This document shows, in pieces, positions 1 through 38,352 of a stretch of DNA of 38,352 bases. The notes under the pieces were generated by a model, which searched no databases, had not been told where the DNA came from, and saw only the letters and a program-made list of their open reading frames with translations. This DNA comes from a virus. Made by a program: the position numbers and the translations under genes. The DNA is taken from positions 1 through 38,352 of IMG/VR virus record IMGVR_UViG_3300035663_000039, one strand, 5' to 3'. The first letter of the stretch is position 1; each line of letters begins with the position of its first letter.

Positions 1-85
1 GATTAACCGCAGCTAACGCACGAGCAAACAACGATTGAGACATGCCAAGAGCCTCACGAATAGCCTTAAATTCAGCGGGGGTCAT
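1..85 (-). CDS. XRE-type DNA-binding protein, 5' part only (same gene as 38107-38310)
   Basis: This is the N-terminal part of the regulator that is complete at the right end of the window. It is cut by the window edge because the contig is circular. The start chosen (complement of 83-85) gives the protein beginning MTPAEFKAIREALG. It overlaps the end of the upstream gene (stop at 72-74) by a few codons, as expected in this tightly packed operon. See the right-hand entry for the function. Confidence 0.8.
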   Translation of the reverse strand, partial: MTPAEFKAIREALGMSQSLFARALAAVN

Positions 86-127
86 GGTTTGCATCTCGAT
101 CAAAAACATTAAAAATATCAGAGCCGT
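1..127. repeat. Terminal direct repeat, left copy (circular closure overlap)
   Basis: Bases 1-127 are identical to 38226-38352. A repeat of exactly 127 bases at contig ends is what a k=127 de Bruijn assembler leaves on a circular molecule, so I read this as an assembly overlap and not as a phage terminal repeat. One copy should be removed when the genome is circularised. The repeat contains the start of the XRE gene and the last codons of the gene ending at 72. Confidence 0.93.
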
Positions 128-305
128 TTTTATTTGTTTTAGCTCTAACATAAAGCTTACTCCAAACAGTCACATAGCAATAACTATCTCCTGAATTGCG
201 TCCTTGTTTTATTATTTCTAAAACTTTTTCAACGACCTCATCGTCTGGTGCGATGCTAAAATTATTAATGATAATCCGTTTGTAATTTTTGCTTATTGCA
301 TTCAT
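72..305 (-). CDS. Small hypothetical protein (77 aa)
   Basis: The product is a 77-residue soluble-looking protein, rich in Lys, Asn and Asp, with no signal peptide, membrane segment or family motif that I recognise. It starts 3 bases after the stop of the exported peptide gene at 309-437, and its end overlaps the start of the XRE regulator. It is therefore the third gene of a four-gene leftward operon. The last 56 bases of the gene are repeated at the right end of the window because of the circular overlap. Function unknown. Confidence 0.6.
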   Translation of the reverse strand: MNAISKNYKRIIINNFSIAPDDEVVEKVLEIIKQGRNSGDSYCYVTVWSKLYVRAKTNKNGSDIFNVFDRDANHDPR

Positions 306-308
306 AAA

Positions 309-437
309 TCACCTATTCATCTGAGTGAAACACGTTTCAAAACTATGCGACTTCTGACATTGGCTCATGGCTGCATCGTCGCTAGCCATAACCATAAACA
401 AGGCAAATAATGCCAATATAAAGAAAAACGATTTCAT
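309..437 (-). CDS. Tiny exported or membrane peptide (42 aa)
   Basis: The 42-residue product begins MKSFFFILALFALFMVMASD: a Lys followed by about 14 hydrophobic residues and an Ala-Ser junction. This is a good signal peptide or single membrane anchor. A short polar tail with two Cys (CQKSHSFETC) follows, which could form a disulfide in the periplasm. The start overlaps the stop of the upstream gene in an ATGA, a strong sign of translational coupling and of a real gene. The next gene starts 3 bases downstream. The role is unknown; a superinfection-exclusion or envelope-acting peptide is only a guess. Confidence 0.62.
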   Translation of the reverse strand: MKSFFFILALFALFMVMASDDAAMSQCQKSHSFETCFTQMNR

Positions 438-766
438 GATTGCGCCTCAACTGGTGATTTTTCAACACAGTGAGACATCACAATCGCTGGAGTAATTTGT
501 TCAAACTCTGCATTAGAAAGCGGGGTCACACTTTTATAAAAAATACATGTTGATATGTTTTTTCTTATCACTACAAACGAGTCGTAAGCAGGTTCAATAC
601 ATCCGTTAACAGTACACACCAAATGTGTTGCAGCTTCACCTGATTGAAATCCGTGTCCAGTTCTATATGATGGATACATATCACCAAGCCGATCATGATA
701 TAAATCTTCATCAATTTCACGCCATAAAGTATTATTGACAGCTTTGCATGTGTTGGATGTGCTCAT
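434..766 (-). CDS. Hypothetical protein (110 aa), first gene of leftward operon
   Basis: A 110-residue soluble protein with six Cys and no membrane segment; I do not recognise a family. It is the first gene after the leftward promoter at 806-834, and its stop overlaps the start of the 42-aa exported peptide gene (ATGA). The order is 766 > 437 > 305 > XRE regulator. The operon lies next to the late structural region but on the opposite strand, a position where phages often carry accessory genes. Confidence 0.6.
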   Translation of the reverse strand: MSTSNTCKAVNNTLWREIDEDLYHDRLGDMYPSYRTGHGFQSGEAATHLVCTVNGCIEPAYDSFVVIRKNISTCIFYKSVTPLSNAEFEQITPAIVMSHCVEKSPVEAQS

Positions 767-805
767 CTTAATCCCCTGTGTTGTCAGCCCCTTGCTGATA
801 TATAA

Positions 806-834
806 ACACTATCCCATATGGATTAGAGTGTCAA
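806..834 (-). promoter_or_regulatory. Candidate leftward promoter
   Basis: On the complementary strand TTGACA (829-834) is followed, after a 17-base spacer, by TAGTGT (806-811). The -35 is perfect; the -10 is weak. It lies 40 bases upstream of the first gene of the leftward operon (start at 766). No other promoter is as good in this gap. Confidence 0.45.
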
Positions 835-900
835 CAACAAAAATCACATCATAAGAAAAAAAATCAAAAAATATTTTGAGATTAAGTTTTAATATATTGA

Positions 901-921
901 TGGACAAATGCAGACTGTCCA
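901..921. promoter_or_regulatory. Inverted repeat, candidate operator
   Basis: TGGACA (901-906) and TGTCCA (916-921) form a perfect 6-base inverted repeat with a 9-base centre. More TGTC/GACA half-sites follow at 926-945. It lies between the leftward promoter (806-834) and the rightward promoter (940-968), where a regulator of either would bind. This is a sequence observation only; the binding protein is unknown. Confidence 0.35.
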
Positions 922-939
922 CAAATGTCCGTTGACAAT

Positions 940-968
940 TTGACACGCGATTAAAATCAGAATATGAA
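940..968 (+). promoter_or_regulatory. Candidate promoter of the structural (late) genes
   Basis: TTGACA (940-945), a 17-base spacer, then TATGAA (963-968). A second TTGACA starts 8 bases earlier, at 932. It is the only strong promoter-like sequence before the first rightward gene (1011), so it probably starts the packaging and head operon. A small inverted repeat AAGTT-AAT-AACTT (982-994) lies between it and the start codon. Confidence 0.5.
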
Positions 969-1010
969 ATTAATTCAGGTTAAGTTAATAACTTGCTAAT
1001 CGGGTGATCA

Positions 1011-1565
1011 ATGGCTTTAAGCGGTCGCAAGCGTTCAAATAACACCAATCGCGACAAAAACGGCAAAATCAAACAAAGCTATTACAATAATCAGAGCGAA
1101 AACTGGGCGCCTGCTGCGATTAAGCGCGCAATGGACGCAGGGCAAGCAACGCCTTTTGATATATGGATGACAGGTTTAATAACAGACAAGGGCGCGTCTC
1201 ATAAAGTTCTCGGTGTCGATGCATCTGATTTGTATAACGTCGGCAAATGGTACGCTGTTGAGATGCGCAAGTATCTAAACGCAATCGGCGCACCGCGTGT
1301 TAAATCACCCTCATTGATGCGTGAAAGCCCTACAACAGGTACATCACTTGTTGACTGCAATCACATCGTGCGCGAGTTCCAGCGCATCTGTTCATCACGT
1401 CATAGAGCGCTTCTAGATGCTGCTTGTGTTGAGGGTCTGCACACGCTGCGTGTTGATCAATCCGATTTACTGCAAGCGCTGCACAATCTGCACCAATTCA
1501 AGCGCCATGCGTCTATTGTGCGCGGTTCATTCGCAGCATTGCGCGTAAAGAAAGAAACGGTATAA
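1011..1565 (+). CDS. Hypothetical protein (184 aa) at the head of the structural operon
   Basis: A 184-residue basic, mostly helical protein, rich in Arg and Lys. The N-terminus is polar and probably disordered (SGRKRSNNTNRDKNGK). I see no clear family motif. It is first in the rightward operon, 42 bases after the -10 of the promoter at 940-968 and just upstream of the terminase genes. In P22-like phages this position can hold packaging-related DNA-binding proteins, but that is inference from position. Function unknown. Confidence 0.65.
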   Translation: MALSGRKRSNNTNRDKNGKIKQSYYNNQSENWAPAAIKRAMDAGQATPFDIWMTGLITDKGASHKVLGVDASDLYNVGKWYAVEMRKYLNAIGAPRVKSPSLMRESPTTGTSLVDCNHIVREFQRICSSRHRALLDAACVEGLHTLRVDQSDLLQALHNLHQFKRHASIVRGSFAALRVKKETV

Positions 1566-1574
1566 CATAACGGC

Positions 1575-1605
1575 TTGACATGCGCTTAAATGGGATTAAT
1601 ATAAA
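1575..1605 (+). promoter_or_regulatory. Candidate promoter immediately before the start codon at 1609
   Basis: TTGACA (1575-1580) is followed by TATAAA (1600-1605, 19-base spacer) or AATATA (1598-1603, 17-base spacer). Transcription would begin at or beside the ATG at 1609. The ATG has no Shine-Dalgarno sequence close upstream, so a leaderless message is possible. Confidence 0.4.
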
Positions 1606-1608
1606 CTC

Positions 1609-2034
1609 ATGCAAGACAACCAGAACATACCAGAAGCGCCCGCGCCATTATTCGCTCTTGTGCGTGGCGATTACGCAATCATGGTATCATCCGATAAAGA
1701 GCATTTGCGCACGCAGTCACTGCCTACAGATCGTATTTATGCGTATGAAACGCCTCTTTCCGCTGAGGATGAGACGCGCTTGCCGTATCCATCATTCCAC
1801 GATGTAGATCATTCGCTTGGTCTCGTGACGCTGGTGCATCCGCACACGCAAATGTCACCACGGCAAAAAAAGTTCTTCAATCAAATCAAGCGCGTGTCTG
1901 CTTATCCTCTTATTGGTGATCAGATCGGCGCAATCGTTAACCAAATCAGATCAATGAACGTTCCGTTAACCCCTGAGTTTGAAGGCATTTGTGGTCGCAT
2001 TGATCAGGTTAAAAAAGACAATCCTTACGGGTGA
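1609..2034 (+). CDS. Phage protein with C-terminal YPxxGDQ motif (141 aa)
   Basis: The C-terminal third carries AYPLIGDQIGAIVNQIR and ends in RIDQVKKDNPYG. This resembles the YPxIxDQLDALW...YP pattern found near the C-terminus of many small phage proteins, often near tail genes. The N-terminal two thirds are not recognised. The start has no clear ribosome binding site but lies directly after a promoter-like sequence. The next gene starts 3 bases after the stop. The family likeness is from memory of the motif; the role is unknown. Confidence 0.62.
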   Translation: MQDNQNIPEAPAPLFALVRGDYAIMVSSDKEHLRTQSLPTDRIYAYETPLSAEDETRLPYPSFHDVDHSLGLVTLVHPHTQMSPRQKKFFNQIKRVSAYPLIGDQIGAIVNQIRSMNVPLTPEFEGICGRIDQVKKDNPYG

Positions 2035-2037
2035 TTT

Positions 2038-2304
2038 ATGCACTTGCAGCAATTAGCCGAGGAATTTAAGCGACTGGCAACTGAGGCGGGTGTCTTTTGC
2101 AATTCGTTTTATTACCCTGCGTCTCCAGACTGTGATTACAATCGTTTAGTTATCAATTATGCTAATTCAGAGAGCGAGATGACAAGCGGTTTGTGGTGCG
2201 GGTGTGATGTTTTTGGAATGAATACAATCGATGAAATTAACGAGCAGCATAACAGGCTAATGAGCGTCCTGAGTGAGTTTAAGTCATGCCAGCCGGCGGT
2301 GTAA
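2038..2304 (+). CDS. Hypothetical protein (88 aa)
   Basis: A small acidic protein with four Cys and several aromatic residues and no recognised domain. It starts 3 bases after the previous gene and overlaps the small-terminase start by 19 bases, so it is translated as part of the packaging operon. Function unknown. Confidence 0.6.
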   Translation: MHLQQLAEEFKRLATEAGVFCNSFYYPASPDCDYNRLVINYANSESEMTSGLWCGCDVFGMNTIDEINEQHNRLMSVLSEFKSCQPAV

Positions 2305-2624
2305 GAAGAAATGCGGGTCGCCCTCTCGGCGGTCAAAACAGAATAGACCGCGAAGCGCGTGAAAAAGCTAAGGCTGCGGGAATTACGCCATTGGATTACA
2401 TGCTGCAAATATTGCGCAATGAAGACAATCCGCGTGATGTGCGTCTTGATGCTGCCAAGGCTGCCGCTCCTTATCTACACGCAAAACTTAATAGCGTTGA
2501 CATGCAATTAACAGGCAAAAACGGCGGCGCGATGGAGATGGTAACACGCATTGAACTTGTAGCGCCTAGCCTAAACGAGGACGGCGCTTTTGACCTCAAC
2601 GCAACAGATCATAATCCCGCCTAA
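2286..2624 (+). CDS. Probable terminase small subunit
   Basis: The 112-residue product begins with a basic GGVRRNAGRPLGGQN stretch, as in many DNA-binding terminase small subunits. It continues with ITPLDYMLQILRNE and LDAAKAAAPYLHAKL, a pattern typical of small-subunit-like proteins encoded just before large terminases. In P22-like phages this subunit recognises the pac site and feeds DNA to the motor. It overlaps the large subunit by 35 bases. The assignment rests on the motif pattern and on the invariable position before terL. Confidence 0.78.
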   Translation: MPAGGVRRNAGRPLGGQNRIDREAREKAKAAGITPLDYMLQILRNEDNPRDVRLDAAKAAAPYLHAKLNSVDMQLTGKNGGAMEMVTRIELVAPSLNEDGAFDLNATDHNPA

Positions 2625-3915
2625 GCTTATCCCTGTTTTCGTTGGTGAGGCAGATATTCGCGCGGCTTATGGTGGTCGCGGCTCTGGCAAAACACGCACG
2701 TTTGCAAAGATGACGGCTGTAAAAGCCTACATGTTCAGCATGTTAGGCTATAAAGGCATCATCCTTTGTTGCCGTGAGTTTATGAACTCGCTTGACGATT
2801 CATCAATGGCGGAAGTCAAAGAGGCGATTTTAAGTGAGCCTTGGCTTGCCGCGCATTTTGACATTGGCGAAAAATACATACGCACACGATGCGGAAGTGT
2901 CTCATACAAGTTTGCTGGTCTTGATCGCAATATATCAAGCGTCAAATCAAAAGCGCGTATCTTGCTTTGTTGGGTTGATGAAGCCGATCCCGTTACAGAA
3001 ACGGCTTGGCAAATCCTTATCCCGACATTGCGTGAAGAGGTTAGCGAGCTATGGGTTACGTGGAATCCTGATAGCAAGCATAGCGCAACGGATGCACGGT
3101 TTCGGCAAGTCAAATCTGACAGGATTAAAATTGCTGAGATCAACTATAAAGACAACCCGTGGTTTCCTGCGGTGCTTGAAAGGGTGCGTTTAAAGGACAT
3201 GGAAGAACGCCCCGATAGCTACGCGCATATTTGGGAAGGCGATTATGCGCAAGTCATAACAGGCGCTTATTTTGCTAAGCAGATCAATGAGATGAAAGCG
3301 CAAGGGCGATTAAGCCGCGTTGCTGCTGATCCTCTAATGACAACCCGCGCCTATTGGGACATTGGCGGAACTGGTGATAAATCAGACGCTTGCGCCATTT
3401 GGATTGTGCAATTTGTCGGGCGTGAGATACGAGTGCTCAACTATTATGAGGCACAAGGTCAACCGCTCGCAACACATGTGCAGTGGCTTAGATCAAGCGG
3501 TTATGAAAACGCTCTATGCGTACTTCCTCATGATGGGCGCTCGCATGATAAGGTTTACAAGGTCACGTACAAAAGCGCTCTTGAAGAGGCAGGCTTTAAC
3601 GTTCGCGTGATTGAAAACCAAGGTGCGGGTGCTGCAATGCTTCGTATTGAAGCTGTTAGGCGTTTGTTTCCGTCTATCTGGATCAATGAAGCGACAACTC
3701 ACGGTGGCGTTGATGCACTTGGCGCTTATTGCGCAAAATTAGACGAAAAACGCAAGGTTGATTTAGGACCGAACCATAACTGGGCATCACACGCGGCTGA
3801 TGCATTCGGCCTCATGGCTATTGATTACGAAGTCCCCAAGGACACAAAAACACATGACATCATTAACAAATTACGACAAGGCCGAGGCGGAGGGTCTGGC
3901 TGGCAAGGCGCGTAA
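2590..3915 (+). CDS. terL: Terminase large subunit (ATPase/nuclease packaging motor)
   Basis: The 441-residue product has a Walker A motif GGRGSGKT at residues 28-35 and a Walker B-like LLCWVDEAD near residue 130. The C-terminal nuclease half has an acidic DIGGTGDKSD and a final HAADAFGLMA. This is the Terminase_3-like architecture: the protein pumps DNA into the prohead and cuts it at headful. The start is TTG at 2590, supported by GAGGA 8 bases upstream; the overlap with the small subunit hides any ATG alternative. The portal gene follows in overlap, as usual. Confidence 0.95.
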   Translation: MTSTQQIIIPPKLIPVFVGEADIRAAYGGRGSGKTRTFAKMTAVKAYMFSMLGYKGIILCCREFMNSLDDSSMAEVKEAILSEPWLAAHFDIGEKYIRTRCGSVSYKFAGLDRNISSVKSKARILLCWVDEADPVTETAWQILIPTLREEVSELWVTWNPDSKHSATDARFRQVKSDRIKIAEINYKDNPWFPAVLERVRLKDMEERPDSYAHIWEGDYAQVITGAYFAKQINEMKAQGRLSRVAADPLMTTRAYWDIGGTGDKSDACAIWIVQFVGREIRVLNYYEAQGQPLATHVQWLRSSGYENALCVLPHDGRSHDKVYKVTYKSALEEAGFNVRVIENQGAGAAMLRIEAVRRLFPSIWINEATTHGGVDALGAYCAKLDEKRKVDLGPNHNWASHAADAFGLMAIDYEVPKDTKTHDIINKLRQGRGGGSGWQGA

Positions 3916-6019
3916 AAAAGAGGATGATGCTGGCTTCCTTAAGCTCATGCGTGAGCGTGCTTCTCGCGGCGTTGAATATGAGCGCAACAATACAAGAGAA
4001 GCGTATCAGGATTTAGAGTTTCGCGCTGGCATTGGTCACTGGGACGAGAAGATCAAGAAAGACCGCGAAAACGCTGATAGGCCATGCTTAGTCGTTAATC
4101 GTTGCCCTCAATTCATCAATCAAGTGACGGGCGATATACGCCAGATGAACCCCACGTTTAAAGTTGTGGGCATACAAGACAACGATAAAGACAAAGCCGA
4201 CGCTGTCAATCAGATACTAAGGCACATCACTTATAACTCTGTTGCGTCCGATGCGTTTTATTATGCTGCGGATAGCCAAGTAACCGCTGGCATTGGTCAT
4301 TGGCGTGTCACGACGGACTATGCGGACGATGACACCGATTTGCAAGAGATACGCATCGAGCGTGTTGACGATGGTGTAGGTGTAATTTGGGATCCCGATG
4401 CGACAAGACCAGATCGCAGTGACGCGCAATGGTGTTTCGTCCCTGTTGATATGACGCTTGCGGTTTTTAAAGAAAAATACCCCGATGCGGCAACCTCTGG
4501 CTTTGATGACATCCATCAATACCGTGCGCATTCGATGCATGGCACTGACTCATGGTGGTCTGAGAACGATAACATTCGCGTTTGTGAGTATTGGGTTAAG
4601 AAAAAGACAAAGAAAGACATCATTCGTGCGGATGGCTCGGTTATCCAGCGCGATGCTACCACCATTTGCAAATACGTTGTCACATCAACGGAAATCCTTG
4701 AAGATGCTGTTGAATGGGGCGTTTCAAAGGGCAAGAAAAACGCTAAGCATATTCCGATTGTGCCGATCATTGGCGAGGAAGTGCGGGTAGGTACAAAAAC
4801 CTACAGACACGGTAAAATCAGGTTCATCAAGGATGCGCAACGGCGCTTAAACTATTTCACATCATCACATGTTGAAGTCGTTGCATTACAGCCTAAAGTG
4901 CCGTTTATCGCGGCAAAAGGGCAGCTTGATGATCATTTAGAGATGTGGAGTGGTGCAAACACCGACAATCTCCCCGCTCTGATTTATACGCCTGTATCTG
5001 GTGCAAGTGCGCCTCAACGCTCGCAGCCTCCCGTCTCGTCGCAAGGAATTGGTGAGGGCATTAATCTCGCCGTTGAGGACATGAAGGCCATTACAGGCAT
5101 TTATGATAGCGCTCTTGGCAATAGATCGAATGAGACATCAGGCGTTGCTATTCAAGCGAGGGATAGACAAAGCGACACTGGTACATATGTTTACATCGAG
5201 AACTTTAAACGTGCGCTTGAGCATACAGGGCGCATCATTCTTGAGATGATCCCGCATATTTACGACACTGAACGTGTTTTGCAAGTCATTGGTGAAGATG
5301 GCGCGGTAAATGAGGTCGATCTAAACAAAGCGCTGCTTTTGGGCGGTCAAGACTTCATCCAGAACGACATGAGTAATCTTTCCTATGATTTGCGTGTCGA
5401 AACAGGCGCGTCTTACACCACAAAGCGCATGGAAGCCAAAGACGGAATGATGAGCTTCTTGCAGTCTAACCCCGCTGTGTCTCCCATGATTGCCGATCTG
5501 GTGGCCAAGTCTCAAGACTGGCCTTTGTCCGACAAGATTGCCGAGCGTTTAAAAACAATGCTTCCCCCTGCGATATTAGCCGCTGAGCAAGAAGAGGAAG
5601 GCGCTCAACCAAAACAACCGCCTATGCCTTCACCAGAAGAGCAAGCGGCTATGCAAATGGAAATGGAAAGCAAGCAAGCTGACATGGCGATGAAACAAGC
5701 CGATGTGAACATTAAGAACGCACAAGCGCAAAAAGCCCAAGCAGACGCAATGAAAGCCGATCTTGAGCTTAAAAAGGCAGAAGCTGAAATGGCTGGCATG
5801 ATGCAGCCTATTCAAACCGTTGATCCGCGTGTCGATATGCTTGCGCAAAACGTCAACACGCTAGAGCAAGCACTAAGCCAAATTATTGCCATGTTAGAGC
5901 AACCTCAAGAGCCTCAAATGGCCTTTGATCCTCAAGAGCAAATGATAATGCAAGATTTAGAGCAAGGCCAATTTGTCCAGCCTTCGCCCTATGACGGATT
6001 TGCAGGAGCTGACGCATAA
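3854..6019 (+). CDS. Portal protein (P22 gp1-like)
   Basis: At 721 residues it matches the P22-type portal (about 725). It forms the dodecameric DNA entry vertex. The core (about 40-540) includes typical portal stretches such as DRPCLVVNRCPQFINQVTGDI and NRSNETSGVAIQARDRQS. The C-terminal 150 residues are a Gln/Met/Ala-rich coiled coil (EMESKQADMAMKQADV and onward), the barrel region of P22-like portals. I chose ATG 3854, with AAGGA upstream; an in-frame ATG at 3800 would add 18 residues encoded inside terL and is less likely. A hairpin terminator follows the gene. Confidence 0.92.
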   Translation: MTSLTNYDKAEAEGLAGKARKKEDDAGFLKLMRERASRGVEYERNNTREAYQDLEFRAGIGHWDEKIKKDRENADRPCLVVNRCPQFINQVTGDIRQMNPTFKVVGIQDNDKDKADAVNQILRHITYNSVASDAFYYAADSQVTAGIGHWRVTTDYADDDTDLQEIRIERVDDGVGVIWDPDATRPDRSDAQWCFVPVDMTLAVFKEKYPDAATSGFDDIHQYRAHSMHGTDSWWSENDNIRVCEYWVKKKTKKDIIRADGSVIQRDATTICKYVVTSTEILEDAVEWGVSKGKKNAKHIPIVPIIGEEVRVGTKTYRHGKIRFIKDAQRRLNYFTSSHVEVVALQPKVPFIAAKGQLDDHLEMWSGANTDNLPALIYTPVSGASAPQRSQPPVSSQGIGEGINLAVEDMKAITGIYDSALGNRSNETSGVAIQARDRQSDTGTYVYIENFKRALEHTGRIILEMIPHIYDTERVLQVIGEDGAVNEVDLNKALLLGGQDFIQNDMSNLSYDLRVETGASYTTKRMEAKDGMMSFLQSNPAVSPMIADLVAKSQDWPLSDKIAERLKTMLPPAILAAEQEEEGAQPKQPPMPSPEEQAAMQMEMESKQADMAMKQADVNIKNAQAQKAQADAMKADLELKKAEAEMAGMMQPIQTVDPRVDMLAQNVNTLEQALSQIIAMLEQPQEPQMAFDPQEQMIMQDLEQGQFVQPSPYDGFAGADA

Positions 6020-6042
6020 GGCGCGGCATTCTCGCAATGATC

Positions 6043-6066
6043 AGCCCCTTTAGAGGGGCTTTTTTT
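6043..6066 (+). terminator. Rho-independent terminator between portal and scaffold genes
   Basis: AGCCCCT (6043-6049) pairs perfectly with AGGGGCT (6054-6060) around a TTAG loop, followed by six T (6061-6066). It sits in the middle of the head operon, 14 bases before the scaffold start. It probably reduces read-through so that scaffold and coat are set separately from portal, or it is passed by antitermination. Confidence 0.88.
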
Positions 6067-6079
6067 ATGGACAAAACCA

Positions 6080-6886
6080 ATGACAGATCAAGACACTAGT
6101 GCGCCAGAGTTAGATGAGGAGAAGCCTTCACAGGCTGCTTTAGAGCCTAATAATGAAGCGTCTAAAAACGATGCGGATCAAGAGCAAGACAATCCTCAAG
6201 ATGATGATCATGAGGGCGATGAAGACGGAAGCGACGAAGGCAAGGAAGCGCGTAAAAAGCGCTCTAGGTCATCACGTTACCGCGACAAAATCACGGCGCT
6301 TGAAGAACGTATTTCGATATTAAATCAGAGACTTGAAAAGAGCGCAGAGCCTACAGAGCGGCCTAAGCTTGACGATTATGCAGACTATGACGATTATGAG
6401 GCAGCCCGTGGTGAATGGGTCGCCAAGAAAGCAACGTCTGAAATAAGAGCGGCTGACGCAAAAGAAGAGCTTGAAGCAGTCCAGCGTGAGCGGATTGAAA
6501 CGCTCGCTAGCGATCACAAAATGCGTGAGAGCGAAGCGAAAAAAGTCATCCCTGATTATGATCAAGTCATATCGAATTACAAAGGCCAAGCGCCAAAAGA
6601 TCACGTTGCCGCAATCATCCTTGAAAGCGATAAATCTGCTCTTTTAAAATACCATTTTGCATCGAACCCCCGAAAATTAGCCGAAATCAACAGCATGTCC
6701 CCGCTCTCTGCGGCGCGTGAAATCGGTCGGCTTGAAGCCTCTCTGTCATCACCAAAATCAAAAACACAAACAGACGCTCCCGCTCCATCAGGGGCGCTTA
6801 AGGGCGGCACATCTCCATCCAAATCAACCAATGAAATGTCAGTCAGCGACCTTGAAAACGCTTTCAGAAAAAAAGGTCTGATCTGA
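6080..6886 (+). CDS. Scaffolding protein
   Basis: The 268-residue protein lies between portal and coat, the scaffold position in P22-like phages. The first 55 residues are extremely acidic (DQEQDNPQDDDHEGDEDGSD). A basic patch (KKRSRSSRYRDK) and a long charged helix or coiled coil (about 70-160) follow. The C-terminus ends DLENAFRKKGLI, a small helical basic tail as expected for coat binding. The composition and position are what I see; the scaffold role is inferred from these. It would assemble the procapsid and leave it before DNA packaging. Confidence 0.85.
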   Translation: MTDQDTSAPELDEEKPSQAALEPNNEASKNDADQEQDNPQDDDHEGDEDGSDEGKEARKKRSRSSRYRDKITALEERISILNQRLEKSAEPTERPKLDDYADYDDYEAARGEWVAKKATSEIRAADAKEELEAVQRERIETLASDHKMRESEAKKVIPDYDQVISNYKGQAPKDHVAAIILESDKSALLKYHFASNPRKLAEINSMSPLSAAREIGRLEASLSSPKSKTQTDAPAPSGALKGGTSPSKSTNEMSVSDLENAFRKKGLI

Positions 6887-6913
6887 CAGCCAATTTAATA
6901 AGGATTTAATAAA

Positions 6914-8158
6914 ATGGCTTCCAATATTTTAACAAATGACACCATTGCCAAAGCTGCAATGGTTATTCTCAAAAACGAGACAGACGTTTTAAAAACGTTT
7001 TATCGTGGTTATGAAGAAGACTTTGGCGCTAAGAAAAATGGCTACAAAGAAGGCGACACAATCACAATTCGTCGTCCTGTTGATCCATCGGTGCGCCGCA
7101 CTGTTGTCGCGTCTGTTCAAGAGTCCATTGAGGGCAGTGTCGATCTAAAAGTTAACAAGCCTTATGGCTCTGATCTGACTTTTAGCACAACTGATCGCAC
7201 ATTGAGCATTGAGAACTTCACCGAGCGCTTCATCAAACCTGCTGTAACAAACATTGTTCAGACAATCATCTCGGATGCGATGGGTGAGTTTTACCCGTTC
7301 GTTAACAACTGGGTGGGCACGGCTGGAAGCACGATTGACAGCTATTCTGACTTCCTTGTGGGCACAACCCGCATGAATAAGCTTGCAATCCCGATGGATA
7401 ACCGCTTTGCCGTTCTTGATGAAACAGATCATGCGGCGCTTGTTGGTGCTTTGCCGTCTCTCTTTGTTGCGGGTGATACGAACCGCGCACTTAAAGAAGG
7501 CAAGTTACCAATGCTCAATAAAGTCGGCGTTATGTCATCTAACTTTGTGAAAATCCACACAGTCGGTGATCATGGCGGAACGCCTCTTGTTCGTGGTGCA
7601 AGCCAGAACGTGACGTATGATAGCGTTAAAACCTCTTCTTTGTGGTCGCAAACGCTCGCAACGGATGGTTGGTCAACCACAAAAGTCTTGAAAAAAGGCG
7701 ATGTGTTTACAATTTCAGGCGTGAACGCTGTTAACCCACGCACAAAAGAAAATACTGGGTTTCCCATGCAGTTTACGCTTGTTGCTGATGTGACAACGAA
7801 TGCGAACAGCGCAAACGAAACAACGCTTACAATCAGCCCCCCGATTATCTCGTCTGGGGTGCATCAAAACTGTACCGCTGCCCCAGCAGATGATGCTCCA
7901 ATCACTGTTAAAGGCACGGCGAACACAGGCTATCAACAGAACTTGTTTTATCACAAAAACTCGATGGCGATTGTGTTTGTGCCGCGTGAAATCCCTGCGG
8001 GTGCGGTTGATGTTTCGCGCATCACCGAGGACGGGATCAGCGTCATGCTTGAGCCTGTTCGTGATGGCGTGAACGATACTTCCTTCCATCGTCTCGACGT
8101 TCTTTGCGGGTTCAAGTGTATTGATCCACGTCTCGCCGTTCGCGTTTCTGGAACATAA
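6914..8158 (+). CDS. Major capsid (coat) protein, P22 gp5-like
   Basis: The 414-residue protein is close to the 430 of P22 coat. It begins with the helical N-arm (NILTNDTIAKAAMVILKNE), followed by the RRPVDPSVR stretch. The middle (about 220-345) is a beta-rich insertion similar in placement to the P22 I-domain (KKGDVFTISGVNAVNPRTKE). The C-terminus returns to the HK97-type core. A clear ribosome site (AAGGA) precedes the ATG. It builds the shell with the scaffold encoded just upstream. Confidence 0.93.
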   Translation: MASNILTNDTIAKAAMVILKNETDVLKTFYRGYEEDFGAKKNGYKEGDTITIRRPVDPSVRRTVVASVQESIEGSVDLKVNKPYGSDLTFSTTDRTLSIENFTERFIKPAVTNIVQTIISDAMGEFYPFVNNWVGTAGSTIDSYSDFLVGTTRMNKLAIPMDNRFAVLDETDHAALVGALPSLFVAGDTNRALKEGKLPMLNKVGVMSSNFVKIHTVGDHGGTPLVRGASQNVTYDSVKTSSLWSQTLATDGWSTTKVLKKGDVFTISGVNAVNPRTKENTGFPMQFTLVADVTTNANSANETTLTISPPIISSGVHQNCTAAPADDAPITVKGTANTGYQQNLFYHKNSMAIVFVPREIPAGAVDVSRITEDGISVMLEPVRDGVNDTSFHRLDVLCGFKCIDPRLAVRVSGT

Positions 8159-8196
8159 ACCTAAATCAGATCAATCATTTATAAGGACTTTTTAAA

Positions 8197-8499
8197 ATGA
8201 CAGCACGTCAACTCTCTGACGGTAATCCTGATGGTCAAGTTTTAGGCCAAAGCATTACCGATAAAATTGCCTTCTTTAACTCAACCCCGATTGTTCAACG
8301 CTCTGGCGCTGCTCTTGCTGCTATTACAGACAGCACGGGCGGTACTGGCGCTGCGACATTTGCGGCTATTACTGCGGGCGGTGCATACGCTCAAGCTGAT
8401 ATTGTGGCGATTAAGAACGCCTTGGCATTTATTGCCGCTGAGCTGAATGAAATCCGTTCAACGCTTGTTGCTTACGGCCTTCATAAAGGCGCTGCATAA
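8197..8499 (+). CDS. Small conserved virion-associated protein, possible head fibre/decoration
   Basis: A 100-residue protein with the pattern KIAFFNSTPIVQRSGAA, then a Ser/Thr/Gly/Ala-rich middle and a terminal helix (NEIRSTLVAYGLHKGA). Small proteins with FFGxTPxxQ and a C-terminal helix are very common directly after phage coat genes and are sometimes annotated as head fibre. Its position after coat, with its own strong AAGGA site, fits a structural role. The exact role is not established by sequence alone. Confidence 0.7.
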   Translation: MTARQLSDGNPDGQVLGQSITDKIAFFNSTPIVQRSGAALAAITDSTGGTGAATFAAITAGGAYAQADIVAIKNALAFIAAELNEIRSTLVAYGLHKGAA

Positions 8500-8852
8500 T
8501 GACTAAGTCCCGCTCTGACATCATTGAGGGTGCTCTACAAATCCTTAACGTTGTCGGGGTGGGGCAACCTGTGTCTGCTGAGGACAATGCCGTTGTTGAT
8601 ATAGACGCGGCGGCTGAGTATCTCGCATCAAAAAGAATTACTGACATCGTTAATCAGGTTCAAGATGGTGAGCTTGATGAACAATGGTTTATCCCGTTTT
8701 GTGAGTTTGTCGCGGCAAAATATGGGATGCGGTTTGGCAAAAGCTTTGCTGAAATGAAAACGCTTGAGGCTTCGGCGCTTGATGATTTGCGCGACATTGA
8801 AGACCGTACAAGACCAGTGCGACATCTTAAAATATTATGGCGCAATCCATAA
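8499..8852 (+). CDS. Head completion/tail adaptor protein (P22 gp4-like position)
   Basis: The 117-residue helical protein has the common adaptor opening (SDIIEGALQILNVVGVGQPV). The rest is helices with a conserved-looking FVAAKYGMRFG. Head-to-tail adaptors of the P22 gp4 type open with IIxxALRxLG... and lie between coat and gp10. The start overlaps the previous stop by one base and the next gene starts immediately after it. It is shorter than gp4 (166 aa) and lacks an obvious muramidase site, so I assign only the adaptor role. Confidence 0.68.
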   Translation: MTKSRSDIIEGALQILNVVGVGQPVSAEDNAVVDIDAAAEYLASKRITDIVNQVQDGELDEQWFIPFCEFVAAKYGMRFGKSFAEMKTLEASALDDLRDIEDRTRPVRHLKILWRNP

Positions 8853-10274
8853 ATGGTTGACGTTCCTTTACCCACGCTCTCAAGCCCTGCTGAGTTTTCG
8901 GAAAGCGGGGGGCGCTTAATCAATACATACGTCGAGAAGCTAAACGATGGACGCATTGCAAGAAAGCGCGTTGCTGGTTTGCGTGAGATTGTTGAGATAG
9001 CCAATTACACGCATTGTCGCGGCTTTCTTAATATCAATGAGAACGTGCTAGCGGCGCTTGATAACAGGCTTGTTTATATCACGAGCAATGGCGATGGCAC
9101 TTATTCATCGACTGATCTAGGGGTTCTGTCTGGAACTGGTCAGGTCTATTTTGCTCGCAATAACAAAGCACCTACGCCTGATATTGTCGCTGTAACAGAC
9201 TCAACGGCTTATTTGCTTACGACAAGCGGCGCTCCTGCAAGTTATCCTGACGCGGATGTAGGCTCGCCAATAGCCGTATGTTTTTTGGGTGGCTATTTCG
9301 TCTTTGTTTATGGCGATGGGCGCATGAGAACGACTGCGCTCAACGATACGGCAATCAATACGCTTGACACTGCCTTTGCAGAAAGCAAACCAGACGGTCT
9401 TTTGAGGGCAATACCTTTAGGGCGTGATCTGATCGCATTTGGCAAGGAAACAACGGAAATATGGCGCAACACGGGCAACCTTGTCGCCTTTCCCTTCACG
9501 TTCCTCGATACGCTCTCTTATGGCATTGCGTCATCATCTGCTGTTGCGGGGTTTGAGGCTGGCTTTACGCAACCCCCAATGTTTGTCGGTGATGATAATA
9601 AAGTTTATCAAATGCGGGGCTACACACCAACGCCTGTGAGTAATCACACCGTTGAAAGAGATATCGAGAATTTAGTCGATAAGAATGAGCTAGAAGCGTG
9701 TGTTTATATGCACGCGGGTCATCCGTGCTGGGTGCTTTCCTGCCAGTCGTGGACATGGGAATATGATTATTCAACGGGCGGATGGTATGAGCGCACAAGT
9801 TATGAACAATCGCGGTGGCGTGGTTCATTCACGGTTAAGGCGTTCGGCTCTTGGCTTGTGGGCGATGCTTACAACGGCAAAATGTATGTCGTTGATCCCG
9901 AATATTACAAAGAAGGCAACGATCCGTTAATCGCAACGGTTATCAGCGCGACTATGAGTGCATTCTCAACGGGCGCAAGCTGGCACGCTCTCAACATTGA
10001 TATGAACACGGGTGTTGGCGTTAGAACGGGTGCTGTGCCTATTGAAACAGACCCGCAATGCATGATCAGCGTATCGCGCAATGGTGGCGTGACGTTTGAA
10101 AACCCTATTCGTCGTTCAATCGGCAAAGAAGGCGATTATCGCGCTCAAATCAGAATTAACAGGCTCGGCAAAATATCAAACAAAGGCGCTCAAGTGCGCA
10201 TTGATGTTTCAGACCCCGTTAATTTTACTTTGTATGCCGCTGACGCTGACATTGTGAAGCTTGCAAACGCATGA
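8853..10274 (+). CDS. Packaged DNA stabilisation protein (P22 gp10-like tail hub)
   Basis: At 473 residues it matches P22 gp10 (472). The protein is mostly beta, with short repeated strands (VLAALDNRLVYITSNGDGTY, VDPEYYKEGND). The N-terminus LINTYVEKL and the central GRDLIAFGKETTEIWRNTGN resemble the gp10 family pattern of DFIVCFGSSTIEYF followed by a beta-propeller-like body. It plugs the portal after packaging and anchors the tail. It overlaps the following gene by 4 bases (ATGA). Confidence 0.82.
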   Translation: MVDVPLPTLSSPAEFSESGGRLINTYVEKLNDGRIARKRVAGLREIVEIANYTHCRGFLNINENVLAALDNRLVYITSNGDGTYSSTDLGVLSGTGQVYFARNNKAPTPDIVAVTDSTAYLLTTSGAPASYPDADVGSPIAVCFLGGYFVFVYGDGRMRTTALNDTAINTLDTAFAESKPDGLLRAIPLGRDLIAFGKETTEIWRNTGNLVAFPFTFLDTLSYGIASSSAVAGFEAGFTQPPMFVGDDNKVYQMRGYTPTPVSNHTVERDIENLVDKNELEACVYMHAGHPCWVLSCQSWTWEYDYSTGGWYERTSYEQSRWRGSFTVKAFGSWLVGDAYNGKMYVVDPEYYKEGNDPLIATVISATMSAFSTGASWHALNIDMNTGVGVRTGAVPIETDPQCMISVSRNGGVTFENPIRRSIGKEGDYRAQIRINRLGKISNKGAQVRIDVSDPVNFTLYAADADIVKLANA

Positions 10275-10546
10275 GCATTGAACTCCAGCCTATCCCGAAA
10301 ATCAATTCAAGCCCTGTTTCGGGTGTTGGGACTACGTTTGATCCTATTTATTACACGTTCAACTATTCGATGTTTGCGTGCGTGAGTGATATCAGAACAA
10401 GGATGAAGATCACATCTTTAGCGGCTGATCCAACAACAAGTGACATTCAAGACGGCGATGTAAGGGTGTTCGAGAACACAACCAGCGGTCAAGTGCGTTG
10501 GTGGGTCAATCACGGTGGCACGCTTAAAAGCATCCAATTCACGTAA
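10271..10546 (+). CDS. Hypothetical small virion-region protein (91 aa)
   Basis: A beta-rich 91-residue protein whose second half (DGDVRVFENTTSGQVRWWVN) looks like a small beta-sandwich. It is coupled to the gp10-like gene by an ATGA overlap and precedes the ejection genes, so it is likely a minor tail or head-tail component. No family recognised. Confidence 0.65.
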   Translation: MSIELQPIPKINSSPVSGVGTTFDPIYYTFNYSMFACVSDIRTRMKITSLAADPTTSDIQDGDVRVFENTTSGQVRWWVNHGGTLKSIQFT

Positions 10547-10557
10547 GGATTTAAAAC

Positions 10558-11256
10558 ATGCCAAGTGCAAAAGGTGCGCGCAATGCAGCGATGTGGGGCG
10601 CTCAAACCATTCAAGACGGTGAGAAGCGCGTTCTCGGTGAATATGACACAGGCTATAATGAGGCCAAGGGCTACCTAGGACAGGGTGATGAATACTACAA
10701 GCCGTATGCTGACAGATACGGCGCGGGTTCTGAGGCTTATTCTAATGCGCTTGGCTTGGGCGGTGAGGCTGGCAATCAAAGCGCTCTAGGGATGTTTCAA
10801 AGCTCTCCGCTTGCCAGATTAATGAAAGACAACGCTCAACAGGATAGCCAAGGCATTTTGCGCAAGGCTTCTGCGGGTGGGATGCTTAATAGCGGAAATA
10901 CTGACACCGATGTGATGAGCTATATGGCGGGGCTGTATAACAAAACTTATGGCGATCATCTTGGTCGGCTTGGCGATATGGATCAACGCGGTTTGCAGAC
11001 GGCGCAACTGAGAAACAACAATCTCGGAAATTTGGCAGGACTTGCAAGCAATTATTACAATCAACGCGGCTCAACCATTCAAGACAATATCAACAACATT
11101 ACAGGTATGGGAATGGGTGCGCTCAAAGCTGGTGATGATGTGAAGGCCAAGCAAGAAGCGAACTGGGCGGCTGGTGGCCAAGCTCTCGCGTCGCTTATGG
11201 GGTCTGGCATGGGCAGTGGTGGCATGTTCACAAAGATTTTCACAGGGGGTAAATAA
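10558..11256 (+). CDS. DNA transfer (ejection) protein, P22 gp7-like
   Basis: At 232 residues it is close to P22 gp7 (229). It is Gly/Ala/Asn-rich and has the typical pattern of helices with YYKPYADRYGAGSEAY, then SGGMLNSGNTD and a terminal glycine-rich hydrophobic tail (GQALASLMGSGMGSGGMF). These proteins travel in the head and are ejected to help DNA cross the envelope. It is the first of three consecutive ejection-type genes, in the same order as P22 7-20-16. Confidence 0.8.
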   Translation: MPSAKGARNAAMWGAQTIQDGEKRVLGEYDTGYNEAKGYLGQGDEYYKPYADRYGAGSEAYSNALGLGGEAGNQSALGMFQSSPLARLMKDNAQQDSQGILRKASAGGMLNSGNTDTDVMSYMAGLYNKTYGDHLGRLGDMDQRGLQTAQLRNNNLGNLAGLASNYYNQRGSTIQDNINNITGMGMGALKAGDDVKAKQEANWAAGGQALASLMGSGMGSGGMFTKIFTGGK

Positions 11257-13112
11257 TGCCACCTATTCCTCTTTATGATTTTACGACAAAAGACTACGGC
11301 GTAGCAAACATGATTGCGTCTATGCCTGACGCTTTCTTTTCAGGTTATGAGCGTGGGCAAAAACGCTTAAAAGAAAAGCAGGAAGCAGACGCGATTAAAG
11401 GTGAGTTTCAAAGTCAGTTCCAATCTGTTCTTGGATTGGGAGGCGGCGATCAAAATCAAAATATTGCAGCTCAACCGTCCTCACCTGTTGCTGCATTAGG
11501 CTTAGGTGCGCCACAACAAGAGCCTCAAGGCAATCCTCGAATTGATCAGGCGTTTGATAGTGCTCAACCTAAAATGCCTTCATTCCAAGCAATGCAAGGC
11601 GGCGGTGTAGGCGATATTAAAAGCAAAGTTTACAACTCGCTTATTAAAAATGGTATCTCTCCCGTTGCTGCTGTTGGCTTGACAGGCAATCTTGCACAAG
11701 AAAGCAATTTTAGAACAGACGCACGCAATCGTGGCGATGGTCGAGACGGCTCTGATAGCATTGGGCTTGCACAATGGAATCAAGACCGTGCGAAAAACCT
11801 CATGGGCTTTGCTGCATCAAAGGGGCTTGATTGGCGTGACCCAGAAGTGCAAGGCGCATTTATTGCGCATGAATTAAAAACAACCGAAGGCCGTGCAGGG
11901 CAAGCGTTGGCAAAAGCGCAAACACCAGAAGACGCGGCAAGGGCTGCAATCGGCTATTTCAGACCCGCTGGCTTTACTTGGAATAATCCTATGTTAGCTC
12001 ACGGTGCTGAGAATAGGATTGCTCAAGCAAGGCGTGCGGCGCAAGAGTTTGGCGTTGGCGGTCAACAACAGGCATCTGCACCAGCACAAGGGGCAACACC
12101 TGCTCAAGGCTTTGTTGCACCACAGCAAGGGCAACAGCCTCAACAAAGCAGCTATGCACAACAGCTTATGGCACGCGCTCAAGCCCTTGCAAGACAGGCT
12201 CAAGCGACAGATAGCCGCCCTCTCATGGAACGCGCACTAAAAGTGCGTAAAGAAGCTCTTGAAGCGCAACAAAAGGAAACATACGGCTTCCAAGCCTTTG
12301 GCGATCAACTGTTAAGAACAGACCCGCGCACGGGGCAAGCCGAAATCATTATGAGCAAGCCCGTCAATGATGTTGAACAGCGCTTAAAAGAGGCGCAAAT
12401 TAAAAAGTACGATGCAGAGGCGCAAGGCAAGTTAAGGCCTGTTAATAAAAATGAGGGCACTATTCCCGCTGGTTATCAGGCCGTACGTGATCAAAATGGT
12501 GATATTGTAGAGATTAGGCCAATTAAAGGCAGTGAAGCAGAGGCAGACGCTTTAGAAAAGCAACAAAAGATGGGCGCTAAAAAAAGGTCTGAAATATCAT
12601 CTTATAACAGCATAACGGACGCTATAGGTGACGCTCAAAAATTGGTTAGTGGATCAAGCTTGCCGTCCGTTGGCAAGGGCGGTCAATTCGTTGCTGATTA
12701 TGTACCATTTACAACGAATGCGAGCGATTTAAAGAACACTCTCAACACGATTAAAGCAAAAACAGCCTTTGGCGAGCTGCAAAAAATGCGCGAGGCTTCA
12801 CCAACAGGGGCCGCATTAGGTGGTATTGCGGTTAGAGAACTTGAGCTTTTACAAGACAGTGTTGCAAGTTTAGAGCAGTCTCAAAGTGAAGCGCAATTCT
12901 TAACAAACCTTAGAAGGGTTCAAGAAAATTTTGATTTGATCATTCACGGGAAAATTATGACCCCTAATGAACGTCAAAGCTTTAGAAAAAACAACAGCCA
13001 AATAAATAATCAACAACAGCAAAACGCCACACCTCAAGAGGGACAAACTGGAACGCTTCCCGATGGCCGTAGGGTTATCATTCGAAATGGCAAGCCAGAG
13101 ATAATGCAATGA
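11256..13112 (+). CDS. Ejection protein with tail-lysozyme domain (P22 gp20 position)
   Basis: The 618-residue protein has a disordered Gln-rich N-terminus. A phage tail lysozyme-like domain follows at about 120-265: SPVAAVGLTGNLAQESNF with candidate catalytic Glu149, then GLAQWNQDR and a closing AENRIAQARRAAQ helix. A Gln/Ala-rich linker and a long helical C-terminal half come after. The lysozyme domain would open the peptidoglycan locally during DNA entry. The start and stop overlap both neighbours. A short RIDQAFD motif near residue 92 is repeated in the next ejection protein. Confidence 0.85.
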   Translation: MPPIPLYDFTTKDYGVANMIASMPDAFFSGYERGQKRLKEKQEADAIKGEFQSQFQSVLGLGGGDQNQNIAAQPSSPVAALGLGAPQQEPQGNPRIDQAFDSAQPKMPSFQAMQGGGVGDIKSKVYNSLIKNGISPVAAVGLTGNLAQESNFRTDARNRGDGRDGSDSIGLAQWNQDRAKNLMGFAASKGLDWRDPEVQGAFIAHELKTTEGRAGQALAKAQTPEDAARAAIGYFRPAGFTWNNPMLAHGAENRIAQARRAAQEFGVGGQQQASAPAQGATPAQGFVAPQQGQQPQQSSYAQQLMARAQALARQAQATDSRPLMERALKVRKEALEAQQKETYGFQAFGDQLLRTDPRTGQAEIIMSKPVNDVEQRLKEAQIKKYDAEAQGKLRPVNKNEGTIPAGYQAVRDQNGDIVEIRPIKGSEAEADALEKQQKMGAKKRSEISSYNSITDAIGDAQKLVSGSSLPSVGKGGQFVADYVPFTTNASDLKNTLNTIKAKTAFGELQKMREASPTGAALGGIAVRELELLQDSVASLEQSQSEAQFLTNLRRVQENFDLIIHGKIMTPNERQSFRKNNSQINNQQQQNATPQEGQTGTLPDGRRVIIRNGKPEIMQ

Positions 13113-16100
13113 GCACAGGCCAAATTGATATTTCTCAAATCAAGTGGGATGATAGCCCTCAAATAGACTTATCGCAAGTGCAGTGGGATGACACGCCTTC
13201 CCCACAATCTCGCATTGATCAAGCCTTTGATGTGCAAGCGCAAAACCCGCCAACTGAATTATATGGACAAAGCGGTACTATTCGCAGGGCATTAGAGCAA
13301 GGCTTAACAAGCAATCTAAGCGATGAAATGTCTGGCCTGTTATCGGCTGGGGCTAGCGATGCAAGACGATCTGACGCTATGGCGGCGCAAGCATTGCCTA
13401 GTGCTGATCCACGTAAAGCCCTCTATCAAAATCAAGCCGATGACTTTGGTGTGTTGGACGTTGTGAGAGGCGGTTACAGGCTGGCATCTGACGCGCTTGG
13501 TTTTGGTGATGGTCAAGCCTCAAAGCGTTATGATGAACAGGTCGCACAAGAAAGGCTTAAAAACAAATTTGCAGAAGCAAGTAATCCTAAAACTGCCATT
13601 GCTGCAAACATTGCGGGTGGGCTGGTAACAGCTCCAGCGTTATCTAACCCTACAGGCATTGCCAGCGCGGCAAGACAAGGCGCGGCGGTTGGTGGGCTTT
13701 ATGGTTTTGGCGCTGGTGAAGGCTTGAAAGATAGCGCGACACAAGGCGCTATTGGTGGCGCGGTTGGTGGCGTTATCGGGGCAGGGGTTGCCAAAAGCGG
13801 TGATTACCTTGCAAATAGAGCGGCTGAAAGAGCGGCAAGAGGACTATCTGAATCAGATCAAGCAATTATTGCCGCATCTAAGGAAGGCATTGATCTTCCG
13901 CGTTACATGGCAACAGATAGCGGCGCAACGCAGGGGCTAGCATCATCTATTGGCGAATTGGCTTTCCTTGGTGCGCCTATAAAGAACGCTGAAAATAAAT
14001 TTGTTCAACAAGTTGGCGGTCGTGTTGATGATATGGCTTCATCTCTTGGCGCTTCGTCTCCCGATGTTGCGGGTGATAAAACGCTTCAAGCGCTCACTAA
14101 TTTTGTAAAAACACGCGGCGGGGCTGGTGAAAATTATAAACCGCTTGATGAAGTAATTGATCAAACAAAAACAACCGTTTTAAATGCGACGCGATCCGCT
14201 GTTAATCAAATTGCTGAAAAAAACAAACTTGCAATGTTGCCAAGTGAAACAAGCGCAACAAAGATTGTGCGCGATGCGATTAATTCACCTGAGGGGCTAA
14301 CGTTTGAAGGTGTTAAGGCGCTACGCTCAAAAATAGGTGAGCTTCAAAGCAATGCGCTTTTGCAGGACACAAGCAAGGGTGAATTAAAAAGCATTTATGG
14401 CGCTTTAACAAGCGATTTAAGGAATGCAGCTTATAACGCTGGCGGTGAAAAGGGCTTAAAGCTGTTTGAAAAGGCGAACCGTGAATACGGCATTGCATCT
14501 GCAAAATCAAAGGCGCTTGAGAAAATCGTTGGCAAAGACGGATTGAGAAGCGCTGAAGAGGTATTTGGCGCGATTGAACGGCTTGCTCTTAACCCTAAAA
14601 GCAATGCGGGGCTATTAAATACAGTCATGCGTGAATTGCCAAAAGATGTTGCCGACGAAGTGCGTGGAACGCTTATTGCTAAAATAGGACGCAATCTTGA
14701 TGGTGATATTTCACCAACTGGTTTTGTTTCGGCATTTAGCAAAATAGGTGATAGACAGAAAAATGCTATTTTTGGGACTAAAGGCACTGAATACCGCGAT
14801 TCCATTGAAAACATTATTCAAGTTATGAACAGGGCAAGAGCCTTTGAAAAGTTTGGCAATAAATCAGGCACGGGGCGCGTTGTCGTTAACAATCTTGGCA
14901 TAGCTGGCGGTCTTGCGACTGTTGGGAGTTTTATCGGCTTTGCAAAGGCGGCATTGTTTGGTGCTGGCACGTATGGCTTTGCAAAAGTCATTGCTAACCC
15001 TGTTTCGGCACGCAAACTAAATTCAATTTTGAAAGTGGTTGATAGCAAAGCATCCGATGCGGCAAAGGCTAAAATCATACAGCCAATGGTCACAGCAATA
15101 CAAAAAGAGACAGGTGTCGAAATTCCGATAACACAAGCCGCGACAAATCAGGTGGTTCAACCTTCTCAAGTGAGTGGTGTAACGCCTAAATTTGGCAAGC
15201 ATAACGTCACGGCTGCGGATAACACAAAGGTTGAGGTCGAGCCTGTTATTGTTGATGCGTCTGAATTAATACATTCATTTAACCCGCGCTATTCTCAAGA
15301 GTTGCAGCCACGCGATAGAGCAAGAGGGTCATCTGATTTGCAAGTTAATAAAATAATAAAAGAGTTTGATCCTGAGCGCTTAGGCTATTCATCGGAATCT
15401 GATCGTGGTGCGCCTATTATTGGCGGTGACATGATGGTCGAAAGCGGCAATGGCCGCGTTGAAGCGCTTAATCGTATTTATAGCCAAGGCGGTCAAAAAG
15501 CTGAAGCTTATAAGCGCTATTTAACTGAGCAAGGCTTTAATATTGAAGGCATCAAAAACCCAGTTCTTGTGAGAAAAAGAATGGGTGAAATGTCTCAAGA
15601 CAAGCGCGTTAAATTTACGCAAATGTCAAACAAGGGTGCTATTTTAGAACAATCCGCGACTGAAAAAGCTGAACAGGAAGCGGGGATGATCACCAATGAA
15701 ATGATTGATTTAATCCAAGATTCTGGTGATCTACAATCATTAGCTAACGAAAAATTTGTCCGTTCATTTATATCAAAATTACCTACGACAGAACAGGCAA
15801 GCTTCCGTGATAAAGATAACATTTTATCATCTGAGGGCTTATCAAGGATTAACAACGCTGTTCTACAGGCGGCTTATGGCGATTCATCCATTTTGAGGCG
15901 CGTTTCAGAATCCCTTGACGACAACATCAAAGGCATAACAGGCGGTCTACAAATAGCAGCCCCACAATGGCTTAAGCTTAAATCGGCAATAAAAAGAGGC
16001 GATGTAACGGCGGATTTTGACCTTTCTCAGCAAATAACCAAAGCAGCGACGCTTATTTCAGACGCAAGAGATAAAGGCTTGCCGATTGATAAATATATGC

Positions 16101-16372
16101 AACAATTAGACGCATTTAATCCCATTGAGGATGATGTGGCCGTTATTATCAATGCGCTTTATGAAAAAGGCCGCGTTATAAGCAAACAAAAAATAGGCGA
16201 GTTTTTTGAGAACTATGCTAATGAGGCTAGAAAATCTGGCGCTGGCGGCAATATGTTCGGCGATAAGATTGACCCTAAAAGCGTGTTAAAATCATCTTAT
16301 GATAAAACTGTTAAGCTTGAAGACAATCAGAAATTAAAATACGATCAAACCCTTAAAGACAAAGGGCGATAA
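13109..16372 (+). CDS. Large ejection protein with DdrB/ParB-like domain (P22 gp16 position)
   Basis: The 1087-residue internal virion protein begins with two tandem copies of ID(I/L)SQ(I/V)xWDD and then RIDQAFD. Membrane-active Gly/Ala-rich segments lie at about 165-235 and 592-640 (GIAGGLATVGSFIGFAKAAL). From about 705 to 860 there is a ParB-like domain of the DdrB type: ELQPRDRARGSS, RGAPIIGGDMMVESGNGRVEAL (the key GNGR is near 778-781), then KAEQEA helices. Known DdrB-ParB domains occur in phage DarB antirestriction and other polyvalent proteins delivered with DNA. So the protein probably helps cross the membrane and may protect or process incoming DNA. Confidence 0.82.
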   Translation: MSTGQIDISQIKWDDSPQIDLSQVQWDDTPSPQSRIDQAFDVQAQNPPTELYGQSGTIRRALEQGLTSNLSDEMSGLLSAGASDARRSDAMAAQALPSADPRKALYQNQADDFGVLDVVRGGYRLASDALGFGDGQASKRYDEQVAQERLKNKFAEASNPKTAIAANIAGGLVTAPALSNPTGIASAARQGAAVGGLYGFGAGEGLKDSATQGAIGGAVGGVIGAGVAKSGDYLANRAAERAARGLSESDQAIIAASKEGIDLPRYMATDSGATQGLASSIGELAFLGAPIKNAENKFVQQVGGRVDDMASSLGASSPDVAGDKTLQALTNFVKTRGGAGENYKPLDEVIDQTKTTVLNATRSAVNQIAEKNKLAMLPSETSATKIVRDAINSPEGLTFEGVKALRSKIGELQSNALLQDTSKGELKSIYGALTSDLRNAAYNAGGEKGLKLFEKANREYGIASAKSKALEKIVGKDGLRSAEEVFGAIERLALNPKSNAGLLNTVMRELPKDVADEVRGTLIAKIGRNLDGDISPTGFVSAFSKIGDRQKNAIFGTKGTEYRDSIENIIQVMNRARAFEKFGNKSGTGRVVVNNLGIAGGLATVGSFIGFAKAALFGAGTYGFAKVIANPVSARKLNSILKVVDSKASDAAKAKIIQPMVTAIQKETGVEIPITQAATNQVVQPSQVSGVTPKFGKHNVTAADNTKVEVEPVIVDASELIHSFNPRYSQELQPRDRARGSSDLQVNKIIKEFDPERLGYSSESDRGAPIIGGDMMVESGNGRVEALNRIYSQGGQKAEAYKRYLTEQGFNIEGIKNPVLVRKRMGEMSQDKRVKFTQMSNKGAILEQSATEKAEQEAGMITNEMIDLIQDSGDLQSLANEKFVRSFISKLPTTEQASFRDKDNILSSEGLSRINNAVLQAAYGDSSILRRVSESLDDNIKGITGGLQIAAPQWLKLKSAIKRGDVTADFDLSQQITKAATLISDARDKGLPIDKYMQQLDAFNPIEDDVAVIINALYEKGRVISKQKIGEFFENYANEARKSGAGGNMFGDKIDPKSVLKSSYDKTVKLEDNQKLKYDQTLKDKGR

Positions 16373-16373
16373 A

Positions 16374-16511
16374 ATGGAAAAAAAGACAACACCAAGTAAG
16401 GCTCTTGAAAAGGCTTTCATCAAAACATTCAAAAATGAACCTGCTAAGATTAAGCGTTTCTTTGTTGAGAAGTTCCAACGCAATAAAAAGAAAAAAGAAA
16501 AACAAGACTAA
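16374..16511 (+). CDS. Lysine-rich small protein (45 aa)
   Basis: A 45-residue protein with about 18 Lys/Arg (FQRNKKKKEKQD at the end). It starts two bases after the stop of the ejection protein and ends just before a terminator, so it is translated as the last gene of this transcription unit. Such a basic peptide could bind DNA or RNA or be a head component. No family recognised. Confidence 0.55.
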   Translation: MEKKTTPSKALEKAFIKTFKNEPAKIKRFFVEKFQRNKKKKEKQD

Positions 16512-16535
16512 GAAACGTTAAAATATAACGCATCT

Positions 16536-16559
16536 AGCCTCCTTATGGGGGCTTTTTTT
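16536..16559 (+). terminator. Rho-independent terminator after the ejection genes
   Basis: AGCCTCC (16536-16542) pairs with GGGGGCT (16547-16553, one T-G pair) around TTAT, followed by six more T (to 16559). It separates the ejection genes from the tail-fibre genes and has the same layout as the terminator at 6043. Confidence 0.85.
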
Positions 16560-16572
16560 ATGAGAAAATTTC

Positions 16573-17544
16573 ATGAGCACAATTCGTTCTCCCTTGTCGA
16601 ATAGGGTTATCACGGCTTCAAATGGCACGCCTGATCCTTACGCAAAAATATACATCACGGATGCTCTCACCTCAACACCTATCACTGTTTATGCTGACGC
16701 TGACGGTACGACTGCTTTTGAGAATGATAGCGACACCGATGCAACCGTTCTTGCGGATGCTAACGGCAAAGTCCCCACGTTCTTTATTCCTTATGGGGAT
16801 TATGGCGAGAGGGTTACTTTATCAACGGGCGTGCAATTATGGTACGATACCAAAGTTCCTAATCCCGCGCCTATTGAAAGCACATCATCGGAAGTTCCAG
16901 ATTCTGAGCGCATCAAGACGGGTTTTGTTAAGTTTTTAGAGAAAGCAGGGACAGAGGACGGCTTTGTTCGCCAAAACGGGCGTACAATCGGGAATGCTGT
17001 ATCAGGCGCAACAGAACGCGCTAATGCCGACACTGCCACGCTTTATGCGTGGATCTGGAATAATAAAAGCAACACTCTAGCCGCTGTTAGTTCTGGACGT
17101 GGCGTGAATGCCGCTGCTGACTATGCAGCCAATAAAACAATAACGCTAACCGATATGCGCTTTACAGGCCAAATCGGGCTTGATGGCATGGGGAATAGCG
17201 CGGCGAACCGTGCGACTGGAATATCAATAACGGGCGGGTCTGACACAGCGGGTTCATTCGGTGGCGCTGCAACAGTCGTTTTAGACATAACGCATATTCC
17301 ATCACACAATCACGGCGGGGCAACAACAGGAGGAAGCGCAACGTTGCTCTACGATAGGGCTGCTTACAGCTTAACGTTGTTTGGTCAAGCTGCGCCGAAT
17401 TTCAACTTAAACGTCGCAACGGCAAACGGCTCAACGGTGGTTGATAACCAAGGCCGCACGCACTCAATCGCAAGTCAAGGTGGCGGATTAGCGCACAGCA
17501 ACATGCATCGTTTTATCCTTGGCACATTTTATCAAAAGTTGTAA
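16573..17544 (+). CDS. Tail fibre / tail collar-type protein
   Basis: The 323-residue protein has an N-terminal domain (1-110) typical of podovirus tail proteins: ASNGTPDPYAKIYI, TVYADADGTTAFEND, LADANGKVPTFFI, a small beta fold that attaches to the tail. From about 150 it is a collar-like tip: LYAWIWNN, SSGRGVNAAADYAANKTITL, DITHIPSHNHGG and the final HRFILGTFYQKL. The His-rich SHNHGG and closing strand are usual in trimeric fibre tips. It likely contacts the host receptor or carries the following fibre proteins. Confidence 0.85.
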   Translation: MSTIRSPLSNRVITASNGTPDPYAKIYITDALTSTPITVYADADGTTAFENDSDTDATVLADANGKVPTFFIPYGDYGERVTLSTGVQLWYDTKVPNPAPIESTSSEVPDSERIKTGFVKFLEKAGTEDGFVRQNGRTIGNAVSGATERANADTATLYAWIWNNKSNTLAAVSSGRGVNAAADYAANKTITLTDMRFTGQIGLDGMGNSAANRATGISITGGSDTAGSFGGAATVVLDITHIPSHNHGGATTGGSATLLYDRAAYSLTLFGQAAPNFNLNVATANGSTVVDNQGRTHSIASQGGGLAHSNMHRFILGTFYQKL

Positions 17545-17547
17545 TAA

Positions 17548-17889
17548 ATGACACATGCACTGACTCCAGCAAGTAATTCATCCGATTGGCGTTCTGACGT
17601 TTTTCAGGCTGTTGATGACGACACTGGTGAGCCTTTCACTTTAACAGGCTTAAGCATCTCCGTTGAGGTGCGCAACAGATACGGGAATATTGTCCTGAGC
17701 GGCACAAATTCTGATGGGCGGGTTACTGTTGACGGCTCGGAATTTGAATTTGTTTTTCCTGCGTCTCTCATGAGCGACTTACCCGCAGACACATACAAAG
17801 TTTATGCGCGAATAACTGACAGTGGCGACGGCTCAATTTCACAAGCGATTGTTAGCAATGTTTCTATTTATGAAGGTGGTTTTAAATGA
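17548..17889 (+). CDS. Ig-like tail accessory protein
   Basis: A 113-residue all-beta protein: [21 protein letters not shown], then [16 protein letters not shown] and [12 protein letters not shown]. This pattern matches the small immunoglobulin-like N-terminal domains of phage baseplate/tail fibre connectors (BppU-like). It lies between two fibre genes and overlaps the next by 4 bases, so it is probably a fibre connector. Role inferred. Confidence 0.7.
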
Positions 17890-19007
17890 GATTGTCAATC
17901 AGGGTTAAGCCACGACTGCCGTCTACAATAACAGGGCAGGGGATTATCGCATCCGCTCGACTTGGTGGCAGTTATACGATCAATGCAAATTATAGAACAT
18001 TGAGCGAAACAACATCTGTTAGTGATCTGACACAGTTTATTGTTGCGCTGCAAAATAAAGATGATGGCTCATTCTCAAAAATCACGCTTGATAATTTGCC
18101 CGTGGGCGTTGTGGCTTGGACAGATGTAACAGGCAAGCCGTCAACATTTACACCAAGTGCGCATACGCATCCCGCAAGTGAAATAAGCGATGGCACGGTG
18201 GCGGGGCGTGCATTGCTTACAGCGGCGAGTGATACGGCTCAAAGAGCGCTGCTTTCACTCGGCTCTATTGCCCTTTTAAACTCGGTATCTCTCGCAACGA
18301 ATGTCACGGGCAATCTACCAGTCACGAACTTGAATAGCGGAACAAGCGCATCATCGGTCACATATTGGCGTGGTGATGGCGTATGGGCTGCTGTGAACCT
18401 CGCAAGCGGAGTGACGGATACATTGCCGATCGCTAATGGTGGCACGGGGCAGACAACAGCGGCTGCGGCTTTCAATGCCATTAAACAGGCCGCAACAACG
18501 AGCGCGACGGGCGCTGTTGAACTTGCAACCAATGCCGAAACACAAGCGCAATCATCATCAAGTGTTGTCATTACCCCCTCAAACCTTGCGTCTCGTGTGG
18601 CATTCTTTGCGCATAAAAACGGAACAAATCAAACTGGAATTTTATCTGCTACTGAAACAAAAGTGACGTTTGGCACTGAGCGTTTTGATAACGGTGGGTA
18701 TTATGATACCTCAACGTCTCGCTTCACCCCTCCATCTGGTTATTACCGTCTAAGCGCTGCATGTCTTTCAGGAGGCGGTGCTGTTGATCAATCGGTATGG
18801 GGATTAGTAATTTATAAAAATGGCGTTGCGTTAGCCGATGATTACAAACCTTGGTCTGGCACGACAAATTTTACGGCAAGTATAACAATAAACGACGTTG
18901 CAAATGGCACTGATTACTATGAGGTTTATGTTTATGGCTTTGGCGCTGGTGACAAAACAATTAATGGCGCGATCAGATCAACATGGTTTTGTGGGGAGGC
19001 CATATAA
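17886..19007 (+). CDS. Tail fibre protein with C1q-like C-terminal domain
   Basis: The 373-residue protein has common fibre elements: [36 protein letters not shown], then [19 protein letters not shown] and [16 protein letters not shown]. The last 130 residues ([14 protein letters not shown] to [10 protein letters not shown]) look like a jelly-roll of C1q/TNF type ([12 protein letters not shown] pattern), suited to receptor binding. The TAATG junction couples it to the next gene. This is likely the main receptor-binding fibre. Confidence 0.83.
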
Positions 19008-19531
19008 TGCTTGTATTTGAACGCCAATTAACAACAGAAACAGCGCTTTATCGCAGTGAGCCGTCATCAATATGGACGTGTTTACAGCAATTCAGGGTTG
19101 ATTTCCAAATTGAAGACCCTTCTGTCCTTGAATGGCAGGGGAAAGTCAATCTTAGACATCGTGGCAGTGAGGTTAGCTTTACGGGCGCTGTTGGTGTCGC
19201 TATTCGCGCAACGTTGCGCTATTCTCCCAATCCGATTGCCACACCCCCCGCTTCAAGCGTTGATGTGCCTTATTATAATTCATCAATGGATTTTGTCACA
19301 AGGCACGGGAAAGCAGCATGTAACATTGCATCCATTGATGATCACTACGCTGATTTAATCACGTTTGGACGCGCTGAATTATCATTGAGCGGGTATTACC
19401 GCCTTGAGTTTTGGGGCACTTCACATTCGACAGGTGCGCCAAACACAGACGGCATTGTGTGCGTCAATATCAACAACGACTGGACGGATGCTGTAAATCC
19501 TTACAGCTACTTAATCGCAAAGGTAATATAA
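19007..19531 (+). CDS. Tail-region beta-rich protein (174 aa)
   Basis: ATG 19007 overlaps the preceding stop, with GGGGAGG upstream; an earlier in-frame codon at 18983 is unlikely. The protein is beta-rich (LEWQGKVNLRHRGSEVSF, SGYYRLEFWGTSHS) and looks like another jelly-roll tail component, perhaps sharing a fold with the C1q-like tip before it (note SGYYRLEF versus SGYYRLSA). Function within the adhesion apparatus is inferred from location. Confidence 0.68.
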   Translation: MLVFERQLTTETALYRSEPSSIWTCLQQFRVDFQIEDPSVLEWQGKVNLRHRGSEVSFTGAVGVAIRATLRYSPNPIATPPASSVDVPYYNSSMDFVTRHGKAACNIASIDDHYADLITFGRAELSLSGYYRLEFWGTSHSTGAPNTDGIVCVNINNDWTDAVNPYSYLIAKVI

Positions 19532-19532
19532 A

Positions 19533-19826
19533 ATGACGGTCTATTTCAATTTAAAGGGGTCATCTCCTTATGGTATTGACGCTGTTACGACATACCGCGC
19601 TGAAGCCACACCAACATCCTCTTACGCGCTAGTGACAGGCTTAGGAACGGCGGGGGCGCGTCCAGCGCTTGCTCTTCTTGTCCAGAATGACGAACACAAG
19701 GCGATACGCGTGTCATGCACTTCTGCTGCGGCGGGGAATGATGCAACAGCGACAGATATTTTAGCAGGGCAGGGGCTTGTTCTTTGGCTGCTTGGCGACG
19801 CAAACGTTTATGTCAAAACAATCTGA
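19533..19826 (+). CDS. Hypothetical tail-region protein (97 aa)
   Basis: A small beta-rich Ala/Thr-rich protein with no Cys-rich, membrane or signal features. It starts one base after the preceding gene and is followed by the esterase gene, so it belongs to the tail operon. Not recognised. Confidence 0.6.
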   Translation: MTVYFNLKGSSPYGIDAVTTYRAEATPTSSYALVTGLGTAGARPALALLVQNDEHKAIRVSCTSAAAGNDATATDILAGQGLVLWLLGDANVYVKTI

Positions 19827-19838
19827 TAGGGGGCATTG

Positions 19839-21392
19839 ATGTGTAAATCCCCTATTATTCAAGCGGCTGGTCAAAGCCTTAACAGCCCTAATCATGCCCC
19901 TGTAACGGTTATCTTCGACGGACAGTCCATCGCATCACGCGCAGTTTACGTCACTCGTTCCCCTACAGCAAACCCTACAACAACCACGCAGATCGCCAAC
20001 CGCATCTCCGGCACGATGATGGCCGCAGCCACTTTATCGCATTCTTTTCAACTCCTCAACCTGCGCGATGAAGCCCCAACAGCACCTACCGATCCTGCTG
20101 ACGCGCTCATTCTCGCAACCGCTACGGGCAATCACTTTTCCCTCGGCCTCGTGATCGGTAACATGGTGGCTAAAGATGGCCGCGCTATGGACGGCGGAGC
20201 AGCAGGACTTAACACAAACGAATACCTCCCCTACAACTACGCACGGCAACCAAAATTAATTATTATCTCCGCAGGGGAAAGCGATGTCCCTGCTGGCAAG
20301 GCCACAACTCTTACCCGATACCAAGTCAAGATAGACGGATACCTCGCTAACACGCTTGCAGACATTCTTGTCCTCACAGCATACACGCGCTCTCTTTCCG
20401 CCTACGCTCGCGGCACAACAAACGATGCATACCGCCTCACAACCGCGCAGCTTCCAGCCGATTTACGCGCCTTATACGCAAGTGAGCCTCGTGTCACGGT
20501 TGTTGACCCGAACGAGTTTCTTACAAGCGGCCTTCTTGATGGAACGCTTGCTGGCATCCCTAAAGCTTTCTGTATGCTTGATGGCATTCACCCTACGGCT
20601 CGCGGGGCGCACCTTGTGGCAAAGTACACTATTCTCCCTGCCCTGCGCCGCATGGGATACGGTAGCGCTTTAAATGCCCTTTACCCTCGCAAGCCAGACT
20701 ATGACGCAACAGACGCACCGAGCGGCAATGCCTTCACAAATGCATTGTTCACAGGCACAGGCGGATCGCACGCCGGAGTCTACAGCACTGGAACGCTCCC
20801 AGACAAGGTAAGGTCTACTCGTGTCTCAGGTGATGCAACTGTTGCAACATCTGTTGTCACAGGCTCGGATGGGAATAATGAGCTTTTGCTCACGTTCACG
20901 GTTGGCACAACATATTCAGAGTTTGAAGTGCTTTTAGGCTCAAGCACGAACGGAAACACGGAAATTTCAAACCCCTACGCGGTTGATGATATTTTGCAAG
21001 GTTATGTGAAATTCACCCTTTCCGCTTACGACGATTGGCGTAAAGCAAATATGATGCTTCGTCCAAGTGTTGATGCTTATGTTGTTGAAGGCGGTAATCT
21101 TGAGACGTATTCAGGTAGCTACAACCTTGAAAGCCACGAAAGCTATGCAGGATCGCTTGCAAATGATATACGCAGCAAAGCCTGTTTTATGACCGATGAG
21201 GCATGGAGTGAATATATACACACACCACCTTATAAGCTATTAAATGCAAGTGGAGATTTGCGCGTGCGTTTAAAGATTGCATTCGGACCGGGTCAAGCAG
21301 CATTGCGCACTGGCGAGACAATTACAGCGCGAATAAGCAACCCCGTTTTGAGCAAAATTGTTAATCCGATATTGCAGTATAACTGGACATAG
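19839..21392 (+). CDS. Tail-associated SGNH/GDSL-type esterase
   Basis: The 517-residue protein has an SGNH hydrolase-like N-terminal part. The nucleophile block is VIFDGQSIASR (Ser30), a middle block is IISAGESD, and the catalytic Asp-His block is DGIHPTARGAH (Asp248, His251). The last 220 residues are a beta-rich binding module. Phage tail esterases of this type remove acetyl or other ester groups from capsule or O-antigen during adsorption. The ATG at 19839 has GGGGG nearby. The first 1 kb uses many more C-ending codons than its neighbours, a sign that this domain was acquired recently. Confidence 0.78.
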   Translation: MCKSPIIQAAGQSLNSPNHAPVTVIFDGQSIASRAVYVTRSPTANPTTTTQIANRISGTMMAAATLSHSFQLLNLRDEAPTAPTDPADALILATATGNHFSLGLVIGNMVAKDGRAMDGGAAGLNTNEYLPYNYARQPKLIIISAGESDVPAGKATTLTRYQVKIDGYLANTLADILVLTAYTRSLSAYARGTTNDAYRLTTAQLPADLRALYASEPRVTVVDPNEFLTSGLLDGTLAGIPKAFCMLDGIHPTARGAHLVAKYTILPALRRMGYGSALNALYPRKPDYDATDAPSGNAFTNALFTGTGGSHAGVYSTGTLPDKVRSTRVSGDATVATSVVTGSDGNNELLLTFTVGTTYSEFEVLLGSSTNGNTEISNPYAVDDILQGYVKFTLSAYDDWRKANMMLRPSVDAYVVEGGNLETYSGSYNLESHESYAGSLANDIRSKACFMTDEAWSEYIHTPPYKLLNASGDLRVRLKIAFGPGQAALRTGETITARISNPVLSKIVNPILQYNWT

Positions 21393-21394
21393 AC

Positions 21395-22255
21395 ATGAAC
21401 AAAACCATATTTTTTGCCAATATTCGCAAATCTCTTTATCGCGATAAACTGCCACAACAGGCAGTTGACGGCTGCAATGTCATCCTTGATGCTGCGGTTG
21501 AATATATTTCAGGCACAAAGCACGCGCTTTTAAGACGTCAATGGTTAGCTTATATCCTTGCTACGGCTTACCATGAGACAGCTTACACCATGCAGCCTAT
21601 TCGTGAATTTGGCAAAGGCAAGGGCAAGCGTTACGGTGTGCCAGTACCACCTTATGATCAAGTTTATTATGGTCGCGGCTATGTGCAGCTCACGTGGATT
21701 GATAACTATCGCAAAGCGGGTGATCTTCTTTCGTCTGAGTTTGTGAAAAACCCTGATTTGGTTATGCAGCCCAAGCACGCGGTTGCAATTCTGTTTCGTG
21801 GTATGATCGAGGGTTGGTTTGCAAAAGGGCAGACGCTAGAGCGTTATATCAACGAGAATGAATGTGACTATGTCGGTGCGCGTAGGATCATCAATGGCAC
21901 TGACAAGGCTAAACTTATTGCAGGGTATGCAGCGGCCTTTGAGAAGGCGCTCGAGCGTGCATCGAATGAGATTATGACGGGTGAAGATAAAGAGCTTGCA
22001 AAGCCCACTGGCAAAACTGCAATTCAATCTACAACGAATATTGCAGCAACGGTCACGGGCGTATCAGCGGCAATCCCTGTTTTAAGTGAAGTCAGCAATC
22101 AAATCAACGCGGCTCTTGTGGCAGGGCGGGGCTTATCAAGTGCGCTTGTTGAGATTGCCGAAAAGCCTTTGTTCTGGTTATCATTGCTTGCTGTTGGTGC
22201 TGCGGGGTATATTATTCGTGAGCGCATGAAAAAATCACGAGAAGAGGGGATTTGA
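21395..22255 (+). CDS. Endolysin, GH19-like, with C-terminal membrane segment
   Basis: The 286-residue protein has a glycoside hydrolase family 19-type lysozyme/chitinase fold. The candidate catalytic Glu61 is in LATAYHETAYT, with the substrate-groove motif YYGRGYVQLTW and a later RRIINGTDKA. From about 205 a hydrophobic helix (IAATVTGVSAAIPVL) and a final membrane segment (PLFWLSLLAVGAAGYII) follow, with a basic tail. It degrades peptidoglycan at lysis; the C-terminal anchor could control access to the wall. It is followed by membrane and spanin genes. Confidence 0.88.
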   Translation: MNKTIFFANIRKSLYRDKLPQQAVDGCNVILDAAVEYISGTKHALLRRQWLAYILATAYHETAYTMQPIREFGKGKGKRYGVPVPPYDQVYYGRGYVQLTWIDNYRKAGDLLSSEFVKNPDLVMQPKHAVAILFRGMIEGWFAKGQTLERYINENECDYVGARRIINGTDKAKLIAGYAAAFEKALERASNEIMTGEDKELAKPTGKTAIQSTTNIAATVTGVSAAIPVLSEVSNQINAALVAGRGLSSALVEIAEKPLFWLSLLAVGAAGYIIRERMKKSREEGI

Positions 22256-22443
22256 TGGTGTTCACTAAAACAGAAAAAGGGCTTTTAAAATCCTTAGAGC
22301 GAGAAACGCGAAGGCATCTCACTTCGTCGCAAGTTGAGAAGCAGCGGCTATCATTCGTTATGGGCTCTATGCCAAGCAAAGGCACTATAACGCGAGACGA
22401 AGTGAAAAATATCCTTGATAGCCATAATGGGCGGGCAATTTAA
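22255..22443 (+). CDS. Small hypothetical protein in lysis cassette (62 aa)
   Basis: ATG 22255 overlaps the endolysin stop (TGATG) and the gene's stop overlaps the next start (TAATG). The product is a charged, helical 62-residue protein (GLLKSLERETRRHLTSSQVE) without a membrane segment. It is co-translated with lysis genes. Function unknown. Confidence 0.6.
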   Translation: MVFTKTEKGLLKSLERETRRHLTSSQVEKQRLSFVMGSMPSKGTITRDEVKNILDSHNGRAI

Positions 22444-22544
22444 TGAGAAAGAAAATGCCTGATTTCTTTCCATGGAATGGCGTTATCACGGCGCTTGTGG
22501 TAATCTTCATCGTGTTTTTTGTCGGGTCGGCTTTTGTGAGGTAA
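22443..22544 (+). CDS. Single-span membrane peptide, possible holin (33 aa)
   Basis: The 33-residue peptide MRKKMPDFFPWNGVITALVV and onward has a basic N-terminus and one strong hydrophobic helix (VITALVVIFIVFFVGSAFV). It lies within the lysis cassette between endolysin and spanins with overlapping start and stop codons. Size and topology fit a small holin or antiholin, but sequence cannot prove it. The 140-aa protein at 23408 is the other candidate. Confidence 0.6.
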   Translation: MRKKMPDFFPWNGVITALVVIFIVFFVGSAFVR

Positions 22545-22548
22545 CGGG

Positions 22549-22794
22549 ATGAAATATCGCAGAAAGCCTGTTTATGTTGAGGCTGTGGAATACACAGACC
22601 CGTCGAGCGTTCATAAAATCTTTGACATGCTTGGCAGTAGCAAAGGCATAAACAATTCAGACGAAGGTCTTTACATTTTTACGCCTGATTTGTCGTTTAA
22701 AGCTAAAAAGGGTGATTATGTCGTTAAGGGCATGGCTGGTGGAATATCTGTTTTCCATCCTGAGATATTTGAAGCGACTTATGAGGCGGTTTAA
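22549..22794 (+). CDS. Conserved phage protein with KGDYVVKG motif (81 aa)
   Basis: The 81-residue protein ends in KKGDYVVKGMAGGISVFHPEIFEATYEAV. The pattern PGDWIVKG...PxIFExTYE is found in many small phage proteins of unknown role. It starts four bases after the membrane peptide and its end overlaps the spanin start by one base. No enzymatic motif is visible. Confidence 0.72.
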   Translation: MKYRRKPVYVEAVEYTDPSSVHKIFDMLGSSKGINNSDEGLYIFTPDLSFKAKKGDYVVKGMAGGISVFHPEIFEATYEAV

Positions 22795-23027
22795 TGACGC
22801 TCTACATGAAGCTTGCGGCTGTTGGTGTTGTGATAACGCTTATTTTTGGCAGCTATGCCTTTGTATATCGAAAAGGGCGATCCGATGAACGGCAAGCCAT
22901 GTTAGCGCGTTCCGTTGAAGTTTTGCGTGAAAGGAATAAGATCAATGAAAAAGTTGACGGGTTTAGCGATAATGATAACTGCATTTCCCTTGGTGGCGTG
23001 CCAGACCACAACGGCAAGTGTTTGTGA
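22794..23027 (+). CDS. i-spanin (Rz-like) inner membrane subunit
   Basis: The 77-residue protein has one N-terminal membrane segment (LAAVGVVITLIFGSYAFVY) followed by a charged helix (RKGRSDERQAMLARSVEVLR), the topology of Rz-type spanins. The downstream lipoprotein gene starts inside it in another frame, the classic Rz/Rz1 layout. It would bridge the inner membrane to the Rz1 lipoprotein and disrupt the outer membrane at lysis. It is shorter than lambda Rz (153 aa). Confidence 0.8.
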   Translation: MTLYMKLAAVGVVITLIFGSYAFVYRKGRSDERQAMLARSVEVLRERNKINEKVDGFSDNDNCISLGGVPDHNGKCL

Positions 23028-23148
23028 TGGTTGGCAGCGCTTAACACCAAGCGCCTCTACACGGCCTTATATTATCGCCAATGACAAGCCATTCACAAAG
23101 CAAGTCGCGGCTCATAACACGTTTGGTGTTAAACAAGGGTGCTGGTAA
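22945..23148 (+). CDS. o-spanin (Rz1-like) outer membrane lipoprotein, embedded in Rz
   Basis: ATG 22945 gives a 67-residue protein with a lipoprotein signal: basic start, hydrophobic stretch and lipobox PLVAC with Cys19. A short mature part follows (QTTTASVCDGWQRLTP). It starts inside the i-spanin gene in a different frame and runs past its end, the expected Rz1 arrangement. An earlier in-frame codon at 22915 would spoil the signal peptide and is rejected. It pairs with the i-spanin across the periplasm. Confidence 0.82.
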   Translation: MKKLTGLAIMITAFPLVACQTTTASVCDGWQRLTPSASTRPYIIANDKPFTKQVAAHNTFGVKQGCW

Positions 23149-23396
23149 TGTCTGAAACAAATATCGTACCCATCAGAGATAATTTAAGCGTTGTTGATCC
23201 AAGAACAGTCAATAAAACTGCGCTTGAATATGTTGAATGGCTTTTAGAGCGCGTGAAGGATGGCGAGATAAATCATGTCGCAATGGCTTATGTTTACCAC
23301 GATGGCTCAAGTGGGTGTTTCTTTACGCAAAGCAATGATGCGCTTGTCGCTAGAGCGCACATTTTAGCCCACAAATTAACTTCGAATAATTGTTAG
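23148..23396 (+). CDS. Small hypothetical protein (82 aa)
   Basis: ATG 23148 overlaps the Rz1 stop (TAATG). The product (MSETNIVPIRDNLSVVDP...) has a middle that reads HVAMAYVYHDGSSGCFFTQS, like small phage proteins in which a beta-hairpin is followed by a helix. No clear function. It is still within the lysis-end operon. Confidence 0.62.
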   Translation: MSETNIVPIRDNLSVVDPRTVNKTALEYVEWLLERVKDGEINHVAMAYVYHDGSSGCFFTQSNDALVARAHILAHKLTSNNC

Positions 23397-23407
23397 GTGC
23401 TGGTGGC

Positions 23408-23830
23408 GTGTCGCAAAACGATGTTTATTTGGGGGACTTGTTAAGAAGGCTTGATAGGCAAGATACCGCCTTCCACAATCTCTCAAATCAGCTCGCAACA
23501 CATAAAGCATCGGTTGAAGCGTATCAGGATGAAATGCGCACCACGGTTGATAAGAATTTTCAACATTTCAAGGAAGTCACGAATCACACGCAAACGACAT
23601 GCGATAAAATGGAAGCAATGGTTAAAGAGGCAACGGAAGCCGCACACCTTGCCGCTAATTCAAAGTCAAAAACAGAAAAAGCGTTTGATCGCGCTATGCT
23701 TGCTTTAAGCACACTGTCTTTGTTTATTGTAACAGCATTTGGTGCGCCATGGCTTGCATCAAAAGAAGACTTTTGGGACACTGTTTGGGTCGCAGTCAAA
23801 AGCGCGATAAAGGCTAAGGCGGGTAGTTGA
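23408..23830 (+). CDS. Coiled-coil membrane protein, last rightward gene (about 140 aa)
   Basis: A long helix (residues about 5-95) is followed by a membrane segment (MLALSTLSLFIVTAFGAPWL) and a short cytoplasmic or periplasmic tail rich in Lys and Ala. I prefer GTG 23408 as start; a TTG at 23390 would add six residues. It resembles coiled-coil plus one-membrane-segment proteins near lysis genes in alphaproteobacterial phages and could be a holin-like or antiholin component. It ends 6 bases before a gene on the other strand; I see no hairpin terminator in the gap. Confidence 0.66.
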   Translation: MSQNDVYLGDLLRRLDRQDTAFHNLSNQLATHKASVEAYQDEMRTTVDKNFQHFKEVTNHTQTTCDKMEAMVKEATEAAHLAANSKSKTEKAFDRAMLALSTLSLFIVTAFGAPWLASKEDFWDTVWVAVKSAIKAKAGS

Positions 23831-23835
23831 TTCAA

Positions 23836-24159
23836 TCATTCTCCTTTGGCTGTTTTGGCATAATGCACTTTTACATCATCGCGCTGAAGGGCGTTGGAAA
23901 CGATTAATTCAACAACCTTTGCTTTGTCCCCGTGACCAGAAGCAATAAAACTATTGCTAATATTCAACATCCTAATAGCTTCATCCATCCCTTCTTTCGT
24001 GATGATGAGTGGCTGTTCTCTCTCGGACAGTGACGCAAGCGCCATGTCGCAGAGGGTGCGCACCATGCTAGAAATATCTTCCCCAACGACAGTTTTTTGA
24101 ACATACCAGCCCTTGCACGACTCACGAATGGCCTGTATTTCTTCACGGGTGAGGGTCAT
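23836..24159 (-). CDS. Hypothetical protein (107 aa), last gene of the left early operon
   Basis: A soluble helical protein beginning MTLTREEIQAIRESCKGWYV, with a later EQPLIITKEGMDEAIRML. Similar arrangements of short helices occur in accessory phage proteins of Ea22-like type, but I cannot name a family. It starts in an ATGA overlap with the gene upstream and ends 6 bases from the convergent lysis-end gene. Confidence 0.6.
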   Translation of the reverse strand: MTLTREEIQAIRESCKGWYVQKTVVGEDISSMVRTLCDMALASLSEREQPLIITKEGMDEAIRMLNISNSFIASGHGDKAKVVELIVSNALQRDDVKVHYAKTAKGE

Positions 24160-24446
24160 GATGAAGCCCTTTCAACAAGCGCGGCGTGCAATGCTTCAAA
24201 AGTGGAGGCGTGAATTACGTTAAACCCGACTGGTGTTTTGGGGTAGTAATGCGCAGTCCAAATGGAGTTTGTGTCAATGCATTTTTGATACTCTTCAGGA
24301 GACACAAAGTTTCTTATGTCATAATAAGGGAGATGCTTTAAGGTGTCCCCGACAGTCGTGTAGTTTGAAGCCTCCTCATTCCAGCTAATTGTTAGACTAG
24401 AAAACTCGCCAGCGCACAGGAGGTTTTTTATTTCATCTAGGGTCAT
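24156..24446 (-). CDS. Hypothetical protein (96 aa)
   Basis: A 96-residue acidic protein with many aromatic residues (TVGDTLKHLPYYDIRNFVSP) and no membrane segment. A strong AAGGAGG lies before its ATG at 24446. It overlaps the preceding gene's stop and the following start. Function unknown. Confidence 0.6.
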   Translation of the reverse strand: MTLDEIKNLLCAGEFSSLTISWNEEASNYTTVGDTLKHLPYYDIRNFVSPEEYQKCIDTNSIWTAHYYPKTPVGFNVIHASTFEALHAALVERASS

Positions 24447-24978
24447 TATTTTCCTCCTTTGCTATCAGCGCCGCGAAAAGGACAGAGAGAATGGCGAGGG
24501 AGGCAGGCTTTGGTTTCCATCTATAAGTGCCCCTTGGGTGATCGATCTCAAGTCCATCCAAATCTTCATTTTCAGGAATGTGTAGCCACGCTTCCCGCAC
24601 CTGAAATTTCCCATCAGACGTTCTGCACATTTCGATGACAAGCTCTGGCAACACCTTCGCTATTAACGCAAGAGCCGCGTCAACGGATGAGGTGAAACGC
24701 TCTAGGTGTTCATATTTTTGCGCGTCGTCATGCGCTTCTTTATAAAGCTGTTTTTTGCTTCTTTTTGTCGAATCGTAGTATCCTGTCTCAAAGCCACATC
24801 CATAATCGGCATCAGGAAAGATAATTCGCCATTTCATGTCATCTGGTGCATTCGGATCAATTATAACAATTAATTTTCCAAATAAAATAGCAATATCAGC
24901 ATCAAGCCCCCGATCCTCTCCCGTCGCAGCATCAATGCGTGCTTTGAGGGCTTTTAGCGTTGTGAGGTCATAGGTCAT
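24433..24978 (-). CDS. Accessory phage protein of the Asp/Ala helical type (181 aa)
   Basis: ATG 24978 overlaps the stop of the upstream gene (ATGA). The protein has the pattern LKARIDAATGEDRGLDADIA..., then FTSSVDAALALIAKVLPE and a final PASLAILSVLFAALIAK. The same pattern (a start like LxARIExAxGxDReLDAxIA, then YTxSLDAALxLVPE and an Ala-rich end) is common in accessory proteins of alphaproteobacterial phages. Its role is not known. Confidence 0.66.
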   Translation of the reverse strand: MTYDLTTLKALKARIDAATGEDRGLDADIAILFGKLIVIIDPNAPDDMKWRIIFPDADYGCGFETGYYDSTKRSKKQLYKEAHDDAQKYEHLERFTSSVDAALALIAKVLPELVIEMCRTSDGKFQVREAWLHIPENEDLDGLEIDHPRGTYRWKPKPASLAILSVLFAALIAKEENNDPR

Positions 24979-25283
24979 TTCGTCACCCTGTAAGGCGACT
25001 TGGCAAGCTGCATTCTCCATTTAACGTTATCTATAATCTCTTTACCTTCGTGCGCTGGTGCTATAGATGCTATCATCTCATGGGTACGCTCAACAGGCAC
25101 TATGACCGCCTTGCCGTTGAGCAGGTCTTCAAAGCCGTTGATCAGCTCCTCAATCCTAGCAACAGATAGCCGCGCAGTGTTCCGAAAATGGTTTTTCCCT
25201 GCCTCGCTAGTAGTGGCGCAATAAAAATACTGCTCACCGCATTCCGTGATTGCCATTTCATCAATCAGTTCATCCCGCGTCAT
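24975..25283 (-). CDS. Hypothetical protein (about 102 aa)
   Basis: The product begins MTRDELIDEMAITECGEQYF. It is a soluble helical protein with IEELINGFEDLLNGK. The ATG at 25283 overlaps the stop of the broken GapR-like gene (TGATG), so it may be translationally coupled to it and could be affected by the upstream nonsense codon. Not recognised. Confidence 0.6.
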   Translation of the reverse strand: MTRDELIDEMAITECGEQYFYCATTSEAGKNHFRNTARLSVARIEELINGFEDLLNGKAVIVPVERTHEMIASIAPAHEGKEIIDNVKWRMQLAKSPYRVTK

Positions 25284-25525
25284 CACACCATCCCCAAAGC
25301 TTGCTTATACAAATCAACGATTGCCTCTTGCTCTAGGCGTGCATCGCGTTCAATCTTGCGCTGTTTGATGACTTCCTTAAGCGCTTTCGTGTCAAAGCCG
25401 TTTGACTTGGCTTCTGCGTACACGTCCTTAATATCGGCTAATGTTGCAGCCTTTTCCTCCTCTAAGCGCTCAATGCGCTCAACGATGGATTTTAATTAAT
25501 CAGGGGCGGTTAAATTAATTGTCAT
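25283..25525 (-). pseudogene. GapR-like (DUF2312) gene interrupted by one in-frame TAA
   Basis: Reading from ATG 25525 gives MTINLTAPD, then a TAA (25496-25498). The same frame then continues without another stop for 70 codons: LKSIVERIERLEEEKAATLA, DIKDVYAEAKSNGFDTKALK, and an end in IVDLYKQALGMV. This is the DUF2312/GapR family, a small coiled-coil protein that binds overtwisted AT-rich DNA in alphaproteobacteria and their phages. Family members usually have a Gln just before the LxxxIERIERLEEEK helix, so a CAA to TAA change explains the stop. No ATG, GTG or TTG restart lies near the break (the first is the GTG of KDVYAE). Confidence 0.78.
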
Positions 25526-25691
25526 TAGGTGATTCTTTCTTTCTTCTCATTGTTTCTTCATCAGCTAATTTAGATGCTTCTATGGCTGTTTGTCTCGCGA
25601 ATTCACAACGTTCGATAATTTCTTTTCTCTGCTCTGGTGTGCAATTTTTAAGTTCGTTATCCATTTTCTCTTGCAGTTTGTCTTTTTTCAT
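25515..25691 (-). CDS. Small charged protein (58 aa)
   Basis: MKKDKLQEKMDNELKNCTPE and onward: a highly charged helical 58-residue protein (QRKEIIERCEFARQTAIEAS). Its ATG overlaps the stop of the upstream gene in ATGA, and its end overlaps the start of the GapR-like gene by 11 bases. Gene overlap on both sides makes it likely to be real. Function unknown. Confidence 0.58.
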   Translation of the reverse strand: MKKDKLQEKMDNELKNCTPEQRKEIIERCEFARQTAIEASKLADEETMRRKKESPNDN

Positions 25692-25882
25692 TGGTTGATC
25701 CTTTCGTTAACTTTAACTTCTTGGATAATCCCGTTATCATCGACAACAAATAGATGGCGTTGCGCATTACATGCCTTGACTATAAAATCCGTCATCTCAC
25801 GTGAATAGCACGATGCAACATAAGCCCCGTTTGCGTCATAGATTGCGTTCAGTGTTGCGTGGCGTTTAAATGGAAGGTTCAT
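25688..25882 (-). CDS. Small hypothetical protein (64 aa)
   Basis: The product begins MNLPFKRHATLNAIYDANGA and contains DFIVKACNAQRHLF. The central IYDANGAYVA...REMTDFIVKACNA pattern is like small phage proteins with a V/I-x-D-A-x-G hairpin and FIVxAxNA helix that accompany HSPLPW proteins. Coupled by ATGA at its end. Role unknown. Confidence 0.62.
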   Translation of the reverse strand: MNLPFKRHATLNAIYDANGAYVASCYSREMTDFIVKACNAQRHLFVVDDNGIIQEVKVNERINQ

Positions 25883-26238
25883 CACTCAACCTCCACATCG
25901 CGGCCAAGGGCGGCGGAGACGATTTCAGCGATTAAATTATGTGCGCTATCATCATTGCCGCTAAGCGGTACGTTTATGTTATTAAGCACTCCCGTAGCAG
26001 CCATTGCGCCACTTTTCGTTATGGTGAGGGGCTTGACGGGTGCGAGAAGGCGGTAAGCAATTATGTTAAAACCTTTATTGCAACCTCCTGTATGATACCA
26101 GTCATGTTCTCCCGCTTTTGAAACTTCTTTGTCACCATTCAGCATCTCAATTTCAACGGCTTGTCTCATTTCAACAGGACGCGCTCTACCCTTCCACTCA
26201 ATCCATCCGTCTTTGTCTGGTTGCGGTTCATTTGTCAT
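25882..26238 (-). CDS. MTNEPQ-type modular protein A (118 aa)
   Basis: The N-terminus MTNEPQPDKDGWIEW is nearly the same as that of the protein at 30746-31147 (MTNEPQSDKDGFIEW), while the middle and end differ. Both share a DxxxxxxYRLL(A/S)P element. It looks like a small beta domain followed by a variable helical tail (HNLIAEIVSAALGRDVEVE). Paralogues in the same operon suggest duplication and divergence. Not assigned a function. Confidence 0.62.
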   Translation of the reverse strand: MTNEPQPDKDGWIEWKGRARPVEMRQAVEIEMLNGDKEVSKAGEHDWYHTGGCNKGFNIIAYRLLAPVKPLTITKSGAMAATGVLNNINVPLSGNDDSAHNLIAEIVSAALGRDVEVE

Positions 26239-26268
26239 TGGTAATCTCCAGTGCGGTGCGTGCTTCGC

Positions 26269-26295
26269 TTGATCTTTCTTTGATCTTTCTTTGAT
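26269..26295. repeat. Short tandem repeat TTGATCTTTCT
   Basis: Two full copies and a partial third copy of an 11-base unit (26269-26279, 26280-26290, then TTGATT) lie in the 56-base gap between the MTNEPQ protein A gene and the SSB stop codon. It may come from slippage. No function evident. Confidence 0.75.
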
Positions 26296-26621
26296 TAAAA
26301 CGGAATATCGTCATCAAGCACATCGCTTGAATGATTTACGGGCGCTTGTTTGGCTGATTTGTAGCCATGCCCTGTATCGTCGTAGGAATTGCTTGATTGC
26401 CGTTGCTCTTTTGGCTTTTGATCAAACAGGCTCAAAAACACATAGCCGTCATCGGTGCGCGTCATTGCACCCGCTGGATTAAACGTGGCTTTGATCTTCA
26501 AAAACTTGCCGCCGTCATCTTTTGTAATGTACGAACCAACCGTTTCGTATCTCTTTTTTTCATCGCCGTTTTTGTCTTTGTACGTGCCAACGACAACGCA
26601 TAAATCTTTTACATCAGCCAT
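26295..26621 (-). CDS. Single-stranded DNA-binding protein-like (108 aa)
   Basis: The 108-residue protein starts with a beta-barrel-like region (LCVVVGTYKDKNGDEKKRYE, GGKFLKIKATFNPAG). It ends with a disordered linker and the acidic tip DVLDDDIPF, the hallmark tail of bacterial and phage SSBs that recruits partner proteins. It directly follows the Rad52-like annealase, a usual pair. It protects ssDNA during replication and recombination. The fold is inferred; the C-terminal tail is clear. Confidence 0.8.
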   Translation of the reverse strand: MADVKDLCVVVGTYKDKNGDEKKRYETVGSYITKDDGGKFLKIKATFNPAGAMTRTDDGYVFLSLFDQKPKEQRQSSNSYDDTGHGYKSAKQAPVNHSSDVLDDDIPF

Positions 26622-27240
26622 TTTGTTTTTCCTTTTCTTTCATATTATCAACATCTTGCGCCTGTTTTTTAAACTTATCCATGTGGCCTTTGAATAAGTG
26701 CTTTTCGTCTGTAGTTAATTCATCCCACCATGATTTAAGGGCTGTCATGCCGCTTTCGGCGCGTGAGGCTGCTTCTATTGTTAGCGTTTTTAAAACGTCC
26801 TCTGAACCGTCTGAGACTGATTTTCTGTCCTTGTCATAAAGCGCAAGACCAAACGGGTTGCCAAACGTCATAAGCGCACGTTTCATAGCGTCCGTTTCGG
26901 CTTCTTTGATTGCGCTCTCATGAGCAAGGCCACGGTCTTTATCAATACCATGACCTGCCCCTGTGCCGTGTCTAACGATGCCCCCAACGGTTATTTGAAT
27001 CGTGCAAATATACGTTACGCCCCATCCCTTGCCGCTTTTCATCTGCTTTTCGGTGTCGTTGACGCATTCCATGCTAATAATAGTTCTATGCCATCCATCA
27101 AAGCCAAATATGCGGTTTGCTTCATCAATGGCGTGCCATCCCTCAATGTAATCAAGCGCGTGCCCTGATTGAGTTCTTTGCCGAACATGGGACTTGTTGA
27201 GAGGTTTTGATAATTCTGCTTTTTGTAGTTCTGTAAACAT
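26614..27240 (-). CDS. Rad52-family single-strand annealing protein
   Basis: The 208-residue protein begins with an annealase domain: YIEGWHAIDEANRIFGFDGW, YICTIQITVGGIVRHGTGAG, and then ESAIKEAETDAMKRALMTFG and FGLALYDKD. These are the Rad52/22-type core motifs. The rest is a charged helical tail (about 140-208). It would anneal homologous ssDNA in phage recombination and repair, working with the Gp157 protein upstream and SSB downstream. Confidence 0.9.
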   Translation of the reverse strand: MFTELQKAELSKPLNKSHVRQRTQSGHALDYIEGWHAIDEANRIFGFDGWHRTIISMECVNDTEKQMKSGKGWGVTYICTIQITVGGIVRHGTGAGHGIDKDRGLAHESAIKEAETDAMKRALMTFGNPFGLALYDKDRKSVSDGSEDVLKTLTIEAASRAESGMTALKSWWDELTTDEKHLFKGHMDKFKKQAQDVDNMKEKEKQNG

Positions 27241-27241
27241 A

Positions 27242-27733
27242 TCAACACCTAATGCTTATTGTTTCGCCACCATTTGATAATTCGCAGCCGTTGATTTTCT
27301 TGCCCTCTAAAAGCTCGGTCTTAATCAATTTCTTGTCTAAGACAGGCTCATGCTTCCAATATGAAAGAGGGATAGCAACCGCGTCCGTGACAACAATAGA
27401 CGGGGGCATTCTCTTGATGCTTATTGTCGCAGATGCTGTTTCAATCTTTGGCAACTCAAATAAATTGAGTATTTTATGGATTGTTGCACGTTGCGCTTCG
27501 ATTTTATTCATGAACGCTTTTTTGCGGTCTTGAAATTGCGAAATGACATTTCCAAGAGCATCAACCTTTGCCTGATCCTCTTGAATTTTAATGACAATGC
27601 GATCAATCGTTTCATGCGCTGACGTTTCGCCCTCGATTAAATCATTAATGAATTGATCATCATCTTCATTGGCCGCGATTATGCCACGCAATGCTTCAAG
27701 CTCTTGTTTAAGTTTTTCAATGCGATAATCCAT
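27242..27733 (-). CDS. Gp157-like recombination-associated protein
   Basis: The 163-residue protein is a long helix (about 1-105) that ends in a beta part: LPKIETASATISIKRMPPSI, VTDAVAIPLSYWKHEPVLDK, KIKTELLEGKKINGCEL-type motifs. This is the Siphovirus Gp157 pattern, often found next to annealases or recombinases. It lies one base upstream of the annealase gene. The exact function of Gp157 proteins is not settled. Confidence 0.88.
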   Translation of the reverse strand: MDYRIEKLKQELEALRGIIAANEDDDQFINDLIEGETSAHETIDRIVIKIQEDQAKVDALGNVISQFQDRKKAFMNKIEAQRATIHKILNLFELPKIETASATISIKRMPPSIVVTDAVAIPLSYWKHEPVLDKKLIKTELLEGKKINGCELSNGGETISIRC

Positions 27734-27926
27734 TATCCCCTCCTTTGTAGTGCTTTTCTAATTGATTGTAAGCTTCAATTAGCGCGTTAATGACATTATC
27801 AGGCATGTATTTTTGCCCTTGCTCAATCATCTCTGATAAGCTTTTTAAGCACTGATATTCGCAATATCCATCAGGTTCAAAAAACACCTGATCTTCACGC
27901 GGCGTTATATGTATGCGCTCAATCAT
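27717..27926 (-). CDS. Small hypothetical protein (69 aa)
   Basis: MIERIHITPREDQVFFEPDG and onward, acidic, with one short helix-rich end (IEAYNQLEKHYKGGD). Its start overlaps the stop of the gene upstream (ATGA) and its end overlaps Gp157 by 17 bases. No family recognised. Confidence 0.6.
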   Translation of the reverse strand: MIERIHITPREDQVFFEPDGYCEYQCLKSLSEMIEQGQKYMPDNVINALIEAYNQLEKHYKGGDNGLSH

Positions 27927-28237
27927 GATGCACCTGCCTTCCGCAGTGCGCCATGAGCATCAGACAACACCCTCTGACGCCCTTCGCTCTGTGTGCCGTC
28001 AATGCGGTCAGATTGGTAACCAAATTCTTCAATCATCTTTGCTAAAGCCTCGCGCATATCGTAAAAGCTGTTACAGGCGAGGGTGATGAATTTTAAATCC
28101 CTTACATCTGACGTAAAACAATCAATAACAATATAGCCACTTTGATTAACTACACGGTGTGAAGACGGATAAGTAATAACCTCCCAAGGCAAAAGGTTGT
28201 GCCAAGGCAACGGCGAGTGCTTGCGTTCATTTGTCAT
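27923..28237 (-). CDS. HSPLPW-type accessory protein (104 aa)
   Basis: ATG 28237 follows AAGGAG at good spacing. The product has MTNERKHSPLPWHN, then SGYIVIDCF and a closing NSFYDMREALAKMIEE helix. Proteins with HSPLPWxV... then AxxIVxAxNAHxDLxxAL are very common in phages of Alphaproteobacteria, with unknown role. The upstream in-frame codon at 28261 is rejected because it lies inside the preceding gene without a ribosome site. Confidence 0.72.
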   Translation of the reverse strand: MTNERKHSPLPWHNLLPWEVITYPSSHRVVNQSGYIVIDCFTSDVRDLKFITLACNSFYDMREALAKMIEEFGYQSDRIDGTQSEGRQRVLSDAHGALRKAGAS

Positions 28238-29523
28238 TGTGCGCTCCTTCTTGCAACCCACACATCACGCAAACATTTTTTAACCATGTATCGCATGGCG
28301 CGGCGGTGCGCGTGTATAGGGGTTAATGGTTTGAGGGGGGATGGTGGCGGTTGGTTTTCTGCGTAACCTTGCCCCCCCTCATCTGGTGATAAATTGGCAA
28401 AGTGTGTATGATTATCAATAGATATATGGCCTTCTTCTTCACCAGAATTTTGTAAATGCCGATTTAGCTCATATTCTTTTCGCGCTAAATACATGGCGCG
28501 GTATTTTTCATCACCCCCACGCAACAAGCATTCGCTGATTAAATAAGCGACACTGCGACGGGATGGATTATAGCCATGAATAAGCGCTTTATCAGCATCA
28601 GTGCATTTACGTTGACGCTCCCCATCAAGCACGGCAAGCCCCATGCGCTTCCACACGGCAGACGGTGATTTATAAGCGAGAATATCGTCTCCAAGTTCAC
28701 CTAAAAGCGCGGCAAAATTTAATTCACCAAAACCCCTAATTGATTTAATAAATCCATAAGCAGGATTTTGCTTTGCAAGTTGTTTAAGGTGCTTTTCGAT
28801 TGATCCGCGCAGCTTTTCAAAGCCTTTCATGCTTTCAATGTAGGGCGCTAATGCCATTTCAAGGATTGCGTTATCTGCCCCGTCTTTAAGCACTGATTTG
28901 AATAATGCCCCTGCTTTATCTTTGTCACCGTCGCAATATCGGCGACAGATTGCTTGAGCCTGTAAAGATAGTGATTTTTCAGATCTATGCCATTGCTGCC
29001 GAACGCGCCATAACTGCACAAGCTGAATAATATAATCGGGGGAGGCGACGCGGTGCTGTGGATCAAGAGCAAAATGGCCTCCCCCATCGATGACATTTGT
29101 GAGATGGTTATCTGGTTCTAGAAGGTCATCGAGTTCTGAATTGTTGGGATGATGCTCACTTACCTTGAGTTCAAGCATATCTTCGGCATCATCCCGTGAC
29201 GGCAAACAACTACTGTTTGCATTTTCTCTTTTGGCCGTCACATCTTTTCGCGTCTTGCGAGCGCGTTTAATGGGCGCTGGTTGCGCATCTAGGCTGGTTT
29301 CATGTATAGGGTTGGCAACCAGCGATAGAGGCTCTTCAACCGTGATTATATGGTTGGCAATGGCCTCTATTTTCTTCAATTTCTTGGGGGGGGATTTGTC
29401 CTTTTGTGATAAGATGTCCCTTCGCCCCCCCCCCGTCTGCACAGCTTCCATGGTTAAAACAAAAGAATTGGCAGACGTATAGTTTAGCGAAACTTCATCG
29501 CAGATTGCATTTATATCAAGCAT
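28234..29523 (-). CDS. IS110-like (Transposase_20) domain protein lacking the RuvC-like part
   Basis: The 429-residue protein has a low-complexity charged N-terminus (1-150), a helical middle, and at about 256-330 an IS110/IS116/IS902 C-terminal domain: FIKSIRGFGELNFAALLGEL, AVWKRMGLAV, then PSRRSVAYLISECLLRG. It ends in HAHRRAMRYMVKKCLRDVWV, also typical of phage relatives. No DEDD nuclease domain is visible upstream, and the usual Ser/Gly after GLxP is replaced by LDGERQRKC, so it probably binds nucleic acid without transposing. No terminal repeats flank it. A G10 tract (coding strand) and a C8 tract lie near its 5' end. Confidence 0.75.
   Translation of the reverse strand: MLDINAICDEVSLNYTSANSFVLTMEAVQTGGGRRDILSQKDKSPPKKLKKIEAIANHIITVEEPLSLVANPIHETSLDAQPAPIKRARKTRKDVTAKRENANSSCLPSRDDAEDMLELKVSEHHPNNSELDDLLEPDNHLTNVIDGGGHFALDPQHRVASPDYIIQLVQLWRVRQQWHRSEKSLSLQAQAICRRYCDGDKDKAGALFKSVLKDGADNAILEMALAPYIESMKGFEKLRGSIEKHLKQLAKQNPAYGFIKSIRGFGELNFAALLGELGDDILAYKSPSAVWKRMGLAVLDGERQRKCTDADKALIHGYNPSRRSVAYLISECLLRGGDEKYRAMYLARKEYELNRHLQNSGEEEGHISIDNHTHFANLSPDEGGQGYAENQPPPSPLKPLTPIHAHRRAMRYMVKKCLRDVWVARRSAQ
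29425..29434 (-). repeat. Ten-base G homopolymer (coding strand) inside the IS110-like gene
   Basis: C10 on the + strand encodes GlyGlyGly at about residues 30-32. Another mononucleotide run (G8 at 29386-29393) lies 32 bases further into the gene. Such tracts change length easily during replication and would shift the frame. They could be phase-variable or an assembly weak point. Confidence 0.8.
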
Positions 29524-30061
29524 GGTTTAATTCCCTTTGTGCGCGCTGCAATAGATTGTAAGCACCGTTATTATCCATGACCTCACCTACGGTTTTTCCG
29601 TCTGGTGTATTGCTTTCTAAAAGTTGCATCCACCTCGCCTTAACCTTCATGTCATTAGCGCGGCTTTCATAAATCTGAAATTGCGCGGCTAAATCATCGC
29701 GCGTTGCGTTGCGAAGGGCTTTTCCTCCAGCAATAGGCATATCAAGAATTGCGTGTAATATACCGTTGGCTAAAAATACAACGCTTTCACCTGAATTATG
29801 AACGCTTTTCATGATCATAGCGCGTTTATTGTTAACTGCGCTTTGAACGCTCGCCATTGATGATATTTTCACAGCTTGATCAATAAGCGCTTTTAATAAC
29901 GCACTATCACTCATTATTTTTTCATACAGATATTGTTTTGCTTCATCTGTATCGTTAAAATAATTCATAGCGTCACGCGCTAGATCATAAATTGACGATT
30001 GCTTGCTGGTGATTATATTGTCAATGATAGGCTGCTTATTAACACTTGCGCTTTTAAACAT
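29516..30061 (-). CDS. Conserved accessory protein with RDDL/ARWMQ helices (181 aa)
   Basis: ATG 30061 has AGGAG spaced 8 upstream; the codon at 30067 lies directly against it and is less likely. A helical protein whose C-terminal half reads MPIAGGKALRNATRDDLAAQ, YESRANDMKVKARWMQLL, and VGEVMDNNGAYNLLQRAQRE. The pattern PLPGGKxLRDATxxDL...ARWL is seen in many phages of Rhizobiales and relatives and in their prophages; function unknown. It may bind DNA. It overlaps the IS110-like gene by 8 bases. Confidence 0.7.
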   Translation of the reverse strand: MFKSASVNKQPIIDNIITSKQSSIYDLARDAMNYFNDTDEAKQYLYEKIMSDSALLKALIDQAVKISSMASVQSAVNNKRAMIMKSVHNSGESVVFLANGILHAILDMPIAGGKALRNATRDDLAAQFQIYESRANDMKVKARWMQLLESNTPDGKTVGEVMDNNGAYNLLQRAQRELNHA

Positions 30062-30221
30062 GATCATCTCCTACGTGTTCATGATTATATTTTTGTGCTT
30101 TTTTGGTGAGCACATATTTAATTAAATGGAATATCGCGGCGGTAATCACACCCACGATAAGGATTGATCCGAACGCAGCAAACAGCACGCCAAGCGCGTG
30201 AATTTCAGGGTCATAGGTCAT
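30054..30221 (-). CDS. Small single-span membrane protein (55 aa)
   Basis: MTYDPEIHALGVLFAAFGSI and onward: a short polar start, one strong membrane helix (ALGVLFAAFGSILIVGVITAAIF) and a basic/His tail. Start and stop overlap the neighbours. It belongs to a group of consecutive tiny membrane proteins in this operon. Role unknown. Confidence 0.6.
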   Translation of the reverse strand: MTYDPEIHALGVLFAAFGSILIVGVITAAIFHLIKYVLTKKAQKYNHEHVGDDHV

Positions 30222-30412
30222 GAGATCACCCAAAGAGAAACAAGGCCGAGGAAAGCAGATAAAAACGCAAAAAATATAATACTGTATTTGCCGTCTTTTT
30301 TAGTCTCTTCACTTTTATTATGATCATTCTCATACAGTGAGAGCATCATCCCTGATATAGAGGCGCACAATAAAGATAAGCCTGTCAAAACAACTGCGAC
30401 AACGACGCTCAT
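30218..30412 (-). CDS. Two-span membrane protein (64 aa)
   Basis: ATG 30412 overlaps the upstream stop in ATGA. The protein has two membrane helices (VVVAVVLTGLSLLCASISGM and YSIIFFAFLSAFLGLVSLWV) joined by a charged loop (YENDHNKSEETKKDGK). The size and topology are holin-like, but it lies in the early operon, so exclusion or host-membrane effects are equally possible. Confidence 0.6.
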   Translation of the reverse strand: MSVVVAVVLTGLSLLCASISGMMLSLYENDHNKSEETKKDGKYSIIFFAFLSAFLGLVSLWVIS

Positions 30413-30615
30413 GGCTTTTGTCCTGAGATTGGAGCAGCTGGCTGTGATGCGTTTGTGATGCAAACATGTTTTGTGATAGCGAAAAACCCTGCCATTTTTT
30501 TAGCCTCAAACGCAGCCGCTTCACATGCCGGCCTGTCTCTGAATGTTGCGGCACTAAGGGTCATTCCGCCTGACATGGAAGTTGTGGCAAAATATAAAAT
30601 GAGAATATATTCCAT
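30409..30615 (-). CDS. Small exported protein (68 aa)
   Basis: MEYILILYFATTSMSGGMTL begins with a short hydrophobic signal-like stretch; the mature part has two Cys (RPACEAAAFEAK, KHVCITNAS) and ends in a Pro/Ala-rich tail. This matches small periplasmic proteins with a conserved Cys pair. Overlaps both neighbours by ATGA or a one-base junction. Role unknown. Confidence 0.6.
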   Translation of the reverse strand: MEYILILYFATTSMSGGMTLSAATFRDRPACEAAAFEAKKMAGFFAITKHVCITNASQPAAPISGQKP

Positions 30616-30749
30616 TATTTTTCCCTCACGATTGTTATTTTACGGCGCAATTCAGCGGCGAGCTTCTTCGTCATTTTGATCCGCAAATCTTCAAAATGCT
30701 TGGCTGTCGGGGCTTTGAATTTCTTTCTCTTGCAAACGAGAGGTGTCAT
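30615..30749 (-). CDS. Very basic small protein (44 aa)
   Basis: MTPLVCKRKKFKAPTAKHFE and onward, with more than a third Lys or Arg (KMTKKLAAELRRKITIVREK). The start overlaps the stop of the gene upstream (ATGA) and the stop shares one base with the next start. A nucleic-acid-binding peptide is plausible; no family recognised. Confidence 0.58.
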   Translation of the reverse strand: MTPLVCKRKKFKAPTAKHFEDLRIKMTKKLAAELRRKITIVREK

Positions 30750-31147
30750 TTCCTAACCCCTTCCATGAGCTTGGTTGCCTCTGCAATCTGCATCGCGGGC
30801 GCGTGTTTCATCGTGCGATAAAGCGACAAAGCAACTTCAGCATCTTGTGATGTAGCCTTATCAAGAGGCTTACCAATCGCGGCTTCAATCGTTTGCGTGA
30901 GCTTTGTGGAGGTGTTCATTGGGCTTAGAAGGCGATAACGAATAATATCATATTTATCTACATAATTAGGATCCCACCACCAACGACAGTGTGATGAATA
31001 AACTTTATTAGTTTTTCCACTTCTGTAAGTTATCTCAACCCATGCTGGAGGGCGAACAGGACTGCCGTCAAATGGACATTCATCAACAGGCCAAATCCCT
31101 GCCCACTCAATAAATCCGTCTTTGTCGGATTGCGGTTCATTTGTCAT
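30746..31147 (-). CDS. MTNEPQ-type modular protein B (133 aa)
   Basis: ATG 31147 with GGGGGA upstream gives MTNEPQSDKDGFIEWAGIWP. The first 15 residues and a DIIRYRLLSP element match the protein at 25882-26238; the rest (HAPAMQIAEATKLMEGVRK) is its own helical tail. The shared DNA near the start is almost identical over about 38 bases. A paralogous pair within one operon. Confidence 0.64.
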   Translation of the reverse strand: MTNEPQSDKDGFIEWAGIWPVDECPFDGSPVRPPAWVEITYRSGKTNKVYSSHCRWWWDPNYVDKYDIIRYRLLSPMNTSTKLTQTIEAAIGKPLDKATSQDAEVALSLYRTMKHAPAMQIAEATKLMEGVRK

Positions 31148-31314
31148 CACATCCCCCACATCATGAAAATTAAGCCACACGCGAGAGCTGTTGCGGCAAT
31201 TGTCCAATCCATCCACGCCCACCAGAAGGGCGCGACTACAAAATTAAACGGGTCTGCTTTTTTGGCTTGATATTCGCGCTTTGCAGCTTGCCAATCGGGG
31301 ATAAGAATAATCAT
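31147..31314 (-). CDS. Small membrane protein (55 aa)
   Basis: MIILIPDWQAAKREYQAKKA and onward: an amphipathic basic N-terminal half, then an aromatic membrane helix (FWWAWMDWTIAATALACGLIF). Both ends overlap neighbours in TGATG form. Part of the small membrane protein group. Unknown role. Confidence 0.6.
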   Translation of the reverse strand: MIILIPDWQAAKREYQAKKADPFNFVVAPFWWAWMDWTIAATALACGLIFMMWGM

Positions 31315-31409
31315 CACATCACCCCCGTGATAATACCGATTGAGATCATAAAAATAGCCGTGAATTGAAAAGCTGCATTGAAATTATCTGGGTTCAACAT
31401 GTCACTCAT
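31314..31409 (-). CDS. Tiny membrane peptide (31 aa)
   Basis: MSDMLNPDNFNAAFQFTAIF and onward ends in one hydrophobic helix (FTAIFMISIGIITGVM). Starts at 31409 (or 31400 for MLNPDN) and overlaps the end of the first operon gene; its stop overlaps the next start. Small, but coupled on both sides. Confidence 0.52.
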   Translation of the reverse strand: MSDMLNPDNFNAAFQFTAIFMISIGIITGVM

Positions 31410-31770
31410 CCCCCTCGTAGTCGTTTTGATCCCACCCGCATTCCTCTAAAAATTGGCGTATATTTGGTTCAAGATCATCCCACGCGATATCTGAAGAATG
31501 CAAATCAACTAACGCTTGAGCTATTTCACAATCAGGCACAACACAGACATTTGTTTCGTCAATTTCATAAAGCTTGTAAAAATCCTCAATATACGAATTT
31601 AAATAATCGCAATCAGAGACAAATGATTTTACGTCTTTTTTTAAAATCTCTTCTGCATCAATTTCGCATGTGTGAAAAGTTTGAGCCTTACTGCCATCTG
31701 GCAATGTTCTGTCGCTTTTCATCATCAAAACGTAGAGCTTTAAATTTGGCTGCGTTGTAAAATAATTCAT
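31402..31770 (-). CDS. Acidic early protein, first gene of the left early operon (122 aa)
   Basis: The 122-residue protein is very acidic (AEEILKKDVKSFVSDCDYLN, SDIAWDDLEPNIRQF, ending NDYEGDE) with no membrane segment. A strong GGGAGG precedes its ATG, 20 bases downstream of the expected start of the leftward promoter. First-expressed acidic phage proteins often act on the host (DNA mimics, inhibitors), but there is no specific match here. Function unknown. Confidence 0.66.
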   Translation of the reverse strand: MNYFTTQPNLKLYVLMMKSDRTLPDGSKAQTFHTCEIDAEEILKKDVKSFVSDCDYLNSYIEDFYKLYEIDETNVCVVPDCEIAQALVDLHSSDIAWDDLEPNIRQFLEECGWDQNDYEGDE

Positions 31771-31796
31771 TTTAGCCTCCCTTGATCGTGTATATA

Positions 31797-31826
31797 TGTA
31801 TATTGCTAAACTTAGCTACGTGTCAA
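31797..31826 (-). promoter_or_regulatory. Leftward early promoter with internal operator
   Basis: On the complement TTGACA (31821-31826), an 18-base spacer, then TATACA (31797-31802). The spacer contains the palindrome GCTAAGTTTAGC. Transcription would begin near 31790 and enter the 122-aa gene at 31770 after a short leader with GGGAGG. Confidence 0.75.
31805..31816. promoter_or_regulatory. Operator copy 1 (GCTAAACTTAGC)
   Basis: A palindrome of two GCTAA/TTAGC arms around AC, identical at 31836-31847 and 32305-32316. This copy is inside the spacer of the leftward promoter, so a bound protein would block RNA polymerase. Confidence 0.8.
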
Positions 31827-31835
31827 TACAAAAAT

Positions 31836-31847
31836 GCTAAACTTAGC
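31836..31847. promoter_or_regulatory. Operator copy 2 (GCTAAACTTAGC)
   Basis: Identical 12 bases. The centre is 31 bases (about three helical turns) from copy 1, consistent with cooperative binding. It lies 9 bases upstream of the -35 of the putative RNA promoter at 31857. Confidence 0.78.
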
Positions 31848-31856
31848 AAATTTTAT

Positions 31857-31884
31857 TTGACATTCTTTTTTCGTGAGGTATGTT
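31857..31884 (+). promoter_or_regulatory. Candidate promoter of the structured RNA
   Basis: TTGACA (31857-31862), a 16-base spacer, then TATGTT (31879-31884). The predicted start is about 31891, exactly where the self-complementary, non-coding region begins. Confidence 0.55.
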
Positions 31885-31890
31885 TTATGA

Positions 31891-32290
31891 GAGGGCAGGG
31901 CATAGAACGCTGTGTGACGTAGCGTGAAGTGTCTTGCCTTCACCTTATTTGATCTGTGCGGCGTGGATGGACACGCAAGACCTGACAGCGGTAGAGACAC
32001 TTGCCACCATGAAGCGCCGTCCTTACCCAGTGGTGGAGTCTCCAAGGCCGTGATGCGGTGAGGACGTAGCGAGTGTCGAGTCTCGCCACAGATCAAATAA
32101 GGTGCTTAAAACGCACGATAAAATCGTACAGTTGAACGAATAAATCGTTCAACTGAATTGAATACCCTGCCGATGGGTGCTTGTGAGCTAAATCGGATGA
32201 GGATTAGACGGTGAGTGCCTCATGTTGCAAAACCCCGTCAGCTCGTGGTTTGTCCCCTAACTTCTGCAAACGCGACGGGCAACTATTTTT
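31891..32290 (+). ncRNA. Candidate structured non-coding RNA (about 400 nt), class unknown
   Basis: No convincing gene lies here. Helices seen: 31892-31897 with 31935-31940 enclosing an 8-bp hairpin (31907-31925); an 18-bp perfect long-range helix, CACCTTATTTGATCTGTG (31941-31958) with 32087-32104; hairpin 31961-31976; 31994-31998/32038-32042 with 32004-32009/32031-32036; a 10-bp pairing of that hairpin's loop (32018-32027) with 32057-32066, which gives either a pseudoknot or, with 31996-32001/32072-32077, an alternative nested fold; hairpins 32115-32127 and 32129-32155 (11-bp stem). It ends in CCCGTC/GACGGG plus GTTG/CAAC pairing and a T-run (32284-32290). Base composition is visibly GC-richer than the flanks up to 32104. 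Fold by eye only. Confidence 0.6.
32224..32290 (+). terminator. Terminator-like hairpin at the end of the structured RNA
   Basis: GTTG (32224-32227) and CCCGTC (32234-32239) pair with GACGGG (32274-32279) and CAAC (32280-32283), followed by TATTTTT. The loop is long (34 bases) and the left arm has a 6-base bulge, so it is not a canonical terminator. It ends just before the rightward early promoter. Confidence 0.45.
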
Positions 32291-32294
32291 CCTG

Positions 32295-32322
32295 TTGACA
32301 GGTTGCTAAACTTAGCTATATG
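32295..32322 (+). promoter_or_regulatory. Rightward early promoter with internal operator
   Basis: TTGACA (32295-32300), a 16-base spacer, then TATATG (32317-32322). The spacer contains the third GCTAAACTTAGC. Transcription would begin near 32329, almost on the ATG at 32332. Confidence 0.72.
32305..32316. promoter_or_regulatory. Operator copy 3 (GCTAAACTTAGC)
   Basis: The same palindrome as copies 1 and 2, here in the spacer of the rightward promoter. Flanks TT...TA are shared with copy 1. Confidence 0.8.
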
Positions 32323-32331
32323 ATCTTCATC

Positions 32332-32613
32332 ATGACAATATACAAATCACAAGCAATCGAAAAATTAATGAGTGTTGTCGAGGTTTATACTTCGGCGGTA
32401 GGGCGTGCAGAATCAACGGTTTCCCTTGATGTGTTTGGCACGGGGGATACCTTAAAGAGGCTTAGGCTTGGCAAGGACATGCTAACCGAGCGCATTGAAA
32501 GCGCAATGCTTTGGTTTTATGAGCATTGGCCTGATAATGCGTGTTGGCCTGATAATGTGCCAATTCCTAAAAAAGATGAAATAAACAGCAACCCAATGGA
32601 ATTAATCAAATGA
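32332..32613 (+). CDS. Hypothetical protein (93 aa), first gene of right early arm
   Basis: ATG 32332 begins MTIYKSQAIEKLMSVVEVYT. An earlier in-frame ATG at 32320 lies within the promoter -10 and would not be in the message. There is no Shine-Dalgarno sequence; the transcript start predicted from the promoter is about 3 bases before the ATG, so the message may be leaderless. The protein is helical with a Trp-rich end (AMLWFYEHWPDNACWP). It overlaps the next gene by 4 bases. Function unknown. Confidence 0.6.
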   Translation: MTIYKSQAIEKLMSVVEVYTSAVGRAESTVSLDVFGTGDTLKRLRLGKDMLTERIESAMLWFYEHWPDNACWPDNVPIPKKDEINSNPMELIK

Positions 32614-32993
32614 TCAAGATTGAAGAGGGCAAGAGCTATATAGATAGTTATGGGCGTGTTTTTTATAATTCGAGGCCATCGGGTGATGGTGCATACCCTT
32701 GGCTGTTAGACAACGAAAAAGGCGGGTGCGACATGTTTGCGAATAATGGCATTCATGCCTGTGATAACACAAAAGACCTTATTGTTTTCAACAAAGACGA
32801 ACCCCTCACTGACGGCGAAAAGCACTTTGCGGGAATGACGGTTGAGAAGAAGCATTTTCCAGATCACGAAAATCTAATTGTCGCACAAGCAATGAATATA
32901 TTGCTTGTTGATTTACAGGCGCGAGGTGAGCGCACGTTCTCACGCGACGACGCTGCTAAATTTGCAAAGATTATGGGTGTTTTGCGCCCGTAA
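32610..32993 (+). CDS. Hypothetical protein (127 aa)
   Basis: MIKIEEGKSYIDSYGRVFYN begins a beta-rich region with GDGAYPWLLDNEKGGCDMF, followed by helices. Residues 1-60 look like small phage domains of the KxGKxYxxRxGxx type that accept repeats of short strands. It follows the first gene by an ATGA overlap and is the last before a terminator. Function unknown. Confidence 0.62.
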   Translation: MIKIEEGKSYIDSYGRVFYNSRPSGDGAYPWLLDNEKGGCDMFANNGIHACDNTKDLIVFNKDEPLTDGEKHFAGMTVEKKHFPDHENLIVAQAMNILLVDLQARGERTFSRDDAAKFAKIMGVLRP

Positions 32994-32998
32994 AAGCC

Positions 32999-33047
32999 CT
33001 TTGCTGGGGGCAATTAACCCGACCTTATTTTACCGTCGCCAGCAAAG
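32999..33047 (+). other. 9-bp inverted repeat in the gap before the terminator
   Basis: CTTTGCTGG (32999-33007) pairs perfectly with CCAGCAAAG (33039-33047) across a 31-base loop. It is not followed by a T-run, so it is not itself a terminator. With the hairpin at 33068 it makes the 3' end of this transcript strongly structured. It could stabilise the mRNA or be a small RNA. Confidence 0.5.
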
Positions 33048-33067
33048 ACCAATAAAAAAAGGCACTG

Positions 33068-33104
33068 CCCGCGTTCACTCCTCCCGATGAGCGCGGGTTT
33101 TTTT
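33068..33104 (+). terminator. Rho-independent terminator
   Basis: CCCGCG (33068-33073) with CGCGGG (33092-33097), extended by a T-G pair and TCA/TGA (10 pairs in all), a 10-base loop, and seven T (33098-33104). Ends the first two-gene unit of the right arm; the adjacent downstream genes need another promoter or read-through. Confidence 0.88.
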
Positions 33105-33137
33105 GAACTTTTTTTAGACAAATATTAAGGATTGGTG

Positions 33138-33479
33138 ATGAGAAAACATAAATACAATGCAAAAAAGACGACTGTTGACGGCATAACGTTCGATAGCGCG
33201 AAAGAGGCTAAGCGCTGGGGCGAGCTGCTGATTTTGCAAAGAGGCGGGTATATTTGTCACCTTGAGAGGCAATTTAAAATAACCCTTGTTGAACGCGTTA
33301 GATTGCATGGTGAGACGCGCAAGAGGCCTGACATAAGGCTTGTTATTGATTTTGTATATTACGACATTGAGAAGCAGATATGCCGCTACGAGGACGCTAA
33401 AGGCTTTGAAACGCCTATCTCACGGATGAAGCGGCACATGGCGCTAGCGCTCCACAATATCAACGTGGAGGTTGTTTAA
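33138..33479 (+). CDS. DUF1064 protein, nuclease-like (113 aa)
   Basis: MRKHKYNAKKTTVDGITFDS AKE..: the KYNAKK...DGITFDSxxEAxRW opening, then LERQFKITLVERVR and DIRLVIDFVYYDIEKQICRYEDAKG. This is DUF1064, a small PD-(D/E)XK-like fold found in phages and thought to act as a junction resolvase or endonuclease. The acidic D (in IDFVYYD) and E-D-x-K (YEDAKG) are the candidate metal-binding residues. ATG 33138 has AAGGA 6 bases upstream. Confidence 0.85.
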   Translation: MRKHKYNAKKTTVDGITFDSAKEAKRWGELLILQRGGYICHLERQFKITLVERVRLHGETRKRPDIRLVIDFVYYDIEKQICRYEDAKGFETPISRMKRHMALALHNINVEVV

Positions 33480-33483
33480 TCCA

Positions 33484-34365
33484 ATGCCCCTTGTTTATGG
33501 CTCTGTATGCTCTGGAATTGAGGCGGCTAGTGTCGCTTGGGAGTCATTAGGTTGGAAGCCCTCATTTTTTTCAGAGATTGAAGCTTTCCCGCGTGCAGTG
33601 CTGCAACATCATTATCCAAAGGTTTCACTACATGGCGACTTCACAACGATCAACCAAGAACAGTATGAACCAATCGACCTTCTCGTTGGAGGAACCCCCT
33701 GCCAATCTTTCAGCGTCGCAGGGCTTCGAAAAGGACTTGATGATGATAGAGGCAACCTCTCACTTGAATTTATACGCTTAGCTAAAAGACTTAGCCCCAA
33801 GTGGGTGGTTTGGGAGAATGTCCCCAACGTGCTGTATATTGACGAAGGACGGGCGTTTGCAGCCTTCCTTGGAGGGTTGGCTCAATGCGGGTATGGGTTC
33901 GCATACAGGGTTCTTGACGCTCAATATTTCGGAGTGTCACAGCGACGCAGCCGCATATTTGTCGTTGGATTTCTTGGAGACTGGAGACGTGCCGCAGCGG
34001 TATTATTTGAGCGCGAAAGCCTGTGCGGGGATACTACACCGAGCAAAGCAGAAACAAAAGACACTGCCATTTTCTCTCCAGGTGGTTTTGGAGAATACAG
34101 TGAAGGCATAGGAACGCTTAGAGCAAGTGGAGGCTCTCCACCTCTCACCATCCAGAACTCAAAACTGCGCAAGCTAACCCCGCGCGAGCACGAACGTTTG
34201 CAGGGTTTCCCTGACGATTACACACTCATTCTCTATCGCAGCAAACCTGCGGCTGATGCGCCTCGCTACAAGGCTATAGGCAATAGCATGGCTGTCCCTG
34301 TGATGCGCTGGATAGGTGAGCGCATCAATTTAATAGACCAAATTTCAGCAAATGGAGAATTTTAA
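33484..34365 (+). CDS. DNA cytosine-C5 methyltransferase
   Basis: The 293-residue protein (ATG 33484; a TTG at 33472 sits on the ribosome site) has the canonical motifs: I (GSVCSGIEAAS, 6-16), IV (GGTPCQSFSVAG with catalytic Cys73), VI (WENVPN near 110), VIII (QRRSRIFVVG), IX (LTPREHERLQGFPDDY) and X (YKAIGNSMAVPV). The target-recognition part between VIII and IX is short, so specificity is probably short or relaxed. No partner nuclease is nearby; it likely protects phage DNA from host restriction. Confidence 0.95.
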   Translation: MPLVYGSVCSGIEAASVAWESLGWKPSFFSEIEAFPRAVLQHHYPKVSLHGDFTTINQEQYEPIDLLVGGTPCQSFSVAGLRKGLDDDRGNLSLEFIRLAKRLSPKWVVWENVPNVLYIDEGRAFAAFLGGLAQCGYGFAYRVLDAQYFGVSQRRSRIFVVGFLGDWRRAAAVLFERESLCGDTTPSKAETKDTAIFSPGGFGEYSEGIGTLRASGGSPPLTIQNSKLRKLTPREHERLQGFPDDYTLILYRSKPAADAPRYKAIGNSMAVPVMRWIGERINLIDQISANGEF

Positions 34366-34527
34366 ATGGCTTCAATACAAGCACAAATATCAGCAATCAA
34401 TTTAGTGTTGCAAAAAGCGCTGCCAAGGGCTCTTGGGCTGACACAAAGTCAATTTGATTTAGTCAAAACGCATCTTCAAGAGGCGCGTGTGTCGCTTGAA
34501 GATCACTATGTTTTATTATCACGCTAA
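34366..34527 (+). CDS. Small helical protein (53 aa)
   Basis: MASIQAQISAINLVLQKALP and onward: a soluble 53-residue helical protein. Its ATG follows the methyltransferase stop directly, with GGAGA upstream, so it is translated from the same message. Not recognised. Confidence 0.58.
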   Translation: MASIQAQISAINLVLQKALPRALGLTQSQFDLVKTHLQEARVSLEDHYVLLSR

Positions 34528-34544
34528 GAGAAGGATAATCAATC

Positions 34545-34895
34545 ATGAACCACACAAGATCAATCGCAAGCGTAAGAACAACCAGCATAATGAACGTTCT
34601 ACAAGCCGCGCCTAAACCTTTGAGATGCATTGATGTTGCTTATCTGGTCGATATAGATCGAACAACGGTTTATAATATTCTCACAAGCCTCAAGATGAAA
34701 GGCCTTGTTGAGAAAGCGTCAAAGGGGAGGCCTAAAGTTTTCCTATACTCCATCACTGGACGCGTTTTTGAGGAAAAACAAGAACAGGCAACACCGCTCC
34801 CCGATACCATTTGCGGCATACCCGTTATTCGTCGCGTCAAAGGCGATATTAGCATCACATTGCCGCGTCTCACATGTTTGGAGGTTGGGGCATGA
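34545..34895 (+). CDS. Winged-helix transcriptional regulator (116 aa)
   Basis: The N-terminal half is a winged helix-turn-helix: ASVRTTSIMNVLQAAPKPLR, DVAYLVDIDRTTVYNILTSL (recognition helix) and KGLVEKASKGRPKVFLYSI. The rest is a charged linker and beta part (ICGIPVIRRVKGDISITLPR). Similar to IclR/MarR-type or phage early regulators. AAGGA precedes the ATG. It lies between the two methyltransferases and may control them. Overlaps the next gene by 4 bases. Confidence 0.8.
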   Translation: MNHTRSIASVRTTSIMNVLQAAPKPLRCIDVAYLVDIDRTTVYNILTSLKMKGLVEKASKGRPKVFLYSITGRVFEEKQEQATPLPDTICGIPVIRRVKGDISITLPRLTCLEVGA

Positions 34896-35578
34896 AATAC
34901 GTTCGCAAAGAAGTCATAGGCGATTGCACGCTGTATCAAGCCGATTGCATGGATATATTACCGCACCTTGAAAAAGTCGATGCGGTCGTCACTGATCCAC
35001 CTTATGGGCTGGGAAAAAAACTAAGTGGACATGGCAAAAGCGAGTCATGGAATGAGCAATTAAAAAAGCTTCAGGAATGGGATTTTGTGCCAGATCAATC
35101 TGTTTTTGATGAAATTTTAAAGATTTCTCAAAAGCAAATCATTTGGGGTGGTAATTATTTCAATCTCCCGCCATCACGCATGTTTTTAGTTTGGGATAAG
35201 GGGGGGAGTATGCATGGGAGGTCTTTTGCCGAGTGCGAAATGGCTTGGTGCAGCTGGTGCGCATCCCCTCGAATTAAAAAATTAACACCACCCACACACA
35301 GCGGGAAAGAAGTCAAAGAGCACCCTACGCAAAAGCCTCTAGACATAATGAGATGGTGTCTCGGCTTCCTGCCTGACGCTCAAACCATCCTTGATCCATT
35401 TTTAGGCAGCGGCACGAGTGGCGTTGCTTGCGTTAGAATGGGACGTAAATTCATAGGCATTGAGCTTGACCCGCAATATTTTGAGATAGCGTGTCAGCGT
35501 ATACAAAAAGAAGTCAACGCGCCACGCATTGCCCTTGATGAGCCTGTTATCCAGCCAAAACAGGAGGCCTTGATATGA
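34892..35578 (+). CDS. DNA N6-adenine/N4-cytosine methyltransferase (beta class)
   Basis: The 228-residue protein has DPPYGLG (35-41) before ILDPFLGSGTSGVACVRM (about 166-183), so motif IV precedes motif I: the beta-class order. Further signs are the N-terminal YQADCMDILP and GIELDPQYFEIACQRI. ATG 34892 overlaps the regulator stop (ATGA); the earlier in-frame codon lies inside that gene. The base modified (N6-A or N4-C) cannot be told reliably. With the C5 enzyme it makes a two-enzyme modification set without a restriction partner. Confidence 0.92.
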   Translation: MKYVRKEVIGDCTLYQADCMDILPHLEKVDAVVTDPPYGLGKKLSGHGKSESWNEQLKKLQEWDFVPDQSVFDEILKISQKQIIWGGNYFNLPPSRMFLVWDKGGSMHGRSFAECEMAWCSWCASPRIKKLTPPTHSGKEVKEHPTQKPLDIMRWCLGFLPDAQTILDPFLGSGTSGVACVRMGRKFIGIELDPQYFEIACQRIQKEVNAPRIALDEPVIQPKQEALI

Positions 35579-35727
35579 TTAGAACGGGGCTTTTTAGATA
35601 TGTGAGACTTTCCGAAATTGAAAATTACATCGCTCGCGCATGGCTGATTGTTGATGACTTAGGCGAGCATCACGGGCGCTGGTCTGTTTTGATGTGGCAT
35701 TGCGAATGCGGGGAGTATGAACCATGA
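35575..35727 (+). CDS. Small hypothetical protein (50 aa)
   Basis: MIRTGLFRYVRLSEIENYIA and onward contains AWLIVDDLGEHHGRWSVLMW, then HCECGEYEP. The pattern W-x-x-x-x-D-LxxxHGxWSVLM.W.C.C is seen in small rhizobial phage proteins. Two Cys and His residues may bind a metal. Overlaps both neighbours by 4 bases. Too short for the usual gene length cut-off but well supported by overlap. Confidence 0.64.
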   Translation: MIRTGLFRYVRLSEIENYIARAWLIVDDLGEHHGRWSVLMWHCECGEYEP

Positions 35728-36146
35728 GCAAGCAAAATGAACTCGAAAAGCTTGAAGCTGAGAATATAAAGCTTAGGCGAGAAAATACTGAATTAAAAGA
35801 AGAGATTAAGATTTTAAATAAAACAGGCGGAAACAAAAAAGATGTTGATTTTATTGTTTCGCGTATTCCTTTTAAACTTAGCAAAACTGCGAAGAAAATA
35901 ATCGCTATCCTTTATTTAAATCACAAATCATTTACTGTCAGTCATCAGACTATTATTGATAATATACGCATTGACGAATTAATTGCAAACAGAACGCTTA
36001 TTGTGTACATGACGGCATTAAGAAAGCGGTTAAGACAACTTGCGGCGAATATTGAAATTGAGACTGTATGGGGTCAAGGCTACCGTTTAAGCAACGATAG
36101 CAGGCGCTGGATTGATGAGCTTATGGGGGTTAACAATGACCGCTGA
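35724..36146 (+). CDS. Coiled-coil plus PhoB/CtrA-type winged-helix protein
   Basis: Residues 1-35 are a Leu/Glu coiled coil (LEKLEAENIKLRRENTELKE). Residues about 50-135 are a winged helix of the OmpR/PhoB response-regulator effector type: KTAKKIIAILYLNHKSFTVS, DELIANRTLIVYMTALRKRL (recognition helix), IETVWGQGYRLSND (wing). No receiver domain is present, so the coiled coil probably replaces it as dimeriser. It could act at CtrA-type host or phage promoters. Overlaps neighbours by 4 and 11 bases. Confidence 0.82.
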   Translation: MSKQNELEKLEAENIKLRRENTELKEEIKILNKTGGNKKDVDFIVSRIPFKLSKTAKKIIAILYLNHKSFTVSHQTIIDNIRIDELIANRTLIVYMTALRKRLRQLAANIEIETVWGQGYRLSNDSRRWIDELMGVNNDR

Positions 36147-36411
36147 AATTGTCAAATTTGAGACTGTTGCACAGCGCAATGTGAGGCTTAAAGCAGCGCT
36201 TGATCAAGCATTTTATGAGGCATTAGCGGATAAATATGCTTGCCCAAATTATCACAAAAATGAACAAAATGACGCAACTTTGAGTGAAGAGTTATTGAAA
36301 AAAAACAAAAAGGTTAGGAGTGCATTACAGGAATATAATCTTTTTTTAGAGAAATATTTTAGCGCTAAGCCTGTTGAAATTCATCAAATCATCATTGAGG
36401 TGAAAGAATGA
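36136..36411 (+). CDS. Hypothetical protein (91 aa)
   Basis: ATG 36136 (start MTAEIVKFETVAQRNVRLKA) overlaps the end of the winged-helix gene. The product is helical and charged (ATLSEELLKKNKKVRSALQE), with no motif recognised. It is followed with 4-base overlap by the replication initiator. It may be part of the replication operon. Confidence 0.6.
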   Translation: MTAEIVKFETVAQRNVRLKAALDQAFYEALADKYACPNYHKNEQNDATLSEELLKKNKKVRSALQEYNLFLEKYFSAKPVEIHQIIIEVKE

Positions 36412-37202
36412 GCATTGCCGCGCTTGTTGAGACGCTTCTCAAAAATAACGTTGATCACGCCGCTATTGTTGAGGCTGTAGCGGCTATGGAAGCATCACAA
36501 CAACAGGTGCTCACACCACGGCAACAACGCAATGCAAGGTATTATGAGGCGAGAAAAGAGCGTCTTAATTCAGACGCTTTAAGACGCTTTAAGACGGATT
36601 TAAGACGCTTTAAGACGCTTTCAGACGTTTTAGACGAAAACTCACCCCCCCTTGTAGACAAAGAAAGTCCCCATACCCCTAAAGAAAACTCATATCCCCC
36701 CCCCATACCCTCAAAGAAAAACCCCCCTAAAGGGGGTCAAAAAGAAAAACCCCTTTCCCCCGAAAACGAGCTGATAGCCCTTGGTGTTGATCCTGATGCA
36801 TTGGATGACTGGAAACGGGTCAGAGTTGCGAAAAGGGCGGGTTCTATCACGAAAACCGTTGTTGAACGCATGAAACGGGAATCGGCAAAGGCAAACATCA
36901 CAATCGCGGACGCTGTGAGAACCTGCGCTGAACGCGGTTGGCAAGGTTTTGACGCGGAATGGGTCAATAAACCTGATAACCGAGCACCGCCAAGGCCTGA
37001 ACGGCAAGAAAGCCAATGGACAACACAAGCAAAAAAAATAGCTCAAAAATGGATTAATGAAGATGAATCACAGCAACACAGCATCGAACAAAATACGTTT
37101 ACTTGCCTGCCTTTCCTCAATAGCACAGATGCAAAAGAAGTACGGGATGACACCGCAAGAATTGGAAGCCCTAACCGAGGGGATGATCTGGGTTTTATCT
37201 GA
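36408..37202 (+). CDS. Replication initiator-like protein containing origin iterons
   Basis: The 264-residue protein has a helical N-terminus (MSIAALVETLLKNNVDHAAI), a basic arm DALRRFKTDLRRFKT encoded by iterons, and a disordered Pro/Lys linker (about 80-125). A C-terminal helical domain (DDWKRVRVAKRAGSITKTVV, ANITIADAVRTCAERGWQGF) matches the pattern of phage replication proteins that end in ...WQGFxAEWV. Initiators of lambda O type carry the origin inside their own gene, as here. Residues after about 218 lie in the overlap with the next gene. Confidence 0.76.
   Translation: MSIAALVETLLKNNVDHAAIVEAVAAMEASQQQVLTPRQQRNARYYEARKERLNSDALRRFKTDLRRFKTLSDVLDENSPPLVDKESPHTPKENSYPPPIPSKKNPPKGGQKEKPLSPENELIALGVDPDALDDWKRVRVAKRAGSITKTVVERMKRESAKANITIADAVRTCAERGWQGFDAEWVNKPDNRAPPRPERQESQWTTQAKKIAQKWINEDESQQHSIEQNTFTCLPFLNSTDAKEVRDDTARIGSPNRGDDLGFI
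36571..36636 (+). repeat. 10-bp iteron array, candidate replication origin
   Basis: Six successive 10-base units of (A/C)AGACGCTTT or close variants start at 36571, 36581, 36591, 36602, 36612 and 36622, with a partial seventh at 36632. One inverted AAGACG lies at 36561-36566. The unit is about one helix turn long. One base is inserted between units three and four. Placed inside the initiator gene, as in lambda-type origins, with a C-run-rich and A-rich stretch downstream. Confidence 0.75.
36647..36765. other. C/A-rich strand-skewed stretch next to the iterons
   Basis: Seven or more runs of four to eight C occur on the + strand (36647-36765), interrupted by A-rich tracts; the bottom strand is thus rich in G-runs and could form a quadruplex or strand-opening region. 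It encodes the Pro/Lys-rich linker (PPIPSKKNPPKGG). It lies directly after the iterons, so an origin role is plausible. Confidence 0.5.
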
Positions 37203-37542
37203 ATACACGATTGAGGAAATCATAAATTCAATCCGCGAATACGTTAAACACAACGATGACATGCCAGCGCCTGCTAATTTACGGAAGTTGATTGAAGAGC
37301 AAAGGGCGCGTGATTGTGCGCCGTTGCGTCCGAGGTATTACATCGCCCCGCCTGAACATAAACCATCTGCGGATGAGTTTAAAACTGTCAGCGAAGGGCT
37401 AGCGTCACTTGTAAGCGAGCTTAAATCAAAATCAATGGCATCACAATCGCCATTAGATAGCCCGCCAAGCCGATTGAATGAAGCGAAAGCTACCCATGTA
37501 GCCGACACTCTCACAAAAGCCGCTGGTGAGCCTTTAAAATGA
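37063..37542 (+). CDS. Helicase loader-like replication protein (159 aa)
   Basis: Begins MNHSNTASNKIRLLACLSSI with a helical body MQKKYGMTPQELEALTEGMI and then TIEEIINSIREYVKHNDDMP, PAPANLRKLIEEQ. The pattern (a helical body, then (F/M)PxPADLRxLIE) is that of phage P- or loader-type replication proteins. The gene overlaps the initiator by about 140 bases in another frame, longer than usual here. A start at 37057 or at the MQKKYG Met is also possible. It probably recruits host helicase. Confidence 0.65.
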   Translation: MNHSNTASNKIRLLACLSSIAQMQKKYGMTPQELEALTEGMIWVLSEYTIEEIINSIREYVKHNDDMPAPANLRKLIEEQRARDCAPLRPRYYIAPPEHKPSADEFKTVSEGLASLVSELKSKSMASQSPLDSPPSRLNEAKATHVADTLTKAAGEPLK

Positions 37543-38132
37543 ATATTCACGAAAAGCAAAAAGACCCTCTTGCGGACTATCTCGCAATGTGCGCTGCAAA
37601 GGGCATTGATCCTGACACGATGAAGCCACTAACTGACTTTGATGGATGTAGTGATGAGATAGAGGAATATAAACCTAAACAACGCACGCGCTCAAAATAT
37701 CTGCTACCATCAGATCATCAAGAATTTATTTATAATATGTATGTTCTTTCTCGTATGAGAAAATTAACCATAAGAGAGATAAAACTCAAAAAACATAATA
37801 TCTATAGAGGGCTAAAAAAATACGGTCACTTGATGACAAATGAGCAAAAAAATAGCTTTGTAAACCATCGTAAAAATGAAATTAAATCGCTCAAATTGCG
37901 CCTTAAAGAAAAAACAAAACAACAAGTTTTTATAAATTGGCGAGAAATCCCTTTTGATCAGACAAAAGTCACTATATCATTAGCAGAAAACGGTAATGGC
38001 CATATTCTGCACGATAACAATCATAGACCAATGTTTCACTATCCAGAATTTAGCGCTGAGTACGAAAAAAAATATAATCAAGGCTTAATTGATCACGCTG
38101 AATATTTTATGAAGCGCGGCGTTTCTTTTTAA
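37539..38132 (+). CDS. Lysine-rich hypothetical protein (197 aa)
   Basis: Begins MNIHEKQKDPLADYLAMCAA and overlaps the previous gene by 4 bases. The middle is a basic helical part (MRKLTIREIKLKKHNIYRGL, NHRKNEIKSLKLRLKEKTKQ) that could bind nucleic acid; the end is not recognised. It is last in the replication operon and its end overlaps the end of the convergent XRE gene by 26 bases. Function unknown. Confidence 0.6.
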   Translation: MNIHEKQKDPLADYLAMCAAKGIDPDTMKPLTDFDGCSDEIEEYKPKQRTRSKYLLPSDHQEFIYNMYVLSRMRKLTIREIKLKKHNIYRGLKKYGHLMTNEQKNSFVNHRKNEIKSLKLRLKEKTKQQVFINWREIPFDQTKVTISLAENGNGHILHDNNHRPMFHYPEFSAEYEKKYNQGLIDHAEYFMKRGVSF

Positions 38133-38310
38133 GCACGTTAGCCCTCATAATCCACTGAACAGGTAACGGTCTAAACCCGTTCTCCCACTCATAAATACGC
38201 TGATAATTAGGCGCGGCAACAGCAGGATTAACCGCAGCTAACGCACGAGCAAACAACGATTGAGACATGCCAAGAGCCTCACGAATAGCCTTAAATTCAG
38301 CGGGGGTCAT
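38107..38310 (-). CDS. XRE-type helix-turn-helix protein (67 aa)
   Basis: A small DNA-binding protein: MTPAEFKAIREALGMSQSLF is helix 1 and the first part of a helix-turn-helix of the Cro/CI (XRE) type, followed by ARALAAVNP and YQRIYEWENGFRPLPVQWIM. A basic tail ends it (KKKRRAS). An in-frame ATG at 38334 would add eight residues. It is the last gene of the leftward operon that starts at 766 (through the circular junction). It is one candidate to bind the GCTAAACTTAGC operators, but nothing in the sequence links them directly. Confidence 0.82.
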   Translation of the reverse strand: MTPAEFKAIREALGMSQSLFARALAAVNPAVAAPNYQRIYEWENGFRPLPVQWIMRANVLKKKRRAS

Positions 38311-38352
38311 GGTTTGCATCTCGATCAAAAACATTAAAAATATCAGAGCCGT
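38226..38352. repeat. Terminal direct repeat, right copy (circular closure overlap)
   Basis: Identical to 1-127. Contains the start of the XRE gene (to 38310) and the last codons of the 77-aa gene that is complete at 72-305. Removing one copy leaves a closed circle of 38225 bases. Confidence 0.93.

What the first reader, a model, noticed from the sequence alone, without database searches (positions are those of the whole stretch)
31857..32290. About 400-nt structured non-coding RNA candidate between the early promoters
The gap has no convincing gene but has its own TTGACA-N16-TATGTT promoter. It then has a series of perfect helices: an 18-bp long-range pair (31941-31958 with 32087-32104), an 8-bp hairpin (31907-31925) and an 11-bp hairpin (32129-32155). 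Its end is terminator-like with a T-run (32284-32290). The part inside the 18-bp helix is visibly GC-richer than the flanks. I checked it against tmRNA, 6S, RNase P and bridge or omega RNA features from memory and saw no match. Placed among the regulatory promoters, it could be a phage regulatory RNA, an RNA that acts on host processes, or the DNA-level structure of an origin.
Basis: partly seen in the sequence, partly recalled or inferred. Interest (0 to 1): 0.9.

Follow-up and report, generated by a model that had tools for sequence, protein, structure and literature searches.

The report
Phage RNA with a pseudoknotted 3' end
Between the early promoters of an uncultured phage (probably of alphaproteobacteria) lies a roughly 390-base gene for a folded, non-coding RNA; its last third belongs to a known but unexplained phage RNA family, for which about 100 relatives give a fuller, well supported structure, while its first two thirds have no known relatives.

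Summary
A promoter (31857-31884) is followed at once by a highly structured region, and no gene was found there.

It is a composite of two parts. (1) Window 32164-32283 is a true member of Rfam family RF03044 (Proteo-phage-1, 59.8 bits, gathering score 42), which has no known function. With 97 non-redundant relatives I extended its structure: P1, P2, a loop-to-tail pseudoknot and a 3' hairpin P4 with two bulged Gs that the Rfam model lacks. Covariation is overwhelming: the variable pseudoknot pair is kept in 96 of 97 against 44 by permutation. The window copy obeys every helix and scores 105.8 bits with the extended model (which includes it).

(2) Window 31890-32163 has three strong structures (z about -6) but no Rfam match and no relatives in any collection searched. 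Hairpin 1 folds far better on the + strand (-27.7 against -11.9 kcal/mol), which agrees with the promoter.

Relatives lie just after terminase, portal or capsid genes, before Mu transposase, or at promoters; some are followed by terminators. The window copy lies where related phages carry CI, beside a Cro-position gene, with three identical operator-like repeats.

Best reading: a stand-alone phage RNA gene. What the RNA does is inferred, not shown.

The parts
31805..31816 (.). operator-like repeat 1 (GCTAAACTTAGC), in the spacer of the leftward promoter
   Evidence: exact 12-mer found only three times in the window
31797..31826 (-). leftward promoter PL-like, TTGACA-N18-TATACA, upstream of ORF 31402-31770 (-)
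   Evidence: read directly from the sequence; not in the scan table
31836..31847 (.). operator-like repeat 2, about 49 nt upstream of the predicted start points of both PL and the RNA promoter
   Evidence: distance inferred from promoter positions
31857..31884 (+). promoter of the RNA, TTGACA-N16-TATGTT; predicted +1 about 31890-31891
   Evidence: +1 inferred from spacing
31891..31941 (+). 5' unit, hairpin 1: 13-bp lower stem (31891-31903/31929-31941) and 8-bp upper stem (31907-31914/31918-31925)
   Evidence: z -6.5; -27.7 kcal/mol on + strand, -11.9 on - strand
31941..32104 (+). 5' unit, large domain closed by the perfect 18-bp helix 31941-31958/32087-32104; GC-rich interior
32115..32155 (+). 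two linker hairpins: 5-bp hairpin at about 32115-32127 and perfect 11-bp hairpin 32129-32155
32164..32243 (+). Rfam RF03044 Proteo-phage-1 match (P1 32170-32174/32192-32196; P2 32197-32202/32218-32223)
   Evidence: 59.8 bits, gathering score 42, E 1.6e-8; pair counts
32207..32239 (+). pseudoknot PK: GACGG 32207-32211 with CCGTC 32235-32239
   Evidence: variable pair canonical in 96 of 97 non-redundant relatives, permutation mean 43.9; 29 of 29 in A4
32241..32280 (+). hairpin P4: 32241-32246 with 32275-32280, two bulged Gs (32272, 32274), upper stem 32248-32252/32267-32271; outside the Rfam model
32286..32290 (+). T-run after P4; weak or non-canonical 3' end
   Evidence: not called as a terminator
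32295..32324 (+). rightward promoter PR-like, TTGACA-N18-TATGAT, with operator-like repeat 3 (32305-32316) in its spacer
   Evidence: 11 of 12 matches
32332..32613 (+). Cro-position gene (phrog_7669), apparently leaderless from PR
   Evidence: next to CI genes in several alphaproteobacterial phages

Best explanation
Window about 31890-32285 (+) is a stand-alone gene for a phage non-coding RNA. Shown: it has its own promoter-like site; its 3' 120 nt are a Proteo-phage-1 RNA with P1, P2, a pseudoknot and P4; its 5' 270 nt form a separate, strongly folded unit starting within a nucleotide or two of the predicted transcription start. Inferred: the promoter is controlled by the phage switch, because an identical operator-like repeat lies just upstream and inside both divergent early promoters; the transcript is used as an RNA and acts in trans, its invariant pseudoknot loops and bulged Gs being the binding surface for a conserved host partner such as the ribosome, RNA polymerase or an RNase; the 5' unit protects the 5' end or adds a lineage-specific activity. 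Steps not shown: transcription, the 3' end, the partner and the effect.
For: Rfam RF03044 hit over gathering score. Anchored covariation over 97 non-redundant relatives without selecting for complementarity: pseudoknot pair 96/97 (permutation 44), first P2 outer pair 96/97 (40), all six P4 pairs above permutation. RNAalifold recovers P1, PK and P4 on its own, 18 of 25 pairs with compensatory change; 93.7% of cells paired against 74% shuffled and 30-45% for slid structures. Extended model R1 gives the window 105.8 bits and also finds alpha-type and Mu-type variants left out of the model, about 30-85 bits. The RNA module is portable: after TerL (13), portal (17) or capsid (7) genes, before Mu transposase (4), directly behind promoter-like sequences, in tandem in Robbsia and four times in a Salinisphaera genome, some followed at once by terminators. 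Such varied neighbours fit an autonomous RNA better than a regulator of one gene. Hairpin 1 is strand-specific in the promoter's direction.
Against: No transcript data. The 3' end is not a canonical terminator, so the RNA could be a leader reading into the PR operon. About a quarter of relatives have a Shine-Dalgarno and a start codon right after P4 (24 of 92), which would also fit a cis element. The 5' unit has no relatives, so its structure has no covariation support.
Confidence: 0.5

Rival explanations
1. Cis-acting element in long phage transcripts: processive antitermination or attenuation, working like put RNA of HK022 or the EAR element, modifying RNA polymerase or a downstream terminator.
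For: In the window it lies downstream of one early promoter and upstream of the rightward operon; in some relatives it is the first element after a promoter-like sequence (L003, L040, L086), lies mid late operon, or is followed by an intrinsic terminator (7 of 92 against 1.9 expected by shuffling).
Against: Some relatives appear to end against the 3' end of a convergent gene (read, no formal gene calls). Mostly one copy per phage record rather than one per operon (the second, weak, divergent hit in G006 lacks the core). put RNA has two hairpins and no such pseudoknot (from memory).
Confidence: 0.2
2. mRNA processing or stabilising element: a pseudoknot placed between cistrons or at transcript ends that sets an RNase cut or blocks decay. 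In the window it would cap the 3' end of the promoter-proximal transcript.
For: Position 36-60 nt after stop codons of structural genes and directly before the next Shine-Dalgarno in 24 of 92.
Against: Invariant loop nucleotides are more than a simple decay block needs; occurrence behind a dedicated promoter without a gene, as in the window.
Confidence: 0.15
3. Self-cleaving ribozyme of a new class. The topology (hairpin with a pseudoknot in its loop, A-rich linker, pseudoknot 3' strand, then a hairpin with a conserved internal loop) resembles pistol as recalled.
For: Compact pseudoknot with invariant unpaired residues and a conserved asymmetric internal loop in P4; phage late-operon sites recall phage hammerheads (from memory).
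Against: No Rfam ribozyme family matches at E up to 10; the topology likeness is a recalled lead; no conserved cleavage site identified.
Confidence: 0.07
4. The 31941-32104 segment is a small mobile insertion (MITE-like) with perfect 18-bp terminal inverted repeats and a 3-bp CTT repeat on each side, so part of the composite RNA is an accident of insertion.
For: Perfect 18-bp inverted repeat and higher GC than the flanks; CTT on both sides read.
Against: No second copy of the 17-mer arm in viral contigs; nothing similar in phages or plasmids; a 3-bp repeat is weak evidence.
Confidence: 0.1

Closest known systems
Proteo-phage-1 RNA (Rfam RF03044)
   Same: window 32164-32243 matches the whole 82-position model at 59.8 bits; P1 and P2 as in the model
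   Different: relatives show a pseudoknot, and a further hairpin P4 outside the Rfam positions; many relatives score below the Rfam cut-off or are missed yet are found by the extended model; the window copy is joined to a private 270-nt 5' unit in the immunity region
put RNA of phage HK022 / EAR element (RNA antiterminators)
   Same: structured RNA early in phage or long operons that could act on RNA polymerase in cis
   Different: no pseudoknot of this type recalled; not tested by sequence here beyond Rfam, which gave no such match
Pistol self-cleaving ribozyme
   Same: order of helices as recalled: hairpin with pseudoknot in loop, A-rich linker, second hairpin with internal loop
   Different: no match in the Rfam search at E up to 10; catalytic residues not tested
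Immunity RNAs of P4 and P1/P7 (CI RNA, c4)
   Same: structured RNA in a phage immunity region
   Different: no antisense pairing to the early operon leader identified; no sequence relation tested

Membership tests
Proteo-phage-1 RNA (RF03044) | score over the Rfam gathering threshold | tested here: met
   59.8 bits against 42
Proteo-phage-1 RNA (RF03044) | P1 and P2 helices with compensatory changes | tested here: met
   P1 90% and P2 86% of cells paired, with changes on both sides in 5 and 3 pairs
Proteo-phage-1 RNA (RF03044) | phage or prophage setting | tested here: met
   window has terminase, portal and major head protein; relatives adjoin TerL, portal, capsid and Mu transposase genes
Proteo-phage-1 RNA (RF03044) | made as an RNA in cells | not testable with these tools
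   needs RNA-seq
RNA antiterminator (put / EAR type) | suppresses downstream terminators in cis | not testable with these tools
   needs a reporter assay
RNA antiterminator (put type) | a copy in each early operon | tested here: not met
   single copy in the window and in nearly all phage records with a match; the second weak hit in G006 lacks the core
Pistol ribozyme | match to the Rfam model | tested here: not met
   no match at E up to 10 in 31770-32340
Pistol ribozyme | self-cleavage | not testable with these tools
   needs in vitro transcription
MITE-like insertion (for 31941-32104) | further copies elsewhere | tested here: not met
   no other exact arm in viral contigs, no hit in plasmids

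The most novel reading that the evidence does not exclude
In this phage a structured RNA occupies the place where related alphaproteobacterial phages carry the CI repressor. The extended Proteo-phage-1 pseudoknot, joined to a private 5' domain and controlled by the same operators as PL and PR, would be an RNA effector of the early switch (or a new catalytic RNA class) rather than a passive element.
Probability: 0.08. Interest if true: 0.85.

Novelty: new variant of a known kind. Interest (0 to 1): 0.5.

Why it matters
Proteo-phage-1 has no known function, to my knowledge; the one held-library search for its name found no paper. This work turns an 82-nt orphan motif into a roughly 120-nt, three-part pseudoknotted RNA with defined invariant residues, a covariance model that recovers members the Rfam model misses, and a catalogue of genomic sites. 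That makes function testable: the mutants to make (pseudoknot, bulged Gs) and the comparison to run (early-promoter copies against late-operon copies) are now specified. If the RNA acts on a host machine, it would be a phage RNA effector overlooked in prophages of proteobacteria.

Tried and rejected
Relatives of the 5' unit: blastn of the region against phages and plasmids, exact arm 17-mer, interior 16-mer, the internally repeated GACGTAGCG..AGTGTC motif and the operator plus promoter pattern in viral contigs; local blastn with word 7 against 397 loci gave real matches only for the Proteo-phage-1 part. The upstream 300 nt of the relatives tested is not comparably folded (window z -8.3, next best -2.9), so the 5' unit is not a general companion.

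Isolated phages: blastn with family sequences found no clear member among 50,697 records (one search gave only weak matches at E 0.7 or more), but blastn is weak for 50-140 nt.

Two-copy (nutL/nutR-like) idea: the second weak hit in G006 lacks the conserved core.

Terminator enrichment after P4 is seen but in a minority (7 of 92 against 1.9).

tmRNA and tRNA: none.

IS110 bridge RNA: the IS110-like protein at 28234-29523 has only C-terminal-half PHROG matches and no Pfam hit, and lies 2.3 kb away on the other strand; not pursued.

Terminase relatives (Sulfitobacter, Rhizobium and Paracoccus phages) do not carry the RNA core by motif search; the Paracoccus phage has only a 15-bit match to model R1, E 0.13.

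The source paper of the Rfam family is not in the library. Searches of 149 and 249 host genomes give 1-3% carriers.

Full report
Observation. The promoter scan gives TTGACA-N16-TATGTT at 31857-31884 and TTGACA-N18-TATGAT at 32295-32324. The 18-bp and 11-bp inverted repeats are exact. Folding shows a 5' hairpin (31891-31941) with a 13-bp lower stem and the reported 8-bp upper stem, then the 18-bp helix enclosing a GC-rich domain, then two linker hairpins. Hairpin 1, the unit 31890-32105 and the linker hairpins are each far more stable than 200 dinucleotide shuffles (z -6.2 to -6.5), although the interior of the 18-bp helix alone is not (z -0.8). Hairpin 1 folds at -27.7 kcal/mol on the + strand and -11.9 on the - strand, because it uses G-U pairs; that points to an RNA read in the promoter's direction. 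Its first paired base lies within a nucleotide or two of the predicted start.

Known part. Rfam RF03044 (Proteo-phage-1) matches 32164-32243 with 59.8 bits, gathering score 42. The other two thirds match nothing in Rfam above chance. The paper that described the family is not in the library and no held paper names it, so its published structure could not be compared; I compared only with the Rfam model.

Extending the family. A pattern from the match found 92 contigs in IMG/VR and 118 in GTDB genomes (about 30 genuine by the pseudoknot rule, the rest mostly chance). Members chosen by sequence anchors only, without using complementarity, number 97 non-redundant. In these the variable base of the loop motif GGATYAG-N-CGG pairs with the base after CCG in 96 cases against 44 expected by permutation. 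The first outer P2 pair holds in 96 of 97 (40 expected), and all six P4 pairs exceed permutation. An alignment of 29 members including the window gives P1, the pseudoknot helix and P4 by RNAalifold, with 18 of 25 pairs showing compensatory changes. The named structure has 93.7% of cells paired against 74.1% in shuffles, and 157 cells with double changes against 47.5. P4 carries two bulged Gs on its 3' side at fixed places. In the window P4 is GCTCGT/ACGGGC with one G-U pair. A covariance model from this alignment scores the window 105.8 bits (the window is one of its 29 sequences) and also recovers alpha-type and Mu-type members left out of the model, at about 30-85 bits. Robbsia holds a tandem pair, one copy of which has a further compensated pseudoknot change (TCAG with CTGA).

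Where it sits. The gene just upstream on the same strand is a large terminase in 13, a portal in 17 and a capsid gene in 7 of 66 cases; downstream genes include Mu transposase (4) and head-tail connectors (10) of 60. In L003, L040 and L086 a promoter-like sequence lies directly before P1 (read). Shine-Dalgarno plus start follow P4 in 24 of 92; terminators follow in 7 of 92, with 1.9 expected, and in further Salinisphaera copies. Some alpha members appear to end against a convergent gene (read). About 1-3% of sampled proteobacterial genomes carry it. I saw no clear member among isolated phages by blastn, which is a weak test for so short an element.

The window's setting. The first gene after PR (32332) belongs to phrog_7669. 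Its relatives stand next to a divergent CI or transcriptional regulator gene in Pelagibaca, Thiobacimonas, Aurantimonas and Agrobacterium phages, that is, in the Cro position. In the window the CI position is taken by the RNA gene; I did not test every protein of the window for a repressor elsewhere. The 12-mer GCTAAACTTAGC occurs exactly three times in 38 kb: in the PL spacer, between PL and the RNA promoter, and in the PR spacer. The regulation of the RNA by the phage switch is an inference from this.

The 5' unit. All searches for relatives failed, and upstream regions of other members are not comparably folded. It is therefore private to this lineage as far as the collections show. An origin by insertion of a small element with 18-bp ends cannot be excluded, but no second copy was found.

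Mechanism. The diverse genomic placements with one conserved RNA fit best with a stand-alone RNA that acts in trans through its invariant pseudoknot; this is inference. A cis role in transcription or mRNA processing is the main rival, and catalysis is a minor one. The T-run after P4 is not a convincing terminator, so read-through into the PR operon is possible.

Verdict. A structured RNA gene by sequence evidence; the 3' third is a new member of a known orphan family, whose structure is extended here; the 5' two thirds are unmatched. Interest is moderate, higher if the RNA proves to be an effector.

Noticed in passing
window 28234-29523 (-): Protein with PHROG 'transposase' matches confined to its C-terminal two thirds (IS110-like), no Pfam hit and no N-terminal nuclease domain evident; its only phage relative found is in Rhizobium phage RHph_X2_25.
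   Followed up: partly
window 32295-32334: PR-like promoter places the ATG of the Cro-position gene at about +1, so this mRNA is probably leaderless, with an operator-like repeat in the promoter spacer.
   Followed up: no
L401 2061-2286 (Robbsia): Two Proteo-phage-1 RNAs back to back; one has an extra compensated pseudoknot change.
   Followed up: partly
L399, L400, L402 (Salinisphaera orenii): Four copies of the RNA in one genome, several followed at once by intrinsic terminators.
   Followed up: partly
L073, L082, L090: The P1 position is taken by a terminator-like hairpin (GCTGGGGCTTCGGCCCCAGCCTTTTT) immediately before the core.
   Followed up: no
L239 3835-3961 (Singulisphaera acidiphila): A candidate member in a planctomycete genome, 29.5 bits with the extended model; nearly all other genuine genome hits are in Proteobacteria.
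   Followed up: no
window about 31917-31931 and 32064-32078: Repeated motif GACGTAGCG..AGTGTC in hairpin 1 and in the large domain; both copies could pair with GACACTTG near 31993, a possible alternative fold.
   Followed up: no
window 13641-13840: The most unusually stable 200-nt stretch of the scan (z -5.2) lies inside the 1087-aa ORF; not explained.
   Followed up: no
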